The notes below the pieces were generated by a model that was given only the letters and a program-made list of their open reading frames with translations, was not told the origin of the DNA and did no database searches. Below, piece by piece: positions 1 to 64,000 of a DNA stretch of 64,000 bases. This stretch comes from Rhizophagus irregularis (taxonomy: Eukaryota; Glomeromycota; Glomeromycetes; Glomerales; Glomeraceae). Numbering within the stretch: the stretch's first letter is position 1; each line of letters starts with the position of its first letter. The position numbers and the translations under genes are program-made. Location of the stretch: contig NC_089435.1 of NCBI RefSeq assembly GCF_026210795.1, positions 1,054,001 through 1,118,000 of the forward strand, in the 5' to 3' direction.

Positions 1-1
1 T

Positions 2-481
2 TCATGGATTGATAAAAAAGATTCTTCACATTATAATAGAAAAAATATTCCTTGTGACTTTAAATTATTATATCGTTCAAGTCAGGATGGGAATGATACT
101 TTATCTTTTCATAGAAATTGTGACAATAAAGGAGCTACTATTTGGATTGCAAAAATTAAAAATTCTACACAATTAATTGGTGGGTATAATCCACTTGATT
201 GGGATCAAAGTAACAGTTGGAAAACTACAGCAGATAGTTTTTTATTTAATTTTACAAATGGAAGAGATATTTCTACTTCAAAAAGAAGTTATGTTAGTAT
301 ACAGAATTATGCTGTTTTTTGTGGCCCTAGGTATGGACCAACTATGGGTAATTTATTCTGTGAAAATAATGTTTGGTCTTATAATAATGGTTATGATAAT
401 GGAAATCGTTATCCTAAAATAGGAATCCCAGCAAATTTTGAAGTAGAAGATTATGAAGTATTTCAAGTAATTAAAAAATAA
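2..481 (+). CDS. 3' end of a TLDc-domain protein (5' truncated by window edge)
   Basis: An open frame enters at base 2 and ends at TAA 479-481, giving 159 residues with no start codon in view. It contains TLDc landmarks shared with the two complete genes at 42.5 and 59.4 kb: S-W-I-D-K-K at the beginning, L-L-Y-R-S-S-Q-D-G, CDNKG, IGGYNPL-x-W, and the terminal E-D-Y-E-V-F-Q-V. In this fungal family the TLDc domain normally follows BTB and BACK domains, which would lie upstream of the window. Unlike the other two copies it stops directly after the EVFQV motif, with no hydrophobic tail. The cellular role of TLDc domains is poorly defined; oxidative-stress protection and V-ATPase binding are known for animal and yeast members. 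Confidence 0.88.
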   Translation, partial: SWIDKKDSSHYNRKNIPCDFKLLYRSSQDGNDTLSFHRNCDNKGATIWIAKIKNSTQLIGGYNPLDWDQSNSWKTTADSFLFNFTNGRDISTSKRSYVSIQNYAVFCGPRYGPTMGNLFCENNVWSYNNGYDNGNRYPKIGIPANFEVEDYEVFQVIKK

Positions 482-1300
482 AATAAAAAATTTAATTAAT
501 AAATGTATTTAGAATTTTTTTTCATTTTCTAGTACCATTTTTTGTTTATTTAAGCAAGATTTATATTCAATTTGAATTTATGAAAATAATTAAGTTCATA
601 ATAATAAAATGTATATATTATTATTTGGCACTCTTTATACAGATTTTAAGTGAGCAATATTTAATACTGTACTCAAATTACTAATACTCTATATTGATTT
701 CCGAAGGTACTTTTATTTTTTAATGAATAATATACTAATTAAATATTTTAATGAAATTATTAAAACAACTCAAAAATTTTGAATTGTAATGAAGAGAATT
801 CAAAATTATTAATTTTGTTAAGAAGTACCTTCCCTTTAATTGATGCCAGAATAGCTACATAGCTTGAAGAAAATCTTAAAATACTTGAATATAAATATTA
901 TTACAAAAAGAAGAGAAGTGATTTAATGAAGTAACTAAGCAAACTGAAATTCAATTCCTTACTCAAATAAATGTTTACATTTTTGATAAATCATATCTCA
1001 AAAAAAATGTTGAAATGCCTAATAAATTTGAGCCTATATTACAAGTACATATAATTTTGAAAGATAATGACGGAATTTTAATTTTCACTTTTTCTTGATG
1101 ATTTGTTCATAATTTATCGTTGATATAAAGAATGAATACATTAAAATTATTATTGTATTTAGAATCAATAATACTAAGTTCTGAATTTACTTAGCGAATA
1201 TCTGGTCATTTATCTGGTTCGTATATCCAACATTTAATATTCGAATAAACAATAAGAAAAAATTATACTAGATCAGAAAGTATTGATTGCCTTTTAATAC
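482..1300. other. AT-rich intergenic stretch
   Basis: No open frame of credible composition, no repeat and no RNA gene seen. It is simple 3' flank of the TLDc gene. Confidence 0.6.
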
Positions 1301-2410
1301 TAATAAAATAATGTTTCTATTCGACATTTTTTTTGTAAGAAAATTTTTTTAAAAAAGGCCAATCATCCTGTCCAAAAATTCTAGGAACTTTTTGGCCGAG
1401 AAATTTGAAAACTAATAGGCGACGTCTACCAAACTAGCCTCAAACGGTTCATAAAGGAACAGTTGGTGATGTTGAAATGCGTCGAAAAATGAACTACTTT
1501 TGAACTCTTCCACCTTTTTTTTTTGTGGTTTCTTGGGAATTTTTCGTCGCAAATTTTTTCGGTCAGCGCAGCAAAAATTTAGCACGCGGCTGGATTCTAA
1601 AAGTAGTAACGGACAATTTAGCGAGAAGCGAGGTGATTTACTGTAAACAAAAATTGCGGCAACAAATTTACCCGAAGCTGGGGCCATGTCCGCAGCAAAT
1701 CACGTGGTCTGTGCGAAAGTACCTTATTCTCCGTGTTCGCACGAAAAAAATTTTCGATAAAAAAGTAAAAGGTTTCTTGATGGATCTCCTGTGGAATTTG
1801 AGGAATTGGGCTGGACAAGTGTACCGCAGAACCAACCGAGCTGCTACGTCGGACGACTTGCTTTATGCTTCGCGTTCAACTGGAGTTACGGCTAGTTTAG
1901 TTTCTTGGGAATACATACTAACGTTTTGTTTTGTAGGTTGTTGGTACTTGGCGTTGGAAAGGAGGTGTTCCTATTCTTTTTTTCTGAACAAGTGATAAGC
2001 TTAGCTTCTTTGTTTAGGTTAGGGCACATTTCCGTATAATGGCGTACCCACGTTGTTGTTTGCGATTAGAATCATTAGATAGATTAGGATATGCCAAGGG
2101 CTTCTAGATTTGTAGGAGGGCACGGTAGGTATGGGCTTACCATTGCACGCGTAGCAAAAGCCATGGAAATCCCTAGATAGTTGATGAGGAGTAAGAAGAG
2201 AAGAAATTGAGTAATTGGGAAAGTGTTTGGGATTAGATTTACTGATTTAGTGATGTTTTATTTTGGATAAATCGGTTTGTTATAGGGTCATATTATGTTA
2301 GTATGAGTGTCTCTATGTATTTCTGTAAATTAAATAGTAGGTTCTATCCTAAAGTTTAATAAAGAAATGCGTTGCAAATCAAAAAAAAAATAAAATAAAA
2401 TTTAAAAAAA
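1301..2410 (+). mobile_element. Poly(A)-ended, GC-richer insert (possible retroposed copy)
   Basis: Between about 1380 and 2370 the base composition is clearly richer in G+C than the flanks. The block ends with an AATAAA-type signal (2358-2363) followed about 20 bases later by an A-rich tail from about 2380. The 10-mer ATTGCCTTTT occurs just before the block (about 1287) and again just after the tail (about 2415), which would fit a target-site duplication. One frame at 1525-1995 is open for 156 residues, but it matches no domain I recognise and minus-strand frames overlap it. This could be a retroposed transcript, a SINE/LINE-like remnant or an ordinary gene whose exons I cannot resolve. Confidence 0.4.
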
Positions 2411-5400
2411 ATCATTATTGCCTTTTTATTTACATATTTATCAATATGGCTTCATTTTTTTCAAACACTAGGAAAAATTACGGTAACATTTTGCGTACGA
2501 TCTAATACACAAATTATAAAATTTTTTGCAGTATCTAAAAACATTATATGAGTGTTGACTTTGAAACAATAATTCTTATGATAAAGTTCACATTTCAGTT
2601 AATTATTTTAATAATTCCAATAATTCAGCAATGTTTAATTGCATATATTAAGACTGTAAAATATTCTTTATTATAATGTTCCCTGTAAGTCTATAACTTA
2701 TATATTTGAAATATCATAATAGATAACTTTTTTGTCCTATGAGATAATTCAATTGATTGATTATCTTTTTGTTTAGATTATATGTAAGTCATTTTGTCTG
2801 ATGACAAATGTTAATTAAGAATTCCGAAAAAATAAAATAAAGTCAATCGGAATAATCCCTCTAATTCTTTCTTTTTTTCCATATGGAGTATATTATGATT
2901 TATGATTATGATAGTGAATGAGAAATGAATACCATAAATACTATATATCAATGATTTATTTATTAATTATGATGTGATTTTTTATTTTTTTTTCTTTTAA
3001 TTTTTTTCGTTTTACGTACGTGTAAAATGTAAACATCTTACGTAAACCGTAAATGAAATTTATTTTTTCAATGATCATCACTATTTTTTTTTTTTTGTCA
3101 TTTTTGGTTAGTCTTTCACTTTTTTACTTTTTACTCCTTTCCGTATATGTACTATTCATTTTTTTATTTTTTTATTTTTATTTTATTATTTTCTGTTGTA
3201 TGACATAATAAAAAATAAAATAAATTTATGATGTTTCCATTACGTTACCCTAAAAGTAATTTAAAGTATAACAAAATCATAACATTTTTTTTTTCCTTAT
3301 TAAAAATAAAAATAATAAAATAAAATAATTAGTTCTTCTAAAGATTAAATTTCAACAATATAATTAAATGTTAGAATAAAATTTTTTTTTAAAAAAAAAC
3401 ATTTTAAAAATATATTAATTTCAACCCGTTTACCGATCGACAACGGGTGCATGTGATTATGTGATCGAGACAGTAAAATGTTTTCGCTCTTAAGTATGAC
3501 GTATGCCGTACAATATCTATATTATCGTACGCTTGTATGCAAATAAACTATTGATATCAATATTTTACGGTAATAAAAAGATCGGTCAAATAAAATCAGC
3601 ATTATCCTATAGGGCTGTGCGATAATTATAATTTATTTATCATTATATTTATTAAAAATACCTTTGATGCATTTTATATTAAAATATTTCCAATATTACG
3701 TACATAATATTACCATGTAAATTACCTGCAATATCTTTTTTTTATATAAATTTTGAAATATGAAAAATTCAAAATGCACGTGACCAATAATGCTGGCCAG
3801 AACAATTATAGTGTCGGGCATTGGTCAAAGTCATAATTTTGGCCCGCACTAGGATAATTTTACCAACACTTCGATCACTCTATGGTGATCGATTACGATG
3901 CAACAATTTATATATATATATATATTCAATATATTAACTTGCTGCCCGTATAAAAACTGACTGCTTTTAAAAGCATAAAGCATAAGTCTTAAAGATTTAG
4001 GTGTATATTTATAGGTGTCATTGGAATTATTTCTGCGGTTAATTACAACATGTGCCGTAATTGTATAATTGTATAAAATGCCGTAAATTCTTGAATTTCC
4101 TGGTAAAAATGTGAGAATTTTTTCAAAATTTATTTTTTAGGAGTGACATTAATTATTTTTGTCTAAGAAATAGCACTTTCAGACTGAGTTTATGATAAAT
4201 GGAAGGAAATTTTATTTCAGTAACATTATTAACTTATTATTATTTTAAAAACTAAAAAAGAAGAATTAAACATTTTCCAGAAAGTCTTAAGCCCTCCGGG
4301 ATCATTGTTATTCTGAAATACGATTCTTAATTATTGTGATGGATTTGATATTGGTACAATTATAGTTATTTTATTGTGATGATTTGTATGTTTAGGGAAT
4401 TCTAACAATCGTTGTTGATTTTATTGTTACTATAGCCAATCAACAAATAGATTAACCTAAAGCGTTATGAATAATTACGGTTATATTTACTAACTATGAT
4501 GATATTTGTTTACTAAATCTTGTGAACAATGTGAACAATTTTTCTTTTTAGGAAATTGGACGAGTAAAAAATTAATAATTTATGCGAAATTAGAAGTTTC
4601 AAAAAAATTTAATTTAACGTAACACCCGGAAAATGACAATTAATCTTAAATTGTCGGCGACCTTTCGTAAAAATATGTGCATATATCATAAGTTGGAATC
4701 GGTTAATTTATTAAGGATATCCGGTTAAATTGTCGGAGGTTTTTGGGAAGATGGTACGATTTTATTAGATTGGACAGTCGCTGACAATCGCATGATACAG
4801 TATATTTAAAAGTAAGATATATGATTGATAAATATGGAGATCACACCCCGCGATGTCCACATTAATTTATTGTTATTATTGTTTAAATTTATCGATTATT
4901 TTTAGGCTGACTCAATTATAATTATCGAATAAACATCTTTTTTTAAAAAAAAAACAAAATAAAAATCAAGATTATTTTTATCAAATAATTATGTTATTAT
5001 AAAATTTTCTATATTAAGAAAATGATTAGTCTTATTATACATACTTATGCATTAGACATTTATAGATCATCTTTATGATTGTATAATGCAGGAAAAATCA
5101 ATTTCGCATAAAATGTCCACAAGAAACTTTTTTTTTTGCGAATAAAATCGACTTTTATTGAAGGTATAAGCGGTGATCTCACTTGATATAATGAAATTAC
5201 TTCGATTAAGACACAATTAAAGGTTAAATGTAATTCCGGTGATGCATGGTATATCACATGTGATAAGTAACCGGAAAACTTTCATTTAAAAATTACTTTC
5301 AAAAACATTTTTTGGGGGAGGATGGAGGGTTTTTTTTTTGATTCAAACCATTCATTAAAATGTAGATCATTCATCTACTACGCCTTATCAAAAAAGGGGA

Positions 5401-6600
5401 GGCTTTGTGTGATTAATTTGGTTTTCATCATACCTAAAAGAGTTTGGACTCGGGAACGCAAAAACACGGCTTTTACCGTTAATACTTTCATTCATTAGCG
5501 CTCATGCCCGTTCACCGAGTGCTAACGCAAACAACATAAATATTGGAGCATAATGAGTTATATTGAAATTAATTAATATAACGTTAATTAGTTACACAGT
5601 TACACAAAATTGTCATCATTAAAAAATATCTAAGACACTATGATCTATTAAAAATCATATCAAAGTCAGGGATCGATATAGTGATCAAAATTATACGTCA
5701 GTTTTTTTTAATTAGGAATTTTCTTATAAAAACATCAGAATATTTTTCAACTTCTCGTTATCAAAAATAATAAAAAAAAATCCATAAAAATGTGAAAAAT
5801 GATCGACGTGCCGTTATTTGAGAACCACCTTCTTCAAACAAAGAAGTCTTACTACTGTCTTATACTTGATCATTTTGGACTCGGATGCTTGCATTTTATC
5901 AAAATCATTTATAATCAACTTTAAATTATTATGATGCGCGTTACTGACGATATATCCGAAAAAGGGACGAAATGAGCAATTTTCACTCCGAAATTGGAAG
6001 TGATAGTCCTTTCAAGTAAGAACTTTAACGACACATCGACAATAAACTTTTGAATAATTCTGCAACCTGTATCTTTTATATAAATAAATGGTCACTCTTT
6101 TTAGAATAATTTATATGAACATTTTGTGAATGTACCTTCAAGGTGAAGGCTTTAATGAATATTATAAATTTTATATTATTACAAATTTTTTTTTTAAGTT
6201 ACAATGTGCTTATCCCGACTAAAAAAAGGTTGCACAATTAGTTCCTTTTTTTATATTCTATCATAATATTCATTTTATTTTTTTTTCTTGCTAAAAAAAA
6301 AGTGGTTAATAATAGTGATACACATTTTTAAATAATACTTATGAAATTATGAAAAACAATTATTTTTTATTTACTCTCTACCTTTTGTAACAAAATATTT
6401 GAAAATTAAGAAAATACAAATACAAATTTTTAAGATAGATATATATTTAGAGAAATCTTATAAAACTTAAATTTTATTAATAATGATAGATATATGTTTA
6501 AAATTCGAAAAATTTTACGTTATACACACAATAAATAATAAAGTATTATTAAACATAATATTCTTAAAAAAAGACTTATTCTTATATGGTAATAGTGATT
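2411..6600. other. Long AT-rich intergenic region
   Basis: Many T and A tracts and a short (TA)n run near 3909-3926. No open frame of protein-like composition and no recognisable RNA gene or transposon end was found. Confidence 0.55.
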
Positions 6601-6629
6601 GTGAAGTGAAATATTGAAAGGATCTTCGT

Positions 6630-6866
6630 AAAACCATACCTAAAGGTAACAGTAAAAGGTTAATATTGAATACTTTATGAGAGAACCTTTAATAAAATTT
6701 CACTCCGTTAAACATACCTAAATAGTGAAATAAATGGCGTTTATTATTGAAAGGAACTTTCGTAAACCATACCTAAATGTAATAATGAAACAAATGGTGT
6801 TTTAATACTTTAACGAAAGCTCGAGACGTGAAAGAATATTTTGTAAATCATACCTAAAGGTAAAAT
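6630..6866 (-). repeat. Four imperfect tandem units carrying CTTTAGGTATG-like motif
   Basis: On the plus strand the motif ACCTAAA(G/T) preceded by CAT recurs at 6638, 6716, 6771 and 6852, with related text between copies. On the minus strand each copy reads close to TTTAGGTATG, an acceptor-like AG directly abutting a donor-like GTATG. The first copy overlaps the 3' end of the small ORF 6810-7265. Confidence 0.6.
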
Positions 6867-7265
6867 CAAAGATTCTATACTCTTATCTTTATCTTCATGA
6901 AAATTTGTTCCGTTTAAAAAATCATTTCCTAAAGTGGTATTTGCGGTTTGTGGCGTATTTATTCGAACTATTGACTCTATATTGGCAGAATTCCGAATCC
7001 TATTTATGTTATCTGCGAGATTCTTAAGATACTCTTGTTGTGACGTTGTTAAATGCGCCCAAATTTCGTCAACATTAATTGTACAATGTTGATTATCCAA
7101 TAGCAATTTACGTTCTAAGCTCGGTTTAAGTAAATCTTTTCCAGTTAATATTTGAACAATTGCACCATCTCTTGCTCTATTAGCAAGATTTTGTATTTGT
7201 TCACTAGTAGGAAAAAATTGATTCATATTGCTATATTTTTTTTTTTGAGAGAATTTTTCGCGCAT
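6810..7265 (-). CDS. Small hypothetical protein, 3' end uncertain
   Basis: An open frame on the minus strand. The longest reading begins with a TTG, so I start at the first in-frame ATG (7265); a second ATG at 7226 begins M-N-Q-F-F-P-T-S-E-Q and is an equally good start. The middle is hydrophilic and helical in character (W-A-H-L-T-T-S-Q-Q-E-Y-L-K-N-L-A), with an acidic H-E-D-K-D-K-S stretch near the end. No family is recognised. The last 20 or so residues fall in the repeat with AG|GTATG motifs, so the true exon probably ends at about 6866 and continues by splicing. Confidence is moderate that it is translated and low on its limits. Confidence 0.4.
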   Translation of the reverse strand: MREKFSQKKKYSNMNQFFPTSEQIQNLANRARDGAIVQILTGKDLLKPSLERKLLLDNQHCTINVDEIWAHLTTSQQEYLKNLADNINRIRNSANIESIVRINTPQTANTTLGNDFLNGTNFHEDKDKSIESLILPLGMIYKIFFHVSSFR

Positions 7266-7292
7266 TTTATATTTTTTTTGAATATGATACAA

Positions 7293-9105
7293 TGATTTAT
7301 TAATAAAAAATAAAATATGACAAGCAAACGGGAAGATGCCGGCATTATACTAAAGATTTGTTAATGAAATTGACGTAATTATAGCACTCTTATTACTAAA
7401 TTGGTTAAATAATCAAAAGGGAACATCCGAGAGAAAGTTCTCAGAATTAATTATTTTAGAAATCATATGAAATAATTAGCCCGATGCGTAGTTAATTGTG
7501 TAATTTTATAATAATTATGGATAAAGTTAATGACGTATCTTATCATCCTATCATCCTGCTGAGATATAAGGATATAAGACGCGTAGTTAATTGTGTACTC
7601 AATATCACATGGTGATAAAGTCATAGTATCATGTGAGTGGCGCGGTTAAACTCAACATAAATATACACGCTTTGTTCACTTTATTTTTCCAAATTTCTAT
7701 GCGTCCAATGTACAAATAATATCAAATACTAATTTTTTAATTGACTTACATATTCTAGCTAATCCTTCTAAAATACTCTGGTCAATTTTATGTAAATAGA
7801 AAAATGAGTAAACTTTGTATTCTTGTTAATAAATAATTTTAATATCTCATTTCTTATGATAGACACGTTGGGATTTCTTTTAATAAGCACGTTGGGCGGT
7901 TCAGTAATAGCCTAAATATCTCCAGAAGTTAATAATGTAATTAATTAAACAAAGGATGTTGATATGTTTCCGTATAAATTTTTTGACTCTTTAAATATTC
8001 TCTTAATTCTACATAAAGAATGTACATACTGCTTTTTCAGATAGATAATTAAGATTATTAATTCGTATAGGATTTTTCCATAAAATTGGCACTGCTGTTA
8101 CATACTAAGTAAAGGATATATTTTTTGTCATCTTTTAATTCATCAAATATTGAATAAAACACGTCTTTGTATAAATACACCATTGTTCTTAAAAAAGGTC
8201 GGAAAAGCTCTTATTTTTTTTATTCATATTAAACGCGGACGATGTATTATGCCAAATATTATATAATATATAGTCTGAGCACAATTATTTGTACTTTTTA
8301 ACAAATTTATAATTAAAACATAAATGTTCCGATCTCACGTTCTGTTTCACCAAACAGAGGTGATTCTTTACATATTTGTCAGTTCTAATTCAACACTGAC
8401 GTTCGGTACTATATTTTTAAACATCGCTCATAAATTGCAACAGACATATAATAGAAAAATGTGAAAATAATTATTCGGTAATGACTTACCATTAATTTAA
8501 AGGATTTGTCTAATTCTTAGTCATAATCCTAAATTATTTAGCGATAACAGCGATAACGTCTATTATCTAGTGATCATGGGATCATTGAAATATGCAACAT
8601 GGTTCATAACGTAACATCAAGCGTATTGAATGCGAGAAGTTCTTCGCCACTATTATCTATTCTAGTACAACAGACAAAAATAATAATTATATGAACTTAT
8701 GAGGACAACTATAATATAAATTTACAACTTTTTATTACATACTGAAAAGAATATTAAAATTTGTTGATAAATATGGAGTAACGATATACAAATTTTTTAA
8801 CTTCTCATTTATACTTTACAGAAGGATCCTTTAAATGGACATATAATTGTTTACTTTTAAGGCATCTCTAAATATATTTTCTGGACTGAAACAAGTAACA
8901 CTTAGAACAATTATTATTTAAATTGAGCTGTCCAATTACATACTGATTTTATTTATGTAAAGAAAGGTTTACATGTTACTCTATAATCAGTGTTGAACCA
9001 AAATTTATAATATTAAAAGTTACTATCTTAAAAAAAGAAAATTTAAAATAATTTCTCATTATAAACCAAACTAATTCTTCCAAATAATTATAAAGTTTAC
9101 CTCTA
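7293..9105. other. AT-rich intergenic region, 3' of the array kinase
   Basis: No protein-like frame or repeat family recognised. Confidence 0.55.
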
Positions 9106-11524
9106 TTAAATTGCACAGTCCAAGCAATCAGTATTATCATCCGTGTATTTTGGAAGACTTTTTGTAAAAGGATTAAGTAATCTAGATGTATAAATGGCTT
9201 GAGGATGAGTTGACTGATTATCTTTATCCCCATCATTATTATTTAATCTATATTCTTCTGCTGCTTTGAATTGATCTTCATAAAATAACTTAATTGATTC
9301 TTCTACTTCATTAACATTTAATCTATTGGCTGGGTTTGTATCCAAACACTTTGTCATTAAATCAATATAGCACTTAGGTGCTTCTTGCTCGTTTATTTCA
9401 GGTCTAATTCCATTACATATATCTAATGCTAATAATCCATCATGTGCACGATTGGCAAATGGTTGTTTCTCAGTTGCCACAAAATACATAATCATGCCAA
9501 AGCTATATACATCTGCTGCTTCAGTATAAGTACTTCCTCTTAATACTTCAGGAGCTACATAAGGCATAACTCCATAAATATTTGTTTCATCCATATTATC
9601 AACTTCTCCACTTGATCCCATATCTGAAATATAGTTTGAAGTAACCCAATAATAAGTATCCTTAAATAATATATTCCCTGTGTGTAAATCACGATGAACC
9701 AACTGTTTTTGGTGGATTTCTTTAAGACCATTAATAATATTATTTAACACTTTTAATTTATAGGACCAATTAAAGTTTTTATAATTATTGTTTAACCAAT
9801 TATTAAAATTTCCCCCTCTTGCATGTTGAAGAACCATAATGTAATCTTTAGTATCTGGATTTTGAGATATACCAAATATTTTTAGAATTTCACCAGAATT
9901 ATCTGTATTATTTAAATTATTAATTGAGTATGCTTCAACCTAAAAAACGTAGTAGTTAATTATCATATTTAAGGAAAAGTATTCAAATTTTATATAAAGA
10001 TTTTATACCTCATTAAGAAATTTATTGGAAATATTTTGAGAATTATTTAAACATTTTAAAGCCACTGTTTTGTTTGAATCTCTTGTATATTTTTTTTTAT
10101 TCCAATATAATGGACCATCCTTCCATTTTGCTGAATATACCCTAGCAAAACCACCTTTGCCTATTTCTTTAATATCAGAGAACTGATTATATGGTATCCA
10201 TTCAAATATTATATCTTTAACATCATTAATTTTTAATTGCATTACTTGAATTAATCTATCAATTTGTTTGTTATCACTGGTCCAGTTTGTAAATTTTTTT
10301 TTCAAATAACTTTTTTGACATGCTTCACACCATTTATATTCTGTATTTACATATTTATTAGTACATTTATTACAAAAAATTTTAATATACTGTTCTTGAT
10401 TAAGGACTACAATGTAATCTTCTGTACTAGGTTTTTGTGATATTCCATATATTTGAAGATTATTATAATATGCTGTAATCTATTAAATGATGAGTATTAA
10501 TATATTATAATGTACTTAAATTAATTTATAATAAATTTATTACTTACCTCATCTAGTAATTCATTTTGTGCATTAACTAAATATTTTAAAATAACTGCCT
10601 TATTTTCTAAATTTCTTGTATATGCTTTTCCATTCCAATATAATGGACCATCCTTCCATTTTGCTGAATATATTGTATTATTTAAATCTTTAATATCGAC
10701 AATTTGATAATATGGTATCCATTCAAATATTGTATCATTATAATCATTAATTTTTAACTGTACTTCTTGAATTATATTATTAATTTGTTTATTTTCACTA
10801 GTCCAATTTGTGAAATTTACTTTTAACCAATTTATTTGGCATGGTTTACACCATTTACGCTTTGCATTTGTATAATACTTTTCACATACACAGCAATTTT
10901 CCAAATACTGATCTCCATTAAATATTATAATGTAATATTTTGTATCAGGATCTTGAGATATGCCATATACTTCAACTTTATTATAATATGCTATAATCTA
11001 TTAAAATGATAAATATCAATATATTATAATGTACTTTAAGTAAGTTTATAGAAATTTACATACCTCATCTAGTAATTCATTTGTAATATTTTGTGCATTA
11101 ACTAAATATTTTAAAATAATTGCCTTATTTTCTAAATTTCTTGTATATACTTTCCCATTCCAATATAATGGACCATCCTTCCATTTTGCTAAATATATTG
11201 TATTACTTAAATCTTTAATATCAACAATTTGATAATATGGTATCCATTCAAATATTGTATCATTATAATCATTAATTTTTAACTGTACTTCTTGAATTAT
11301 ATTATTAATTTGTTTATTTTCACTAGTCCAATTTGTGAAATTTTCTTTTAACCAATTTATTTGACATGGTTTACACCATTTACACTTTGCATTTGTATAA
11401 TACTTTTCACATTTTACACAGAAATTTTCCAAATACTGATCTCCACTAAATACTATAATGTAATCTTTTGTACTAGGATTTTGTGATATTCCATATATTT
11501 GTAGTATATTATAATATTCTATAA
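9106..11524 (-). CDS. Protein kinase with duplicated N-lobe exons (units E-F-G plus catalytic exon H)
   Basis: Four minus-strand exons: E 11064-11524, F 10548-10997, G 10009-10479, H 9106-9939. Introns are 66, 68 and 69 bp, each GTA...TAG, and every junction after E is phase 0. G has the normal N-lobe: glycine loop IGKGGFARVY and the Lys of VALK. H has the rest: hinge YIMVLQHARGG, catalytic HRDLHTGNIL (residues 82-91 of exon H), DMG instead of DFG (106-108), PYVAPEVLRG, and a Ser/Thr-type C-lobe. E and F carry lookalike N-lobes with no glycine loop. The apparent ORF starts in E, F and G are internal TTG codons, so these are internal exons with no ATG of their own. F lacks four codons in frame (a Lys between the first cysteines and I-T-N near the end). 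E is 461 bp, one base short of the 462-bp unit, exactly at its acceptor. The expected start is in units upstream. The family is a Ser/Thr or TKL-like kinase expanded in Glomeromycotina. Confidence 0.8.
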
Positions 11525-13280
11525 CTAGGGTAATTTGGTATTGTTAGTGAGTTATAATATAATTATTGCATTATTCAGTAATTATTTATATATATTTTAA
11601 GTAATATAATAGGGTTTATATTAAAAAGTTGATTTGTATTTTGTATATTTATCAAATAATAAATTTTATGGTTTATTTTGAGTTTATTAGTTTTATTAAA
11701 GAAATATTATATTTAATGATCAAAATGAATTAATCCTGTAACATGTTAAATGGTAATAATATAAAGATAAATATAAATATAATAGTTTGTATTGATTTTA
11801 ATAAAATATTAGATATGATGATAATGTTAAGTATACGTCAAGGTTGCATGGGATGATCTCCCTCCTGAATATTATCGAAAATTAATTGATAGTATGCCTA
11901 AAGGGTCAATGCTGTTATTTTCGCGAATGGATATAGAATTAATTATTAAATTTTTGTAAAATTCAATAAAGGAAGGCGTAATGAACATGTTAAATTTTTA
12001 TTTTCATTTTATAAAACATATAAAAATTTTTTAATTTTGAAAAGTGGCCGGATCATTTAGGCCACCATCTGTATGTAACATGATCTGTCCATGTTATTTG
12101 ATTGGCGGTCGGGTCATATTATACACAATTCTTTATTGCTAATATAATTTTCCGGTTAATGAAATTTTAATCACTTTTTTTACAAAAAAACTTAGTTTGT
12201 ATTAATAATAATTTTTCTATTCCCATCCTCTTGGAATGAATGATGCAGCTATCCAGTTATTTTCAGATTTTGTAATTACAAATTTTTTTTAAATGAATAT
12301 TATTCCTTTTTCAGTCAAAGCCAATTTTTTTTCCATCATTGTAATTCTTTTATTTATTTAGTGTTTTTAATAATTTTTTTATCACTATAAAAATTTGTTT
12401 TTAAATTTTCTATTAATAAAATAGTGGCAAAAAAAAAAAATAATAAAAATTGATATGAAAATATAGAAACATAATATGGACGAAATTATATTTATTTTGT
12501 AAAAGATATTTTGCGATGTGATTTTAACATGATTTATATAAAGAAAAAAACTCCATTAATCCATTTATATTTTGAAACAATAAATGATATATCTTTTTTT
12601 TATACTGTATATTCATACTGTATGCTTATAAAAAAATAAAATCTCCATATTTTTTAATATTCCACATTTTAAAGTACTTAATTAAATTCATATATTTATT
12701 ATTAAATTCAAATAATAGAATAGCATCTGTTTTTTAATACTAATATATTTCATTAATTTATAATGTTTCATACATTGCATTTATTTATTAAGTTTCATTT
12801 ATTCACATTTATTGTTAACCTTTTGTATACATGCAATTTACTTTATATATACTGCCTATTATCAGAATAAGTATGTTAATTATGTAATCATTTATGAACT
12901 TAATAAATAAACGCGTTAAAAAAAGAATCAGAATAAGTAAAAATTGGCAAAAAATCAGATAGCCAATTTTTGGCTACATCTGTCCAATTTGTGACTTTTA
13001 CAGCCGATTTCATAGATCGTTAGTGTATTACCAATATAAAAATGTAGATTCCATAATCCATATACAATTTTTTTGTATGGTAAAAAATAAAGAAAAATTT
13101 ATATTGTAATATTAAATTTAATTTTAAATAATAATGCTTTATTAAGTAATATTAAATAAAAATTTAAATTTTAAAAATAAATTAAAGAATGTAAATTTAT
13201 TTGCAATTCAGTATAGTATGATCATAAAAAATATAAATTACTCCACTGCATTTTCATAAAAATTGGATTTTGATTGCTAA

Positions 13281-13872
13281 ACAACTTTTAATTAATATAA
13301 GAAGTCAATTTACTTTGACTAAAATGCTCAAAATACGCTCTGAAGTGACAAAACAGAAAAAATAAAATTCGTGAATGAGTATCGTTGTGAAAAACGTGAA
13401 TAACCCTTCAAGTATTAACTGTACCTTCATGAAAACTAATATTCAAACAGATTATAACTCGCTGAACAACTTTCAATTAATATAAGAAGTCGATTTACTT
13501 TGACTAAAGTGCTCAAAATACGCTCTAAAGTGACAAAACGGAAAAAATAAAATTCGTGAATGAGTACCGTTGTGAAAAACGTGAATAACTCTTCAAGTAT
13601 TAACTGTACCTTCATGAAAATTAATATCCAAACAGATTTTGACCCGCCAAAAAACTTTCAATTAATATAAGAAGTCGATTTACTTTGACTAAACTGCCCA
13701 AAATACGCTCTGAAGGTAAAAAAAATTTGTAACTTAGTACTATCATGTAAAAATGTAAATAACTCCAAAAATATTAACTGTGCTTTCATGTAGATTAATA
13801 TCTTAACAGCTTCAAACTTGCTGAACTACTTTTAATTAAAGAGCAAGATTTACTTTGGCCAAAATGCTCAAA
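13281..13872 (+). repeat. Tandem satellite, about 185-bp unit, four copies
   Basis: The sequence ATTTACTTTGACTAAA with its surroundings recurs with copy starts near 13281, 13466, 13651 and 13825 (spacings 185, 185 and 174). Copies 1 and 2 are nearly identical, copy 3 diverges after its first half, and copy 4 is partial. It lies inside the insertion that interrupts the kinase array. Confidence 0.85.
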
Positions 13873-14667
13873 CCATAATTTGAAATATGTGTAAACAAAC
13901 TATAATATTTGTTTATATTTAAATTCTGAGTTATTTAATTTAAATATGTTTGTGTTTATATTTAAGGGAAAAAAATAAAATTTTACTTCTATTTTATTAG
14001 GTTTTTGTAAATGAAAAGACAAAAAAATAATCAGCTGAAAAAATAAAAAAATTCTTTGTTAATAACCGTAATACATGATCACATGTTGCAATATTAAAAT
14101 CGGAAATCCTATATTTAAATTGGTAATATGTATTACATATATGACCGATAGGCCAAATTATATCTCCTGCTATTAAAAGTTTTTCTAATTTGAAAAATGC
14201 AAATCTTTCTGAATTACTCAAATTTTCAAATCTGTTTATTATAGTATAATCAATAGTTAATTTTCACTGCAAAATCTCCTAGGAATGGATAAATAAATAC
14301 ATATAAAATTTACTACCCAGTAAGGTTTTTTTGGATGGTTCTAACCTTTACTTATTATTTATTTTATTTATTTTATTTTTTTTATAGAGAGAAATTGTCA
14401 TAATACATGTATTATTTTAAAATTAACATTTTAAAAATTAAATTGAAAAACTATAATTTATTAATTAACAATAAAATGTTTTTTGTTAAAATTATTTAAA
14501 AATTTTTTAAATTATAGCGAAAATGCTACAACAGTAAATAATATTATAATAGCGAAATTGATCAGCAAACAAATGAAAACATGCAAATATTGAATGATGT
14601 CTCAATTTAACAGGTATTTTCAGTGGCACAGGAAGAGTTTTTGCGAAAAGTTGGCATTAGAAGTTTT

Positions 14668-14730
14668 TTTCATTGTCATTGTCATTGACATTGACATTGT
14701 CACTGACATTGACATTGTCATTGTCATTTA
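14668..14730 (+). repeat. Hexanucleotide microsatellite (CATTGT/CATTGA)n
   Basis: About ten alternating copies of CATTGT and CATTGA. It makes an open frame that encodes only a Val/Ile/Asp repeat and is not a gene. Confidence 0.85.
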
Positions 14731-15049
14731 CATAAAGTTATATAAGATTAATTTGAGAGTTTTTTACCAAAAAGGAAATTTTTTTATAAAAAGAGAAATG
14801 ATTTTCAATTTCGAGGCAATTCAGCAGGTGTTTTAATAACAAATTGAGAAATGATTTCCATAGAAAATCTCGTGACAAAATTTATAATAAATTTAAAAAT
14901 AAATGATCAACAAATGATCAACAAAATTGTTACTAGTTTTATAAAAAACGCCCAATAATATCTTTTTATTGTTTTAATCTATAAAAAATGATGAGTATCA
15001 ATAAATCATAATGTATTTTAAATTAATTTATAATAAATTGTTTACATAC

Positions 15050-15511
15050 CTCATCTAGTAATTCATTTGTAATATTTTGTGTAATAATTAAATATTTTAA
15101 AATAATTACCTTATTCTCTAAATTTCTTGTATATGCTTTTTCATTCCAACATAATGGACCATCCTTCCATTTTGCTAAATATGTTGTATTACTTAATTTT
15201 TCAATATCAACAATTTGATAATATGGTATCCATTCAAATATTATATCATTATAATCATTAATTTTTAACTGTACTTCTTGAATTATATTATTAATTTGTT
15301 TATTTTCACTAGCCCAATTTGTGAAATTTTCTTTTAACCAATTTATTTGGCATGGTTTACACCATTTACGCTTTGCATTTGTATAAAACTTTTCACATTT
15401 TACACAACAATTTTCCAAATACTGATCTCCACTAAATATTATAATGTAATATTTTGTATCAGGGTCTTGAGATATACCATATACTTCAACTTTATTATAA
15501 TATGCTATAAT
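15050..15511 (-). CDS. Kinase-array unit D, intact 462-bp internal exon
   Basis: An exon of 154 codons bounded by AG (15513-15512) and GTATGT (15049 downward), phase 0 at both ends and fully open. It starts with a piece equivalent to kinase strands beta-4/5 (YNKVEVYGISQDPDTKYYII). Next come C-C-x2-C and W-C-K-P-C, then NFTNWASENKQI, F-E-W-I-P-Y-Y-Q, and a degenerate beta-1 to beta-3 region with no GxGxxG. The Lys of VILKYL-like I-I-L-K-Y-L is kept. The unit ends at N-E-L-L-D-E. It cannot phosphorylate alone because no C-lobe is attached before the insertion at 14977. It might be spliced onward across that insertion. Confidence 0.75.
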
Positions 15512-15577
15512 CTATTGAAATGATAAATATCAATATACTATAATGTACTTTAGTAAGTTTATAGAAAATTTACATAC

Positions 15578-16039
15578 CTTATCCAGTAATTTATAAGTAA
15601 TATTTCGTGGATTAACTAAATATTTTAAAATAACTGAATCTCCTATATTATGATAGCCACTTGATAAATCATCTTTCCACCTTGCTGAATATGTTACATT
15701 ACATAGTAGCTCTTTACTAATATTATAAAACTGATAGTATGGTATCCATTTAGCAAATAATGTATCATTAATTTTTAATTGCATTTCTTGAATTAAATTA
15801 TCGATTTGTTTATTTTCACTTGTCCAGTTTGTGAAATTTTCCTTTAACCAACTTATTTGGCAATGCTTACACCACTTACACCACTTACACCATATTTTAT
15901 GTGTATCTATATTATACTTCCCACATTTTATACAGCAATTTTTCAAATACTGATCTTTATTAAATATTATAATGTAATATTTTGTATCAGGATCTTGAGA
16001 AATACCATATACTTTAACTTTATTGTAATTTATTTCAAT
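15578..16039 (-). CDS. Kinase-array unit C, intact 462-bp internal exon
   Basis: The same module as unit D, again exactly 154 codons and phase 0-0, with acceptor AG at 16041-16040 and donor GTATGT from 15577. It contains Y-G-I-S-Q-D-P-D-T-K-Y-Y, a cysteine-rich part with three W-C-K repeats before H-C-Q-I-S-W, NFTNWTSENKQID, and S-V-I-L-K-Y-L. The intron to unit D is 66 bp. An exact codon count despite substantial divergence from D suggests either recent duplication or selection for the frame. Confidence 0.75.
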
Positions 16040-16109
16040 CTATTGAAATGATGTGTATCAATATATAATTATGTACTTTAAATTAAAATTCATAGAAAAT
16101 TCAACTTAC

Positions 16110-16600
16110 CTCATCTAAAAATTCATAAGTAATATTTTGTGGATTAACTAAATATTTTAAAATAACTGCATTTCCTGAATTTCCTACATCATAATAGTTA
16201 TATGATAAATCATCAACTTTACTACATCTTGCTGAATATATATGTTGCATTGCATAACTCTTTACTAATATTATAAAACTTATAATATGGTATCCATTGA
16301 GCAAATAATGTGTTGCTAATTTTTATTTGCATTTCTTGAGTTAAATTATCAGTTTGCTTATTTTCACTAGTCCAGTTTGTGAAATTTTCTTTTAACCAAT
16401 TTATTTGGCAATGCTTACACCACCTATACCACTTATCATACCATATGTTATGTGTATGATCTATATTATACTTCTCACATTTTATACAGCAATTTCTCAA
16501 ATACTGACTTTTATTAAATATTTAATATTATAATATAATATTTTGTATCAGGATCCTGAGATATACCATATACTTCAACTTTATTATAATTTGCTATAAT
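16110..16600 (-). pseudogene. Kinase-array unit B, frameshifted copy
   Basis: The splice sites are kept (AG 16602-16601, GTAAGT from 16109) but the exon is 491 bp, not a multiple of three. One frame break is a short duplication in the A/T run before the Q-Y-L-R-N-C-C segment (near 16515). A second is an AT-dinucleotide expansion near 16235. The module order is the same as in C and D. The two open pieces in different frames are halves of one exon. Confidence 0.75.
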
Positions 16601-16668
16601 CTATTGAAAATGATGAGTATTAATATATTATAATGTACTTTAAATAAGTTTATAGAAAATTTACATAC

Positions 16669-17029
16669 CTCATTTAGAAATTTATAAGTAATATTTTGTG
16701 AACCAACTAAATGTTTTAAAATAACTTTTATATTTTTAAACTCTTGTATACTTTTTATTATAATTGCTATATGATAATAGACCATCCTTCCATTTTGCTA
16801 AATGTGTCTCATTGATTAATTCTTTAATATCATCAAACTGATAATATGGTATCCATTCAAATATTGTATCATTATATTCATCAATGTTTAATTGCATTTC
16901 CTGAATTAATTTATCAATTTGGCTGGTCCAATTTGCAAAGTTTCCTTTTAAATGTTTTATTTGACATGGTTTACACCATTTATACTCTGCATTAGAACAC
17001 TCTACGCATCCCTTTAACGAATTCCTCAT
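16669..17029 (-). pseudogene. Kinase-array unit A, first exon with a frameshift
   Basis: This is the only unit with a real ATG (17029). It begins M-R-N-S-L-K-G-C-V-E-C, as the first exons of this kinase family do, and lacks the beta-4/5 piece that begins units B to G. It continues through W-C-K-P-C-Q-I-K, N-F-A-N-W-T-S and F-E-W-I-P-Y-Y-Q-F. A one-base frame change follows K-Y-T-R (about 16738), where the first frame meets TAA. The other frame continues to N-E and the donor GTATGT at 16668. The exon is 361 bp. It is the likely original 5' end of the locus. Confidence 0.7.
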
Positions 17030-17314
17030 TTCTACATAAATTCTATGTAGAAGGATTTCAAAATATTTTTATTCATAATCTTATTTACACACAGTACTTT
17101 ATATAAAACTTCGATGTATCACAACATATTTCATTTTGATGAAGTTAAGTGTATCACAGTACTCGCTCATTTTACACACGTGATAATATAATAAATGATC
17201 AACAATACATAAAAGGTTAGGCACTGTTACACTGTAGAACATTTGCCCGTCATAAAGACGTTTGCTACTGTTACGCAGTAAAATGTTGCGCAGCAATCAT
17301 GTGATATAACTGGA
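17030..17314 (-). promoter_or_regulatory. Probable promoter region of the kinase array
   Basis: AT-rich flank upstream of the only ATG-bearing unit, ending at the hAT target duplication. No defined box is recognised, so the call rests on position only. Confidence 0.3.
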
Positions 17315-17322
17315 CCCGTGAT

Positions 17323-19031
17323 TAGGGATTGGAATCGATTCCCATTATTGGAATCGATTTTAAAATCGATTAATCGCGATTAATCGTTTTGCAAATATCG
17401 ATTTTAAGATTCGATTTTCGATTTTTGATAATCGAAACTAATCGAATTTATATTTCACAAAAAATACAAATTACGGTGCAAATTTATAATTATACTTAAA
17501 AGATTATTTATAATAATAGAATTTTTATATTTTAATGAATTTATTCAATTAAAAGTAATATAATTTGAGAATGTCAAATTCACCGATCACACCCACGTTT
17601 TTGATTGGTTACGCGATTACATCATCATCAATAAATGTTTATTTGTTTATTATTTCTAGTACTTTCCCAACTTTAAACCCTTCGCTCAGCTGGTATGTTT
17701 TTCTTTTTTTTCTTTTATTGTTTTTATATTTTATTTCTTGCTAACTTTATTTTATTCTCTTTAAGTTCTTACTCCTTTCAGTCTTTTGCTCTTTGCAATT
17801 AAGGTGTGTTTAGTATTACATAGTCACGATTTTTTGAAGTTTTTGTTTTTTTTTTATTTTGTCTCTTACACTTCGTTTCTTATATTTTGTTCCTTACATT
17901 TCCTTTCTAACTTTATTTTGTTTTCTTTTAGGTCCTTAGTTCTTCTCGGTGTGTTCTTTCTTTTATTTTTTTTTATTATTTTTTTTATTTTGTCTATCAT
18001 ATTTCATTTTTTTTATGGTTTTTATTTGGTCGGTTGGTTTCCTTCATTTTTTTATTCCCTACTATTTTTTTATCTTTTGTTTCCATTGTTACTTTTATTT
18101 CCTTAATTTTTCATTTCTTTTTCACTCCACTTCATTTTTTTTCGTTCCTTTTCGCTCGTCCCTCGTTTCTTTCACTCCTTTTCACTCCCCGTGTTTTATA
18201 TCGCGTATGCAAATGATTAGAAATTGACAGAGAAGTTGGCAAATTTTTTTCTGTCTTTAAGTGGGCTGAAAATATGTTATAAAGGCCTTCATTTTCTTTT
18301 GTTCCTTTCATTTTTTTCATTCCTTTTCACTCCTTCATTTTTTTCGTTCCTTTTTATCCCCTTCGTTTTTTTCATCCCTTTTTCACCTCTCTTTTGCTTC
18401 TTTCATTTTTTTTACTCCACCTTTGTTTCTTTCATTACTTTTTATTCCTCTTCATTTATTTTGTTCTTCCCTTCACTTCTTTTGTTGATCTTCATTCATT
18501 ATTTTTTTCATTATATTTTGTTTCTTACTCTTCTTTTTGTTATTGCACATTCTCTTCATTTTATTTTCATTATTTCTGTTATTTCCATAAATAAATAAAT
18601 AAATAAAAATTGTTAATATTTATATTTTTAATCAATAAAACGTATCTTTAATTAATAAATTATTATTATTATCATTATAAACGTGTAAGTATTTAGTTTA
18701 GAAGCTATAGAAATTTTTCGACGTTTTAAAGCACCTGCAAATAAAAATTTCATTACATTTTAAAAGTTACTTTAAAAAAAATTTTTGATATTTTGATTAC
18801 AAATGATGTAATACATATTATTCTAACAAAGAGTTCGTCTGCTTCATCACGTAATGACGTAATACTTCCTTGTTTAATACTGCAAAATGCTAACTTGTGT
18901 TATTAATAAACATTTATTAACGATACTGCGCCACAATAAATAGATTCGATTTTTATTCGATAATCGATTTAAAATCGATTCTTGTCAATTTTCGATAGAT
19001 ACGATTTTAATCGAATCTTTTCCAATCCCTA
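17323..19031. mobile_element. Non-autonomous hAT-type transposon
   Basis: The ends are perfect 12-bp inverted repeats (TAGGGATTGGAA and TTCCAATCCCTA), followed inward by many ATCGATT/AATCGAT subterminal motifs. An 8-bp target duplication CCCGTGAT flanks it at 17315-17322 and 19032-19039, the size typical of hAT. The 1709-bp element encodes no transposase. Its middle (about 17690-18590) is a long pyrimidine-rich tract of degenerate units of the TTCATTTTTTTCGTTCC type. The open frames there are Phe/Ser/Leu low-complexity artefacts. Confidence 0.93.
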
Positions 19032-19055
19032 CCCGTGATGCCGATCAATGTAGCA

Positions 19056-19254
19056 AATGTCGAATATGTTTGACATGTTCGATATGTTGCATATGTCCGA
19101 TATGTAGAATATATAGAATATATGGAACATGTAGCATATATGAGATATATAGAACATGTAGCATATATGGGATATATAGAACATGTAGTATATATGGAAT
19201 ATATAGAACATATAGCATATATAGGATATATAGCATATGTAGCATATGTTAAAC
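19056..19254 (+). repeat. Minisatellite with GATATATAGAACATGTAGCA-type units
   Basis: Units of about 30 bp rich in ATATAGAACATGTAGC recur six or more times. Palindromic steps (CATATG, ATATAT) make all frames open on both strands, giving Cys/Tyr/Ile repeats that are not proteins. Confidence 0.85.
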
Positions 19255-20555
19255 ATTTTTAGTTTGGAAATTTATGTATATATAGACCTGTAATTAGACC
19301 TAAATTCAATATAGAACGTGTGTGAAGAATTTAATTAATAAAATGTTTACCCTTTAATATACACCTTAATTTTAAGTTTGGTTTTATATGGTTAATCTGC
19401 TTTCCTTTATTTGTGTCTGATTGTATGCGCCAGTGTGAAGTGATACTCTATTCACATCTGATTGGATTGATTTTAACATATACGTTGATCATTAAAATTA
19501 CCTTCTGCTTTATTAAATATAAACATTTTTTAATGTATAGCTTATTTTTAAGCTTATAAGAACTGACTTCTAACACTACCATAAGCTATAAAAATAAGTT
19601 TTATTATATTTGATAAAAATTATAACAATTCCCGAGTTTCAAAATAAAAATGATAATAATAAAATGAAAAATTTAAGAAAGATAAATTCTAAAAATTAAT
19701 TTCAAGAAATTTCTAAATCTCATGTGTAAACATTAAAGAACCAATTAAAATATTATAATCTCCTTTTTAAGATTTCATATAAATTATTCGTTCATATTCT
19801 ACTCCTCTTCGTCACGATTATGTAGATCATTTCAAGGATATCACGTCATCAATTACCCGATCCCCATATAAAATAATTAACCAATGAAGATATTCGAACT
19901 ATAAAATAGCCAATAAACTAAAATAAAATAAAGTATCCAATAAAAAGAAGTGATAGTTTAACGTCATTCCGGACTGCATTAAATAAAAATACAGGAAATT
20001 TTATACACTTTAATTAAATATAATACTGCGCCCAAAACGTTCTTCCGTCGATCATTTGTCCAAAAATTTTAGAAAGAAAAATGAAGGAGTTATGGAAGTG
20101 TCACGATGGAGCATCCAACTTGTTCGTATATATACACCTGTGAAAGAAGTACGAATATAAAGTAGAAACTTGAGTTTTTTTAACAAAAATACTGAGTCAA
20201 TAACAACAAGTATAAACCTAAAAAGCTGGCGTGGGCTAAGGTTGATCATGTTACAGTCTGATTTAGTTTGGAAAATCTTATAACCAGGTTTTTAACATTT
20301 TTATTTACGGCTCTTATTGTCATTCACAAAATTTTCTTTGACTTTCGATGATGCTCTAACCTTTTATATACAGTATTTCGGGTCTCCCTACTCGAAAAAA
20401 TAACATTTATTTATTGACTGAAATTTTGTCAAAAATTTCGATATCTATTTTCATTCAAAACATCTAAAATTTAGTCATAATTATTCAATTAATTATTCAC
20501 AATAATTTTAAAATTTAAACGTTTTTTCCTATTGATCATTTGCTTCGATAAAATT
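19255..20555. other. Intergenic region with one dispersed-repeat segment
   Basis: No gene seen. At 19960-20035 a run with TTTAACGTCATTCCGGAC and AATTAAATATAATACTG resembles a segment at 32265-32335, so the block probably contains a dispersed repeat fragment. Confidence 0.4.
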
Positions 20556-22077
20556 CCCTATAAAAAAATTGTATACGTTTTTTATAAAGTTTTTATACGA
20601 TTTTTTTTCCTTAGAAATAACGTATCATAATAGGATACGGAAAAATGCACAATTCCGTATCACCAAAAATATGGTTTGGATACGGAATTTGCACGGGATT
20701 TATATGGAATTTACATGATTTGATCACTGATTTTATCACGAAATTTATACGATTTGGTCACTGAATTTACTATTTGTATTACAGTTTACTATAATTGTAT
20801 TTACATAAATCTAATTTCACTTTATTAAATTAAATAAAAAATAAAAAATAAACAAAGTACAAATACATTATGAAAATTCCCTCTTTATTAAAACCACCTA
20901 TTGCAACCTAAATTATCAGGTTCATTTGTAGTCAATAACCTAAAAGAACAAAAAAAAAAGATTGGAAACAAAACCCCCCATCTGCAATCGTCCAAGTCAC
21001 CAAAGGTCAGTATTCCTACAAAAAAAGAAAGAGAACTCCAGAATGTCTGACCTACATAAAAGAAAAGAATTATGAGGCGTCTAATGAAAAAGAAACCAAA
21101 ACAACAAAATAAATCCAAAACTGACCTACAAAAAAAGAAGACTCTGAAGCAACAAAACTGAAACAACCTACAAAAAGAAAAGAATCTGAACCCAACTTAC
21201 AAAAAAACAAAAAAAATTTGAACTGACCTAAAAAAAGAAAAAAATCCTGAATCATCCTACAAAAAGAAAAGGACTCCCAAACTGATCTACAAAAAAAAAA
21301 AAAAGAAACTGAATATTCTCACAAAAAAAATCTGCTGGCCTATGAAATTAAATATAAATAAAGAAGAAAGGGGAATAAAGAATAAACCAAAAAAAATATT
21401 TTTTTAAAAAGAGAGATAACGAAGTTAGGAAAGTTAAAAAAAAATTTTTTTTAAAGGGAGGACGTCAAAGTTAGAAAAATAAAAATTTTTTTATAAAGAG
21501 GAAATAGAAATAGAAAGAAGAAATTTTTTTTAAAAAAAAGAAGAGTGGGAATAAAAGAAAAAATTTTTTTTTAAGGGAGTGATGAAAAAAAATTTTTTTT
21601 CAAAGGAGAGTGACGAAAAAAAAATTTTTTAAAGTGAGGTACGAAAAAAAAAATTATTTTTAAAAGGGGTGACGAAGAAAGAAGAAAAATTTAGAAAAAA
21701 TAACAAAAATAAGACAAGAGAAAGAGAAAGGAAAGGAAAGACAGAAAGGAAGATCGGAAGATCAAACTCATCAAAGTAAGGGTTTATATAAAAAAACAAA
21801 AAACGTATCATAACAAAACAATAAACAATCATGTGATCTCGTGTTATGATACGGAATTTTTGTAAAATTATCTTCTAAAAATATTAAGTTTAAAAATTCC
21901 GTATACATTCCGCATGATTAATTTTTTCCGTATACATTTCTTATACATTAGTTTTTTAAAAAAATGTTCAAAAATGAATTACTTATTAAATATACGGAAT
22001 TTGTATACGGAATCTATAGAAACGTACATAAAATGTATACAAAACGTATCCTTTCCGTATACATATTTTTTATAGGG
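20556..22077. mobile_element. TIR element (CCCTATAAAAAA...) with purine-rich core
   Basis: The termini are inverted repeats of about 23 bp, CCCTATAAAAAAATTGTATA on the left and a near-identical inverted copy on the right. Subterminal CGTATC/GATACGG and TTCCGTATAC motifs recur inside. No convincing target duplication was found, so the superfamily is open. Bases 20940-21780 are purine-rich on the plus strand. On the minus strand this core reads as repeated T-rich tracts ending in GTAG or TTAG, like serial splice acceptors. No transposase is encoded. Confidence 0.75.
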
Positions 22078-22430
22078 ATTTATGAAGGGAAGATGTTATT
22101 TTTTAGGAGTTTTATGGTTTTGTAGCAACAAACTTGTTCATCTTGAAGTTTGTAAAAAGGGTTTGGAGTTGTTTTTCAATAAAGGTTTTTACAAAAAAGT
22201 CAAAAAAGATGTCTTTCTTCGAAGAACTCTCTTTTCAGCTTCTTTAGTTCCGATTATATGTTTTTATATTATGGTCTTTTATTTTTGGTTCAAAAAATTT
22301 TCCTAAAGTTTGGAGCGGCGCAGTGCAATAAGTTTCGCTATAAATGGAAGGTTACAGCCTTACGGGATAGAAAAGAATGAATTAATTTATTTTGAGGAGT
22401 CAATCATTGCGGAACAAAAAAGATGCCCGG
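22078..22430. other. Short intergenic stretch
   Basis: Two short plus-strand open frames (22082-22306 and 22310-22492) show no domain and no family resemblance, and the second runs into the neighbouring MITE. I see no supported gene. Confidence 0.4.
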
Positions 22431-22755
22431 TTAGGGATTGGAATCAATTATCGAACCTTTGTAGATTCGATTTTTTGTTCCTTAAAAGATAATCCATTTT
22501 AAGCTTTAATAATTAATTCCATGATCAGTAAATATATAAATTCTGAATTAAAATTGTAAAAACTATTAAAAAATCTATCGTTGTCAATCATTTCATCATT
22601 TTTAAGTTTTTGAAGGCCATTATCGATCAATTTTTCTTTTTTGAAAATATTTTAAATCATGCATTTAATTTTTGGATGCAATATTGAATTAATTTTTTTG
22701 TTTAATTTCAATTTTCTCTTCACAAGTGAGATTCGATTTTGATTCGATTATCCAT
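22431..22755. mobile_element. Short decayed hAT-type MITE
   Basis: An 8-bp duplication ATGCCCGG flanks the block at 22423-22430 and 22756-22763. The left end TTAGGGATTGGAATC resembles the 17323 element, and the right end carries GATTCGATTATCCAT, a degenerate inverted match. It is 325 bp and non-coding. Confidence 0.75.
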
Positions 22756-22763
22756 ATGCCCGG

Positions 22764-23180
22764 CATGAATTTAAATCAGCGGCTTTTGATTTAACTAGCG
22801 CAGTGATAGTTATTTGACCAGCGAAATAAGAAGATAAAATTACGGACCCTCACATCACAGTCATCACAGATAAAGTCTCCAAGCGGGGAGGGATATGGAT
22901 GCCTAATATTTTGGAATTGTAACTCGGTAGCCACCACATTGCTATAATGAGTTCCTTGTGGAATTGTTCGTAGTTTAGTTAATTTTATTTTTATTGTTTT
23001 GTAATTTGTTAACCATATCGTAGGATAGTTTGATTGGAGTTTTATGGCTCTGATGTCACTCCGCATTACAATGGTCTTTGTTGGAGTATATTAGACGGGG
23101 ACACCTAGGGATGTGGTCAACTCACTTGGTTCAGTTTTATTATGAACCGATACTATTGAAGAGAACTGAATACTTTACAG
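22764..23180. other. Unassigned GC-richer stretch
   Basis: A minus-strand frame at 22791-23066 (91 codons) is open, but its composition shows no domain. I could not decide whether it is a remnant. Confidence 0.3.
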
Positions 23181-23430
23181 AAATTTCATTATTTTAAACG
23201 ATATCACTTCAATATCAAAATAGTGATATTATTAACGATATCGTTAAGATTATCTTAACGATCTTGTTTTGATATTTATCATAAGATATCAAAAAAATGT
23301 CGATGCAATATCGTAACGATAAGTGATATCATGATGATATTGTAATGAAATTGTTTATCAGTTTGATATTGTTACAATATCAAAACGGGGTTGTTAAGAT
23401 GATCTTAACGATATTGTTTGGGTTTCAGTA
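23180..23430. repeat. GATATC/GATATT palindrome cluster
   Basis: Short self-complementary motifs (GATATC, TTAACGATATCGTTAA, and TTAAGATNATCTTAACGAT twice) are packed into 250 bp and can fold on either strand. It is probably the remains of a fold-back element; clean ends were not found. Confidence 0.55.
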
Positions 23431-23844
23431 AATACTACTATTATGATATTAACTAGTTTCGTTAATTTGTACCTATACTTGTTATTTTTTTTCTTAAATG
23501 TAAAAATTTATGATTCGAGTATAGAATTTGGCTTTAAAAGTTACGTTTATAGCGTTTAGTATCAAATTTTTATCATGTGATGTTTGTTGAATTAAACTAA
23601 TAAAGACACCCATTTTGGAAATTTCGATATAATAATATCTTTTTAATGTTACTTCTTATACCAAATGTAAAAGGACTGATTAAAGACTGAGAAAAGAATA
23701 CTTAAATGGCTTTAAGAAAAAATAGATATTTTTATAAAAATAAATTCAATTTACGAATATCAATACATATTAAATCTTATTTTATTAAAAAAAAAAATTC
23801 TACACAAATCAATCGTAAAATTTAAATTAGAACATTACCAACCA

Positions 23845-25045
23845 TTTAAATGAACTACTATTTCTTCTGCTTCATATTTTTCTAACAAATTTCTTATTCC
23901 TGTATCCATAATATATAATTGTAATATACTAATATTATAGGAATTACACGGTTACACCTTTCCAGTTATTAAGAAATAATTTTAAGGACTCAAATTTAAT
24001 TGGACTATAATTTTTAAAAATAAATTTAAATAAACTATTGGTGATGATTTTGATAATACTTTAAATAAATTATCCCAATCAATTTCATCTTTTAATACAA
24101 ATTGTAATCCATTTAAATTTTGACAATTAATTAATAATTTTTCTTTTCTAAAATATTTGTATCTTCTTCAATCAATAATAATGTTAGATATTTAAAATTT
24201 TGACAATTTTTATAAATAACCCGAATAATCTTTCACTTCTTTCATCCTCATTAACAGAATAAATATAATCAAAAATTTTTATTCAATAAGTAATCCTTTT
24301 GTACTCCCAATTAAATTTATTGTATATTTGTTTGGAATTCTATAAACTTCCAAAAATTGTAAATGAGGCAATTATAAAAACTCTAAATAATTCTATTTAC
24401 TTTGTTGAGTTGAACATTTACCATGCAAATTTAATTCTTTTAAATTTACTAATGATGAGAGAATTTCCGTGGTAAATGGTCTAAATCTTGTGAAATATTG
24501 AATAGAATTTGCATGTTTATTAAAGAGTTTTCAAGAGTGTTACAAAGTGTTACAAAATGGTTCATCTTGTGAGAAACAACATCCATAATCGAATCTGAAA
24601 TGAATATTGTACAATTTTTTTTTGAGTTTCGATTAATCTAGAAATTTCATATTATTTTCAAATTGTTCGAAATAAAGTTTCACCTCTATAATTGATTTAC
24701 AAACTGCCATTAATCCAGTTAATATATTATTATCTATATTATTACAACAATTAAAGAGATTCAAGTTTTTCAAAATAGAATAAGATATATTTGATAACTA
24801 AATTGTTTGGGTATATAAAGATTATTTTTACATTTTTATTAATGAAAAGTTAAATATTTCATATTTTTAAAATAATTAATCTTTCAGATGAATCATCAAT
24901 AATTTTTGTTATCTTCATAATTGAACCTAAATTTAAATATTTACAAAAATTAATATAATTAAATAAAGGTCTTTTATATGATGTATCTATATCTATTTGA
25001 TTATTTTTTAAATAATCATAAATTTCTTTAATTTTTGTTTCATTT
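23845..25045 (-). pseudogene. F-box/leucine-rich protein pseudogene
   Basis: Read on the minus strand, this matches the paralog at 45977-47323 along its length in broken frames. E-T-K-I-K-E-I-Y-D-Y-L-K-N-N is followed by K-R-P-L-F-N-Y-I-N-F-C-K-Y-L-N-L-G-S-I-M-K-I-T-K, and further on by L-L-I-N-C-Q-N-L-N-G-L-Q-F and a terminal N-N-W-K-G. Many stops and indels separate the pieces, and the N-terminal F-box itself is missing. The family normally acts as a substrate adaptor in SCF ubiquitin ligases. Confidence 0.8.
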
Positions 25046-25920
25046 TATACATGTGATATAATTACTTTGCAGAAACCCGTGATTTGCTACCATACAGTTA
25101 AGTGATCGCTATCAAATTATAACGATCTAGTATCGGACACGTGATAATTATAGTGTCAGACTATCTCGTGAAACCGTCGATGACACACTAATACGAAGTC
25201 TTTTTGAAGTTGTAACATAGTCTTAAATAGATAGTAAATATCATCGAAAATTAGCTGAAACAATTAATATAATACATTTTTTCGATGCATTAGACATTTA
25301 TTTAACGGTTTCTTTACTTTTTTGTTTATTAATAAAGTTATGTAATAAATTTCAATAATTTCATTTAATAAAAAGCCGATTATAAACTATCATTTATAAA
25401 TTCTATATAATTATACTATTTTAATATTAATAATCTAAAAAATATACCGTAATAATAGAATAATGCTACAATACAATATAATTAGTACGCCTAACGATCA
25501 TGTATTGTACAAATCATTTTACTATAAATGTTAAATATCTATCTGTTACAAAATTTTTTGTTATACATTTTAAAGTGGTTTGTCAAATTGCTAGTGAGCA
25601 TTTAAATTTAAATAGTAAAATAAATGGTATAATTAAACGTAATTGATATATATATATACTGTAGTTGGAGAATCATAAACTTCGTAGCCACGCTCAATTA
25701 AGGCAATGTATTACTAGACCTACGCTAAAGATGACTTTAGCAAGGCTTTCTTTGTGAATTAAAGAAACTTCATACACTTTGCCAGCTGGTGAGAAAGCTT
25801 ATGACCCCTTAACCTCAAGTCAGTTTATACTAAAAAACCCAGAATGTTTGCATTGCTGATAAAAACTAAGTATAGTTATCAATATAAGATACTTAGTCAT
25901 ATTAGTAAATTCCTTGAATA
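25046..25920. other. Intergenic, with a GC-richer block at 25660-25850
   Basis: Mostly AT-rich. At 25735-25800 a minus-strand frame reads F-S-P-A-G-K-V-Y-E-V-S-L-I-H-K-E-S-L-A-K-V, which looks protein-like. It is short and could be a terminal exon of the spliced array that follows. No gene is assigned. Confidence 0.35.
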
Positions 25921-26600
25921 AAATAAACAAAATAATACTTCTTTCAATTTACCTTGTTAGTATTAAAAGAAAACAAAAAAACTCTCTAAAATCTTGCATA
26001 GAGAAACTAGAAGAAACTATCTAAGAAAAAAAGAACGAAGTTGAGTAATTGTTTATTAATATAAATAAATAAAGGAAAATAATACTTACCAAAATATGAA
26101 AACCAATATGCCCAAAGAGATCCAGAGAGTTGGCTGCAAAAAAAAAATTAGTAAATGTTTCATGAACACCTACTGAATTCCCATACAATCAAATACCTGT
26201 AATCCGTGAAAGGAGAGAAACAAGAAACGTTTTATTAAAAGAATAATTTAAAATAAGACACTAAATATAATGCGAAATTCTACACTTCCTAACCCAAAGA
26301 CCTAAAAACATACCGTCTAAAAAAAAAGAAAGTAATAAATGGTTAGTAAGACTCAAATCTTCGCTTATTTTATCATTTCAGTTCTATATCATCAGCATCT
26401 GTCATTTCTTCATCTTCTTAATAAATATCCATTTTGGTATGACCATTATTTCTAGTGGTAGCCATAACGTCCTCTAGAAATAAAATATTGCTGAATAAAA
26501 TATACATTCAATATATCTTAAAATGGCAAAGCAATAATATTTACCATCTGTTCGGAAGTTCTTTATTTGTTGCTAAAGTACTTGCGGAATAGTTAAATGT
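25920..26600 (-). other. Array of short splice-bounded segments (minus strand)
   Basis: The best-defined exon is 26090-26133 (44 bp), with TTTTTTTGCAG before it and GTAAGT after it. Another short candidate ends at the donor GTAAAT just below 26545. A third begins after the TTTCTAG next to 26475 and has an ATG reading M-A-T-T-R-N-N-G-H-T-K-M-D-I-Y then a stop. The 44-bp exon resembles exons in the arrays at 27.5-28.5 and 58.1-58.9 kb (T-rich, ending ...ATTTTG|GTAAGT). Whether it is coding or non-coding is undecided. Confidence 0.45.
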
Positions 26601-27440
26601 GATTTATTGTTGTCTAATATAGTTACGCTAAACATTATGAGAAGCATATCAACTTCAAAGCATTTTTTTTAAAAATGACAGTGATACTACAATGATGTGT
26701 CGCGTAAAATTTATTGAAAGGTATACAAGAAAAATAATTTAAAAGAATTATTCAAATAAAAGTTAAAAGAAAAAGTTTATTTCATATGGAATATTTAATG
26801 ATTATAAATCACTTAAAATAAATTACTTGAAAATATCATTTTAATTTATTTTATATTTTTATGTTCATACTTCGTTTGTAGTATTTTTTAAATACTAAGG
26901 AAAAATTGAAGTTAAAATATTTTATAATGTAAAAAATAATATACGTATAAAATTTTCGTTCAATATAACAATTGCGACTTATGGAAAAGTCATAAATATA
27001 TATATTAGACTTGTACTCGCATTTCTGTAAAAGTCTAAATTACTACGCTTAATTTTACTGTAAAAGTCTAAACTTAAATTTACTATTATTATATAGTCTA
27101 ATTTGTACTCACATTTCTATAAAAGTCTAAATTACTACGCTTAATGTTTATAAAAGTCTAAATTACTATGCCAAATAATTTTTGAACCTCTTTCTTTTTC
27201 TCTCTCGTTATTTTTCCTTATAACTATTTAGTCTTCTTATATATACCTCCCAGAAAAAGAAACGGGAGTTATTCAAGATGAAAATAACTTTCACTTTATA
27301 ATCATATTGAACAGTACATTTGATGATTTGAATCTTATTTTCATTCCTAATCATCCTAATAACACATATTCTCCTACATATCATCCTAATAATCTTAATA
27401 ACATGAGATTCTGAAAAGAGTAAAACTCTCTTTAAAAAAT
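26601..27440. other. AT-rich intergenic region
   Basis: A short sequence around AAAAGTCTAAATTACTACGC recurs several times between about 27020 and 27170. No gene seen. Confidence 0.45.
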
Positions 27441-27470
27441 ACATTTTTTAAAATTTTTCTCTTTTTGTAG

Positions 27471-28595
27471 AAATTGGCTCCAAAGTAAACATTTCAAGTA
27501 AGTTTTGAGTTTTTTCAAAACTTTCTTTTCGAAACTTAAAAAAAAAAGTTTAATGTTTTCAGTTCAATTTTTTAGGGAAATTGATTCTGATTTGGATACT
27601 GAAATCCTGATAGGTAAGTTTTGAATTTTTTGAAACTTAAGAAAAACTTTTTTTAACGTTTCTTTATTTTTAGAAAATTGGCTCCGAAGTTGGTACTGCA
27701 AAACTTCAAAATGGAAAAACGTTTTTTTTAACGTTTTTCTTTACTTTTTTTTAGGAAAATGACTCCAAAGTTTGGATTCTCAACTTTTAAATTTCAAATT
27801 TTCTTTTTTGAAATTTCAAAAAAAAAGTTCTCTAACTTTTTTTACTCTTTTGTAAGGAAGTTGACTCCAACTCAGATATGACAGAATCGGGTAAGTTTTT
27901 GAAAATAATTTGAAGACTTTGAAAAAATGTTTTTATTACTTTTTTTTTATTTCTTATAAGTCCCGGTTGGCCAGTCATCGAAATTAAAAGAAAGAGTAAG
28001 TTTCGTTGTGAATTTGCTTTTTCTTTTCCTTTATTTCTCTTTTTTTGTAGAGACTTTGGCAGACTTGTTTTTTCTTTTTTTAGACGATCTTCCTCAGTTG
28101 TTGCTAACAAAAAATATCGGATAGCTGAAATTGGGTTCTTCGGATGTGAATATTATTTTTTAAAAAAAATTTTCAATGAATCGTTTATTAAATGTTTCAT
28201 TTTATTTCTTTTTTATAGTTATTTTATATTTTTTTTAGGTGTTCTTTGGTTCATTGGACGTGGGATTTTGGTGAGCAGTATACAAAATTTTCTACAATTA
28301 CCGTATTTTGCGGTATATAAGCACCCCTTTTTTGCACTTGATGCTGGCCAAGATCCTCATAATTTTGGCCAAAATCGCCATAATTCTGGCCAGGGGTGCT
28401 TACTTTCGGGGGGTGCTTACTTACCGCAAAATACGGTACTAATTTTTCTTTTTTTTTAAAAACGGTTTGTTCCTTGGCGTTTTGAACGTGAAATTTTGGT
28501 AAGTAATTTTCTTTTTTTTCTTTATTATTTTACGAGCGTGTTTACTAATATCTCATTATTCTTTTTTTAGATGGCTTAGCATCGGAGGCGATCAG
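27471..28595 (+). other. Microexon array, about 100-bp spacing (plus strand)
   Basis: Pyrimidine-rich tracts ending in AG recur with exon starts at 27471, 27576, 27674, 27755, 27857, 27961, 28051, 28239 and 28571. Clear donors (GTAAGT or GTGAGC) close exons 27471-27497 (27 bp), 27576-27613 (38), 27857-27890 (34), 27961-27995 (35) and 28239-28270 (32). A further exon of the same kind ends at 28498 with no AG before it. The first five exons share GGCTCC/GACTCC text and can be read as I-G-S-K-V, I-D-S-D-L, I-G-S-E-V, N-D-S-K-V and V-D-S-N-S, so they are duplicates of one exon. Some units (27674, 27755) have lost a clear donor. It is either a microexon gene or a decaying exon array; no start or signal peptide is assignable. 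Confidence 0.6.
28301..28436. mobile_element. MITE with TA duplication inside the microexon array
   Basis: Inverted repeats of about 25 bp beginning CCGTATTTTGCGGTA enclose a 136-bp unit. TA occurs on each side (28299-28300 and 28437-28438), as for Tc1/mariner-type MITEs. The inside has TAAGCACCCC and its inverted copies and three TTGGCCA-like blocks. It lies between two exons of the array, in what would be an intron. Confidence 0.85.
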
Positions 28596-28599
28596 AAAT

Positions 28600-29378
28600 G
28601 ATTTGCATATGCGAAGTTTATATTTTTTCAATACCATTTAATGTTTATTATCGATATAACATTTTACATCAATTTACATTTACGATTAGATTTAGAATAG
28701 AACACTCTACTATTAGTTTGTAAGATACTTTACAACTTATTTACAGCTTCAAAAATAAATTTATTATATAACTTTACTATCACTTTAATATTTATTCAAT
28801 ATAAATTGAATGTACATTTACTTTAACTTTATTATCTATTCAACATAAATTATATATATGTTTGCGTTAACTTTAATATCACTTTAATATCTATTTATTA
28901 CAACTTAAATATGCGTTAATTATAACTTTAATTTGTATTTTGTGATTTCAATACTATTTTTGTACGATCCGATTAGATCAGGTGACGATCTCCTTAATAT
29001 GCATCAACTTTATACATACGATTGACTTAAACTTATTGTAACGATGTGAGACCATATCGTGACCAAGCCTTGGTTATAAGGTCTATGATAAAATTTCGAC
29101 TTGGTCACAATATGGTTTCGATTTTAAAAATTTCTGCAATGTCCGGACTCCAGAATTGGCTCTCTCTCTAATCAATTCTATGATCAACAGACCCGAATTT
29201 AGTCGAAATCACAAAGTCGATCATTTTGTCGATCACTCATAATTTTTTTTTTTTTGACGATTTTAAAAGTATAATCAAGAACCGAATTGGAAACCCAAGT
29301 TCGATATTGTGATCTTACATAATTTTGGATTAAATAGACATTTTATGGCTAAAATTAGAAACATTGCACTAAAATTTT
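28600..29378. other. Intergenic region with an inverted repeat
   Basis: ACCATATCGTGACCAAG (from about 29051) and an inverted copy with one mismatch (about 29100-29117) bracket 35 bp, a possible hairpin or MITE remnant. No gene seen. Confidence 0.5.
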
Positions 29379-29735
29379 AATATATTATTATTTGGATCAC
29401 CGGGATCAGATGACACATAAGTTTGTCGTATCGTATCACCATCTGAAACATTTTAACGTTTATATGTTGCGCGTGTGTGATGTAACTTCAAATATTATTA
29501 AATTTTAATGCTATTTATTTGGATCACCAGGATCAGATGACACATAAGTTTGTCGTATCGTATCACCATCTGAAACATTATAACGCTTATATGTTGCGTG
29601 TGTGTCAAATATTATCAAACTTAATGCTAAGAACTTCATTGGGATCAGATGACACATAAGTTTGTCGTATCGTATCACCATCTCGTTTATATATTGTGCG
29701 TGTATATATATAACTTCAAATATTACTAAACTTTG
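29379..29735 (+). promoter_or_regulatory. Three tandem promoter repeats upstream of kinase-like gene
   Basis: Three copies of a unit of about 112-127 bp stand immediately before the ATG at 29749. The conserved core, GATCAGATGACACATAAG plus TTTGTCGTATCGTATCACCA, begins at 29404, 29531 and 29643. The remainder of each unit (TTTATATGTTGCGTGTGTG, then CTTCAAATATTA) is less conserved. Direct repeats just upstream of a start codon suggest multiplied upstream regulatory sites; the binding factor is unknown. Confidence 0.7.
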
Positions 29736-29748
29736 ATGCTAATTAATT

Positions 29749-31315
29749 ATGGAACCTTCAAAAATCAATAATACTCATTCAAAAGATGAGAATATTAATG
29801 AAGAGGACAAGGTCGCCAATAAAGTTAATACTGTGACCTTAAATGATTTTTCTGATGGCGATTCAGGTGTTTATGAAGATATAATACTTAATCAAACACA
29901 TGGTTTGTGCCCTGAATGTAATCAACCAAATACAAGTCTTAATTGGTGCAAAGAATGTAATTCCAAAAGATTTCAACAAAATTTTGGTAATTGGACTAGT
30001 GGAAATGAATGTATTGATAAATTAATTCAAGAATCACAATTAAATGCAAGAAATAATTTTGAGTTACTTGAATGGATTCCTTATAATAGATTAAGACATA
30101 TTCAATTTCTTGCACAAGGTGGATTTAGCACTGTATACAAAGGACTTTGGTTAGATGGTCTTATTGAACAATGGGATTATGAAAAACAAGATTGGAAACG
30201 TACAATGTATAAAGATGAAAATTATCATTGTAATAGTGAAAATTATGGCTTCCTTGTAGCAATTAAAAGCTTAAATGATTCTGCAAATATTACTGAGGAT
30301 TTCTTAAATGAGGTAAGCGATTATTCAATATTAATTATAAAAGTGTTTAATTTAAAATAATAATAAATATTTTTTTAAAAAATAAATACAGTGGAAATTA
30401 TATTTGAAGTGCCAACATAAAGTAGGATCAGAAGGTTCTTATATTATCCCAGTACTTGGAATAACTCAGCATCCAGATACATTAAATTATATGGCTATAA
30501 TTTATCTACTACCAGGAAATTTAAGAAATAATTTACCAGGAATAAAATATAACCCAAATGATAAATTTAGAATTTTATTCGCTATTTCAATAGTGCTTGA
30601 AGCAATTCATGACTCAGATCTTGTTCATGGGGATTTTCATAGTGGAAATATATTGTATGCGGGGAAAGGAATTGCATATACTAGTGACCTTGGATTATGT
30701 GGACCAGTTAATCGATCTAATACGAAAGATGAGATATATGGAGTTCTTCCTTATATGGCGCCGGAAGTTTTACGTGGTAACCCATATACAAAAGCTGCTG
30801 ATATATATAGTTTGGGCATTATAATGTGGGAATTGGCATCAGGAACTCCAGCATTTTATAATGTTTCTTATGATTTTCAACTTCATTTAGATATTTGTGA
30901 AGGCATAAGACCAAAAATCGCAGAAGGAACTGTGCTAGAATATGTTGAATTTATGAAAAGATGTTGGGATAATGATCCTAAAAAAAGACAAACTGCTAGT
31001 GAATGTAAATTTAAATTTGCGATATGGCTTTTTAAATATCCACCTGAAAATGACGATGAAAAAAGAGTACCTATACCTGGTAATTATAGATTTAATCTTT
31101 AATACAAATTTGCATTTTACTTATTTTATTGATTATTTTTAGAAAATGAACCGAAAATTACATATCATCCAAATTCTTGTTATGCCAGTAGAAAAATTAC
31201 TTATTCGGCTAAATTAAATGAACATTTAGCACAAGATTTATTGAGTTACAAAATTATAATTGATGATGATGAGATAAATGAAAACTTCGGTACAGTATAT
31301 GAAATAATGCTGTGA
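29749..31315 (+). CDS. Kinase-like protein with altered catalytic loop (three exons)
   Basis: Exons are 29749-30312, 30392-31079 and 31143-31315, with introns of 79 and 63 bp. Together they give 474 codons plus stop in one frame. Residues 1-50 are acidic and polar. C-P-E-C (54-57) and C-K-E-C (67-70) form a possible zinc site, followed by NFGNWTSGNE. The kinase fold has LAQGGFSTVYKG (121-132), VAIK with Lys173, HGDFHSGNIL (His267), DLG (287-289) and APEVL (from 311). The Arg of the HRD motif is Gly, so it is a non-RD kinase, and DFG is DLG. The Asp and Asn of the loop remain, so weak activity is possible. Without the last intron the frame would stop at 31102; I prefer splicing because exon 3 is open and gives a tail (NEPKITYHPNSCYASRKI) of the type seen on related kinases. 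It is probably a TKL-like signalling kinase or pseudokinase. Confidence 0.85.
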
Positions 31316-32930
31316 AAACATTTGTTTACAATTGTACATATTAATTAAATTTATAATATTTATATTTATTTACTAGATGATTGTAAGATTTAATAAATAT
31401 ATAAGGATTTATGGTAACCGTTTTATATATCAAGGATTAATTATGATTTATAGAATTTATAGTATTAAATCGAATTTCATTATTTTTATTTGATAAATGT
31501 ATTAAATAACAAATTTAAAACTTAACAATATTTATACATAGTAATTATTATTATTATCAATTATGTGACTTAGTATCATAAAAGAGAAAGAATTCTTAAC
31601 ATTTAAATCATTCAAATCGTGTATTTTTTTGTTATTCTAGAAATTTAACAAAATTTATAAACAAGTTAGTTATAACGTAAATAATAAGAATTGAGAAATA
31701 AAGTCATATATTACTAATTATACTGATTCTAATTATTCTGATTATTCTGATAAACTATTTACGTTTTTTTAAGCTACAATTATTAATCATCTCGCGTTAC
31801 CAATCAAACTTATTTACCATAAATTCTGAAAAACGTTTAAATAAAACTAAATTGAATGATTTAGGCTGCATCACAAAGAAATTTAGTCATATATATTTTG
31901 ATACTTTTTGACCTTTTTATAAACTTTTAACAAAATAATTGGTTATTAAACAAGTAATTCAGAAATTAAATCATAAATATAACAACATTTATTAATTTAC
32001 AATAATCTGAAGAAAGGAAGAAAATAAAGTATTATAGTTACTAAAAATAGTCCAGGTCTACATAACCTAAATGAATCGATTGAATCGTTCCCCTAATGAT
32101 TTACATAATTGGATTTTCTAAATTGCTTTACTACGCAAATTTATGGATCATTACTTAATTAAATAAATTAACCAATAAAATTGTTCAGGATAAATTTAAC
32201 GTCATCTCAAGCAAACGTCATCATTTCGGACCGCAATTGTTCACTCGGATAGTTAGCCCAATAATTTAACGTCATTTCGACCGCAACCACTTCAAAAACT
32301 TTGTACAGTCAAATTAAATATAATACTGTACCTCAAAATTAATAATATCCGAAGATACTGTGACGAAAGCGGATAATTTGTGATTTATGAGAAAAAGGAT
32401 ACGTTTTCGCTTTTGGTACATTCTTCAGATCAATGGTGAATTGATAGTATTAATAAAGTTTTCAAGAGAAGAAAAATGAGAAAAATGGTAAAATCTGCGG
32501 AAAAGATATGGAGTTAGAGTCATAAAGCTGTTAAAGAAGTCGATAGCAAAGAAAACGTTACCGATTTCAAATGAGAAATTAGCTGAGTGGATTTTTCACG
32601 AAAAGAATGGGAAACGCTTAAATTAGATAGATATGTTAAATAGTTTTTCTTTAGGTAAGTTTTTACAAGTACTAATCGTTCGGGTTTATTTTTTTCGATC
32701 CAGATGATGTTTATTTTTGTATTCTTCTTTTTTAAAAATAGGAATATGCAAATATGTTTATAACAGATATTATCACCTGGCCACTAATGGGCATCTAGTA
32801 TTTTTTTCGCCGTTTATAAACTATTTAACCAGTATGATAAGCTATAGTAATTATAGTTTAATTGAATAGTTACAATTTATTAATTTTTATTGGTTTGCTA
32901 TTATTATAATACATTTTAATACATTCACGT
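31316..32930. other. Intergenic region with a dispersed-repeat segment
   Basis: No gene seen. 32190-32340 shares TTTAACGTCAT, TCGGACCGCA and AATTAAATATAATACTG with 19960-20035. Around 32580-32640 a short frame reads R-K-E-W-E-T-L-K-L-D-R, possibly a remnant exon. Confidence 0.4.
32768..32799 (+). repeat. Helitron-like 3' terminus fragment (left of recombinase)
   Basis: TTATCACCTGGCC is followed by GGGCATCTAG and then T. It is an inverted, imperfect copy of the motif at 34806 and resembles the Helitron end at 57382. Confidence 0.45.
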
Positions 32931-34681
32931 TCAATTTTTACTAATATTTATAGATACATTACAATTAGTGATATGAACTTTCATTCCCTCCAAATCAAGA
33001 GTCATATTTTGAGAAGATTGAGAGTCATCACTTGGTACTTTCTTATTTAAATCTATAAGAGGCGACCTGAATTTTCCTTTAAAAGTTGTTTTAAATTTAT
33101 CACGTTTAGTTACTTTTGTACTCTCAATTTCTTTAGTACTAGTGCTTTTCAAACCAATGATCGATTCACAGTGCTCTTCTATATCAAATGAGTAAAATGT
33201 CAATTTATAATTATTATTTATAGAAAAGATAATAATTATTTACGTACCTTTAGAAACCACTTCGATTGAAATAGGAGAATTTCTTGTAAACTCAGAGCTT
33301 CTTGTTGTATTCTATAATAAAAATAAAAATTAAATATTGTACTATTATGAAATAAAATGTCTTTTTATATATTTACCAATGTACTGCTTTTGCCAACGAT
33401 AGAAGGATTTGATTGTGCTGGAAAAGCCTTTTTTGTTACTTCCATCATCTGCTTTTCATTAGGCATTCTGTATGCATTGACTCCTGCTAAAGAATGATGT
33501 CCAGAAAATGCCATAATTTGTTGTGCATCAACATCTTGATTATTTAAATTCTGAATAGCGGATTTTCTTGTAGAATGATTTGAAATTTTTTTATTAACAG
33601 TATCAATTCCAGTTTCAGTAGCAATTGTTTTAAGCATTTGATTTAGCTTATCCCGACCAAGATGAAGGGGAAAATACCATAGGTCTTCATTAATTTCTAG
33701 AATTAAATGAGTAATTAGTTATAGAATAACATAAACTAAAAAAAGTAATACACAGTAAAGAAGATTACTTTTAATATCACTAATGGGCCGTAAATAAAAG
33801 TTGGATTCTGCATTTTCAGGTCGTAAACGTAAATATTTTGATATGTCATGGCAAGGTCCATTAGTTGTTCCAAATTCATCAGGTGGTATGACAGAAATTC
33901 GTGGCTGGCTTGTTTTACCTTTTTTACGACGCGAATTTAGACCACCTTATTTATTCATAAAATAAAAATGAGTAATTATTATAGAATAGTTCACTGTTAG
34001 TAGATTCTACATGGAAATTTGTCTACCTTGATTATTTTTTTCATGTATTATTATAAAATTATAACCTCGCTCCATCAGGTCGTCTTTGAAAATCAGAAGC
34101 CATAATATTAATATAACTCCCACCACGGGCAGCTGTAAGATTGGTTAACCAGAAAAAACCCTACGTAGCAGTCCTTCTGGATTATCACCACGCATACTTG
34201 AATGACATAATATTTGCTTTTGTTCATCTTCGGTAAGTGGATCTGCACCTTTCTTGATATCCAAACCGTTAAGCTCACGCATTTTGGAGTGCACAACGTT
34301 TAACAGAGGTTTGAAAACTGGTTCACTGAATAAATCTAATGGTGCAATAGCTGAGTGATTTTGAAAATATCGATTTAATGCTGACACACAATTATAAATG
34401 GATTCTGAAGAATAGTATTGTTTATTAACAGGTCTCATTTTTATAATAAATTTAATGAGTATATTACAAAGTTGTGATTTTGATTGAATATCTTCAATAT
34501 TTTCTACATATCAAATATCATTTTGAAATTCCTTTAGTCTCTTTAACCACATCTTTGTATTACGTTGAGTTGCAGCTGGTGTTGCTGCATTTTGGTATTT
34601 TTTAATTTCCTCTTGTGTAGGTCTTTCATAGGGAGCCCTGTTATGCTTACTGCTTACTTTTGATGTAGTTTTGCTTGTCAT
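32931..34681 (-). pseudogene. Tyrosine recombinase of Crypton/DUF3504 type, broken
   Basis: The frame begins ATG 34681 (M-T-S-K-T-T-S-K-V-S-S-K) with a region typical of these DNA-binding N-termini. It is broken by an in-frame TGA at 34511-34513 and resumes through N-I-E-D-I-Q-S-K-S-Q-L and G-A-D-P-L-T-E-D-E-Q-K. It is broken again by a one-base loss in a T run near 34150, after L-L-R-R-V-F. Downstream come F-W-L-T-N-L-T-A-A-R-G-G-S-Y and then the catalytic block NHSTRKSAIQNL ... GHHSLAGVNAY, which supplies the HxxR, second His and Tyr of tyrosine recombinases. Introns with good sites separate the last exons, ending at N-I-S-K-N. The 3' exons look intact, so decay is recent. It would catalyse site-specific DNA integration of a Crypton-like element, or be a host gene derived from one. 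Confidence 0.78.
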
Positions 34682-34805
34682 TTTTGAGGAAAATCGTGTA
34701 AAACTAAAGGAAAGAAGAAAAAAAAAGTTTCGTCAAGCTGACAAATACACTAATACACAAAAGTCTAAAATAGTTTATTTTATATGATCAGTGATCACTG
34801 ATCAA

Positions 34806-34923
34806 CTAGATGCCCGTGTCCAGGATGATAAAAAAGTTATTTACTGACCTAATTTAGTATATAAATGGGTCATCATCCTTCGGATGATAACCCATTTATA
34901 TACTACTAGATCAGTAAATAACT
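34806..34923 (-). repeat. Helitron-like end followed by a long hairpin
   Basis: CTAGATGCCCGTGTCCAGG begins at 34806. It is followed at 34835-34923 by an inverted repeat with about 40 bp per arm. The inner 24 bp (TAGTATATAAATGGG... against its copy) pair with one mismatch around the loop TTC. The outer part (AGTTATTTACTGA/TCAGTAAATAACT) also pairs. Confidence 0.75.
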
Positions 34924-36180
34924 AATACTTATCAAAAAAAAAATTATTCAATGTTGAAATTTTTAAACAAGAAAATTTTATCCATATTGCATATCTGATA
35001 TTATTCGTTATTCGCATGACAAACTTAAAAATTGGTTAGTATAGTAAAGAACATTTTCAAATATTTTATCTACCATAACCTCTTGACGGAATTAATAAAG
35101 TTCAATGGTACGCATCACTGGTATTTTATTTAACCTGAAGAAATACTGATAATATTTAAATCTTGCAAAACAATAATATAAGATATTAAACTGGTTGAGT
35201 CAATGATCAAAACACCGTATGACCATACTTTGGCTTCGATCCAATCATCACAAATAATCGTAGAAGTATTATGCTAAATTTTCACCATATTTTTTTTAGC
35301 CATCAAAATATTTATTTCTAAATATTCTTTAAAAATATTATGTAAACGATATTGTCAGAAATTGAAATCAATTTCATTTGATGTTATGGAGGTCATAAAC
35401 TTTTGCCTAATTTTATAAACATATACAGTATACCTTCTTGCGGCAAAAGGATTCTTCTTTCTTGTTTCTGACTCTGGTACCTTATTACTTGCGTGGGCTG
35501 ATATCCAAAGATTACGTTTCTTTCAAACACTAATCATATTCATAATGGTAAATTTATTAAAATAAATAAATAGGTTTATTGTAAATATTCTATAATAATA
35601 TGTTAAATAATCCTTTATAAAAAAAAATAAATAAATCCAAAGAACAAAATTCTGAAATTTTATTAAATTTTAAAAAATTTTAATGATTTTATGATTTTAT
35701 ATTTATAATCTCGGGGTTAATTCATTCGATCTAAGTTAATATATTTATTACATTATAAAAATTACATGTGGTGTTAAGTTATTTCATCATTAGCCAAGAT
35801 TAGGTGATTAATTATTCGCTTTGTTTTACTTTCTATTCTTATTTTTTTTAAAAAAAAAATTCCATGAAAAAATATAATCCATCGGATGCTCAAAAAAAAG
35901 CTTATAATTATTTGACTATTTTATCATTAACGTTAAGAATGATATCATGTGTTTAAAACGGTCTTATTATGGTAAATTGAACCGCCACTAAACTACAATA
36001 ATACTATTATGCACACACATGAACTTTACCTCATTCCTGCCATATTAAGATAGATTGTGTTTTTCATATTTTATATGCTTATATGTAAAAATCGACTTGT
36101 GGACTCTTTCCGCTGATCTTTCATACCAAATTTTAATGGAAGAAATATATTACAAAAAATATATATAAACTATATACAAA
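34924..36180. other. AT-rich intergenic region
   Basis: No gene, repeat or RNA recognised. Confidence 0.5.
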
Positions 36181-37190
36181 ATGTCAAATAATACAGTATT
36201 AACGCAAGTGACGGTGGTAAACAAGTTTATAAAGGAGTTCTACTTGGAGTTTATAAATATAGAAAAGTCGTGTTTGCATTATTTTTATTATACAAAGACG
36301 GTACCAGAGTTTCGGGTTACCGCTAAAGCACAACTAGATACTTGGAAGGAGTTACCTATAGGGATATACAAAGAAGGTTTCTCGTCCGTATCAGTCGTTA
36401 TATCTTGGAAATTTTTAATAAGATGAGATGGTCAAGTTCCGAGGAAAAAGTTACCGAAGTTTTTCGAAGAAAATTTTTCGTCTCTTCCAGCCGACCGCAG
36501 CAAAGATATGAGGTCACGTGAATTGGAAGAGATGTTAAACCAAGAACGAATAATATTTCTTCAAAAAGAGGAAATAGAAAAATTTAAGTAGACTATTACG
36601 GATTTGGAAAGTCTTGTTCGAGAACTAGAAGTTGATGTAACGGATGTAACGATGAAAGACGAAAAAATTAGAAAAAGAAGAAGTCAGAATTATTACCAAA
36701 AAAATTAAAGCAGAAGAAGGATAATGATACGAGTTTATCGAACAGAAAAGTTAAGGAAAACTCGGGTCAAACAAAGAAAAATTCTTCACGCAGGAGCAAG
36801 ACGGCAGGAAGCGTAAAAATCAGAAAATTTTGGATCACAAATGGAAAGATCACCAATTCCGGTTAAAACAATAACCGATAGGAGTTATTTGGATAATAAT
36901 TTTGCCGAGAAATCACGTGATATTACTTTCTACGATTTTTGAAGGAAGAAACAGAAAGTGCAATTTTGAATGTAAATAATAAACGTGTTGCAAGCGTCCA
37001 AGGTGCAAGGGAAGATAGCGATAGCGAGTAAATACTAAATAGACTGTATTACAACATAGTTAGGTTTTTATAGTATAATTTCAATTTTTTGTATTAGATA
37101 GATACTTCATTGACCCAACGTATTTACTTACGTTGATATTGCGTTTGCAATTATTTCAATACCAATAAAGTTTTAATTAAAAAAATAAAA
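36181..37190 (+). pseudogene. Coiled-coil protein pseudogene with poly(A)-like 3' end
   Basis: The first frame starts at ATG 36181 and stops at 36426. Further pieces continue in shifted frames: R-S-R-E-L-E-E-M-L-N-Q-E-R-I-I-F-L-Q-K-E-E-I-E-K, a stop, then I-T-D-L-E-S-L-V-R-E-L-E-V-D-V. This is heptad-like, charged, coiled-coil text. The 3' end has CAATAAAG followed by A-rich sequence (about 37165-37195). The family is not recognised. It could be a decayed gene or a retroposed copy; codon use is richer in G+C than the flanks. Confidence 0.55.
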
Positions 37191-37660
37191 TAAAAATCAA
37201 CTTGTCATACGAACTTTATAATGTGTAAAAGAATAATAAATTTTTATATAGAAATAAAGATAACCCTCATACTTTGCTTTTTTATACTTCTAGAATAGTT
37301 CTTTATTTTTGGCGTCCGGGAATTGTGACCCCGTGCGCATGATCATTTAAGATTTGCGCTACACAAAAAAACAGGTTCTTCATATACTCATTGTAGACAA
37401 TCTCAATTAGGAAGTTGATTAAATGCAATGTTAGTAAGTTTGCGATCGACAAAATATTCAAAATTTTATATAAAGATTCTTTTTTTTTTCTCAACTTAAA
37501 GCTTCTCTTCAAATAAAGAACTCGATCAGCAATTTTTGTGAAGTAAGATTTTCAATAGTGTGTGTTCTTCTACAGTATACAGTTCATACAATAGTTTCTA
37601 ATATTTCGATCTTTACTTTTTTAAATAATTCCCTAGAAAAATACTCGATCCAATTTAAAC
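37191..37660. promoter_or_regulatory. Upstream region of the 37661 gene
   Basis: AT-rich, position only. A minus-strand frame at 37303-37512 has no supporting feature. Confidence 0.25.
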
Positions 37661-38194
37661 ATGAACCAGGATCAAGCTTTTAGCCCACTACCCCCGTTCA
37701 ATACTACTTATCCGGACTCCAATAACTACAACATCTCGCTGCAACAGAACCTTACTTCCGAAAATACTCTTCACGTGACAACTACGGATGCCGTTCATCC
37801 TAGTACGCAAACTCCTCAACTTACCACTATACCTCTTCATCCTACCACCTTTTTTTTCCGTCCACCGAATGATTTTTGTCATTATTACGTTAATTGTAAG
37901 GAAATCTGTTACGATACCGTTACATACTTATTAAACAAGCCACCAAAAGAACATAACGTTCAATCTAACGAAAATGAATGTATTTTCTACTATCGGCAAC
38001 AAATTGATACCAGGTTTTATCAGGTACTATGCGAAATCGTTTCACCTCTTTTGATCAATAGTTATTTGAATAAAAATATTCTCGGAATTGATTTACAAAA
38101 TTCGGAACATGAGAACCTAACATTTACCATCAATCAAAAAGATAATCTTGAATATCATTTGAAGCAATATTTAAGCCTTTACTTACTTAACTAG
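37661..38194 (+). CDS. Hypothetical protein, 177 residues
   Basis: A single open frame from ATG 37661 (M-N-Q-D-Q-A-F-S-P-L-P-P) to TAG. Residues 1-65 are Pro/Thr/Ser/Asn-rich and probably disordered. From F-F-F-R-P-P-N-D-F-C-H-Y-Y to the end it looks folded, with six cysteines in total and alternating hydrophobic stretches (Y-Q-V-L-C-E-I-V-S-P-L-L-I-N-S-Y-L). Codon use has more third-position C than the flanks, which supports a real gene. No signal peptide or membrane segment. The family is unknown to me; it looks like a lineage-specific orphan. Confidence 0.62.
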   Translation: MNQDQAFSPLPPFNTTYPDSNNYNISLQQNLTSENTLHVTTTDAVHPSTQTPQLTTIPLHPTTFFFRPPNDFCHYYVNCKEICYDTVTYLLNKPPKEHNVQSNENECIFYYRQQIDTRFYQVLCEIVSPLLINSYLNKNILGIDLQNSEHENLTFTINQKDNLEYHLKQYLSLYLLN

Positions 38195-39589
38195 ATTAGA
38201 AATTTTCGTTTCGTATTTAAATTTACCCGGATTATAATTTTTAAGGAATATTATCGTTTGTCATATTTATCAAAGAGAACCTTCATTATAGTTGTTAGTT
38301 TATAAATAAAGCTCAATGAGATTTTATTATGATCTTATTTTAAAGAACAACTTTTTTTGTAACTGATCTGCAACACGGTTCGAGAAAAATTCCGATCGTC
38401 TAAGATTTAATATATATGTAAACAAGAATTTTCTTGCGTATGAATAAATTAGTAAACTTCGTTGTTATCCTATTCTTCAAACTTTGCTTGAAAGTAAAAT
38501 TGTAAAATGATATATAACAGATAAATGAATACTAGAAAAGCAGCTCAAATTATGATATTTCATGAATTTATTAACAGTCATCGGAAATGTCACTTTCATA
38601 TTTAACGAAATTTGTGTAACATTAATCGGAGCACTTCATTTTGCATGTAAATTATAAAATCGATAGATTATCTTGTGTTCCACCAACTTTTATCCTTACC
38701 TTCCCATTTTTTAATAAAAAATTTTTTTTTTCATACATGTTGAAAACCCGCTTTAAAACTAGCTTTTCTCAAGATCTAAGTTGGGATAGGAAGAAATGTA
38801 TAGTTTTAACAGTAGTATATATGTAAATTTACGAAAGGAAAAGGTTTTTCTAAGCTTATAATAACGGTTATTAATGCAAAAAACTGAATTTTACTATTGT
38901 AAGTGGCCTTTTCTTTTTTTAAAAAAAATTAATTACTATAAGAGAAATGAATAAAATTTAGTTTATTTTATTATTTTTTATTAGTTTTCACTATATTCTT
39001 GTTGTTAAAGTTGATTTCTTCGGCAATTTGGTTAATTTTTTGGCTAAAGGTTAGTTACATGCGATGGTTTAAATTTCTAATTTTTATATTTGTTTGTTTG
39101 TTTGTTTGTTTGTTTATATTTGATTTATGATATCTAAAAAAAATTTTTTTTTATTTTAGGGAATCTTTTTTTTGAATAGTAATTTATATTTGGTTTTTCT
39201 TAAGAGATCTTTGAAGAAAAAATATTAATTTTATAATGAAGTAACTGAAAAGAAAAACTCCATTAAAACTATCAAGGAGAAAATATAGTTGGCGACAACT
39301 TATAAGCAAATTTAAATATTAACGTTAAAAAATTTATACGTATTTATTCTTTAATGGTAAATTTTTTTCGCTTTATTTATTTCTTTCGTTAATTTTATTA
39401 ACTATTTACTTTTATTTACATAGTAAAACAAATTTCTTTAGATAAGGATGCATTGTCTAATGCAAGTTTTCATTTTTTTAAATTCTTCAGAGCACCTTAA
39501 GTTTAGATGTTACGTATCTTTCATTATGAATTCATTCATTCATTTATTTATTTTAACCAATTCTTTTTTTTTTATTTTTGTTCCACCAG
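38195..39589. other. AT-rich intergenic region
   Basis: Contains a TTTG microsatellite (39091-39115) and several T-rich tracts ending in AG. No gene is assigned. Confidence 0.45.
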
Positions 39590-39731
39590 CAGATGGAGGA
39601 GCAGCGCCACCAACAAATGGGAAAGATCCAAAAGAAGTGCTGGCAAATGAAGCATCAGGAACAGCATATTGGCAGATGGTAAAGGCCCAGACAACAATAA
39701 TAATGAAGGAAATCCATCAAGTTCAATTTTA
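39590..39731 (+). other. GC-richer Gln/Asn-rich fragment, possible exon
   Basis: After a long T tract and CACCAGCAG comes a purine-rich block whose frames read M-E-E-Q-R-H-Q-Q-M-G-K or D-G-K-G-P-D-N-N-N-N-E-G-N-P-S-S-S. This may be one spliced exon (ATGGTAAAG could be a donor) or the remnant of a low-complexity protein. The longest frame (39448-39732) takes in the T tract and is not credible as a protein. Confidence 0.3.
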
Positions 39732-40029
39732 GGTTTTTCTTTTTTTTATTTATTTTTTTTCATTTATTATTTGTTAGTGGTTATTTTTTTTTTTTTTTTG
39801 AGGCTTTTACGAAAATGTAATTCAATTAATAAAATTGGAAATTAACATCAAAAAATGTGTTGCTACTCTTATCTTTATTTTTAATTTTTTTAATTTTTAT
39901 TAATTATTTTATTTCTTTTAAAAAAACAGTAATTATTGTGATTATACATTTTCCTTATCCCCTTTATTAATATCCCTTTGTCTTCCCTTACCCCTTGGTC
40001 TACCCCTTGGCCTACTATTTCTCTATCTT

Positions 40030-41010
40030 CTCTTCTTTCACTTTCTTTCACCTTTCTCATTTTATTAATGTCAGCAACTGTAACGTATAGCTTTCAGTTA
40101 AAAGAATTTCTTGGTTAATTATTGTTTGCAACCTTTACAGCATGTGATATTGGAATTGAAACAATTTATCAATTCCTTGACTATTTAAATTACTACAGAA
40201 TTCAAATATTGGATGCTTAGAAGGAGGATTTGCAGATTCGAAAGCGTTAACTAATAAATGTGCAAGTTCCCAAATTTTTTCTTTTCGAGATTAAATATGA
40301 TGTGGTTGGGAGGTTTGTACAGAATCATTAATATAATTGCAAATTAACACATCTGTTCGTTCTTTTTCTAATTGTGTTTTAATTTTAATTTTCTTTATCT
40401 GTAGGAATTCTTGTCACATTTTGCTTTACAAACTCGACACCAAACAACTCTAACGCTTCATCATACGCAAGAAAGTATCCGTGACTTGCCAACTTAACAG
40501 ATGGTATCATATAGGGATGGCAACGGTCGGTCATGGTCAGTCATCGGTCGGTCATAACCGGTCAAGAACCTTTGACCGACCGACCGACCGGGTTAACCAA
40601 CCGTTTGACCGACTGGTTAACTGATCCTGAAAATGTTTGCGAAACGTAATTTAATTGAAATACTTAATAAAAAATGTTTTCGCAACATTTTCTATTAAAA
40701 TAATTAAAAAAACGTTTGCAAAACATTTTTATTTATTAAATTACGTTTTGCAAACGTTTTCAGGATCGGTTAAACGGTCGGTCAAACGGTCGGTCAAATG
40801 GTTGGTTAGAGGTCTTTGACTGACCGATATCAGTCACGGTCATGACCGGTCATAACCGGTTAATGACCGTGACTGTTGCCATCCCTAGTACCATATAAAG
40901 TATTGCACGAAGCTGTGGGTCATTTAAAAGTGATGTGATACTGATTTTGCGTGATTTGACTTTCCAGCAATGGGAAACAAAGGGGAAAAGGCTTTTAGGC
41001 TTTCATGTTG
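40030..41010 (-). pseudogene. Unrecognised, probably transposon-related pseudogene split by a MITE
   Basis: Minus-strand pieces in changing frames read L-L-E-S-Q-I-T-Q-N-Q-Y-H-I-T-F-K, P-T-A-S-C-N-T-L-Y, then after the MITE S-V-K-L-A-S-H-G-Y-F-L-A-Y-D-E-A-L-E-L-F and E-F-V-K-Q-N-V-T. Further pieces are R-K-E-K-I-W-E-L-A-H-L-L-V-N-A-F and H-P-I-F-E-F-C-S-N-L. The continuous protein-like text across the MITE shows one former gene. I cannot name the family; a domesticated or multicopy transposon protein is my guess. Confidence 0.6.
40512..40887. mobile_element. hAT-type fold-back MITE
   Basis: The ends TAGGGATGGCAAC...GTTGCCATCCCTA are inverted repeats. GTATCATA (40504-40511) and GTACCATA (40888-40895) form an 8-bp duplication with one mismatch. 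The 376-bp unit is nearly palindromic throughout, with GGTCGGTCA blocks and an inner pair around CCTGAAAA...TTTTCAGG. It inserted into the 40-41 kb pseudogene. Confidence 0.9.
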
Positions 41011-42170
41011 AAGATTAAATATACCCCATCAGATTCCAAACCAATGTGCTCGTCAATAACTAGCCCACTGAAAATACAGGTACCAAACTTTCATAATTTT
41101 ATTTTTTTTAAAATATCATCTAATGTTTGTTTATTCTTTTCTATATACAAATTAATTCCTATACCAAGTACCAACAGAAACCCAAATTAGTTCTAATACC
41201 TTTAAAGTTGCTCTAAAATCAACACCTTTTTCTAATTTATACATAATCGTACACCTAATATTCCTGCCATATTAAATATATCGCATCCTGAAAAAATTGT
41301 AATTAATCATACTTGTTTATTTCTAAAAAAATATTCTATACTTTTATATTCTTTTAAATGTTCATGTATCAATTCTTCTAAAGTATGTATTGTGAAAGCA
41401 TATAAATATTGTAAATGTAAAATGTTAATCGTTAATGAATAGATATTTGGATGAATATATAATTTCATTTTATAGGTTATACTTCAATAGAACTTGAGCC
41501 TGACATTGATATTGAAAGTTAATTAAAATTGAAATTTAACAATTCAAATCTTTAATTAAATATAATTTATATCAATAGATCAAATGTACTTGGAACTAGT
41601 AAGCGAAATATTGAAGAATTAAATATAAATTCTCATGAATTTTAAAGTAGGAAAGCACAATATAATTAAGTGATAATAAAGAAATATGGATTTGGAAATC
41701 GATTACGAATAATATTTTGGCGTTCTTGAATATTGTATTCATATATTTCATACTTATTTTATATATTGATAATCAATATCATAAACATTTAGCTATTAAT
41801 TTTAACATTAATATATTCGCGAATAATAGTGATATTTAAAGTGAAATTAAAGGCCACAATAGTTCTAACGTTTAACACATTGTACGTGACATTTTCAAAT
41901 GTTCACGTTACACTTTCCAAAATTACTAAATAGGATTTATCACAGATTAAAGTTTTGATCTTTTAGAACAAAATTACTACTATATTATATTGAGTTGATT
42001 TATATAAATTTAACAGACCTTTTTTTTTAAAAAAAAAAGGTTTCAAAATTCTATTAAAGCCTTTCAACAACCTTTTCATTAATGTTAAATAATTTAAATG
42101 ATCACAATGTAAATTATTCAAGTTAGAAAATCAAAAGTTAAAAGTTAAAAGAATTTCGTGCATATGGTAT
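41011..42170. other. Intergenic with a possible kinase-tail remnant
   Basis: At 41480-41645 two short frames read T-S-I-E-L-E-P-D-I-D-I-E-S and S-K-R-N-I-E-E-L-N-I-N, resembling the tails of the expanded kinase family. The call is weak. Nothing else seen. Confidence 0.3.
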
Positions 42171-42171
42171 A

Positions 42172-42430
42172 TGTATACGGGTTAAGTGGGGTTTAACTAA
42201 TCAACCAGACGAAAGAATTATTGAATCAGATCAAGGTTCAGTTATTCATGGATTTTGTTCGCGTCCTTCTAGTTGCATAATAATGAAATGCATTTTTTTT
42301 TTGCTAATAAACAATTAATTTAATTACAATAGTTTGTAATCAAAATTATTAAAAAATACTACATTGATGATGTATTAAATATAGTATATTAAAGATTATC
42401 AAGAAACGTTCATTTTATTGTTTTGAATAT
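42172..42430 (+). pseudogene. BACK-like fragment and 3' flank shared with 56.5-57.3 kb
   Basis: V-K-W-G-L-T-N-Q-P-D-E-R-I reads like the middle of a BACK domain (compare K-W-G-L-T-Q at 56.6 kb). 42318-42340 (TTACAATAGTTTGTAATCAA) recurs at 57185-57205, so the flank was duplicated with the neighbouring BTB-BACK-TLDc gene. Confidence 0.5.
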
Positions 42431-42519
42431 GTCTTTCTACAAACTATATTTAGGGTCATTTGATTCTCTCATCTGTTATGATGAATAAATTTAATATTGC
42501 CTATTTAGTATTTATGTAT

Positions 42520-44258
42520 TCAAGGTTTATATAACAATTCCAATATAAAACGAGCAACTTGCATAAGTGCTGCTAAAAGTACTATAGTAAAAAGAAACAT
42601 AATTATAAATAAAAATAACGCTGATATTATAATTGTTGGCAAAAGAAACTTATCAAATAGTATCCATTCAATAAATGGAATTACTCTTTTAAACATTCTC
42701 TTGATGAATCGAAAAACCCTATTAATACTTCGAAAAATTCTATTACTAAGTCTATCATCTATAATTTGAAATACTTCATATTCTTCTATTTCAAAATTTT
42801 CTTTGTTAATAACTTTCTTTTCATAAGAGTGTTGTTTACTTTTACCAACAATATTATCATTTAAAGAATAAATAAACAAATCATGTAATCCAAAACAAGG
42901 TCCTTTGTTTTTGCACCAAGTGATTGCTTCTCTTTTGGATATGACACGACTTAATACAGCAGGAATTGTTCGATTTGTTAATGAAAATATAAAACTATCT
43001 GATGATTCATGTTGATGATTATTGTAAACATCATCATGATAATATAATAAAGAACTTCTTTCATTTTCCAATATTTTATAACTACGCCATTCTAATGGAT
43101 TATATCCACCAATTATTTCACCTGAATCATAAACTTTAATGACAACAACTGTTGGTCCCTTGTTATCACAATTATCATGAAATTTCTTGATTTCAAAATC
43201 TTCTTGACTTGCACGATAAATAAGTTTAAATTTAAAAGGTATATTTTTGAAAATATAAGGTGCTCCACGTTTTTTATCAATCCAACTTGCTATCAATGCT
43301 GCATCTTTAGAATTAATAATTTTCGAGTCAAAAATAAATCTCGAGGGTAAAACATTGAATGTAGTTTTGAAATTAGGATTTGATAAACATTGAAGAACTT
43401 CTCCATCAAGACCATCTGGTAAGATATCCTTAAATTGAGTCCTAATTTTCATATAATCATTGAATGACATTTGAAAGAATCGAATGTGAGGAATACAATC
43501 ATGAATCGTTTTTTCTAGATTTATGAAATCCGTTGACTTCCATTTAGTTATATCACCATCTAAAATAGAATTAGTATTTTTAATTCCCCATTTAATTAAA
43601 TATTCCCAAATTTCAATCTCTTCTAATTCAAGATTATCACATTTTAAAAGTTGTATAAGGAAAGTTTTTTCTATTTTTAAGTATTCCTCCGATTCAAAAA
43701 TAATTTTAGGATTACTACAAACTAATTCTAATGCAAAATTATATAAATTAATGAAATGATCATGTTGATAAACTTTGATAATATCTTTTGGTTGCCAAGC
43801 CGATTTATTTTCAGTCAAAATTTCTTCAAGTTGTTGAAATAGTTTAATTAATTGAAGCTCATCTGCTGCAATAACAATATCAACAAGGCTAACTTCATTA
43901 TTATCTTTAATATAAAGTAATCCTGTATAAATATACCTATCCATGATATTATTTTTGTAAATGATTAATAATTTTTATTTAAAAAAATGATTAAAGTTGA
44001 ATTTAGTACCTACTTTATAATAACCTCAAACACCAACGGTGAAATGTTAGGTTTGCTAAAAACAACGATTCCATCATCTTCTTTACTTGTCCATCGTGTA
44101 GATAATCCATTTTTAAAATAGATTGACCTAGAAGATAAAATTAACGAATGTGCTCTAAATTCCTTAGTATTTTCTTCTTTACCAACTATAATTTTTACAT
44201 CATAATCGTCAGGATTTTCAAGTAAATTTGAAAAATCTATAGGTAATGTACGATTCAT
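42520..44258 (-). CDS. BTB-BACK-TLDc protein with hydrophobic C-terminal tail
   Basis: Two exons, 44014-44258 and 42520-43936, with a 77-bp intron (GTAGGT...GATAG). They give 553 codons plus stop in frame. The ATG at 43944 that opens the longest frame lies inside the intron, and splicing restores I-I-K|Y-I-Y-T-G-L-L, the usual end of a BTB alpha/beta core. Order: BTB (about 1-115, with D-D-Y-D-V-K-I-I-V and A-H-S-L-I-L-S-S-R-S), BACK (about 130-235, I-W-E-Y-L-I-K-W-G), then TLDc (about 282-474, W-I-D-K-K, CDNKGP, IGGYNPLEW, F-G-L-H-D-L-F-I, E-E-Y-E-V-F-Q-I). A basic stretch (R-F-I-K-R-M-F-K-R) and about 38 hydrophobic residues end the protein. BTB-BACK proteins normally link substrates to Cullin-3. 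The tail suggests anchoring in a membrane, which I infer only from hydrophobicity. Confidence 0.9.
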
Positions 44259-44529
44259 ATTTTATAAATTTTATCAAAAAGATAATTAGCTTAAAGGGAT
44301 CTGATGTTTAAAAATGTATTTAAGCAAGTATTAATTGAACTGTGACGGACCTAAAACTTAGTATTTGTAATAATGACGTTATGATTAATAAGTGGTGTAA
44401 TAACAGGTAATTTCAACTAATAAACTAATGATAATGGATAAAAACCAAGCTCAGTTAATTCAGTACGAAGTTATAAAATTGTTTTTATTTTTCAAATGCG
44501 TAAATAATTGTAAAGAATTGGTCCTGATT

Positions 44530-45740
44530 TCATGGACGTTTAGATTTTGAGAGTTTTTATTTAAAATTATATATATTTATGAGAGTTTTATTTAAAAATT
44601 TTATATATTTATGAGACTGTTTTATATAAAAACATTGCTAATTATTTTTACTACGTTCTGTACTTAGATAAAGCTGCTATATGAAATATTTGAAATATTG
44701 GAGACAGAGAAGGAATGTTTTCTTTACTATTGTTTGGTTTCAACGATAACGTATGTTTGTATGTTGTTCGGTGATATGTCTAGACGATGTTTTGTCTTGA
44801 CCTAAATTTTTATTGCAGAATGAGCAGACATATTTCCTATTTCCCATATTTCCTCTCTGTTGACTTAATGTATTCTCCAAGCTCTTGTTGTTGAAACAGT
44901 TAAAAGCAATAGTTGTATCGATGGTATCTATGAAATAACTACTAAGTATATTAATGTAGGATATTACATTGTAACTTCCTAATGATCTGTTTCGATATAC
45001 TGCATTATTGCTCGAGATATCTATTTATCCTGACTCCACTATATTAATTCTGTTAAATATTATTCAAGGAAGAACTTAACTATAATAACATAATACAGTA
45101 ACTGATTTGCAATCGTCGAAACGAAAAAAAATTCTTTTTTTTTCCTAAAATTTATCAAAATTTATTAACTTTAAAAAATCGAATGTACCAAATTAAATAC
45201 AATAAATAAAGAATAGGGATTTATTATTCTTTAACTTTATTATAATAATTAATAATATATATTTAAAAAAAATATGATTTAAATATAAAAATTAAAACAT
45301 AATATTAAATATAAATCAAAAAATATTATATTGAGTCGTATTTAAAACATAAAATAAATTATAAATTTTTTGCAACTTATTTTATTTAAATAATAATATT
45401 ATATACATAATATCTAACGGTAATGAAAAATGTAGAAATAAACTCATAATTACACACAAAAAAATCTCTACCACTTTTACTTGTTTTCCTATAAATTAAT
45501 TTTCGTCTCTATTATTAAAAATAAGTAAATTTGATTATATTATTAATTGTTATAATAAATTTTAATAAAAAATCATTTTTTCTTCCGAAAATTAATTTTT
45601 TCAAACAAATTCACGACACACGTCTTAGAATAAGTTAAAAATTCCTTATGTGTAGCTTCACTATGAGTTTTTTGATTCTGTGATTCAAAAAAAAAAAAAT
45701 TGATTTCAACAGTTGAATGAAAGAGAATGTCATATTATTG
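44530..45740. repeat. Duplicated intergenic block, copy 1
   Basis: Matched in order by 52685-54300. Shared landmarks are GATAAAGCTGCTATATGAAA (44669), TTCTGTTAAATATTATTCAAGG (45048) and GAATAGGGATTTATTATTCT (45213). It lies just upstream of the BTB-BACK-TLDc gene and before the F-box remnants. No coding frame. Confidence 0.8.
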
Positions 45741-45976
45741 AAAAAGTATTATGGTTTGACAGGTTTGACACAAACAATCGGTTTTGTTTATATTATTACA
45801 TTTAAATTAATATGTCCTAAGTAATATTCAAATCATCAAAATCCTACTTACTTAAATTATTAGTAATATGTCATGAATACGTAGTATACGCAGTATACTT
45901 ATTACACATTCACAGTCATCATTACGTATTACACATGTAGCCAAAAAAATTTTTTCAAAAAAAAAAAGGAATAAAA

Positions 45977-47323
45977 ATGGTCAGATTAAATAAAGATATT
46001 CTCTATTCTCTATTTGAATATTTAGAAGATAATTTATATTCATGTCTTTTAGTTAATAAAACTTGGTGTGAAATAATTGTTCTATTTTTATGGAAAGATC
46101 CTTGGAATGGATTAGTTTATGTTCGTTCAGAAATGATATTATTGAATGTAATTATATTACACATACAAGATGAAGCAAAAATTAAAGAGATTTATAATTA
46201 TTTAGAAAATAGTAAAATCTATATGGCCTTACCTTTATTAAATTATCAAAGACCTTTATTAAATTATATTAGTTTTTGTAAACATTTAAATTTAGGTTCT
46301 ATTATGAATATAACCAAAAATATTGTGAAAGATTAATTGTTAAAGATGAAATATTCAAACTTTTTATTAACAAAAATGTAAACATTACACACCTTTACAT
46401 ACCAAGAAAATTTAATTATCAATTTCAAAAATCAAATTTTTAAGTTGTTGTGCTAGCATTAATAATAATATTTTAACTGGATTATCAGAATGTAAAATCA
46501 ATTAGAGAGTTGGAACTTTTTATTGTAAGTTCTAAGAACAATTATGAGATTATTAAATTAATTAAGGCTCAAAAAAAATTAGTTAATGTTTATTTTAGAA
46601 GGTATACTTACTGGGAACCACAAGATGAACCACCGTTCTGTGAGATTCTTGAAAATTCTTTGATTAAACATTCAAATACTATTCAATATTTTACAGGATT
46701 TAAACCATTTACCACAGAATTCTCTCATTTTGGGCAAATTTAAAAAGTTTAGAATTGCATGGTGATTATTTATTTGAAGAAAGCAAATGGAAGTGTTTAG
46801 AAAATTTATCTTTACCTTCTTTACAATTTTTAAAACTTCAAGAATTTCCTGTCAAGTATTTAATAAGTTTAGTTGAAAGTACAAAAAGATCACTTATTAT
46901 AATAGAACTTTATAACATCATCTATTTAAAGAATGAGAATGAAAGAATTATTCATACTATTTATCAAAATTGTCCGAAACTTATATATCTAACATTTACA
47001 CCTCAAGATGACAATATTTTAGAAATAGAAAAATTATTAACTACTTGTCAATATTTAAATGGATTACATATTATATCCAAAAATGATTTTAATTGGAATA
47101 AATTTTTTAATGTATTAGCTAAAATATCACCAATTAATTTGTATAATTTTTGCTTTGATAATAATTTTCCAATAGAAATTGCGCCCCTAAAATTTTTATA
47201 GATAACTGGAAAGGAAGAAATCCTATATTTTTAAAATTACAAGGTGAGATTACTATAGAAATGGAATATTTGTTAGAAGAATATGAAGTAAAAGGAAGAA
47301 TAGTCAATTATGATGAATGGTAA
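45977..47323 (+). pseudogene. F-box protein gene broken by several small indels
   Basis: It starts with ATG 45977 and a good F-box (L-N-K-D-I-L-Y-S-L-F-E-Y-L-E-D, then C-L-L-V-N-K-T-W-C and L-W-K-D-P-W). The frame continues to 46336 and resumes after changes near 46330, 46440, 46500, 46743 and 47199, ending Y-D-E-W-TAA at 47323. The joined text follows the family end to end (K-L-F-I-N-K-N-V-N-I-T-H-L-Y-I, L-L-T-T-C-Q-Y-L-N-G-L). Most breaks are one-base changes in A/T runs, so sequencing error is conceivable. The number of breaks makes a young pseudogene more likely. It resembles the older remnant at 23.8-25.0 kb. Confidence 0.82.
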
Positions 47324-47534
47324 ATTTTTTTTATATTAAATTTAAAATTAAAAATGCTGATATTATTAATAGTGGGAATAATGTTTTAGATGATTTTCTT
47401 GTTAGTATAAGATCGTATCAATTGGAAATAACTGTAATTGATTGTAATATTGAATTATAATGATATTATTTATATAATCTAATTTCCATTACTTTATTTT
47501 TCAAAGAATGTAAATCATTATCATCAGTAGAAAC

Positions 47535-47800
47535 TTGAATGACAAAAAAAATATTTTAAAAAAGCCAAATATTTAGTTCTTTGACTTTTCATAATATATT
47601 CCTTTATAAAAAGTAAAATGTTCTTTTATCAAATATGGTAACTGGTAAGTACAGTAATAAGAAAATGGGAAAAGTGGGTTGTGAAATTTTCACGTCAAAA
47701 TCACTTGTAATAATTACAAGAGATATTCTAATTTAAAAGGAAGAATTTATTTTAAATTTTGTAGTACTCTTTGTACTAAATAAATTAATCTCAGCTATAT
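47535..47800 (-). pseudogene. Fragment of an F-box protein 3' region
   Basis: Plus-strand text (AAAGCCAAATATTTAGTTCT, TCACTTGTAATAATTAC, ATTCTAATTTAAAAGGAAG, TTAAATTTTGTAGTA) matches 49010-49250, the C-terminal part of the intact F-box gene at 48.9-50.4 kb, with many changes. It is a truncated relic in the same orientation. Confidence 0.65.
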
Positions 47801-48864
47801 AAAAAAATTATTGATTGATATTAACCAAAGATCAATTAACAATTGATTATAAATCAATGAATCATCATTTTTTGAAAATTAACTAGTGAAACTGAACTTT
47901 TTTTTCTCATATGATAGAATAAACATGGGATTTGACCGAGTTTTCTTTATATTGGTTAAATTTATTGGTTAAGATATTTAAAATGTTGATATTACCATTA
48001 ACGGATGCTCTGAGGTTTAACTTCATTGATGAAGAAATAATCTTTGAAAATTCTAAGAAAAAACTTTTCTTGAGTATCATTTATTCATCAATATGACATA
48101 GTTATCATAAAACTTAATTATGCATGTTCTATATTTCGCATATTCTGTAACTATTTACTATATCGCAGAGAAATTATTATGATTTGTATATTAAAGGATT
48201 TAGCAATAATTAAAGTATGTGTCATGAAAAAAGCCGAATAGAGCATCATACGAAAGGGATAAATTCACAGGTTTGCATTGTGCAATGTTATCAAAACGGA
48301 TTGTTAACATTTAAAAATGTCTATTTACATGTATGACTAAAATCAAAAAATTAAGAATTAATCCTAAATCAATTTTCATCCTTACCTAAGTCAATGACCA
48401 ACTCTAAGGTTTTATTAATTCTCTTAGCTTTTAAACTTTTTTAAAGAAAAGGTAAACGTCTTGGAAATTGATCAGATTATAAAAGTTGGGCGGAAAAGAA
48501 GTAATATTTATAACCCTGTAAAAAAAGTTGATCCGTTTTTTATATTCCATGTTTTTTCCATAAGGCTCATATTTCCAGAATTAATAACCTTGTATCAATG
48601 TATCATGGAATTTATTGATTTATTTACATTTTCTGTGAATGGATCCGTTCTTACGGAGTTTTACAGAAATAACAGATAAAATTTTTATAGAGTTGTAAAA
48701 TAATTTGGTTATATATATATATATATATTAATTAACTATTCATTTTACTGTATATTTGAATAAACATCATATTTAAGCCATATTTTACAAAAAGAAACTT
48801 TTATTTATTATAAATAACAATAATTTAATACATTTTAAAAAAATCTATATATACAGTAAATGAA
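47801..48864. other. Intergenic region
   Basis: A (TA)n run at about 48710-48728 lies 3' of the F-box gene. A frame at 48461-48679 shows no family resemblance. No gene seen. Confidence 0.45.
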
Positions 48865-50445
48865 CTAGCAATACATTTCACTTACAAACTCGTGATTATA
48901 TATCTTTAATTCGTGATACTTTTGAATTACAATATTATATGATCCAAATTCTTCATTTTCCATTGAAATCAAGTCATCATATTCTTCTTTATCGGAAAAA
49001 TATTCTAGAAAAGCCAAATATTCAACTCTTTTATTTTTCATTATATATTCTTTTATATAATGTAAAATAGAATTTCTTTGGAATACTGGTATTCTTGTTA
49101 CAGTACATACACATTTAATTAATAATTTTTTAATAAAAATGGTTTGTAAATTTTTCAAAAAAAATTCAAAATCACTTATATTACTAATTGGAATGATTAA
49201 ATTTAAATATTCTAATCTGGAAGGAAGGATTTTCCATAAATTTTGTAATATGATTGAACCAGAATTAGCTATAGGGCTAATTTCAATAGTGAGATAATTA
49301 AGACTTAATTTAACTTTTTCGATTAATTTGAGTATTTTATAAATACTATCATGATTAAATTCGCAAAATGTTAAGAATTTGATGTTTGTACTATAATGAT
49401 TAATAATTAAGTCTAATAACTCGACTTCTCCTCTTGGTAAACAATAAAGTTCGAGTCCAAAATTTTCTAAATAATTACCGGAGTTTTGTAATAATAATCT
49501 TATTGGTTCGATTATTATTTCAGATACAAATAACGATCTTAATTTAAAGGGGTAAGTTACAAATATTGAATCTAAAAAAGAACAACAAAGTATATGAATG
49601 GATTCTAAGACATTTAATTGTTCAAATACTTCATTTAAAGCAACTATATTTTTAAAGTCAATAAAATAAAATATAATTGTTCTTAAAGTATTGATAAAAT
49701 CAGGGTTTTTGAGTGAATTATATAAGGGAAGACTATCAAAATTAAAAGAAATATTTTCGAGATTTTTTTGTGAATTAATTATATTAATTAGATTTTCTTC
49801 AACATTTTGATAAGGATCTATGAATTGAAAATTAATTGAAGAAATTGATTTGGAATTTAAGCTTAAAAATTTTAAAAATGAATCTATATTAAATGTATCA
49901 TAAGTGTCAAACTTAAGATAAAGTTTCCTGATATTACAAATAAAATTTGGATTTAAAATAATTTGAGAAATAGTAATATTATAATAATTACGGTTATATG
50001 TAAAATCAAGAGTAAGTAAATTTGCATCACTTTCAACAAATAATTTAATTAATGACTTATAGATAAATTTTACGAGACCTTTTTGTCGTATCGGATTAAC
50101 TATTGCATCCCACTTTTTTATAGAATTGATTAATTTATTTGTATCTAAATGTCTAATAAAACTGGAATAATTGAATAATGCATATGAAAATAAATTAGTA
50201 TTAATTTCATATTTATTTAATTTTTTTTTATCATCATCATTTAAATTACATAAGTAAGCCTCAATGTAATTATAGTTTTTCGGTTGTTTAAATGAAAATG
50301 GATCTTCCCATATAAATGGGATTGTTAAACGAGACCATAACTTGTTAACTTGAAAACATGAATATAAAGTTGAAAAGTCATCCTGAAAATGTTTTATGAT
50401 TTCCCATGCTACTTCCGTGCATTCCATAGCTTTTGTACATTCCAT
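48865..50445 (-). CDS. F-box/leucine-rich protein, intact
   Basis: An open frame of 526 codons from ATG 50445 to TAG at 48865. The F-box is at about 10-55 (V-A-W-E-I-I-K-H-F, T-L-Y-S-C-F-Q-V-N-K-L-W, P-F-I-W-E-D-P). The remainder has the irregular leucine/isoleucine/asparagine-rich repeats of this fungal family (L-L-T-L-D-F, L-E-N-I-S-F-N-F, L-E-Y-L-N-L-I-I-P), and no membrane segment. The duplicated opening M-E-C-T-K-A-M-E-C-T-E is a short local repeat; the second Met (codon 7) is an alternative start. It is expected to be an SCF ubiquitin-ligase adaptor binding Skp1 through the F-box. It is intact, in contrast to the three decayed relatives in this window. Confidence 0.88.
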   Translation of the reverse strand: MECTKAMECTEVAWEIIKHFQDDFSTLYSCFQVNKLWSRLTIPFIWEDPFSFKQPKNYNYIEAYLCNLNDDDKKKLNKYEINTNLFSYALFNYSSFIRHLDTNKLINSIKKWDAIVNPIRQKGLVKFIYKSLIKLFVESDANLLTLDFTYNRNYYNITISQIILNPNFICNIRKLYLKFDTYDTFNIDSFLKFLSLNSKSISSINFQFIDPYQNVEENLINIINSQKNLENISFNFDSLPLYNSLKNPDFINTLRTIIFYFIDFKNIVALNEVFEQLNVLESIHILCCSFLDSIFVTYPFKLRSLFVSEIIIEPIRLLLQNSGNYLENFGLELYCLPRGEVELLDLIINHYSTNIKFLTFCEFNHDSIYKILKLIEKVKLSLNYLTIEISPIANSGSIILQNLWKILPSRLEYLNLIIPISNISDFEFFLKNLQTIFIKKLLIKCVCTVTRIPVFQRNSILHYIKEYIMKNKRVEYLAFLEYFSDKEEYDDLISMENEEFGSYNIVIQKYHELKIYNHEFVSEMYC

Positions 50446-51630
50446 AGCGAATAATTTAGGCGAAAAGGGAAATTTTAAATTTTTTAAAAAAAATTACGCC
50501 GTAGTGTAAACTAAAGAAAAAAAAGAAAAGGGGAATTTAATTTTTTTTTTAAAAATTACGCCGAAAGTGGTTTATTTATACTAGGCGTATTTGTGTAATC
50601 ACATATCATTTGAATATAAATAAATTTATTGTAGAAATGACCCCATTTTCGGAATGGTTGTTCCGATTGTTCCAATGATATTATTAATATATGTTATAAA
50701 TATAGTGGTTTATCGGCATAAATTTAGCCGATGTAGATAAATACAAAAATAGTTACATGAATTTATTTCCGGCTCATTCGAGATGGTAAATCACCCATAA
50801 AATGCAAAAATAGTTTTTTATTGTTACATAAATTTATTTCCGGCTCGTAAAATACAAAAATAATTTTTTTATTGTTACAATGAAATTATAAGTACATGTA
50901 AACAACGTGTAAAATTTGAATTCACTGATTGGTCACCGGTCCTCTGTGAGATGAAACCGAATTTTTTTTTTCCTTTTTTCAAACCTTTCAAACATTTTTT
51001 TTTCGGTTTGGTCTTATTCCTAAAACCGAAATTTTTTAACTATCTTTTTTCGGTTTGTTTTTATCTTTTATTCTGATTTTTTTAAAAAAATTTTTCCTCT
51101 TTTCTAATATTTTAATACTTCTTTTTAGATTTGGTTTTTTTTTTAACTAAATTTTTTTAAATTTTTTTTAATCTATACTGTATTTTTTTAATATAATTTT
51201 TTTTTTATTTAATATTTTTTTATTACTGCTACTTAAGTACATTATTAGATTGACGCTGCGTCGCTGCGGTGTTATAGTACCTCCTTCCTAATTATTTTTT
51301 TTTGCTAATCCTTTCACCCTTTTAAATTTGGGATCAGTGATCGGAGCGGTGCTACGACAAGCACCTTTTTTCCGATTTTTATTTTTAATAATACCAATTA
51401 TTTTTTAACTAATTTTTTTTCTTCCTCGTTCTTTACCTTTTAGTTTAATCGAAGTTAATATTTTTTTTATGAATAAATATGTTTTGTATGTTTTTTTTAA
51501 TTAGAATAAATATATTTTTTTTGCTTAGTAAAAATAAAAAAAACATATCCAGCCAAAAAAAAAAATAAATAAAACTGATAATTTATTTAATTGTAGAGAT
51601 AATTTTTTTTTTTAACAATTAATATAATTA
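50446..51630. other. AT-rich intergenic region with T tracts
   Basis: Around 50920-51060 CGGTTTGGT/ACCGAA motifs recur in long T runs. No gene seen. Confidence 0.45.
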
Positions 51631-52265
51631 AGGTTACGACACATTTTGACGAAATCAATTTCACAGAAACCCATTTTGCTGAAGTCATTTCTTCGAAGAG
51701 ATGTGTAACGTTTCTCTGAAAGGATGTTTCGCCGAAAATACATTTTATCGAATCCATTTTACCGAATCATCCATTTTGCCGAATTCCAATTTCACCGAAT
51801 CCCATTTCGCCAAATGGATATTTCGCCGAAAATAGTAACGATTACATAATATTTTCTAAAAAGTATTCATCGCGCAATGAAAATAAAAATTAAATTATTT
51901 TTAGAGATTTATTTTTTTCAGGATATTATTACTTTAATATTCAAGTAACTGATATTAATTGTTAATATTTATTCACAAAAAAGTAAGTAAAAAAAATCAA
52001 TGTATTATAAAAATCAGCTAATTCAAAAATTTTTCTAGAAAAGACTTTTTTATGTATTTAGTATAAAAACTATAAAATAACCAAATGGAATAAATAATTT
52101 TTTAGCGAATTGTCCATTCAGTAAAATGGCTTCAGCGAAATGGAATTCAGTGAAATGGGGTTTCGGTGAAATGGTATTTCGGCGGCGAAACGTCCTTTCG
52201 GCGAAATATCCCTTCAGTGAAATATCTCTTTGGCGAAATGGCTTCGACGAAAATTCTGGATACCG
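51630..52265. repeat. Fold-back element of spaced TTTCGCCGAA-type motifs
   Basis: On the left (51637-51835) about a dozen copies of TTTYRCCGAA-like words point one way at intervals of 15-20 bp. On the right (52105-52255) the same words occur in inverted orientation (TTCGGCGAAAT). The two arms enclose AT-rich sequence. No coding frame. It looks like a subterminal-repeat MITE, but exact ends and target duplication are unclear. Confidence 0.65.
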
Positions 52266-52684
52266 TATAATTAATACTTATTTTAATATTGTCCATTACT
52301 AATAATTATTATTAATTTTAAACATTTTCTTTAATCAATAAATATATAATTTTTTTTTTAATTAAATAATGTATCTTTGATTAAAAGTAATTAAAATTAT
52401 AATATATTATGAAAAATGGTAAAAAAAAAATAATATTTTTAATGTTTGTCCAAACAGAATTTTCACAGGATTTTGTAATTCAGGATTATGCAGTTTTTCT
52501 GGATTTTGAGACGGACCAATCTTGTCATGTGTCAAACCACATGCTAAATTTACATCCAATATATGAATTTAATAATGGCGCGGTGATATGTATTTATGTT
52601 TCGAACATTAGCAGGTTATAAAATTGTAGTGTTTATCCTTAAACATTTTTTTCTTTTTTAAAAGAGTAAACAATTGTATTAATT
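52266..52684. other. Intergenic region
   Basis: One short open frame (52409-52621) without features; nothing supported. Confidence 0.4.
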
Positions 52685-54300
52685 TCATGGACGATTATTT
52701 AAAAATTTTATAAATTTATGAGACATAATTACATCGCTAATTATTTGAACCACGTTTTTGTGCTGAGATAAAGCTGCTATATGAAATATTTGAAATATTG
52801 AAGACTTAAAAGGAATATTTTGTTACAAACGATAACGTATGTTTGTAAGATTATATAATAATATTCTTCTAAGATTATCACAACCCGCAACAGGTTGTAA
52901 ACCTTTAAAATATGTTGAGATTATAATCCCGAAAAAAAGATCATCTTTGATGTCAATGTATTAAATTAATTTCAAAGAGTAATAAACAAATAGAAAGAAA
53001 AGAAATGATATTTAATAAAACTTGTTTTGTCTTTCATCACTTTCATCATCAATATAAAATAAACTCGCTCAATATCATCCAAATCTTGTTACACAAACAG
53101 AAAAATCATTTAAAATTTCGCAATTAGACAAAATATTGAAAATAGTCATAATAGAATGGTTAATGATTGTAATAAGTACAGTATATATCAATTCCTTTTT
53201 TCCGTATTTTCCGATTGTTTTTACCACTTCAGCAAACCACAGTCAAAATGATGGTAGAGTCTAATAATAACATTACTTGAATTATGGGGAAAATCGCACA
53301 ATAAAATAAACCTTTCGTAAAAAAAAATTACTCATATCTTGTATTACATAAGTAACGTTTAAATAGGAAATTAATATGTTGCTTGTGGTAAGTAATAAGT
53401 ATGTTGAGGCGAATTTACTTTCCAATTTTTTTAATCACGAATTCAAAATTTCCTTCCATGAACTAATATAAAAATTGTGATATCTAGTGGAATCACGAAG
53501 TAAAAGATAAATGTATAAGTATTACTTTGTAAATTCCTAACAAGCATAATATGTTCTGTTTCAATATACTGCATCCTTGCGAGATATTCATCCTGGTTCC
53601 ACTATATAAATTCTGTTAAATATTATCCAAGGAAGAAATTTACCTGTGATAACACATGACGTACAGTAATATATCGAAACGAAAAAAATCTTTTTTAAAC
53701 TTTAAAAAAAATTAAACACGTCCATTTAAATACAATAAAGAATAGGGATTTATTATTCTCTAACTTTAATATAATTATTAATAATATGGTTATATGATTT
53801 AAATGTAAAAATTAAAATATAATGCAAAAATATTATATTGAGTCATAAAAATAAATAAATAAAAATTCTTTGCAACTTATTTTATTTAATCATAGTTTCT
53901 CCATAGTAGTTCATTAATATTATATACATCACATATAACTGATAAAAAATGTATAAAGTCAAGTTAGAAAATTTTTCACTAAAAAAAAAAGAACAACAAA
54001 AGAAATAAAATTCATAATTATACATCAAAAATCCCCACTTCTACTTGATCTCATATAAATTACTTTTCGTTAAAAAATAAATAAATTATATTATCAATTG
54101 TAACAATAATTTTAATAAAAGTCATTTTTCTTTTGAAATATAATTTTTTTGAACAAGTACACAATAATATCTTAAAATACCCATTTTATTATTAGAATAA
54201 GTTAAAGAACAACTTTCCTTATAGTAGCTTCCGTGTGATTTTATGTGATTCAACAGTTGAAGGGTATAATGGTATAATACTGCTGGTTTTTATTACACTC
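52685..54300. repeat. Duplicated intergenic block, copy 2
   Basis: The counterpart of 44530-45740, with the same landmarks at 52758, 53608 and 53736. It is interrupted by about 650 extra bases (about 52860-53510). Part of these read Y-H-P-N-L-V-T-Q-T-E-K-S-F, like the tail of the expanded kinases. Confidence 0.78.
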
Positions 54301-56490
54301 TATAAAGTGTATATTAACCTAAATGTTAGAAAAAAAAATTATTAAAAATAAAAATTTGTAAGGAACGAACGGTCGAACGGTGGCTTAAAAAATTTTGATA
54401 ATATTTTTGGAATTCGCTGATCACATCACTTTTCTTTACGTAATAATCCCACACCATGCCTAATAAAAAAAAAGCAGGTATAACATGATCAGTCTTGGTT
54501 TTGGCTCATCATATGTTCTAATAAACATGCATACTGCGGGTGAATCTGCGAAGTTTCTCAAGAAAAGTTGCAGTTGATATATTTATTTAAATTTCTTGTT
54601 AACTAGTAAAAGTTACAATTACATCATAATTATTGCTTTCACGTTAGTCTTATGATTATAAATTTGAGAAACGATAAACAAACCAAATTGAGAAATATAT
54701 TCTTATTTTATAAATGAACCTAAATATATACTGATTGATTGACCATGATTTTTGACTATCCTTTAAAATCAACTCTCTTGATATCATCCAATTACATTGA
54801 GGCGCCAATGAGGCGCCTGAGGCGGCGTCCTTAATTAATTTAATTGACATTTGACATTTTCATTGTGTGGTGTATGTGGGTCAGCTACTCAGCTTTATAT
54901 GGTGAAGTACATATTGTTTGACATTATAAAACACCATATTGTTTAGCTTGAAGTACAAATCATTTTGTATTAATTGCATTAGATGCAAAGTGTTTATCAT
55001 CCTATTGGGACTTTGGAATTTCTTTTATAGAATTACTTAAATTTACACCATTTGAATTTAACTATTTTAACTAAATATGGAAAATCAATTCCACTTTCGT
55101 CAAACTGTATAAAATTATAATAATTATTATAATAATTAATAAAATTTATTAACGCGCTACATTAAATTTTTGTTAATTAATTTGTGTACAAATTTTTTAA
55201 TTTTAAAAAGAAATTGGCAACGAATTTTAATTAGTCAAAAAATTAATTAAGAATATTTATTTTAATATAAAATTATTTTCCAGAATAAATGATTTCCCCG
55301 AATGTCATTTTCCTGAAAAATCGTTTCCCAAAAGTCCATTTTCCGAACCGGATCATTTTCCTGAAACTTTAATTTCCATAATATTAATATTCCGAATAGA
55401 TATTTTATTGGATTTATATAAAAATTTCTTTTTTTAGAATCGATTGTATTTATATCTAATAAATCATAATGACAAAAAAAGGAATTAATTCCTTAAATAT
55501 TTTCCCATGATTTTTAATAAAGCAATAATTCCTTAATCCCTGTTATTATTTATTATAAAAAAAAGGTGAAATTCGGAAAATTGGATATCATGAAATGGTA
55601 TATTTCAGTGGGAAACTGGCATTTTGTAGATCAGCCCAGTAAGGCTGCTCCAAATTAATTTTAGTTTGACGTTCTCCCTCCCCCCTGGCCCCTTTATTAT
55701 TAAAATTTCAAAGGTAATTTAAACACATATGTTTATACATGTTTAAAACACCCTCTCTCTTTTATAAAATTGAGCGATACCGAATATTTCCGATTTTATT
55801 AAAATATAATCTAATTGAATCCATTGGATCAACTCAATTTAATCCATTTAATCCAAACCGGATATTTAATTTATGAATCTGAGGCGTATTTGTGAATGCA
55901 TTCTACGTAGTAATAAGTAGTCCGGAGTAAAAAGGAAAGATAAAGAACTAAATTAAAATTCTGATAATAAAAAAAAAAATTGGATATATTGTTTGGTTGC
56001 GAAGTTGTGCTTTGGTTATGGATGAAAGAAAAATACACGTGGTTATAATGTTACGATTGGGTAAAACTCTCACGTGACTCAATTTTCATAAATTTCTTTT
56101 AACAAAAAAACGCAAACAAAGTTTAAGTTATTATTATATTTCAAAATGAAATTCTTCCTCACACTTCCTTACATTAAAAAATAAGATTTAATGCTCGGAT
56201 GATATTTTCTGTGATCTGCTGCTGTATTAACCTTTTTCCATTCTTGTTTTAAATTTACACCTTATATTTTAGATACATTTATGATGGAAGAATTTTTTTA
56301 GAGAATATGATAATTCGAATATAATTAAAATCTTGGTCGCTAGAAGTAAACTTGGCCTCTAAGAACTGATCTCTTACTTACTACAATCTTTTTTGATTAA
56401 AGCTAAGTCAAATGGGATGGAACGAAGTTTTAATTTAATATATCAAACAAGCTTTGGGAATCATTCTTTTTTGAACTTCAATATTCTGTA
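54301..56490. other. Intergenic region with one motif cluster
   Basis: 55285-55400 has spaced TTTTCCYGAA-type words, related in style to the element at 51.6 kb. A GC-rich AGGCGCC cluster sits at 54800-54830. No gene seen. Confidence 0.4.
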
Positions 56491-56499
56491 TTAATATGT

Positions 56500-56735
56500 C
56501 ATTCAAAAAGCCAGATAAATTAATTAAATTATCAAATTTCTTTTCAATCGAAGAAAACTCTATTATTCAAAGTAATGGTCGAAATTAAAATATAGGAACA
56601 TGTGTTTAAATGGGGGCTTACTCAAATCCGGGACTTCCTTCTGATTCTACAAATTGTTCATAAAAGATTTCGACATTTTGAAAGATACTTTACAACATTG
56701 TATTCCAATTTATTAAATTCTATGATATTACCTAT
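56500..56735 (+). pseudogene. BTB-BACK protein remnant (BACK portion)
   Basis: Pieces in three frames read F-K-K-P-D-K-L-I-K-L-S-N-F-F-S-I-E-E-N-S-I-I-Q, K-W-G-L-T-Q, N-P-G-L-P-S-D-S-T-N-C-S and D-F-D-I-L-K-D-T-L-Q-H-C-I-P, then I-K-F-Y-D-I-T. This is the order of a BACK domain of the local BTB family. Stops and frame changes rule out function. Confidence 0.68.
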
Positions 56736-57381
56736 AAAAGAATTAAATGAATTAAACTCATTGGTCGCAGTAAACAAGCTACTATAGCCCAAACAGAACT
56801 AAAGGGAGAGAAGGTAGAAGATTTTGTTCGTATTGCTGATCGATCCTTATATAATTCATAATTTTTTTTGTATTTTTTTTTTCGTTTATAAAAATATTAC
56901 TAATACACTGTTATTTTTTAGTTAGATTGGATTTGAAAAAACAATATTTGACTATAGAACTGAGAGAAACATGTTGGAGCTCATGGTAATGTTGAGAAGT
57001 TTACCATTCCAATTCTTTAATGTCTCAGTTTTCGAAGGTATACTTTCACTTACTATTCTTTTAAGCTTTTTTATATAGTGAAACATTACTAACATTTCTG
57101 TTTATTTTTTTAGGAAATGGTCTGGTCTTTAGAGGTAACCTGAAATGTGAATGGACTCTTAGTAATGTTCAACACATTTAATTTTATTACAATAGCTTGT
57201 AATCAAAATATCAAAATTAATAAGATACTAGGTTAATAATCTATTAAATATAAATTAAGAAGCATTGTCTTATTGTTTCAACTTTCAAGTACATCATTTA
57301 AATTGATTCTTATAGACTATTAATAGAATTAAATAAACCAGCTTATCCTTTATTAATTTCTGGATTTTATATTATCAGTTA

Positions 57382-59387
57382 CTAGCTGGATGCCCGCGTT
57401 TCACGCGGGCCTGGCTAATTAAAATTATGAAAATCAGATACCTTTCTGCTAAGCTGTTATATAAAGTCTAGAATGGTTATTAGCATTAATTTAGAATTTT
57501 GTGGTAAATAGGGAATCATAGGCTGTGTATGGCAAGGGATTTTTATAGGTGCCGTCGGAATTGCCGAATTGAATTTACGGCGTTACGAAATATGGATTTT
57601 ACCATTTAAATATCTAACAAATCATCAAGATCAGCATTATAGATTTACGGATTACAAATTATCTTCGGCATAATAAAAAAAAAATATTTTACTTTCTTTG
57701 TGTAATTTTTGTATATTTAGCATTAAATAATTACGGCATTACGACGATTTAATATATTACGGTATAAACTTCATATGCCGTAGTGATTTTACAGCACTCA
57801 CAATCCTTGCGAAATATTTTAAAAGTTATTACATATTAATAGGAATATTAATCATTACAAAGTATAACAGATAATGAGTGTCAGTATAAATAATATGCAA
57901 TACATTTTTTATTATAATAGTTATTATAATAGTCATAGTGGTTCATTAGGAAGCCGGGCAAACCTAAAAAACATCCAAAGAATCATTAGACCTAAAAAAA
58001 GGTACCAAAATTTAAAAAAAGAAAAGAAAAAATGATTAGTAATTATGAAAAAGAATTTTTTAAAAAAAATTAAAAATATAATTCAAACTAACCTTCACTC
58101 TGAAAGGTACCACCAAAACCTAAAAAAGAGAAAAGGGTGTTCCCTACAAAAAAAAAGTTAAATTAGTGACATTTTTTAAAGTTTAAAATTCATTTTCAGA
58201 ACTTACCCAAAGTTCTCAAAAATTGATCATCTACTAAAAAAAGAAAAGAATGAATCATCAATAATGTATCGTTAAAGAAATAATGTTAGGAAAATATTAT
58301 TTACCAAAATTTACATCTGTCCAAGGTGTTGCAGTACTGTCTAAACTACAAAATATAGAACACAAAATGTTAGTTTTAATGTTTCATTTCATTAAGAAAT
58401 AAAAAAAATTAATGAAAAACACTTACAAATTCCATGTCTGGAAAGAGCCAAAGAACCACCCTACAGAATGCAAAAATAAACATTAGTAAACATTTTGTTA
58501 ACTAACATTATGTTAAAAGAAGCATTTTAAAAGAACCTACTAAAATTTCACACGTCCAGAATCATGAACAAACCATATAAAAAAGGAAGCAACATGATGT
58601 TAGTAAATGTTTTGTTAAAAAATTTTTCAAAGAAAAAATACTCACCACAATTCTGTTCGTGTATAAATTATTCCTTATTCAGTTATCTAAAAAAATGAAA
58701 AATCAAACTGTTAGAAATGTTTGATTAAAAGAAATGTATTAAATCCTTCCTTACCAAATTTCCACGCGTCTGAAGACAAACCAAGAAAACCACTGATACC
58801 TAAAAAAAGAAAGCTTTATTTTTTTGGTTTTTTTTTGGTTTATTGCATAGTTATTAAATACCTGTAATTGCTGTTATTAGAAATGTTCAATCCCCCTGGT
58901 AAAATCCTACTTTGAGAGCTGTGCTGGCATTAGAAATTAAAAATTAAATGTAAAAGAAAAGGTGTATTTTTTTTTAAAAGAAAGGGATTTTTTTTCGTCA
59001 TATGGGAAAATTCAGAAACTGAAAAATATATTTTTTTTTTAAAAAAAAAAGAAAATGCGTCGTATGGGAAAATCCAAAAAACTTTTTTTTAAAAAAAACA
59101 ATGACGATTGCTCAATAAATTTTTTATATTTTATATTACAATTAGTACTAATTGGATTAGTTGCTATAATTTGTTTTTACGCCAATCATTTATGCAGCCT
59201 AATTCAAAATTGTATTGGGATTAGAGCTGCTAATCAATGTCAAATGATGCGCCACTCCGAATCTATATAAAAATCTGTAGCACAGGGCGCAGACACATGA
59301 TAATGGACGATCCAATTTAAATCCACCTTTTTATGCAGGGTAGTCTTAACGTCACGGTCGCACAATGCTTTTTTTTATAGATAGAGA
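57382..59387 (-). mobile_element. Non-autonomous Helitron carrying a microexon array
   Basis: On the minus strand it begins A|TCTCTATCTATAAAA (59387) and ends CTAG|T (57382). Ten bases before the end is a 7-bp GC hairpin, GCCCGCG-TTTCA-CGCGGGC (57392-57410). A 5' TC, a 3' CTAG, a hairpin about 10 bases inside and insertion between A and T without duplication are the Helitron signature. No Rep-helicase is encoded. The body carries the exon array at 58.1-58.9 kb. It lies 32 bp 3' of the 59.4-61.2 kb BTB-BACK-TLDc gene. Confidence 0.82.
58093..58906 (-). other. Eight-unit microexon array, 113-bp period
   Basis: Splice-bounded segments in transcription order: 58862-58906 (45 bp), 58755-58799 (45), 58646-58686 (41), about 58542-58573, 58427-58460 (34), 58305-58345 (41), 58207-58233 (27) and 58093-58119 (27). 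Acceptor-to-acceptor distances are 107, 113, 113, 113, 115, 112 and 114 bp. Each has a T-rich tract with AG before it and GT(A/G)AG-like or similar bases after it, except unit 4, whose acceptor is ATG. Exons 4 and 5 resemble those at 28465-28498 and 28239-28270. Joining exons 1 and 2 gives an open frame in only one phase, and that phase meets TGA at the exon 2-3 junction. A conventional protein is therefore doubtful. Confidence 0.65.
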
Positions 59388-59419
59388 TTATGAATAGCTT
59401 CTAATAATTTTTTGTTTAT

Positions 59420-61219
59420 TTATTCAATATAAACTTGACGACGTTTCAAAAAATATTTTAATAGTAACAATACCAAAATAACACCAATAACACCAAAAAT
59501 ATTACCTTGTTGATAAAAGTTGTAAATTATTGATGCAAAATAAAAAACAAAAGATATAACAGACGACAATACTAACATAAAAAATATTACTGGCAGAAGA
59601 ATAACAAATTTCCCAAGCATCCATTTAATAAATCGAATTACTCTCTTAAACATTCTATTGATAAATCGAAAAATTATATCAATAAATAGAAAAATGATGG
59701 ATTTATATCTATCATCAACAATTTGAAATACTTCATATTCTTCTATTTCAAAAGCTTCTTTGTTAATAACTTTCTTTTCATAAGAATGCTGCTTGCTTTT
59801 TCCGGCAATATTATTATTTAAAGAATAAACAAACAAATCATGTAATCCAAAACAAGGTCCTTTGTTTTTGCACCAAGTGATTGCTTCTCTTTTAGATGTG
59901 ACACGACTTAATACAGGTACTGTTCGGTTGGTTAATGAAAATATAAAACTATTTGATGATTTACGTTGATGGTTATTGTAAAAATCACAATTATGATATA
60001 ATATGGGACTCCTTTCATCTTCTAATATTTTAAAACTACGCCATTCCAATGGATTATATCCACCAATTATTTCACCTGAATCGTGAACTTTAATGACAAC
60101 AACTGTTGGTCCTTTATTATCACAATTCTCATGAAATTTCTTGATTTTAAAGTCTTCTTGACTTGCACGATAAATAAGTTCAAGTTTAAAAGGTATATTT
60201 TTAAAATTGTAAGATGCTCCACGTTTTTTATCAATCCAACTTGCTATCAATGCTGCATCTTTAGAATTAATAATTTTCGAGTCAAATAGAAATCTTGAGG
60301 GTAAAACATTGAATGTAGTTTTGAAATTAGAGTTTGATAAATATTGAAGAACTTCTCCATCAAGACCATCCGGTAAGATATCCTTAAATTGAGTCCTAAC
60401 TTTTGTATAATCATTGAATGACATTTGAAAGAATCGAATGTGAGGAATACAATTATGAATTATTTTTTCTAGATTTATAAAATCTATTGGTGTCCATTTA
60501 GTTATATCACCATCTAAAATAGAATTGGTATTTTCAATTCCCCATTTAATTAAATATTCCCAAATTTCAATCTCTTCTAATTCAAAATCATCACATTTTA
60601 AAAGTTGTATAAAGAAAGATTCTTCAATTTTTAAGTATTCCTCCGATTCAAAAATAATTTTAGGTTTACTACAAACTAATTCTAATACAAAATTATATAA
60701 ATTAATGAAATGACTATGTTGACTAACTTTGACAATATCTTTTGGTTGCCAGGCAGACCTATTTCCAGTTAAAGTTTCCTCAAGTTGTTGAAATACTTCA
60801 ATTAATTGAAGCTCATCCGCTGCGATAGCAACATCAATAAGATTAATTTCATTATTATCTTTAATATAAAGTAATCCTGTATAAATATACCTATTCGTGA
60901 TATTATTTTTGTAAATGATTAATGATTTTATTTTTTTTAAAAAAAATAATAATTAAATTGGAAAAAAATGTATTTACTTTATAATAACCTCAAACACCAA
61001 AGGTGAAATATTAGGTTTATTAAAAATGATGATTCCATCTTCTTTTCTTGCCCATCGTGCAGATAATCCATTTTTAAAATAGATTGACCTAGAAGATAAA
61101 ATTAACGAATGTGCTTTAAATTCCTTAATATTTTCTTCTTTACCAACTATAATTTTCACATCATAATCGTCAGGATTTTCAAGTAAATTTGAAAAATCTA
61201 TGGGCAATGTACAGTTCAT
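59420..61219 (-). CDS. BTB-BACK-TLDc protein with hydrophobic C-terminal tail, paralog 2
   Basis: Exons 60978-61219 and 59420-60890, with an 87-bp intron (GTAAAT...GAATAG). They give 570 codons plus stop. I start at ATG 61219 (M-N-C-T-L-P-I-D-F-S), which matches the start of the 44258 gene; the longer frame begins with TTG. The whole of exon 2 is open from the acceptor, although its first ATG is only at 60424. The domains are as in the first copy: BTB, BACK (I-W-E-Y-L-I-K-W-G-I), and TLDc (F-D-S-K-I-I-N-S-K-D-A-A, CDNKGPTVVVIK, IGGYNPLEW). The tail is longer and has two hydrophobic runs (F-V-I-L-L-P-V-I-F-F-M-L-V-L and F-G-V-I-G-V-I-L-V-L-L-L-L) separated by a short loop, then K-R-R-Q. The proteins are highly similar up to the tail, where they diverge. 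Confidence 0.9.
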
Positions 61220-61749
61220 ATTTTGTAAATTTAACAAAAAGACAATAAGCCTAAAGGCATCCGGTTTAAGAATTTATTAGTTTTATATCATTATTCTGTA
61301 CAACCGGTGCACAACCTAATGCACCACAAGGGGAAGGTGGGCTAATTTTTAAATTTAATTATTGATCGACAAAATTTCCCCCGCATTACACCAACATCGC
61401 CACTCAAAAGTGGTAGCCTGATTTATTTTTCGGTTACATATGCCGGTTACACGTGATTTCGATAATCATTTATTGACGTATTGATCTTTTCGGATAAATA
61501 TTTCTCTTCACCATAACTTTTTTATAAACTCATATTTAAATGAAGGGTCACGTAATAAGCCAAAACGACATCAAATTTTTAGTCATTAGAGAAATCACGT
61601 ATAACCGGAAAATAAGGCTATCGCTTTTCGGTGTGATGCTAAGGTCACTATCCGTGAAAATAAGATGAAGGTTCAGATCAACAAGCTGCAGCAGCATTAT
61701 ACTGTATATAAGGTTTACCGTTCAAAGTTCAAACGAATTGTTTTTTATT
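61220..61749. promoter_or_regulatory. Divergent intergenic region 5' of paralog 2
   Basis: The first 60 bp upstream of the ATG (TTAACAAAAAGACAATAAGC...) match the corresponding positions upstream of 44258, then similarity ends. This conserved proximal segment may contain the core promoter. Confidence 0.4.
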
Positions 61750-61945
61750 ATGAATGATAATAAACTTTTACGTAACTTATCCCAAAATTTACTTGAAATT
61801 TCAATTGATGATGAATATTATAATGTTATTATTGAAGTTGGCATTGATCCTTCATCCTTATATAAAGATATTTCGTGCTCATATGGTTATCTTACATTAT
61901 CGTTCCACTTATATAAATGTTAGATTACAAAAATTATAAAAATTT
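61750..61945 (+). pseudogene. BTB domain fragment, frameshifted
   Basis: M-N-D-N-K-L-L-R-N-L-S-Q-N-L-L-E-I, then D-D-E-Y-Y-N-V-I-I-E-V-G, the start of a typical local BTB protein. The frame then changes near 61850 and continues I-K-I-F-R-A-H-M-V-I-L-H-Y-R-S-T-Y before a stop. Everything after the first half of BTB is missing. Confidence 0.78.
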
Positions 61946-62159
61946 ACGAAAATAAGGAAAAATAACATTATTCTTCGTCGTCTATTACTGGGCATATAAT
62001 CTGATTATCTGTTATCCTGTTATTCATATAAGAATATCAACATTTGGTGCAGGTTATCTACATCTCGAAATTTTATTTTATTAAAACTTAATATTGTCAT
62101 GGGATATTTTTTTCTTATATTTTTTATTTTTTTATTTATTTTTATCTATTTATTTTAGC

Positions 62160-62560
62160 TATGTTACATAGAGTCATTTTCAGTTATTTTCAGTTATTTA
62201 GTGATTAGATAACAACGGAAGCTTAGCTGTGGGAAGGTGACTGAGTACAGGTGATACAGGTGGCTATATAGACAAAATATGCCCAGATCACCACAATTGG
62301 CCGGGTGGCAATTCTGTTTGAAAGACAGATTTGCACCAGAATTTTTAACAATATAAAAAAGCCGTTGTTGGAAGTGCGATTGGAGTAGTTCAGTTAGTCC
62401 TAAGTTTGAGTTAGTTTTGTATAGGTCTTATTTTCAACAGATAGATATACAGATATTACAGAGTGCCGATAGAGGCAGTAATATCGTATTTGTTCCATTG
62501 TTAATAAACCTGCCAATCTGGTTCCACATTACTTATATATGTTTTGTCATTTTTAACACA
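62160..62560 (+). mobile_element. Possible solo LTR or retroelement remnant
   Basis: A GC-richer block with TATAAAA-like sequence at 62352-62358 and AATAAA at 62503-62508, spaced as promoter and poly(A) signals of an LTR. No clean TG...CA ends or 5-bp duplication were found, so the call is tentative. Confidence 0.25.
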
Positions 62561-64000
62561 CACTGTTTATTATTGTTTATTATCGTTTATTAACATTGTC
62601 TTTTATTATCATTTGTTAGTTTTTTGTTATATACCATTGATTATCCGTATACATAATATCACCAATCATTGTTATACACACACCACCTACCCTCAATCTA
62701 TCACGTTACTTATTATCGTTCACAATCGTTTATTATCATTTATCCGTATACATTTTTACCTTATCGCTTGTCATACATCATTATATTACCCTGTCATTTA
62801 TTAACCGATCCTTATATTTTTTCTGTTACTATCTATCAAACTTCAGAAACTGGTGGTAACAATATTTACTGTATATTAATTGCATTAGTAAAAACTTTGG
62901 ATAAATACTAAATAAAATAAATGAATAATAATGATGATAAAACTATATTAAGGTAATCTTTTAACGTTAGGTCTGGTTCATTTCACCGACAATCACAAAC
63001 GTTTCACCGACAAGGTTATTTTACCGACAATCATTTCACTGACAATCATTTCACTGACATAAAAAATAAATATCAATTGAGTATGAGATATTTTATTATA
63101 AAACTTTTTTTTTTAGATATTTAACGCCCAGTAAAGTACAAAAGAATATTGTATCACAAAGAATTTAATTCATCCATATATGGCTAACTTATATTGATAA
63201 AATCAAATAAAATTTTTCCGTTAAAAAAAGAACCAATAGAATGAAATGTAGTTGAAATCACCATACGTTTAAAGTCCGATATTGATGAATATGTACTGTA
63301 GATTTCCTTGCAGTTATCGTATTTATTACACTTTTGTTCCGAGAAATGATATCATATAATTATCAAATTTCAAAATATTAAAAATATTTTAGTCAATGTT
63401 ATAATAAAGTAGTATAAAAAAACAAACATTATTGATACTGCTTTCATAACGCAAACAGATTTTACGACCCATTTTATTACTAAAAAAGGAGAACGGCTGG
63501 GAAACACTTAAATTCTCTTGTACTAACATTGTATTGATATGAAATTGACAAAAAAATTTTTTTTTTAACTAATTTTAGTCACTTTGACCAATAGAAATGT
63601 AAATTTTTAATTTTTTTTTTTAAATCGATGTCGATCAAATGATCAGTGATCATAAGACATTCGACCAATCATCTTCTATTTCTATATTAAATTTCAAATT
63701 AACGCTCATTTTTATAAAAATTTTTAGTATGTACATGGTAAACAAGAAACCTTAACTTTTGTAACATGATGCTAATATTATGAATAAACATATTTACGTG
63801 ACATTCAATACAAAATGGCGCAATAATTCCAAAAATATGTAAAATGAAATATTGCAAATATTGCTTGCTCTTGGCCAGTTATTAACTAACAACTGTTTCT
63901 CCTGAACACCACGTAGAGGTGGCAAGCTTCGTTCAGGGTAAAAAAGAAATCACTCACCTATAATCTTATACAACCAGTTTATAATTAATAGGATTAAAAA
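62561..64000. other. AT-rich window end
   Basis: 62985-63060 has six spaced TTTCACCGACAA-like words similar in style to 51.6 kb. Frames at 62544-62911 are low complexity. No gene seen. Confidence 0.4.

Follow-up and report, generated by a model that had tools for sequence, protein, structure and literature searches.

A class of tandem exon/intron-like units in the genome of Rhizophagus irregularis and its association with a non-autonomous Helitron

Features of the locus

The window, i.e. the whole 64,000-nucleotide stretch of the genome of the root-symbiotic fungus Rhizophagus irregularis analysed here (contig NC_089435.1, positions 1,054,001 to 1,118,000), has a G+C content of 26% and contains a non-autonomous Helitron, inside which we identified seven tandem exon-like units on the minus strand (Table 1). 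The terms "exon" and "intron" are used throughout as labels derived from sequence signals. Successive exon starts are 113, 110, 116, 115, 112 and 114 bp apart, and the introns are 68–87 nt long. The initial annotation had described eight units at a strict 113-bp pitch; the regular row is real, but it consists of seven clear units whose pitch varies between 110 and 116 bp, and the candidate eighth unit is weak: on the upstream side there is only a donor-like GTAGG (58910), and on the downstream side only a worn remnant around 57991. The proposed placement of donors 27–45 bp past the acceptors fits the exon lengths of all seven units. All seven have a GT donor and six have a TAG acceptor, the exception being unit 3 with TAT, while a CTAAC or CTAAT word is found in each of the six introns between the units; unit 7 also has a second possible acceptor in a TAG that comes earlier, at 58144. 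The signals of spliceosomal introns (GT donor, branch point, T-rich tract and AG acceptor) are present in order, and splicing of the units is likely where these signals are intact. In a transcript of the minus strand, all the signals for removal would still be present in several introns of the array, and the product would be non-coding.

The neighbouring open reading frame on the minus strand (59420–60424, 334 aa) encodes a TLDc-domain protein and ends 31 bp from the Helitron. A longer ORF similar to it is located at 42520–43944, also on the minus strand.

The array was compared with shuffled sequence in two ways. A strict rule-based chain finder joined four consecutive introns on the sense strand of the array and none on the opposite strand, the maximum in 300 dinucleotide shuffles being two; among the 124 block-strands of the window, four-intron chains were found only in the two blocks that hold the Helitron array. 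When the units were aligned with one another, the mean score was 15.7, compared with 5.2 ± 1.2 for 200 sets of shuffled units and 6.9 ± 1.1 for separate shuffling of exon and intron. This likeness is clearer in the introns (0 of 200 shuffles scored as high) than in the exons (2 of 200, or 7 of 500 after trimming of the exon ends). The units are homologous to one another, as expected from the tandem amplification of an exon-plus-intron unit that had been proposed for this locus. Owing to their strong divergence, the array is absent from the Tandem Repeats Finder listing of the window.

Table 1. Coordinates of the Helitron, its array and the other arrays in the window
Feature	Position	Strand	Basis or remarks
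Non-autonomous Helitron, 2.0 kb	57381..59389 (including one flanking base per end)	-	Homology limits of dispersed copies; unrelated flanks
Helitron 3' terminus	57382..57411	-	Stem-loop GCCCGCG-TGAAA-CGCGGGC, then ATCCAGCTAG
Cargo holding the exon/intron array, absent from sister elements	57943..58909	-	Comparison with L046, L047 and L050
Unit 1 exon, 45 nt	58755..58799	-	TAG acceptor, GTAAG donor
Unit 2 exon, 41 nt	58646..58686	-	TAG acceptor, GTGAG donor; majority sequence has stops in 3 of 3 frames
Unit 3 exon, 36 nt	58541..58576	-	Acceptor lost (TAT in 18 of 18 copies), GTAGG donor
Unit 4 exon, 34 nt	58427..58460	-	TAG acceptor, GTAAG donor
Unit 5 exon, 41 nt	58305..58345	-	TAG acceptor, GTAAA donor
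Unit 6 exon, 27 nt	58207..58233	-	TAG acceptor, GTAAG donor
Unit 7 exon, 27 nt	58093..58119	-	TAG acceptor, GTTAG donor
Second exon/intron array	27460..28600	+	Unit matches in the window; an insertion around 28300-28435 breaks the row
Third, short array	25980..26350	-	Chain finder and unit matches in the window

The Helitron, its copies and its sister elements

Helitrons have 5' TC and 3' CTRR ends, carry a short hairpin just before the 3' end and insert between A and T without duplication of the target. The element in the window starts at 59388 with TCTCTATC and ends at 57382, where the hairpin is followed by CTAG (CTGG in the copy L007). In minus sense, the sequence between the flanking A and T begins with TCTCTATCTATAAAA and closes with GCCCGCG-loop-CGCGGGC-ATCCAGCTAG; the hairpin stem is deleted in L013 and worn in some other copies. 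An A precedes TC and a T follows CTAG in the window copy and at most of the recovered ends, and the flanks are unrelated among copies. The array is oriented along the Helitron's own sense strand. No ORF of at least 150 aa was found inside the element; a Rep/helicase protein is not expected in a 2-kb non-autonomous Helitron.

A search of the genome (146,748,485 bases in 32 contigs) with positions 58000–58950 of the window returned 42 matches, 18 of them long including the window itself, so that the Helitron with its array is present in 17 further long copies at other places of the genome (L001–L017). In the window copy and in 15 of the 17 loci, the alignment covers the 3' end from the very first base (L011 does not align there and L012 is worn). 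Fifteen of the 17 loci, all except L001 and L011, extend to the 5' end, albeit in worn form in L009 and L014. The ends and the dispersed copies with their unrelated flanks confirm the Helitron that had been named as the carrier, and its long copies carry the array as well.

Searching the genome with the 3' end alone produced 23 matches, of which 16 belong to array copies already collected and six of the other seven were examined (the one left out, C8:4656294, is about 8 kb from the array copy L011). Three of these elements (L046, L047 and L050) share with the window Helitron positions 1 to 273–478 and pieces from position 1447 on, but have a different interior, with only short low-scoring matches to the part in between. 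A fourth, L048, has the 3' end and interior of these sister Helitrons, and the four are 75–95% alike across the shared parts. None of the four contains an array unit as judged by the unit model (E ≤ 0.1). Because the sisters have the same ends, another interior and no array, the array must be regarded as cargo of the Helitron, as had been suggested. The proposed check of other Helitrons with the same 3' end also led to L049, a partial Helitron copy in which a separate insertion carries its own array on the opposite strand. The remaining match, L045, has 3' parts only and no unit. In L046, the interior (about 790–2990 on the reverse strand) has short open frames of up to 119 codons.

No close donor locus for the Helitron array was found in the genome search. 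Outside the long copies, the best long match is 82% identical over 167 bases, and matches of higher identity are only 39–92 bases long. Assignment to the gene fragments captured by Helitrons, which have an identifiable donor gene with coding exons, is not supported: the genome search yielded no close donor and the exons are not frame-preserving. Just outside the 3' end of the Helitron, on the opposite strand, there is a single unit-like match (57077–57132, plus strand, E 7e-8).

Related units elsewhere in the genome

The shorter matches of the genome search, many of them 68–82% identical, led to other arrays. The consensus of the unit profile is TTTAACGAAACGTTTACTAACGTTTC, a T-tract, TAG, the exon and GTAAG. 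The pattern ACTAACGTTTC-N6-36-TTTAG has 286 matches in the genome, compared with four for the reversed control. With GTAAG required 25–45 nt downstream, 85 rows were obtained, against seven for the scrambled (reversed) word GAATG and none for the reversed-pattern controls; these 85 rows are not independent events, because a few acceptors are counted twice and many rows represent neighbouring units or repeat copies. At the similarity cut chosen for grouping, 81 rows formed 15 exon groups, eight of which are single units. Neighbouring units are spaced at 108–130 bp (108–113 or 120–130) or about multiples thereof in 36 cases. The splice signals are common to all 15 groups although the exon sequences differ, which fits the idea that splicing is kept rather than coding.

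Several arrays appear young, among them those at C9:4281800-4282400, C32:1741390-1741810, C11:3266700-3267800 and C1:4055500-4056400. Between-unit identity reaches 91% at a spacing of 112 bp in L032, 90% at 127 bp in L033 and 86% at 124 bp in L036, and is 72% at 107 bp in L034. Among four 10-kb pieces chosen at round coordinates, two contain an array (L051, best E 4e-5; L052, best E 2e-9), and none was found in the other two (L053 and L054). Beside a chaperonin gene, at one of six such loci, the unit model also returned a weak match (L044, E 0.003). Within the window itself, the second array comprises another exon group followed by Helitron-like units, and the insertion that breaks it is palindromic.

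Some of these arrays lie in transposons of other kinds. L032 and L052 have in common an array and its flank up to the end GCAACCTTA, beyond which they differ; both ends are seen in L032 (TAAGGTTGC...GCAACCTTA) and one in L052, and the L032 flanks GGTACATC and GATACATC differ at one base. The hAT elements are marked by terminal inverted repeats and an 8-bp target duplication, and, on account of its ends and flanks, the element in L032 and L052 is a candidate hAT-like one. Another element is represented by L026, which has exact inverted repeats of 25 bp around CTTTACAGAAACCTTCAATTTT as its ends, and by the copies L025 and L027, of which one end each is seen; the left flanks differ between L025 and L026 and the right flanks between L026 and L027. 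Judging from these termini, the arrays occur in at least three element types, namely the Helitron and two with terminal inverted repeats (few copies). A crude motif scan of 20 loci detected no Helitron ends around other arrays, and a scan of 22 stretches for inverted ends was convincing in a single case, L026; in L032 it picked up inner inverted repeats, and in L019, L020 and L034 short, ambiguous matches. In these two scans, no carrier was found for most of the arrays examined.

The branch-point hairpin

In five of the six folded array introns, the branch point is located in or beside the loop of a hairpin. One of the six has a whole-intron folding energy clearly lower than that of its shuffled versions (z -6.9); for the rest, z lies between 0.3 and -2.3. 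The left arm GAAACGT in front of the branch-point pattern has 142 matches in the genome and none in the reversed control. Across 51 aligned units, the nine pairs of the hairpin are standard in 72% of cells, compared with 68% after shuffling and 37–45% after sliding. Two-sided changes number 38 versus 23.6 in shuffles (one of 500 as high), and the covariation score, in which kinship is ignored, is 0.198 versus 0.137 in shuffles (0 of 500 as high) and 0.03–0.10 when slid. Two of the five covariation measures are at shuffle level, namely the pairs with two-sided changes (6 vs 5.7) and further pair types (15 vs 14.9). The outermost pair is seen as CG, UA, UG, GC and AU; pair 16–25 is unpaired in 26 of 49 cells, and the C-G to U-A change at pair 14–27 may be due to CpG decay alone. 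No such hairpin was detected in the host introns of chaperonin genes (seven rough calls, at least two of them doubtful).

Coding potential

If the units were coding, exon lengths should favour multiples of three, and they do not. Remainders of 0, 1 and 2 are found in 4, 6 and 5 of the modal lengths of the 15 exon groups, in 30, 22 and 29 of the 81 single units, and in 14, 9 and 14 of the 37 units of seven arrays. The idea of "ready-made exon cassettes", taken in the coding sense, is not supported, given this lack of a bias and the stops in the majority sequence of exon 2. A coding repeat protein was likewise rejected on the basis of exon lengths and stops, and the passages of PMC11333574 on the SP7-like effectors of Rhizophagus give no support for an origin from their exons.

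A less direct form of the coding explanation is that the arrays are decayed fragments of an ordinary coding family with many tiny exons, for example a secreted repeat protein, captured by the Helitron. Young arrays do have exons of 39 or 42 nt (39 nt in five of six units of L032, 42 nt in three of four units of L036), several of which are, by eye, open in one frame; the order of exon classes, also by eye, is kept in related arrays (L033 and L037, L029 and L036), and a deletion in exon 2 of the Helitron copies L009 and L010 takes out its stop-rich part. Against this, the length counts are unbiased at all three levels, the majority exon 2 is closed in all frames, and tandem exons of 44, 38, 37 and 32 nt would shift the frame with each copy, which argues against a coding family. 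We consider this origin unlikely.

Wear and possible constraint among the Helitron copies

Ungapped reading by hand of the 18 copies revealed changes at 7 of 232 splice sites. Two of 107 acceptors over six units are lost (unit 2 in L016 and unit 5 in L013) and five of 125 donors are changed, two of them to GC (unit 2 in L011, unit 4 in L014 and L015, unit 6 in L013 and unit 7 in L015); the deleted unit 7 of L017 is left out of these counts. The AG and GT positions are mostly conserved in the other copies. The acceptor position of unit 3 reads TAT in every copy, with a CAG four bases further on in L014–L017. The broader claim that splicing rather than coding is kept draws a hint from the 7 of 232 and is weakened by this one acceptor, lost throughout.

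The initial annotation also stated that the exons diverge more than the splice signals, which is true of the raw counts. Subgroups A and C differ at 27 of 237 exon columns, 21 of 374 intron columns and 1 of 53 splice-site columns; with A and B pooled, the differing subgroup-consensus columns are 27 of 237, 22 of 402 (exon vs intron, p 0.009) and 1 of 53, and the single splice-site difference is probably an artefact of gap placement. However, the apparently faster divergence of the exons results from their higher G+C content, and the exon/intron part of the contrast is gone at non-CpG G/C sites (23 of 90 exon vs 18 of 81 intron sites between subgroup consensuses, p 0.72). At G/C columns of the splice sites, 0 of 19 differ between subgroups versus 41 of 171 in the rest of the array (p 0.015); part of this deficit follows from the selection of sites that are intact in the window. 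Within subgroups, 3 of 218 splice G's are changed (hand count), compared with 43 of 1408 non-CpG G/C cells in exons (p 0.19) and 56 of 1364 in introns (p 0.05). Drift in the array resembles that in the remainder of the Helitron, with a hint of at most weak constraint on the splice sites.

Origin and significance of the arrays

We favour, with a probability of roughly two in three, the interpretation that the units form a genome-wide class of non-coding exon-intron satellites that grow by tandem duplication of the whole unit and have partly spread as transposon cargo. The Helitron array would be a worn stretch of this class, whose unit spans about 110–130 bp and consists of a donor, an ACTAAC branch point in a small hairpin, a T-rich tract, TAG and a short exon (27–45 nt in the arrays read). 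New units would arise through local tandem duplication of exon and intron together, as the near-identical neighbouring units suggest. A non-autonomous Helitron would then have acquired one array as cargo, and its ends and flanks point to transposition as the probable means by which it came to be at 17 other places.

The splice-like signals might instead be kept because they function, in that introns help transposons or their insertions to be tolerated, either by being spliced out or by serving as a mark of "self" against RNA silencing; unrelated transposons would then acquire them again and again. The presence of arrays in at least three element types, the 85 correctly placed donors against seven for the scrambled word at the same distance, the covariation of the hairpin above all 500 shuffles and the few splice sites changed among the Helitron copies all speak for such a function. 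On the other hand, the deficit at splice sites is weak when G/C content and the way in which the sites were chosen are taken into account, the original acceptor position of unit 3 is without an acceptor in all 18 copies, and most of the arrays examined have no detected carrier; moreover, the arrays are so common that chance capture by transposons suffices. This explanation is unlikely. Its stronger version, in which unrelated non-autonomous DNA transposons (a Helitron and at least two elements with terminal inverted repeats) have repeatedly taken up units with a structured branch point as functional cargo, and selection acts on their splicing instead of on coding, we also regard as unlikely; if true, rows of efficient introns would let element transcripts or insertions pass as host RNA, spliced or escaping small-RNA silencing. 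It is also conceivable that the satellite was shaped by features of the DNA itself, such as palindromes that promote duplication, and that its intron-like words are there by chance or common descent. The folded array introns do hold one or two inverted repeats, and the words are common by descent within exon groups, but the donor, branch point, T-tract and acceptor are rightly ordered and spaced on one strand in 15 exon groups and the scrambled donor is 12 times rarer, which makes an origin of this kind very unlikely.

A satellite of whole exon-intron units that duplicates in many groups and resides in several kinds of transposons would be a ready source of new splice sites, introns and spliced non-coding RNA across a genome. 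It also allows two questions to be tested in one organism, namely how introns multiply and whether transposons benefit from spliceable sequence; Nanopore RNA reads of this species are described in PMC10234402. PMC11075540 puts the unclassified share of R. irregularis transposable elements at two thirds, and the arrays may be part of this fraction. That the same kind of repeat is found genome-wide and within at least two other transposon types is unusual, and we found no description of such arrays in the openly accessible journal papers searched, as judged by titles, the opening parts of abstracts and some passages.

Comparison with known systems

The Helitron resembles the gene-fragment Helitrons of maize and bat in its ends, its A/T target and a foreign interior that differs between sisters, and PMC4528327 and PMC3288121 report spliced transcripts of maize Helitrons with captured exons. 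In contrast to those elements, its cargo is a frameless tandem array of exons and introns with no recognisable fragment of a host gene. The DINE Helitrons of Drosophila are likewise transposons with internal tandem repeats, able, according to PMC9659126, to seed satellites, whereas in the repeat unit described here a donor, a branch point and an acceptor are spaced as in introns, and this kind of unit is found in three element types. Fungal introner-like elements and stwintrons, as portrayed in PMC8469720 and PMC4457414, are short related introns with inverted-repeat structure that have multiplied in one genome. They are integrated singly in genes, while the present rows arise from joint duplication of an exon with its intron. 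Introner-like elements being near-identical introns inserted one by one into unrelated genes, assignment of the units to them was rejected for this reason. The SP7-like effectors are repeat-rich genes of the same fungus, but the relevant passages of PMC11333574 describe a conserved intron before the first repeat and mention no arrangement of one intron per repeat.

Inverted repeats are also seen at other positions of the arrays. In L033 (2428–3368), a second inverted repeat, GAATTTCGAAG-GTACCT-CTTCGAAATTC, spans the exon/intron border and carries the donor in its loop, and an intron of L035 has a 13-bp stem just after the donor. L033 and L029 contain similar stretches with words like TACACATATC and GGGTAC beside or inside their arrays, which perhaps represent one inserted element.
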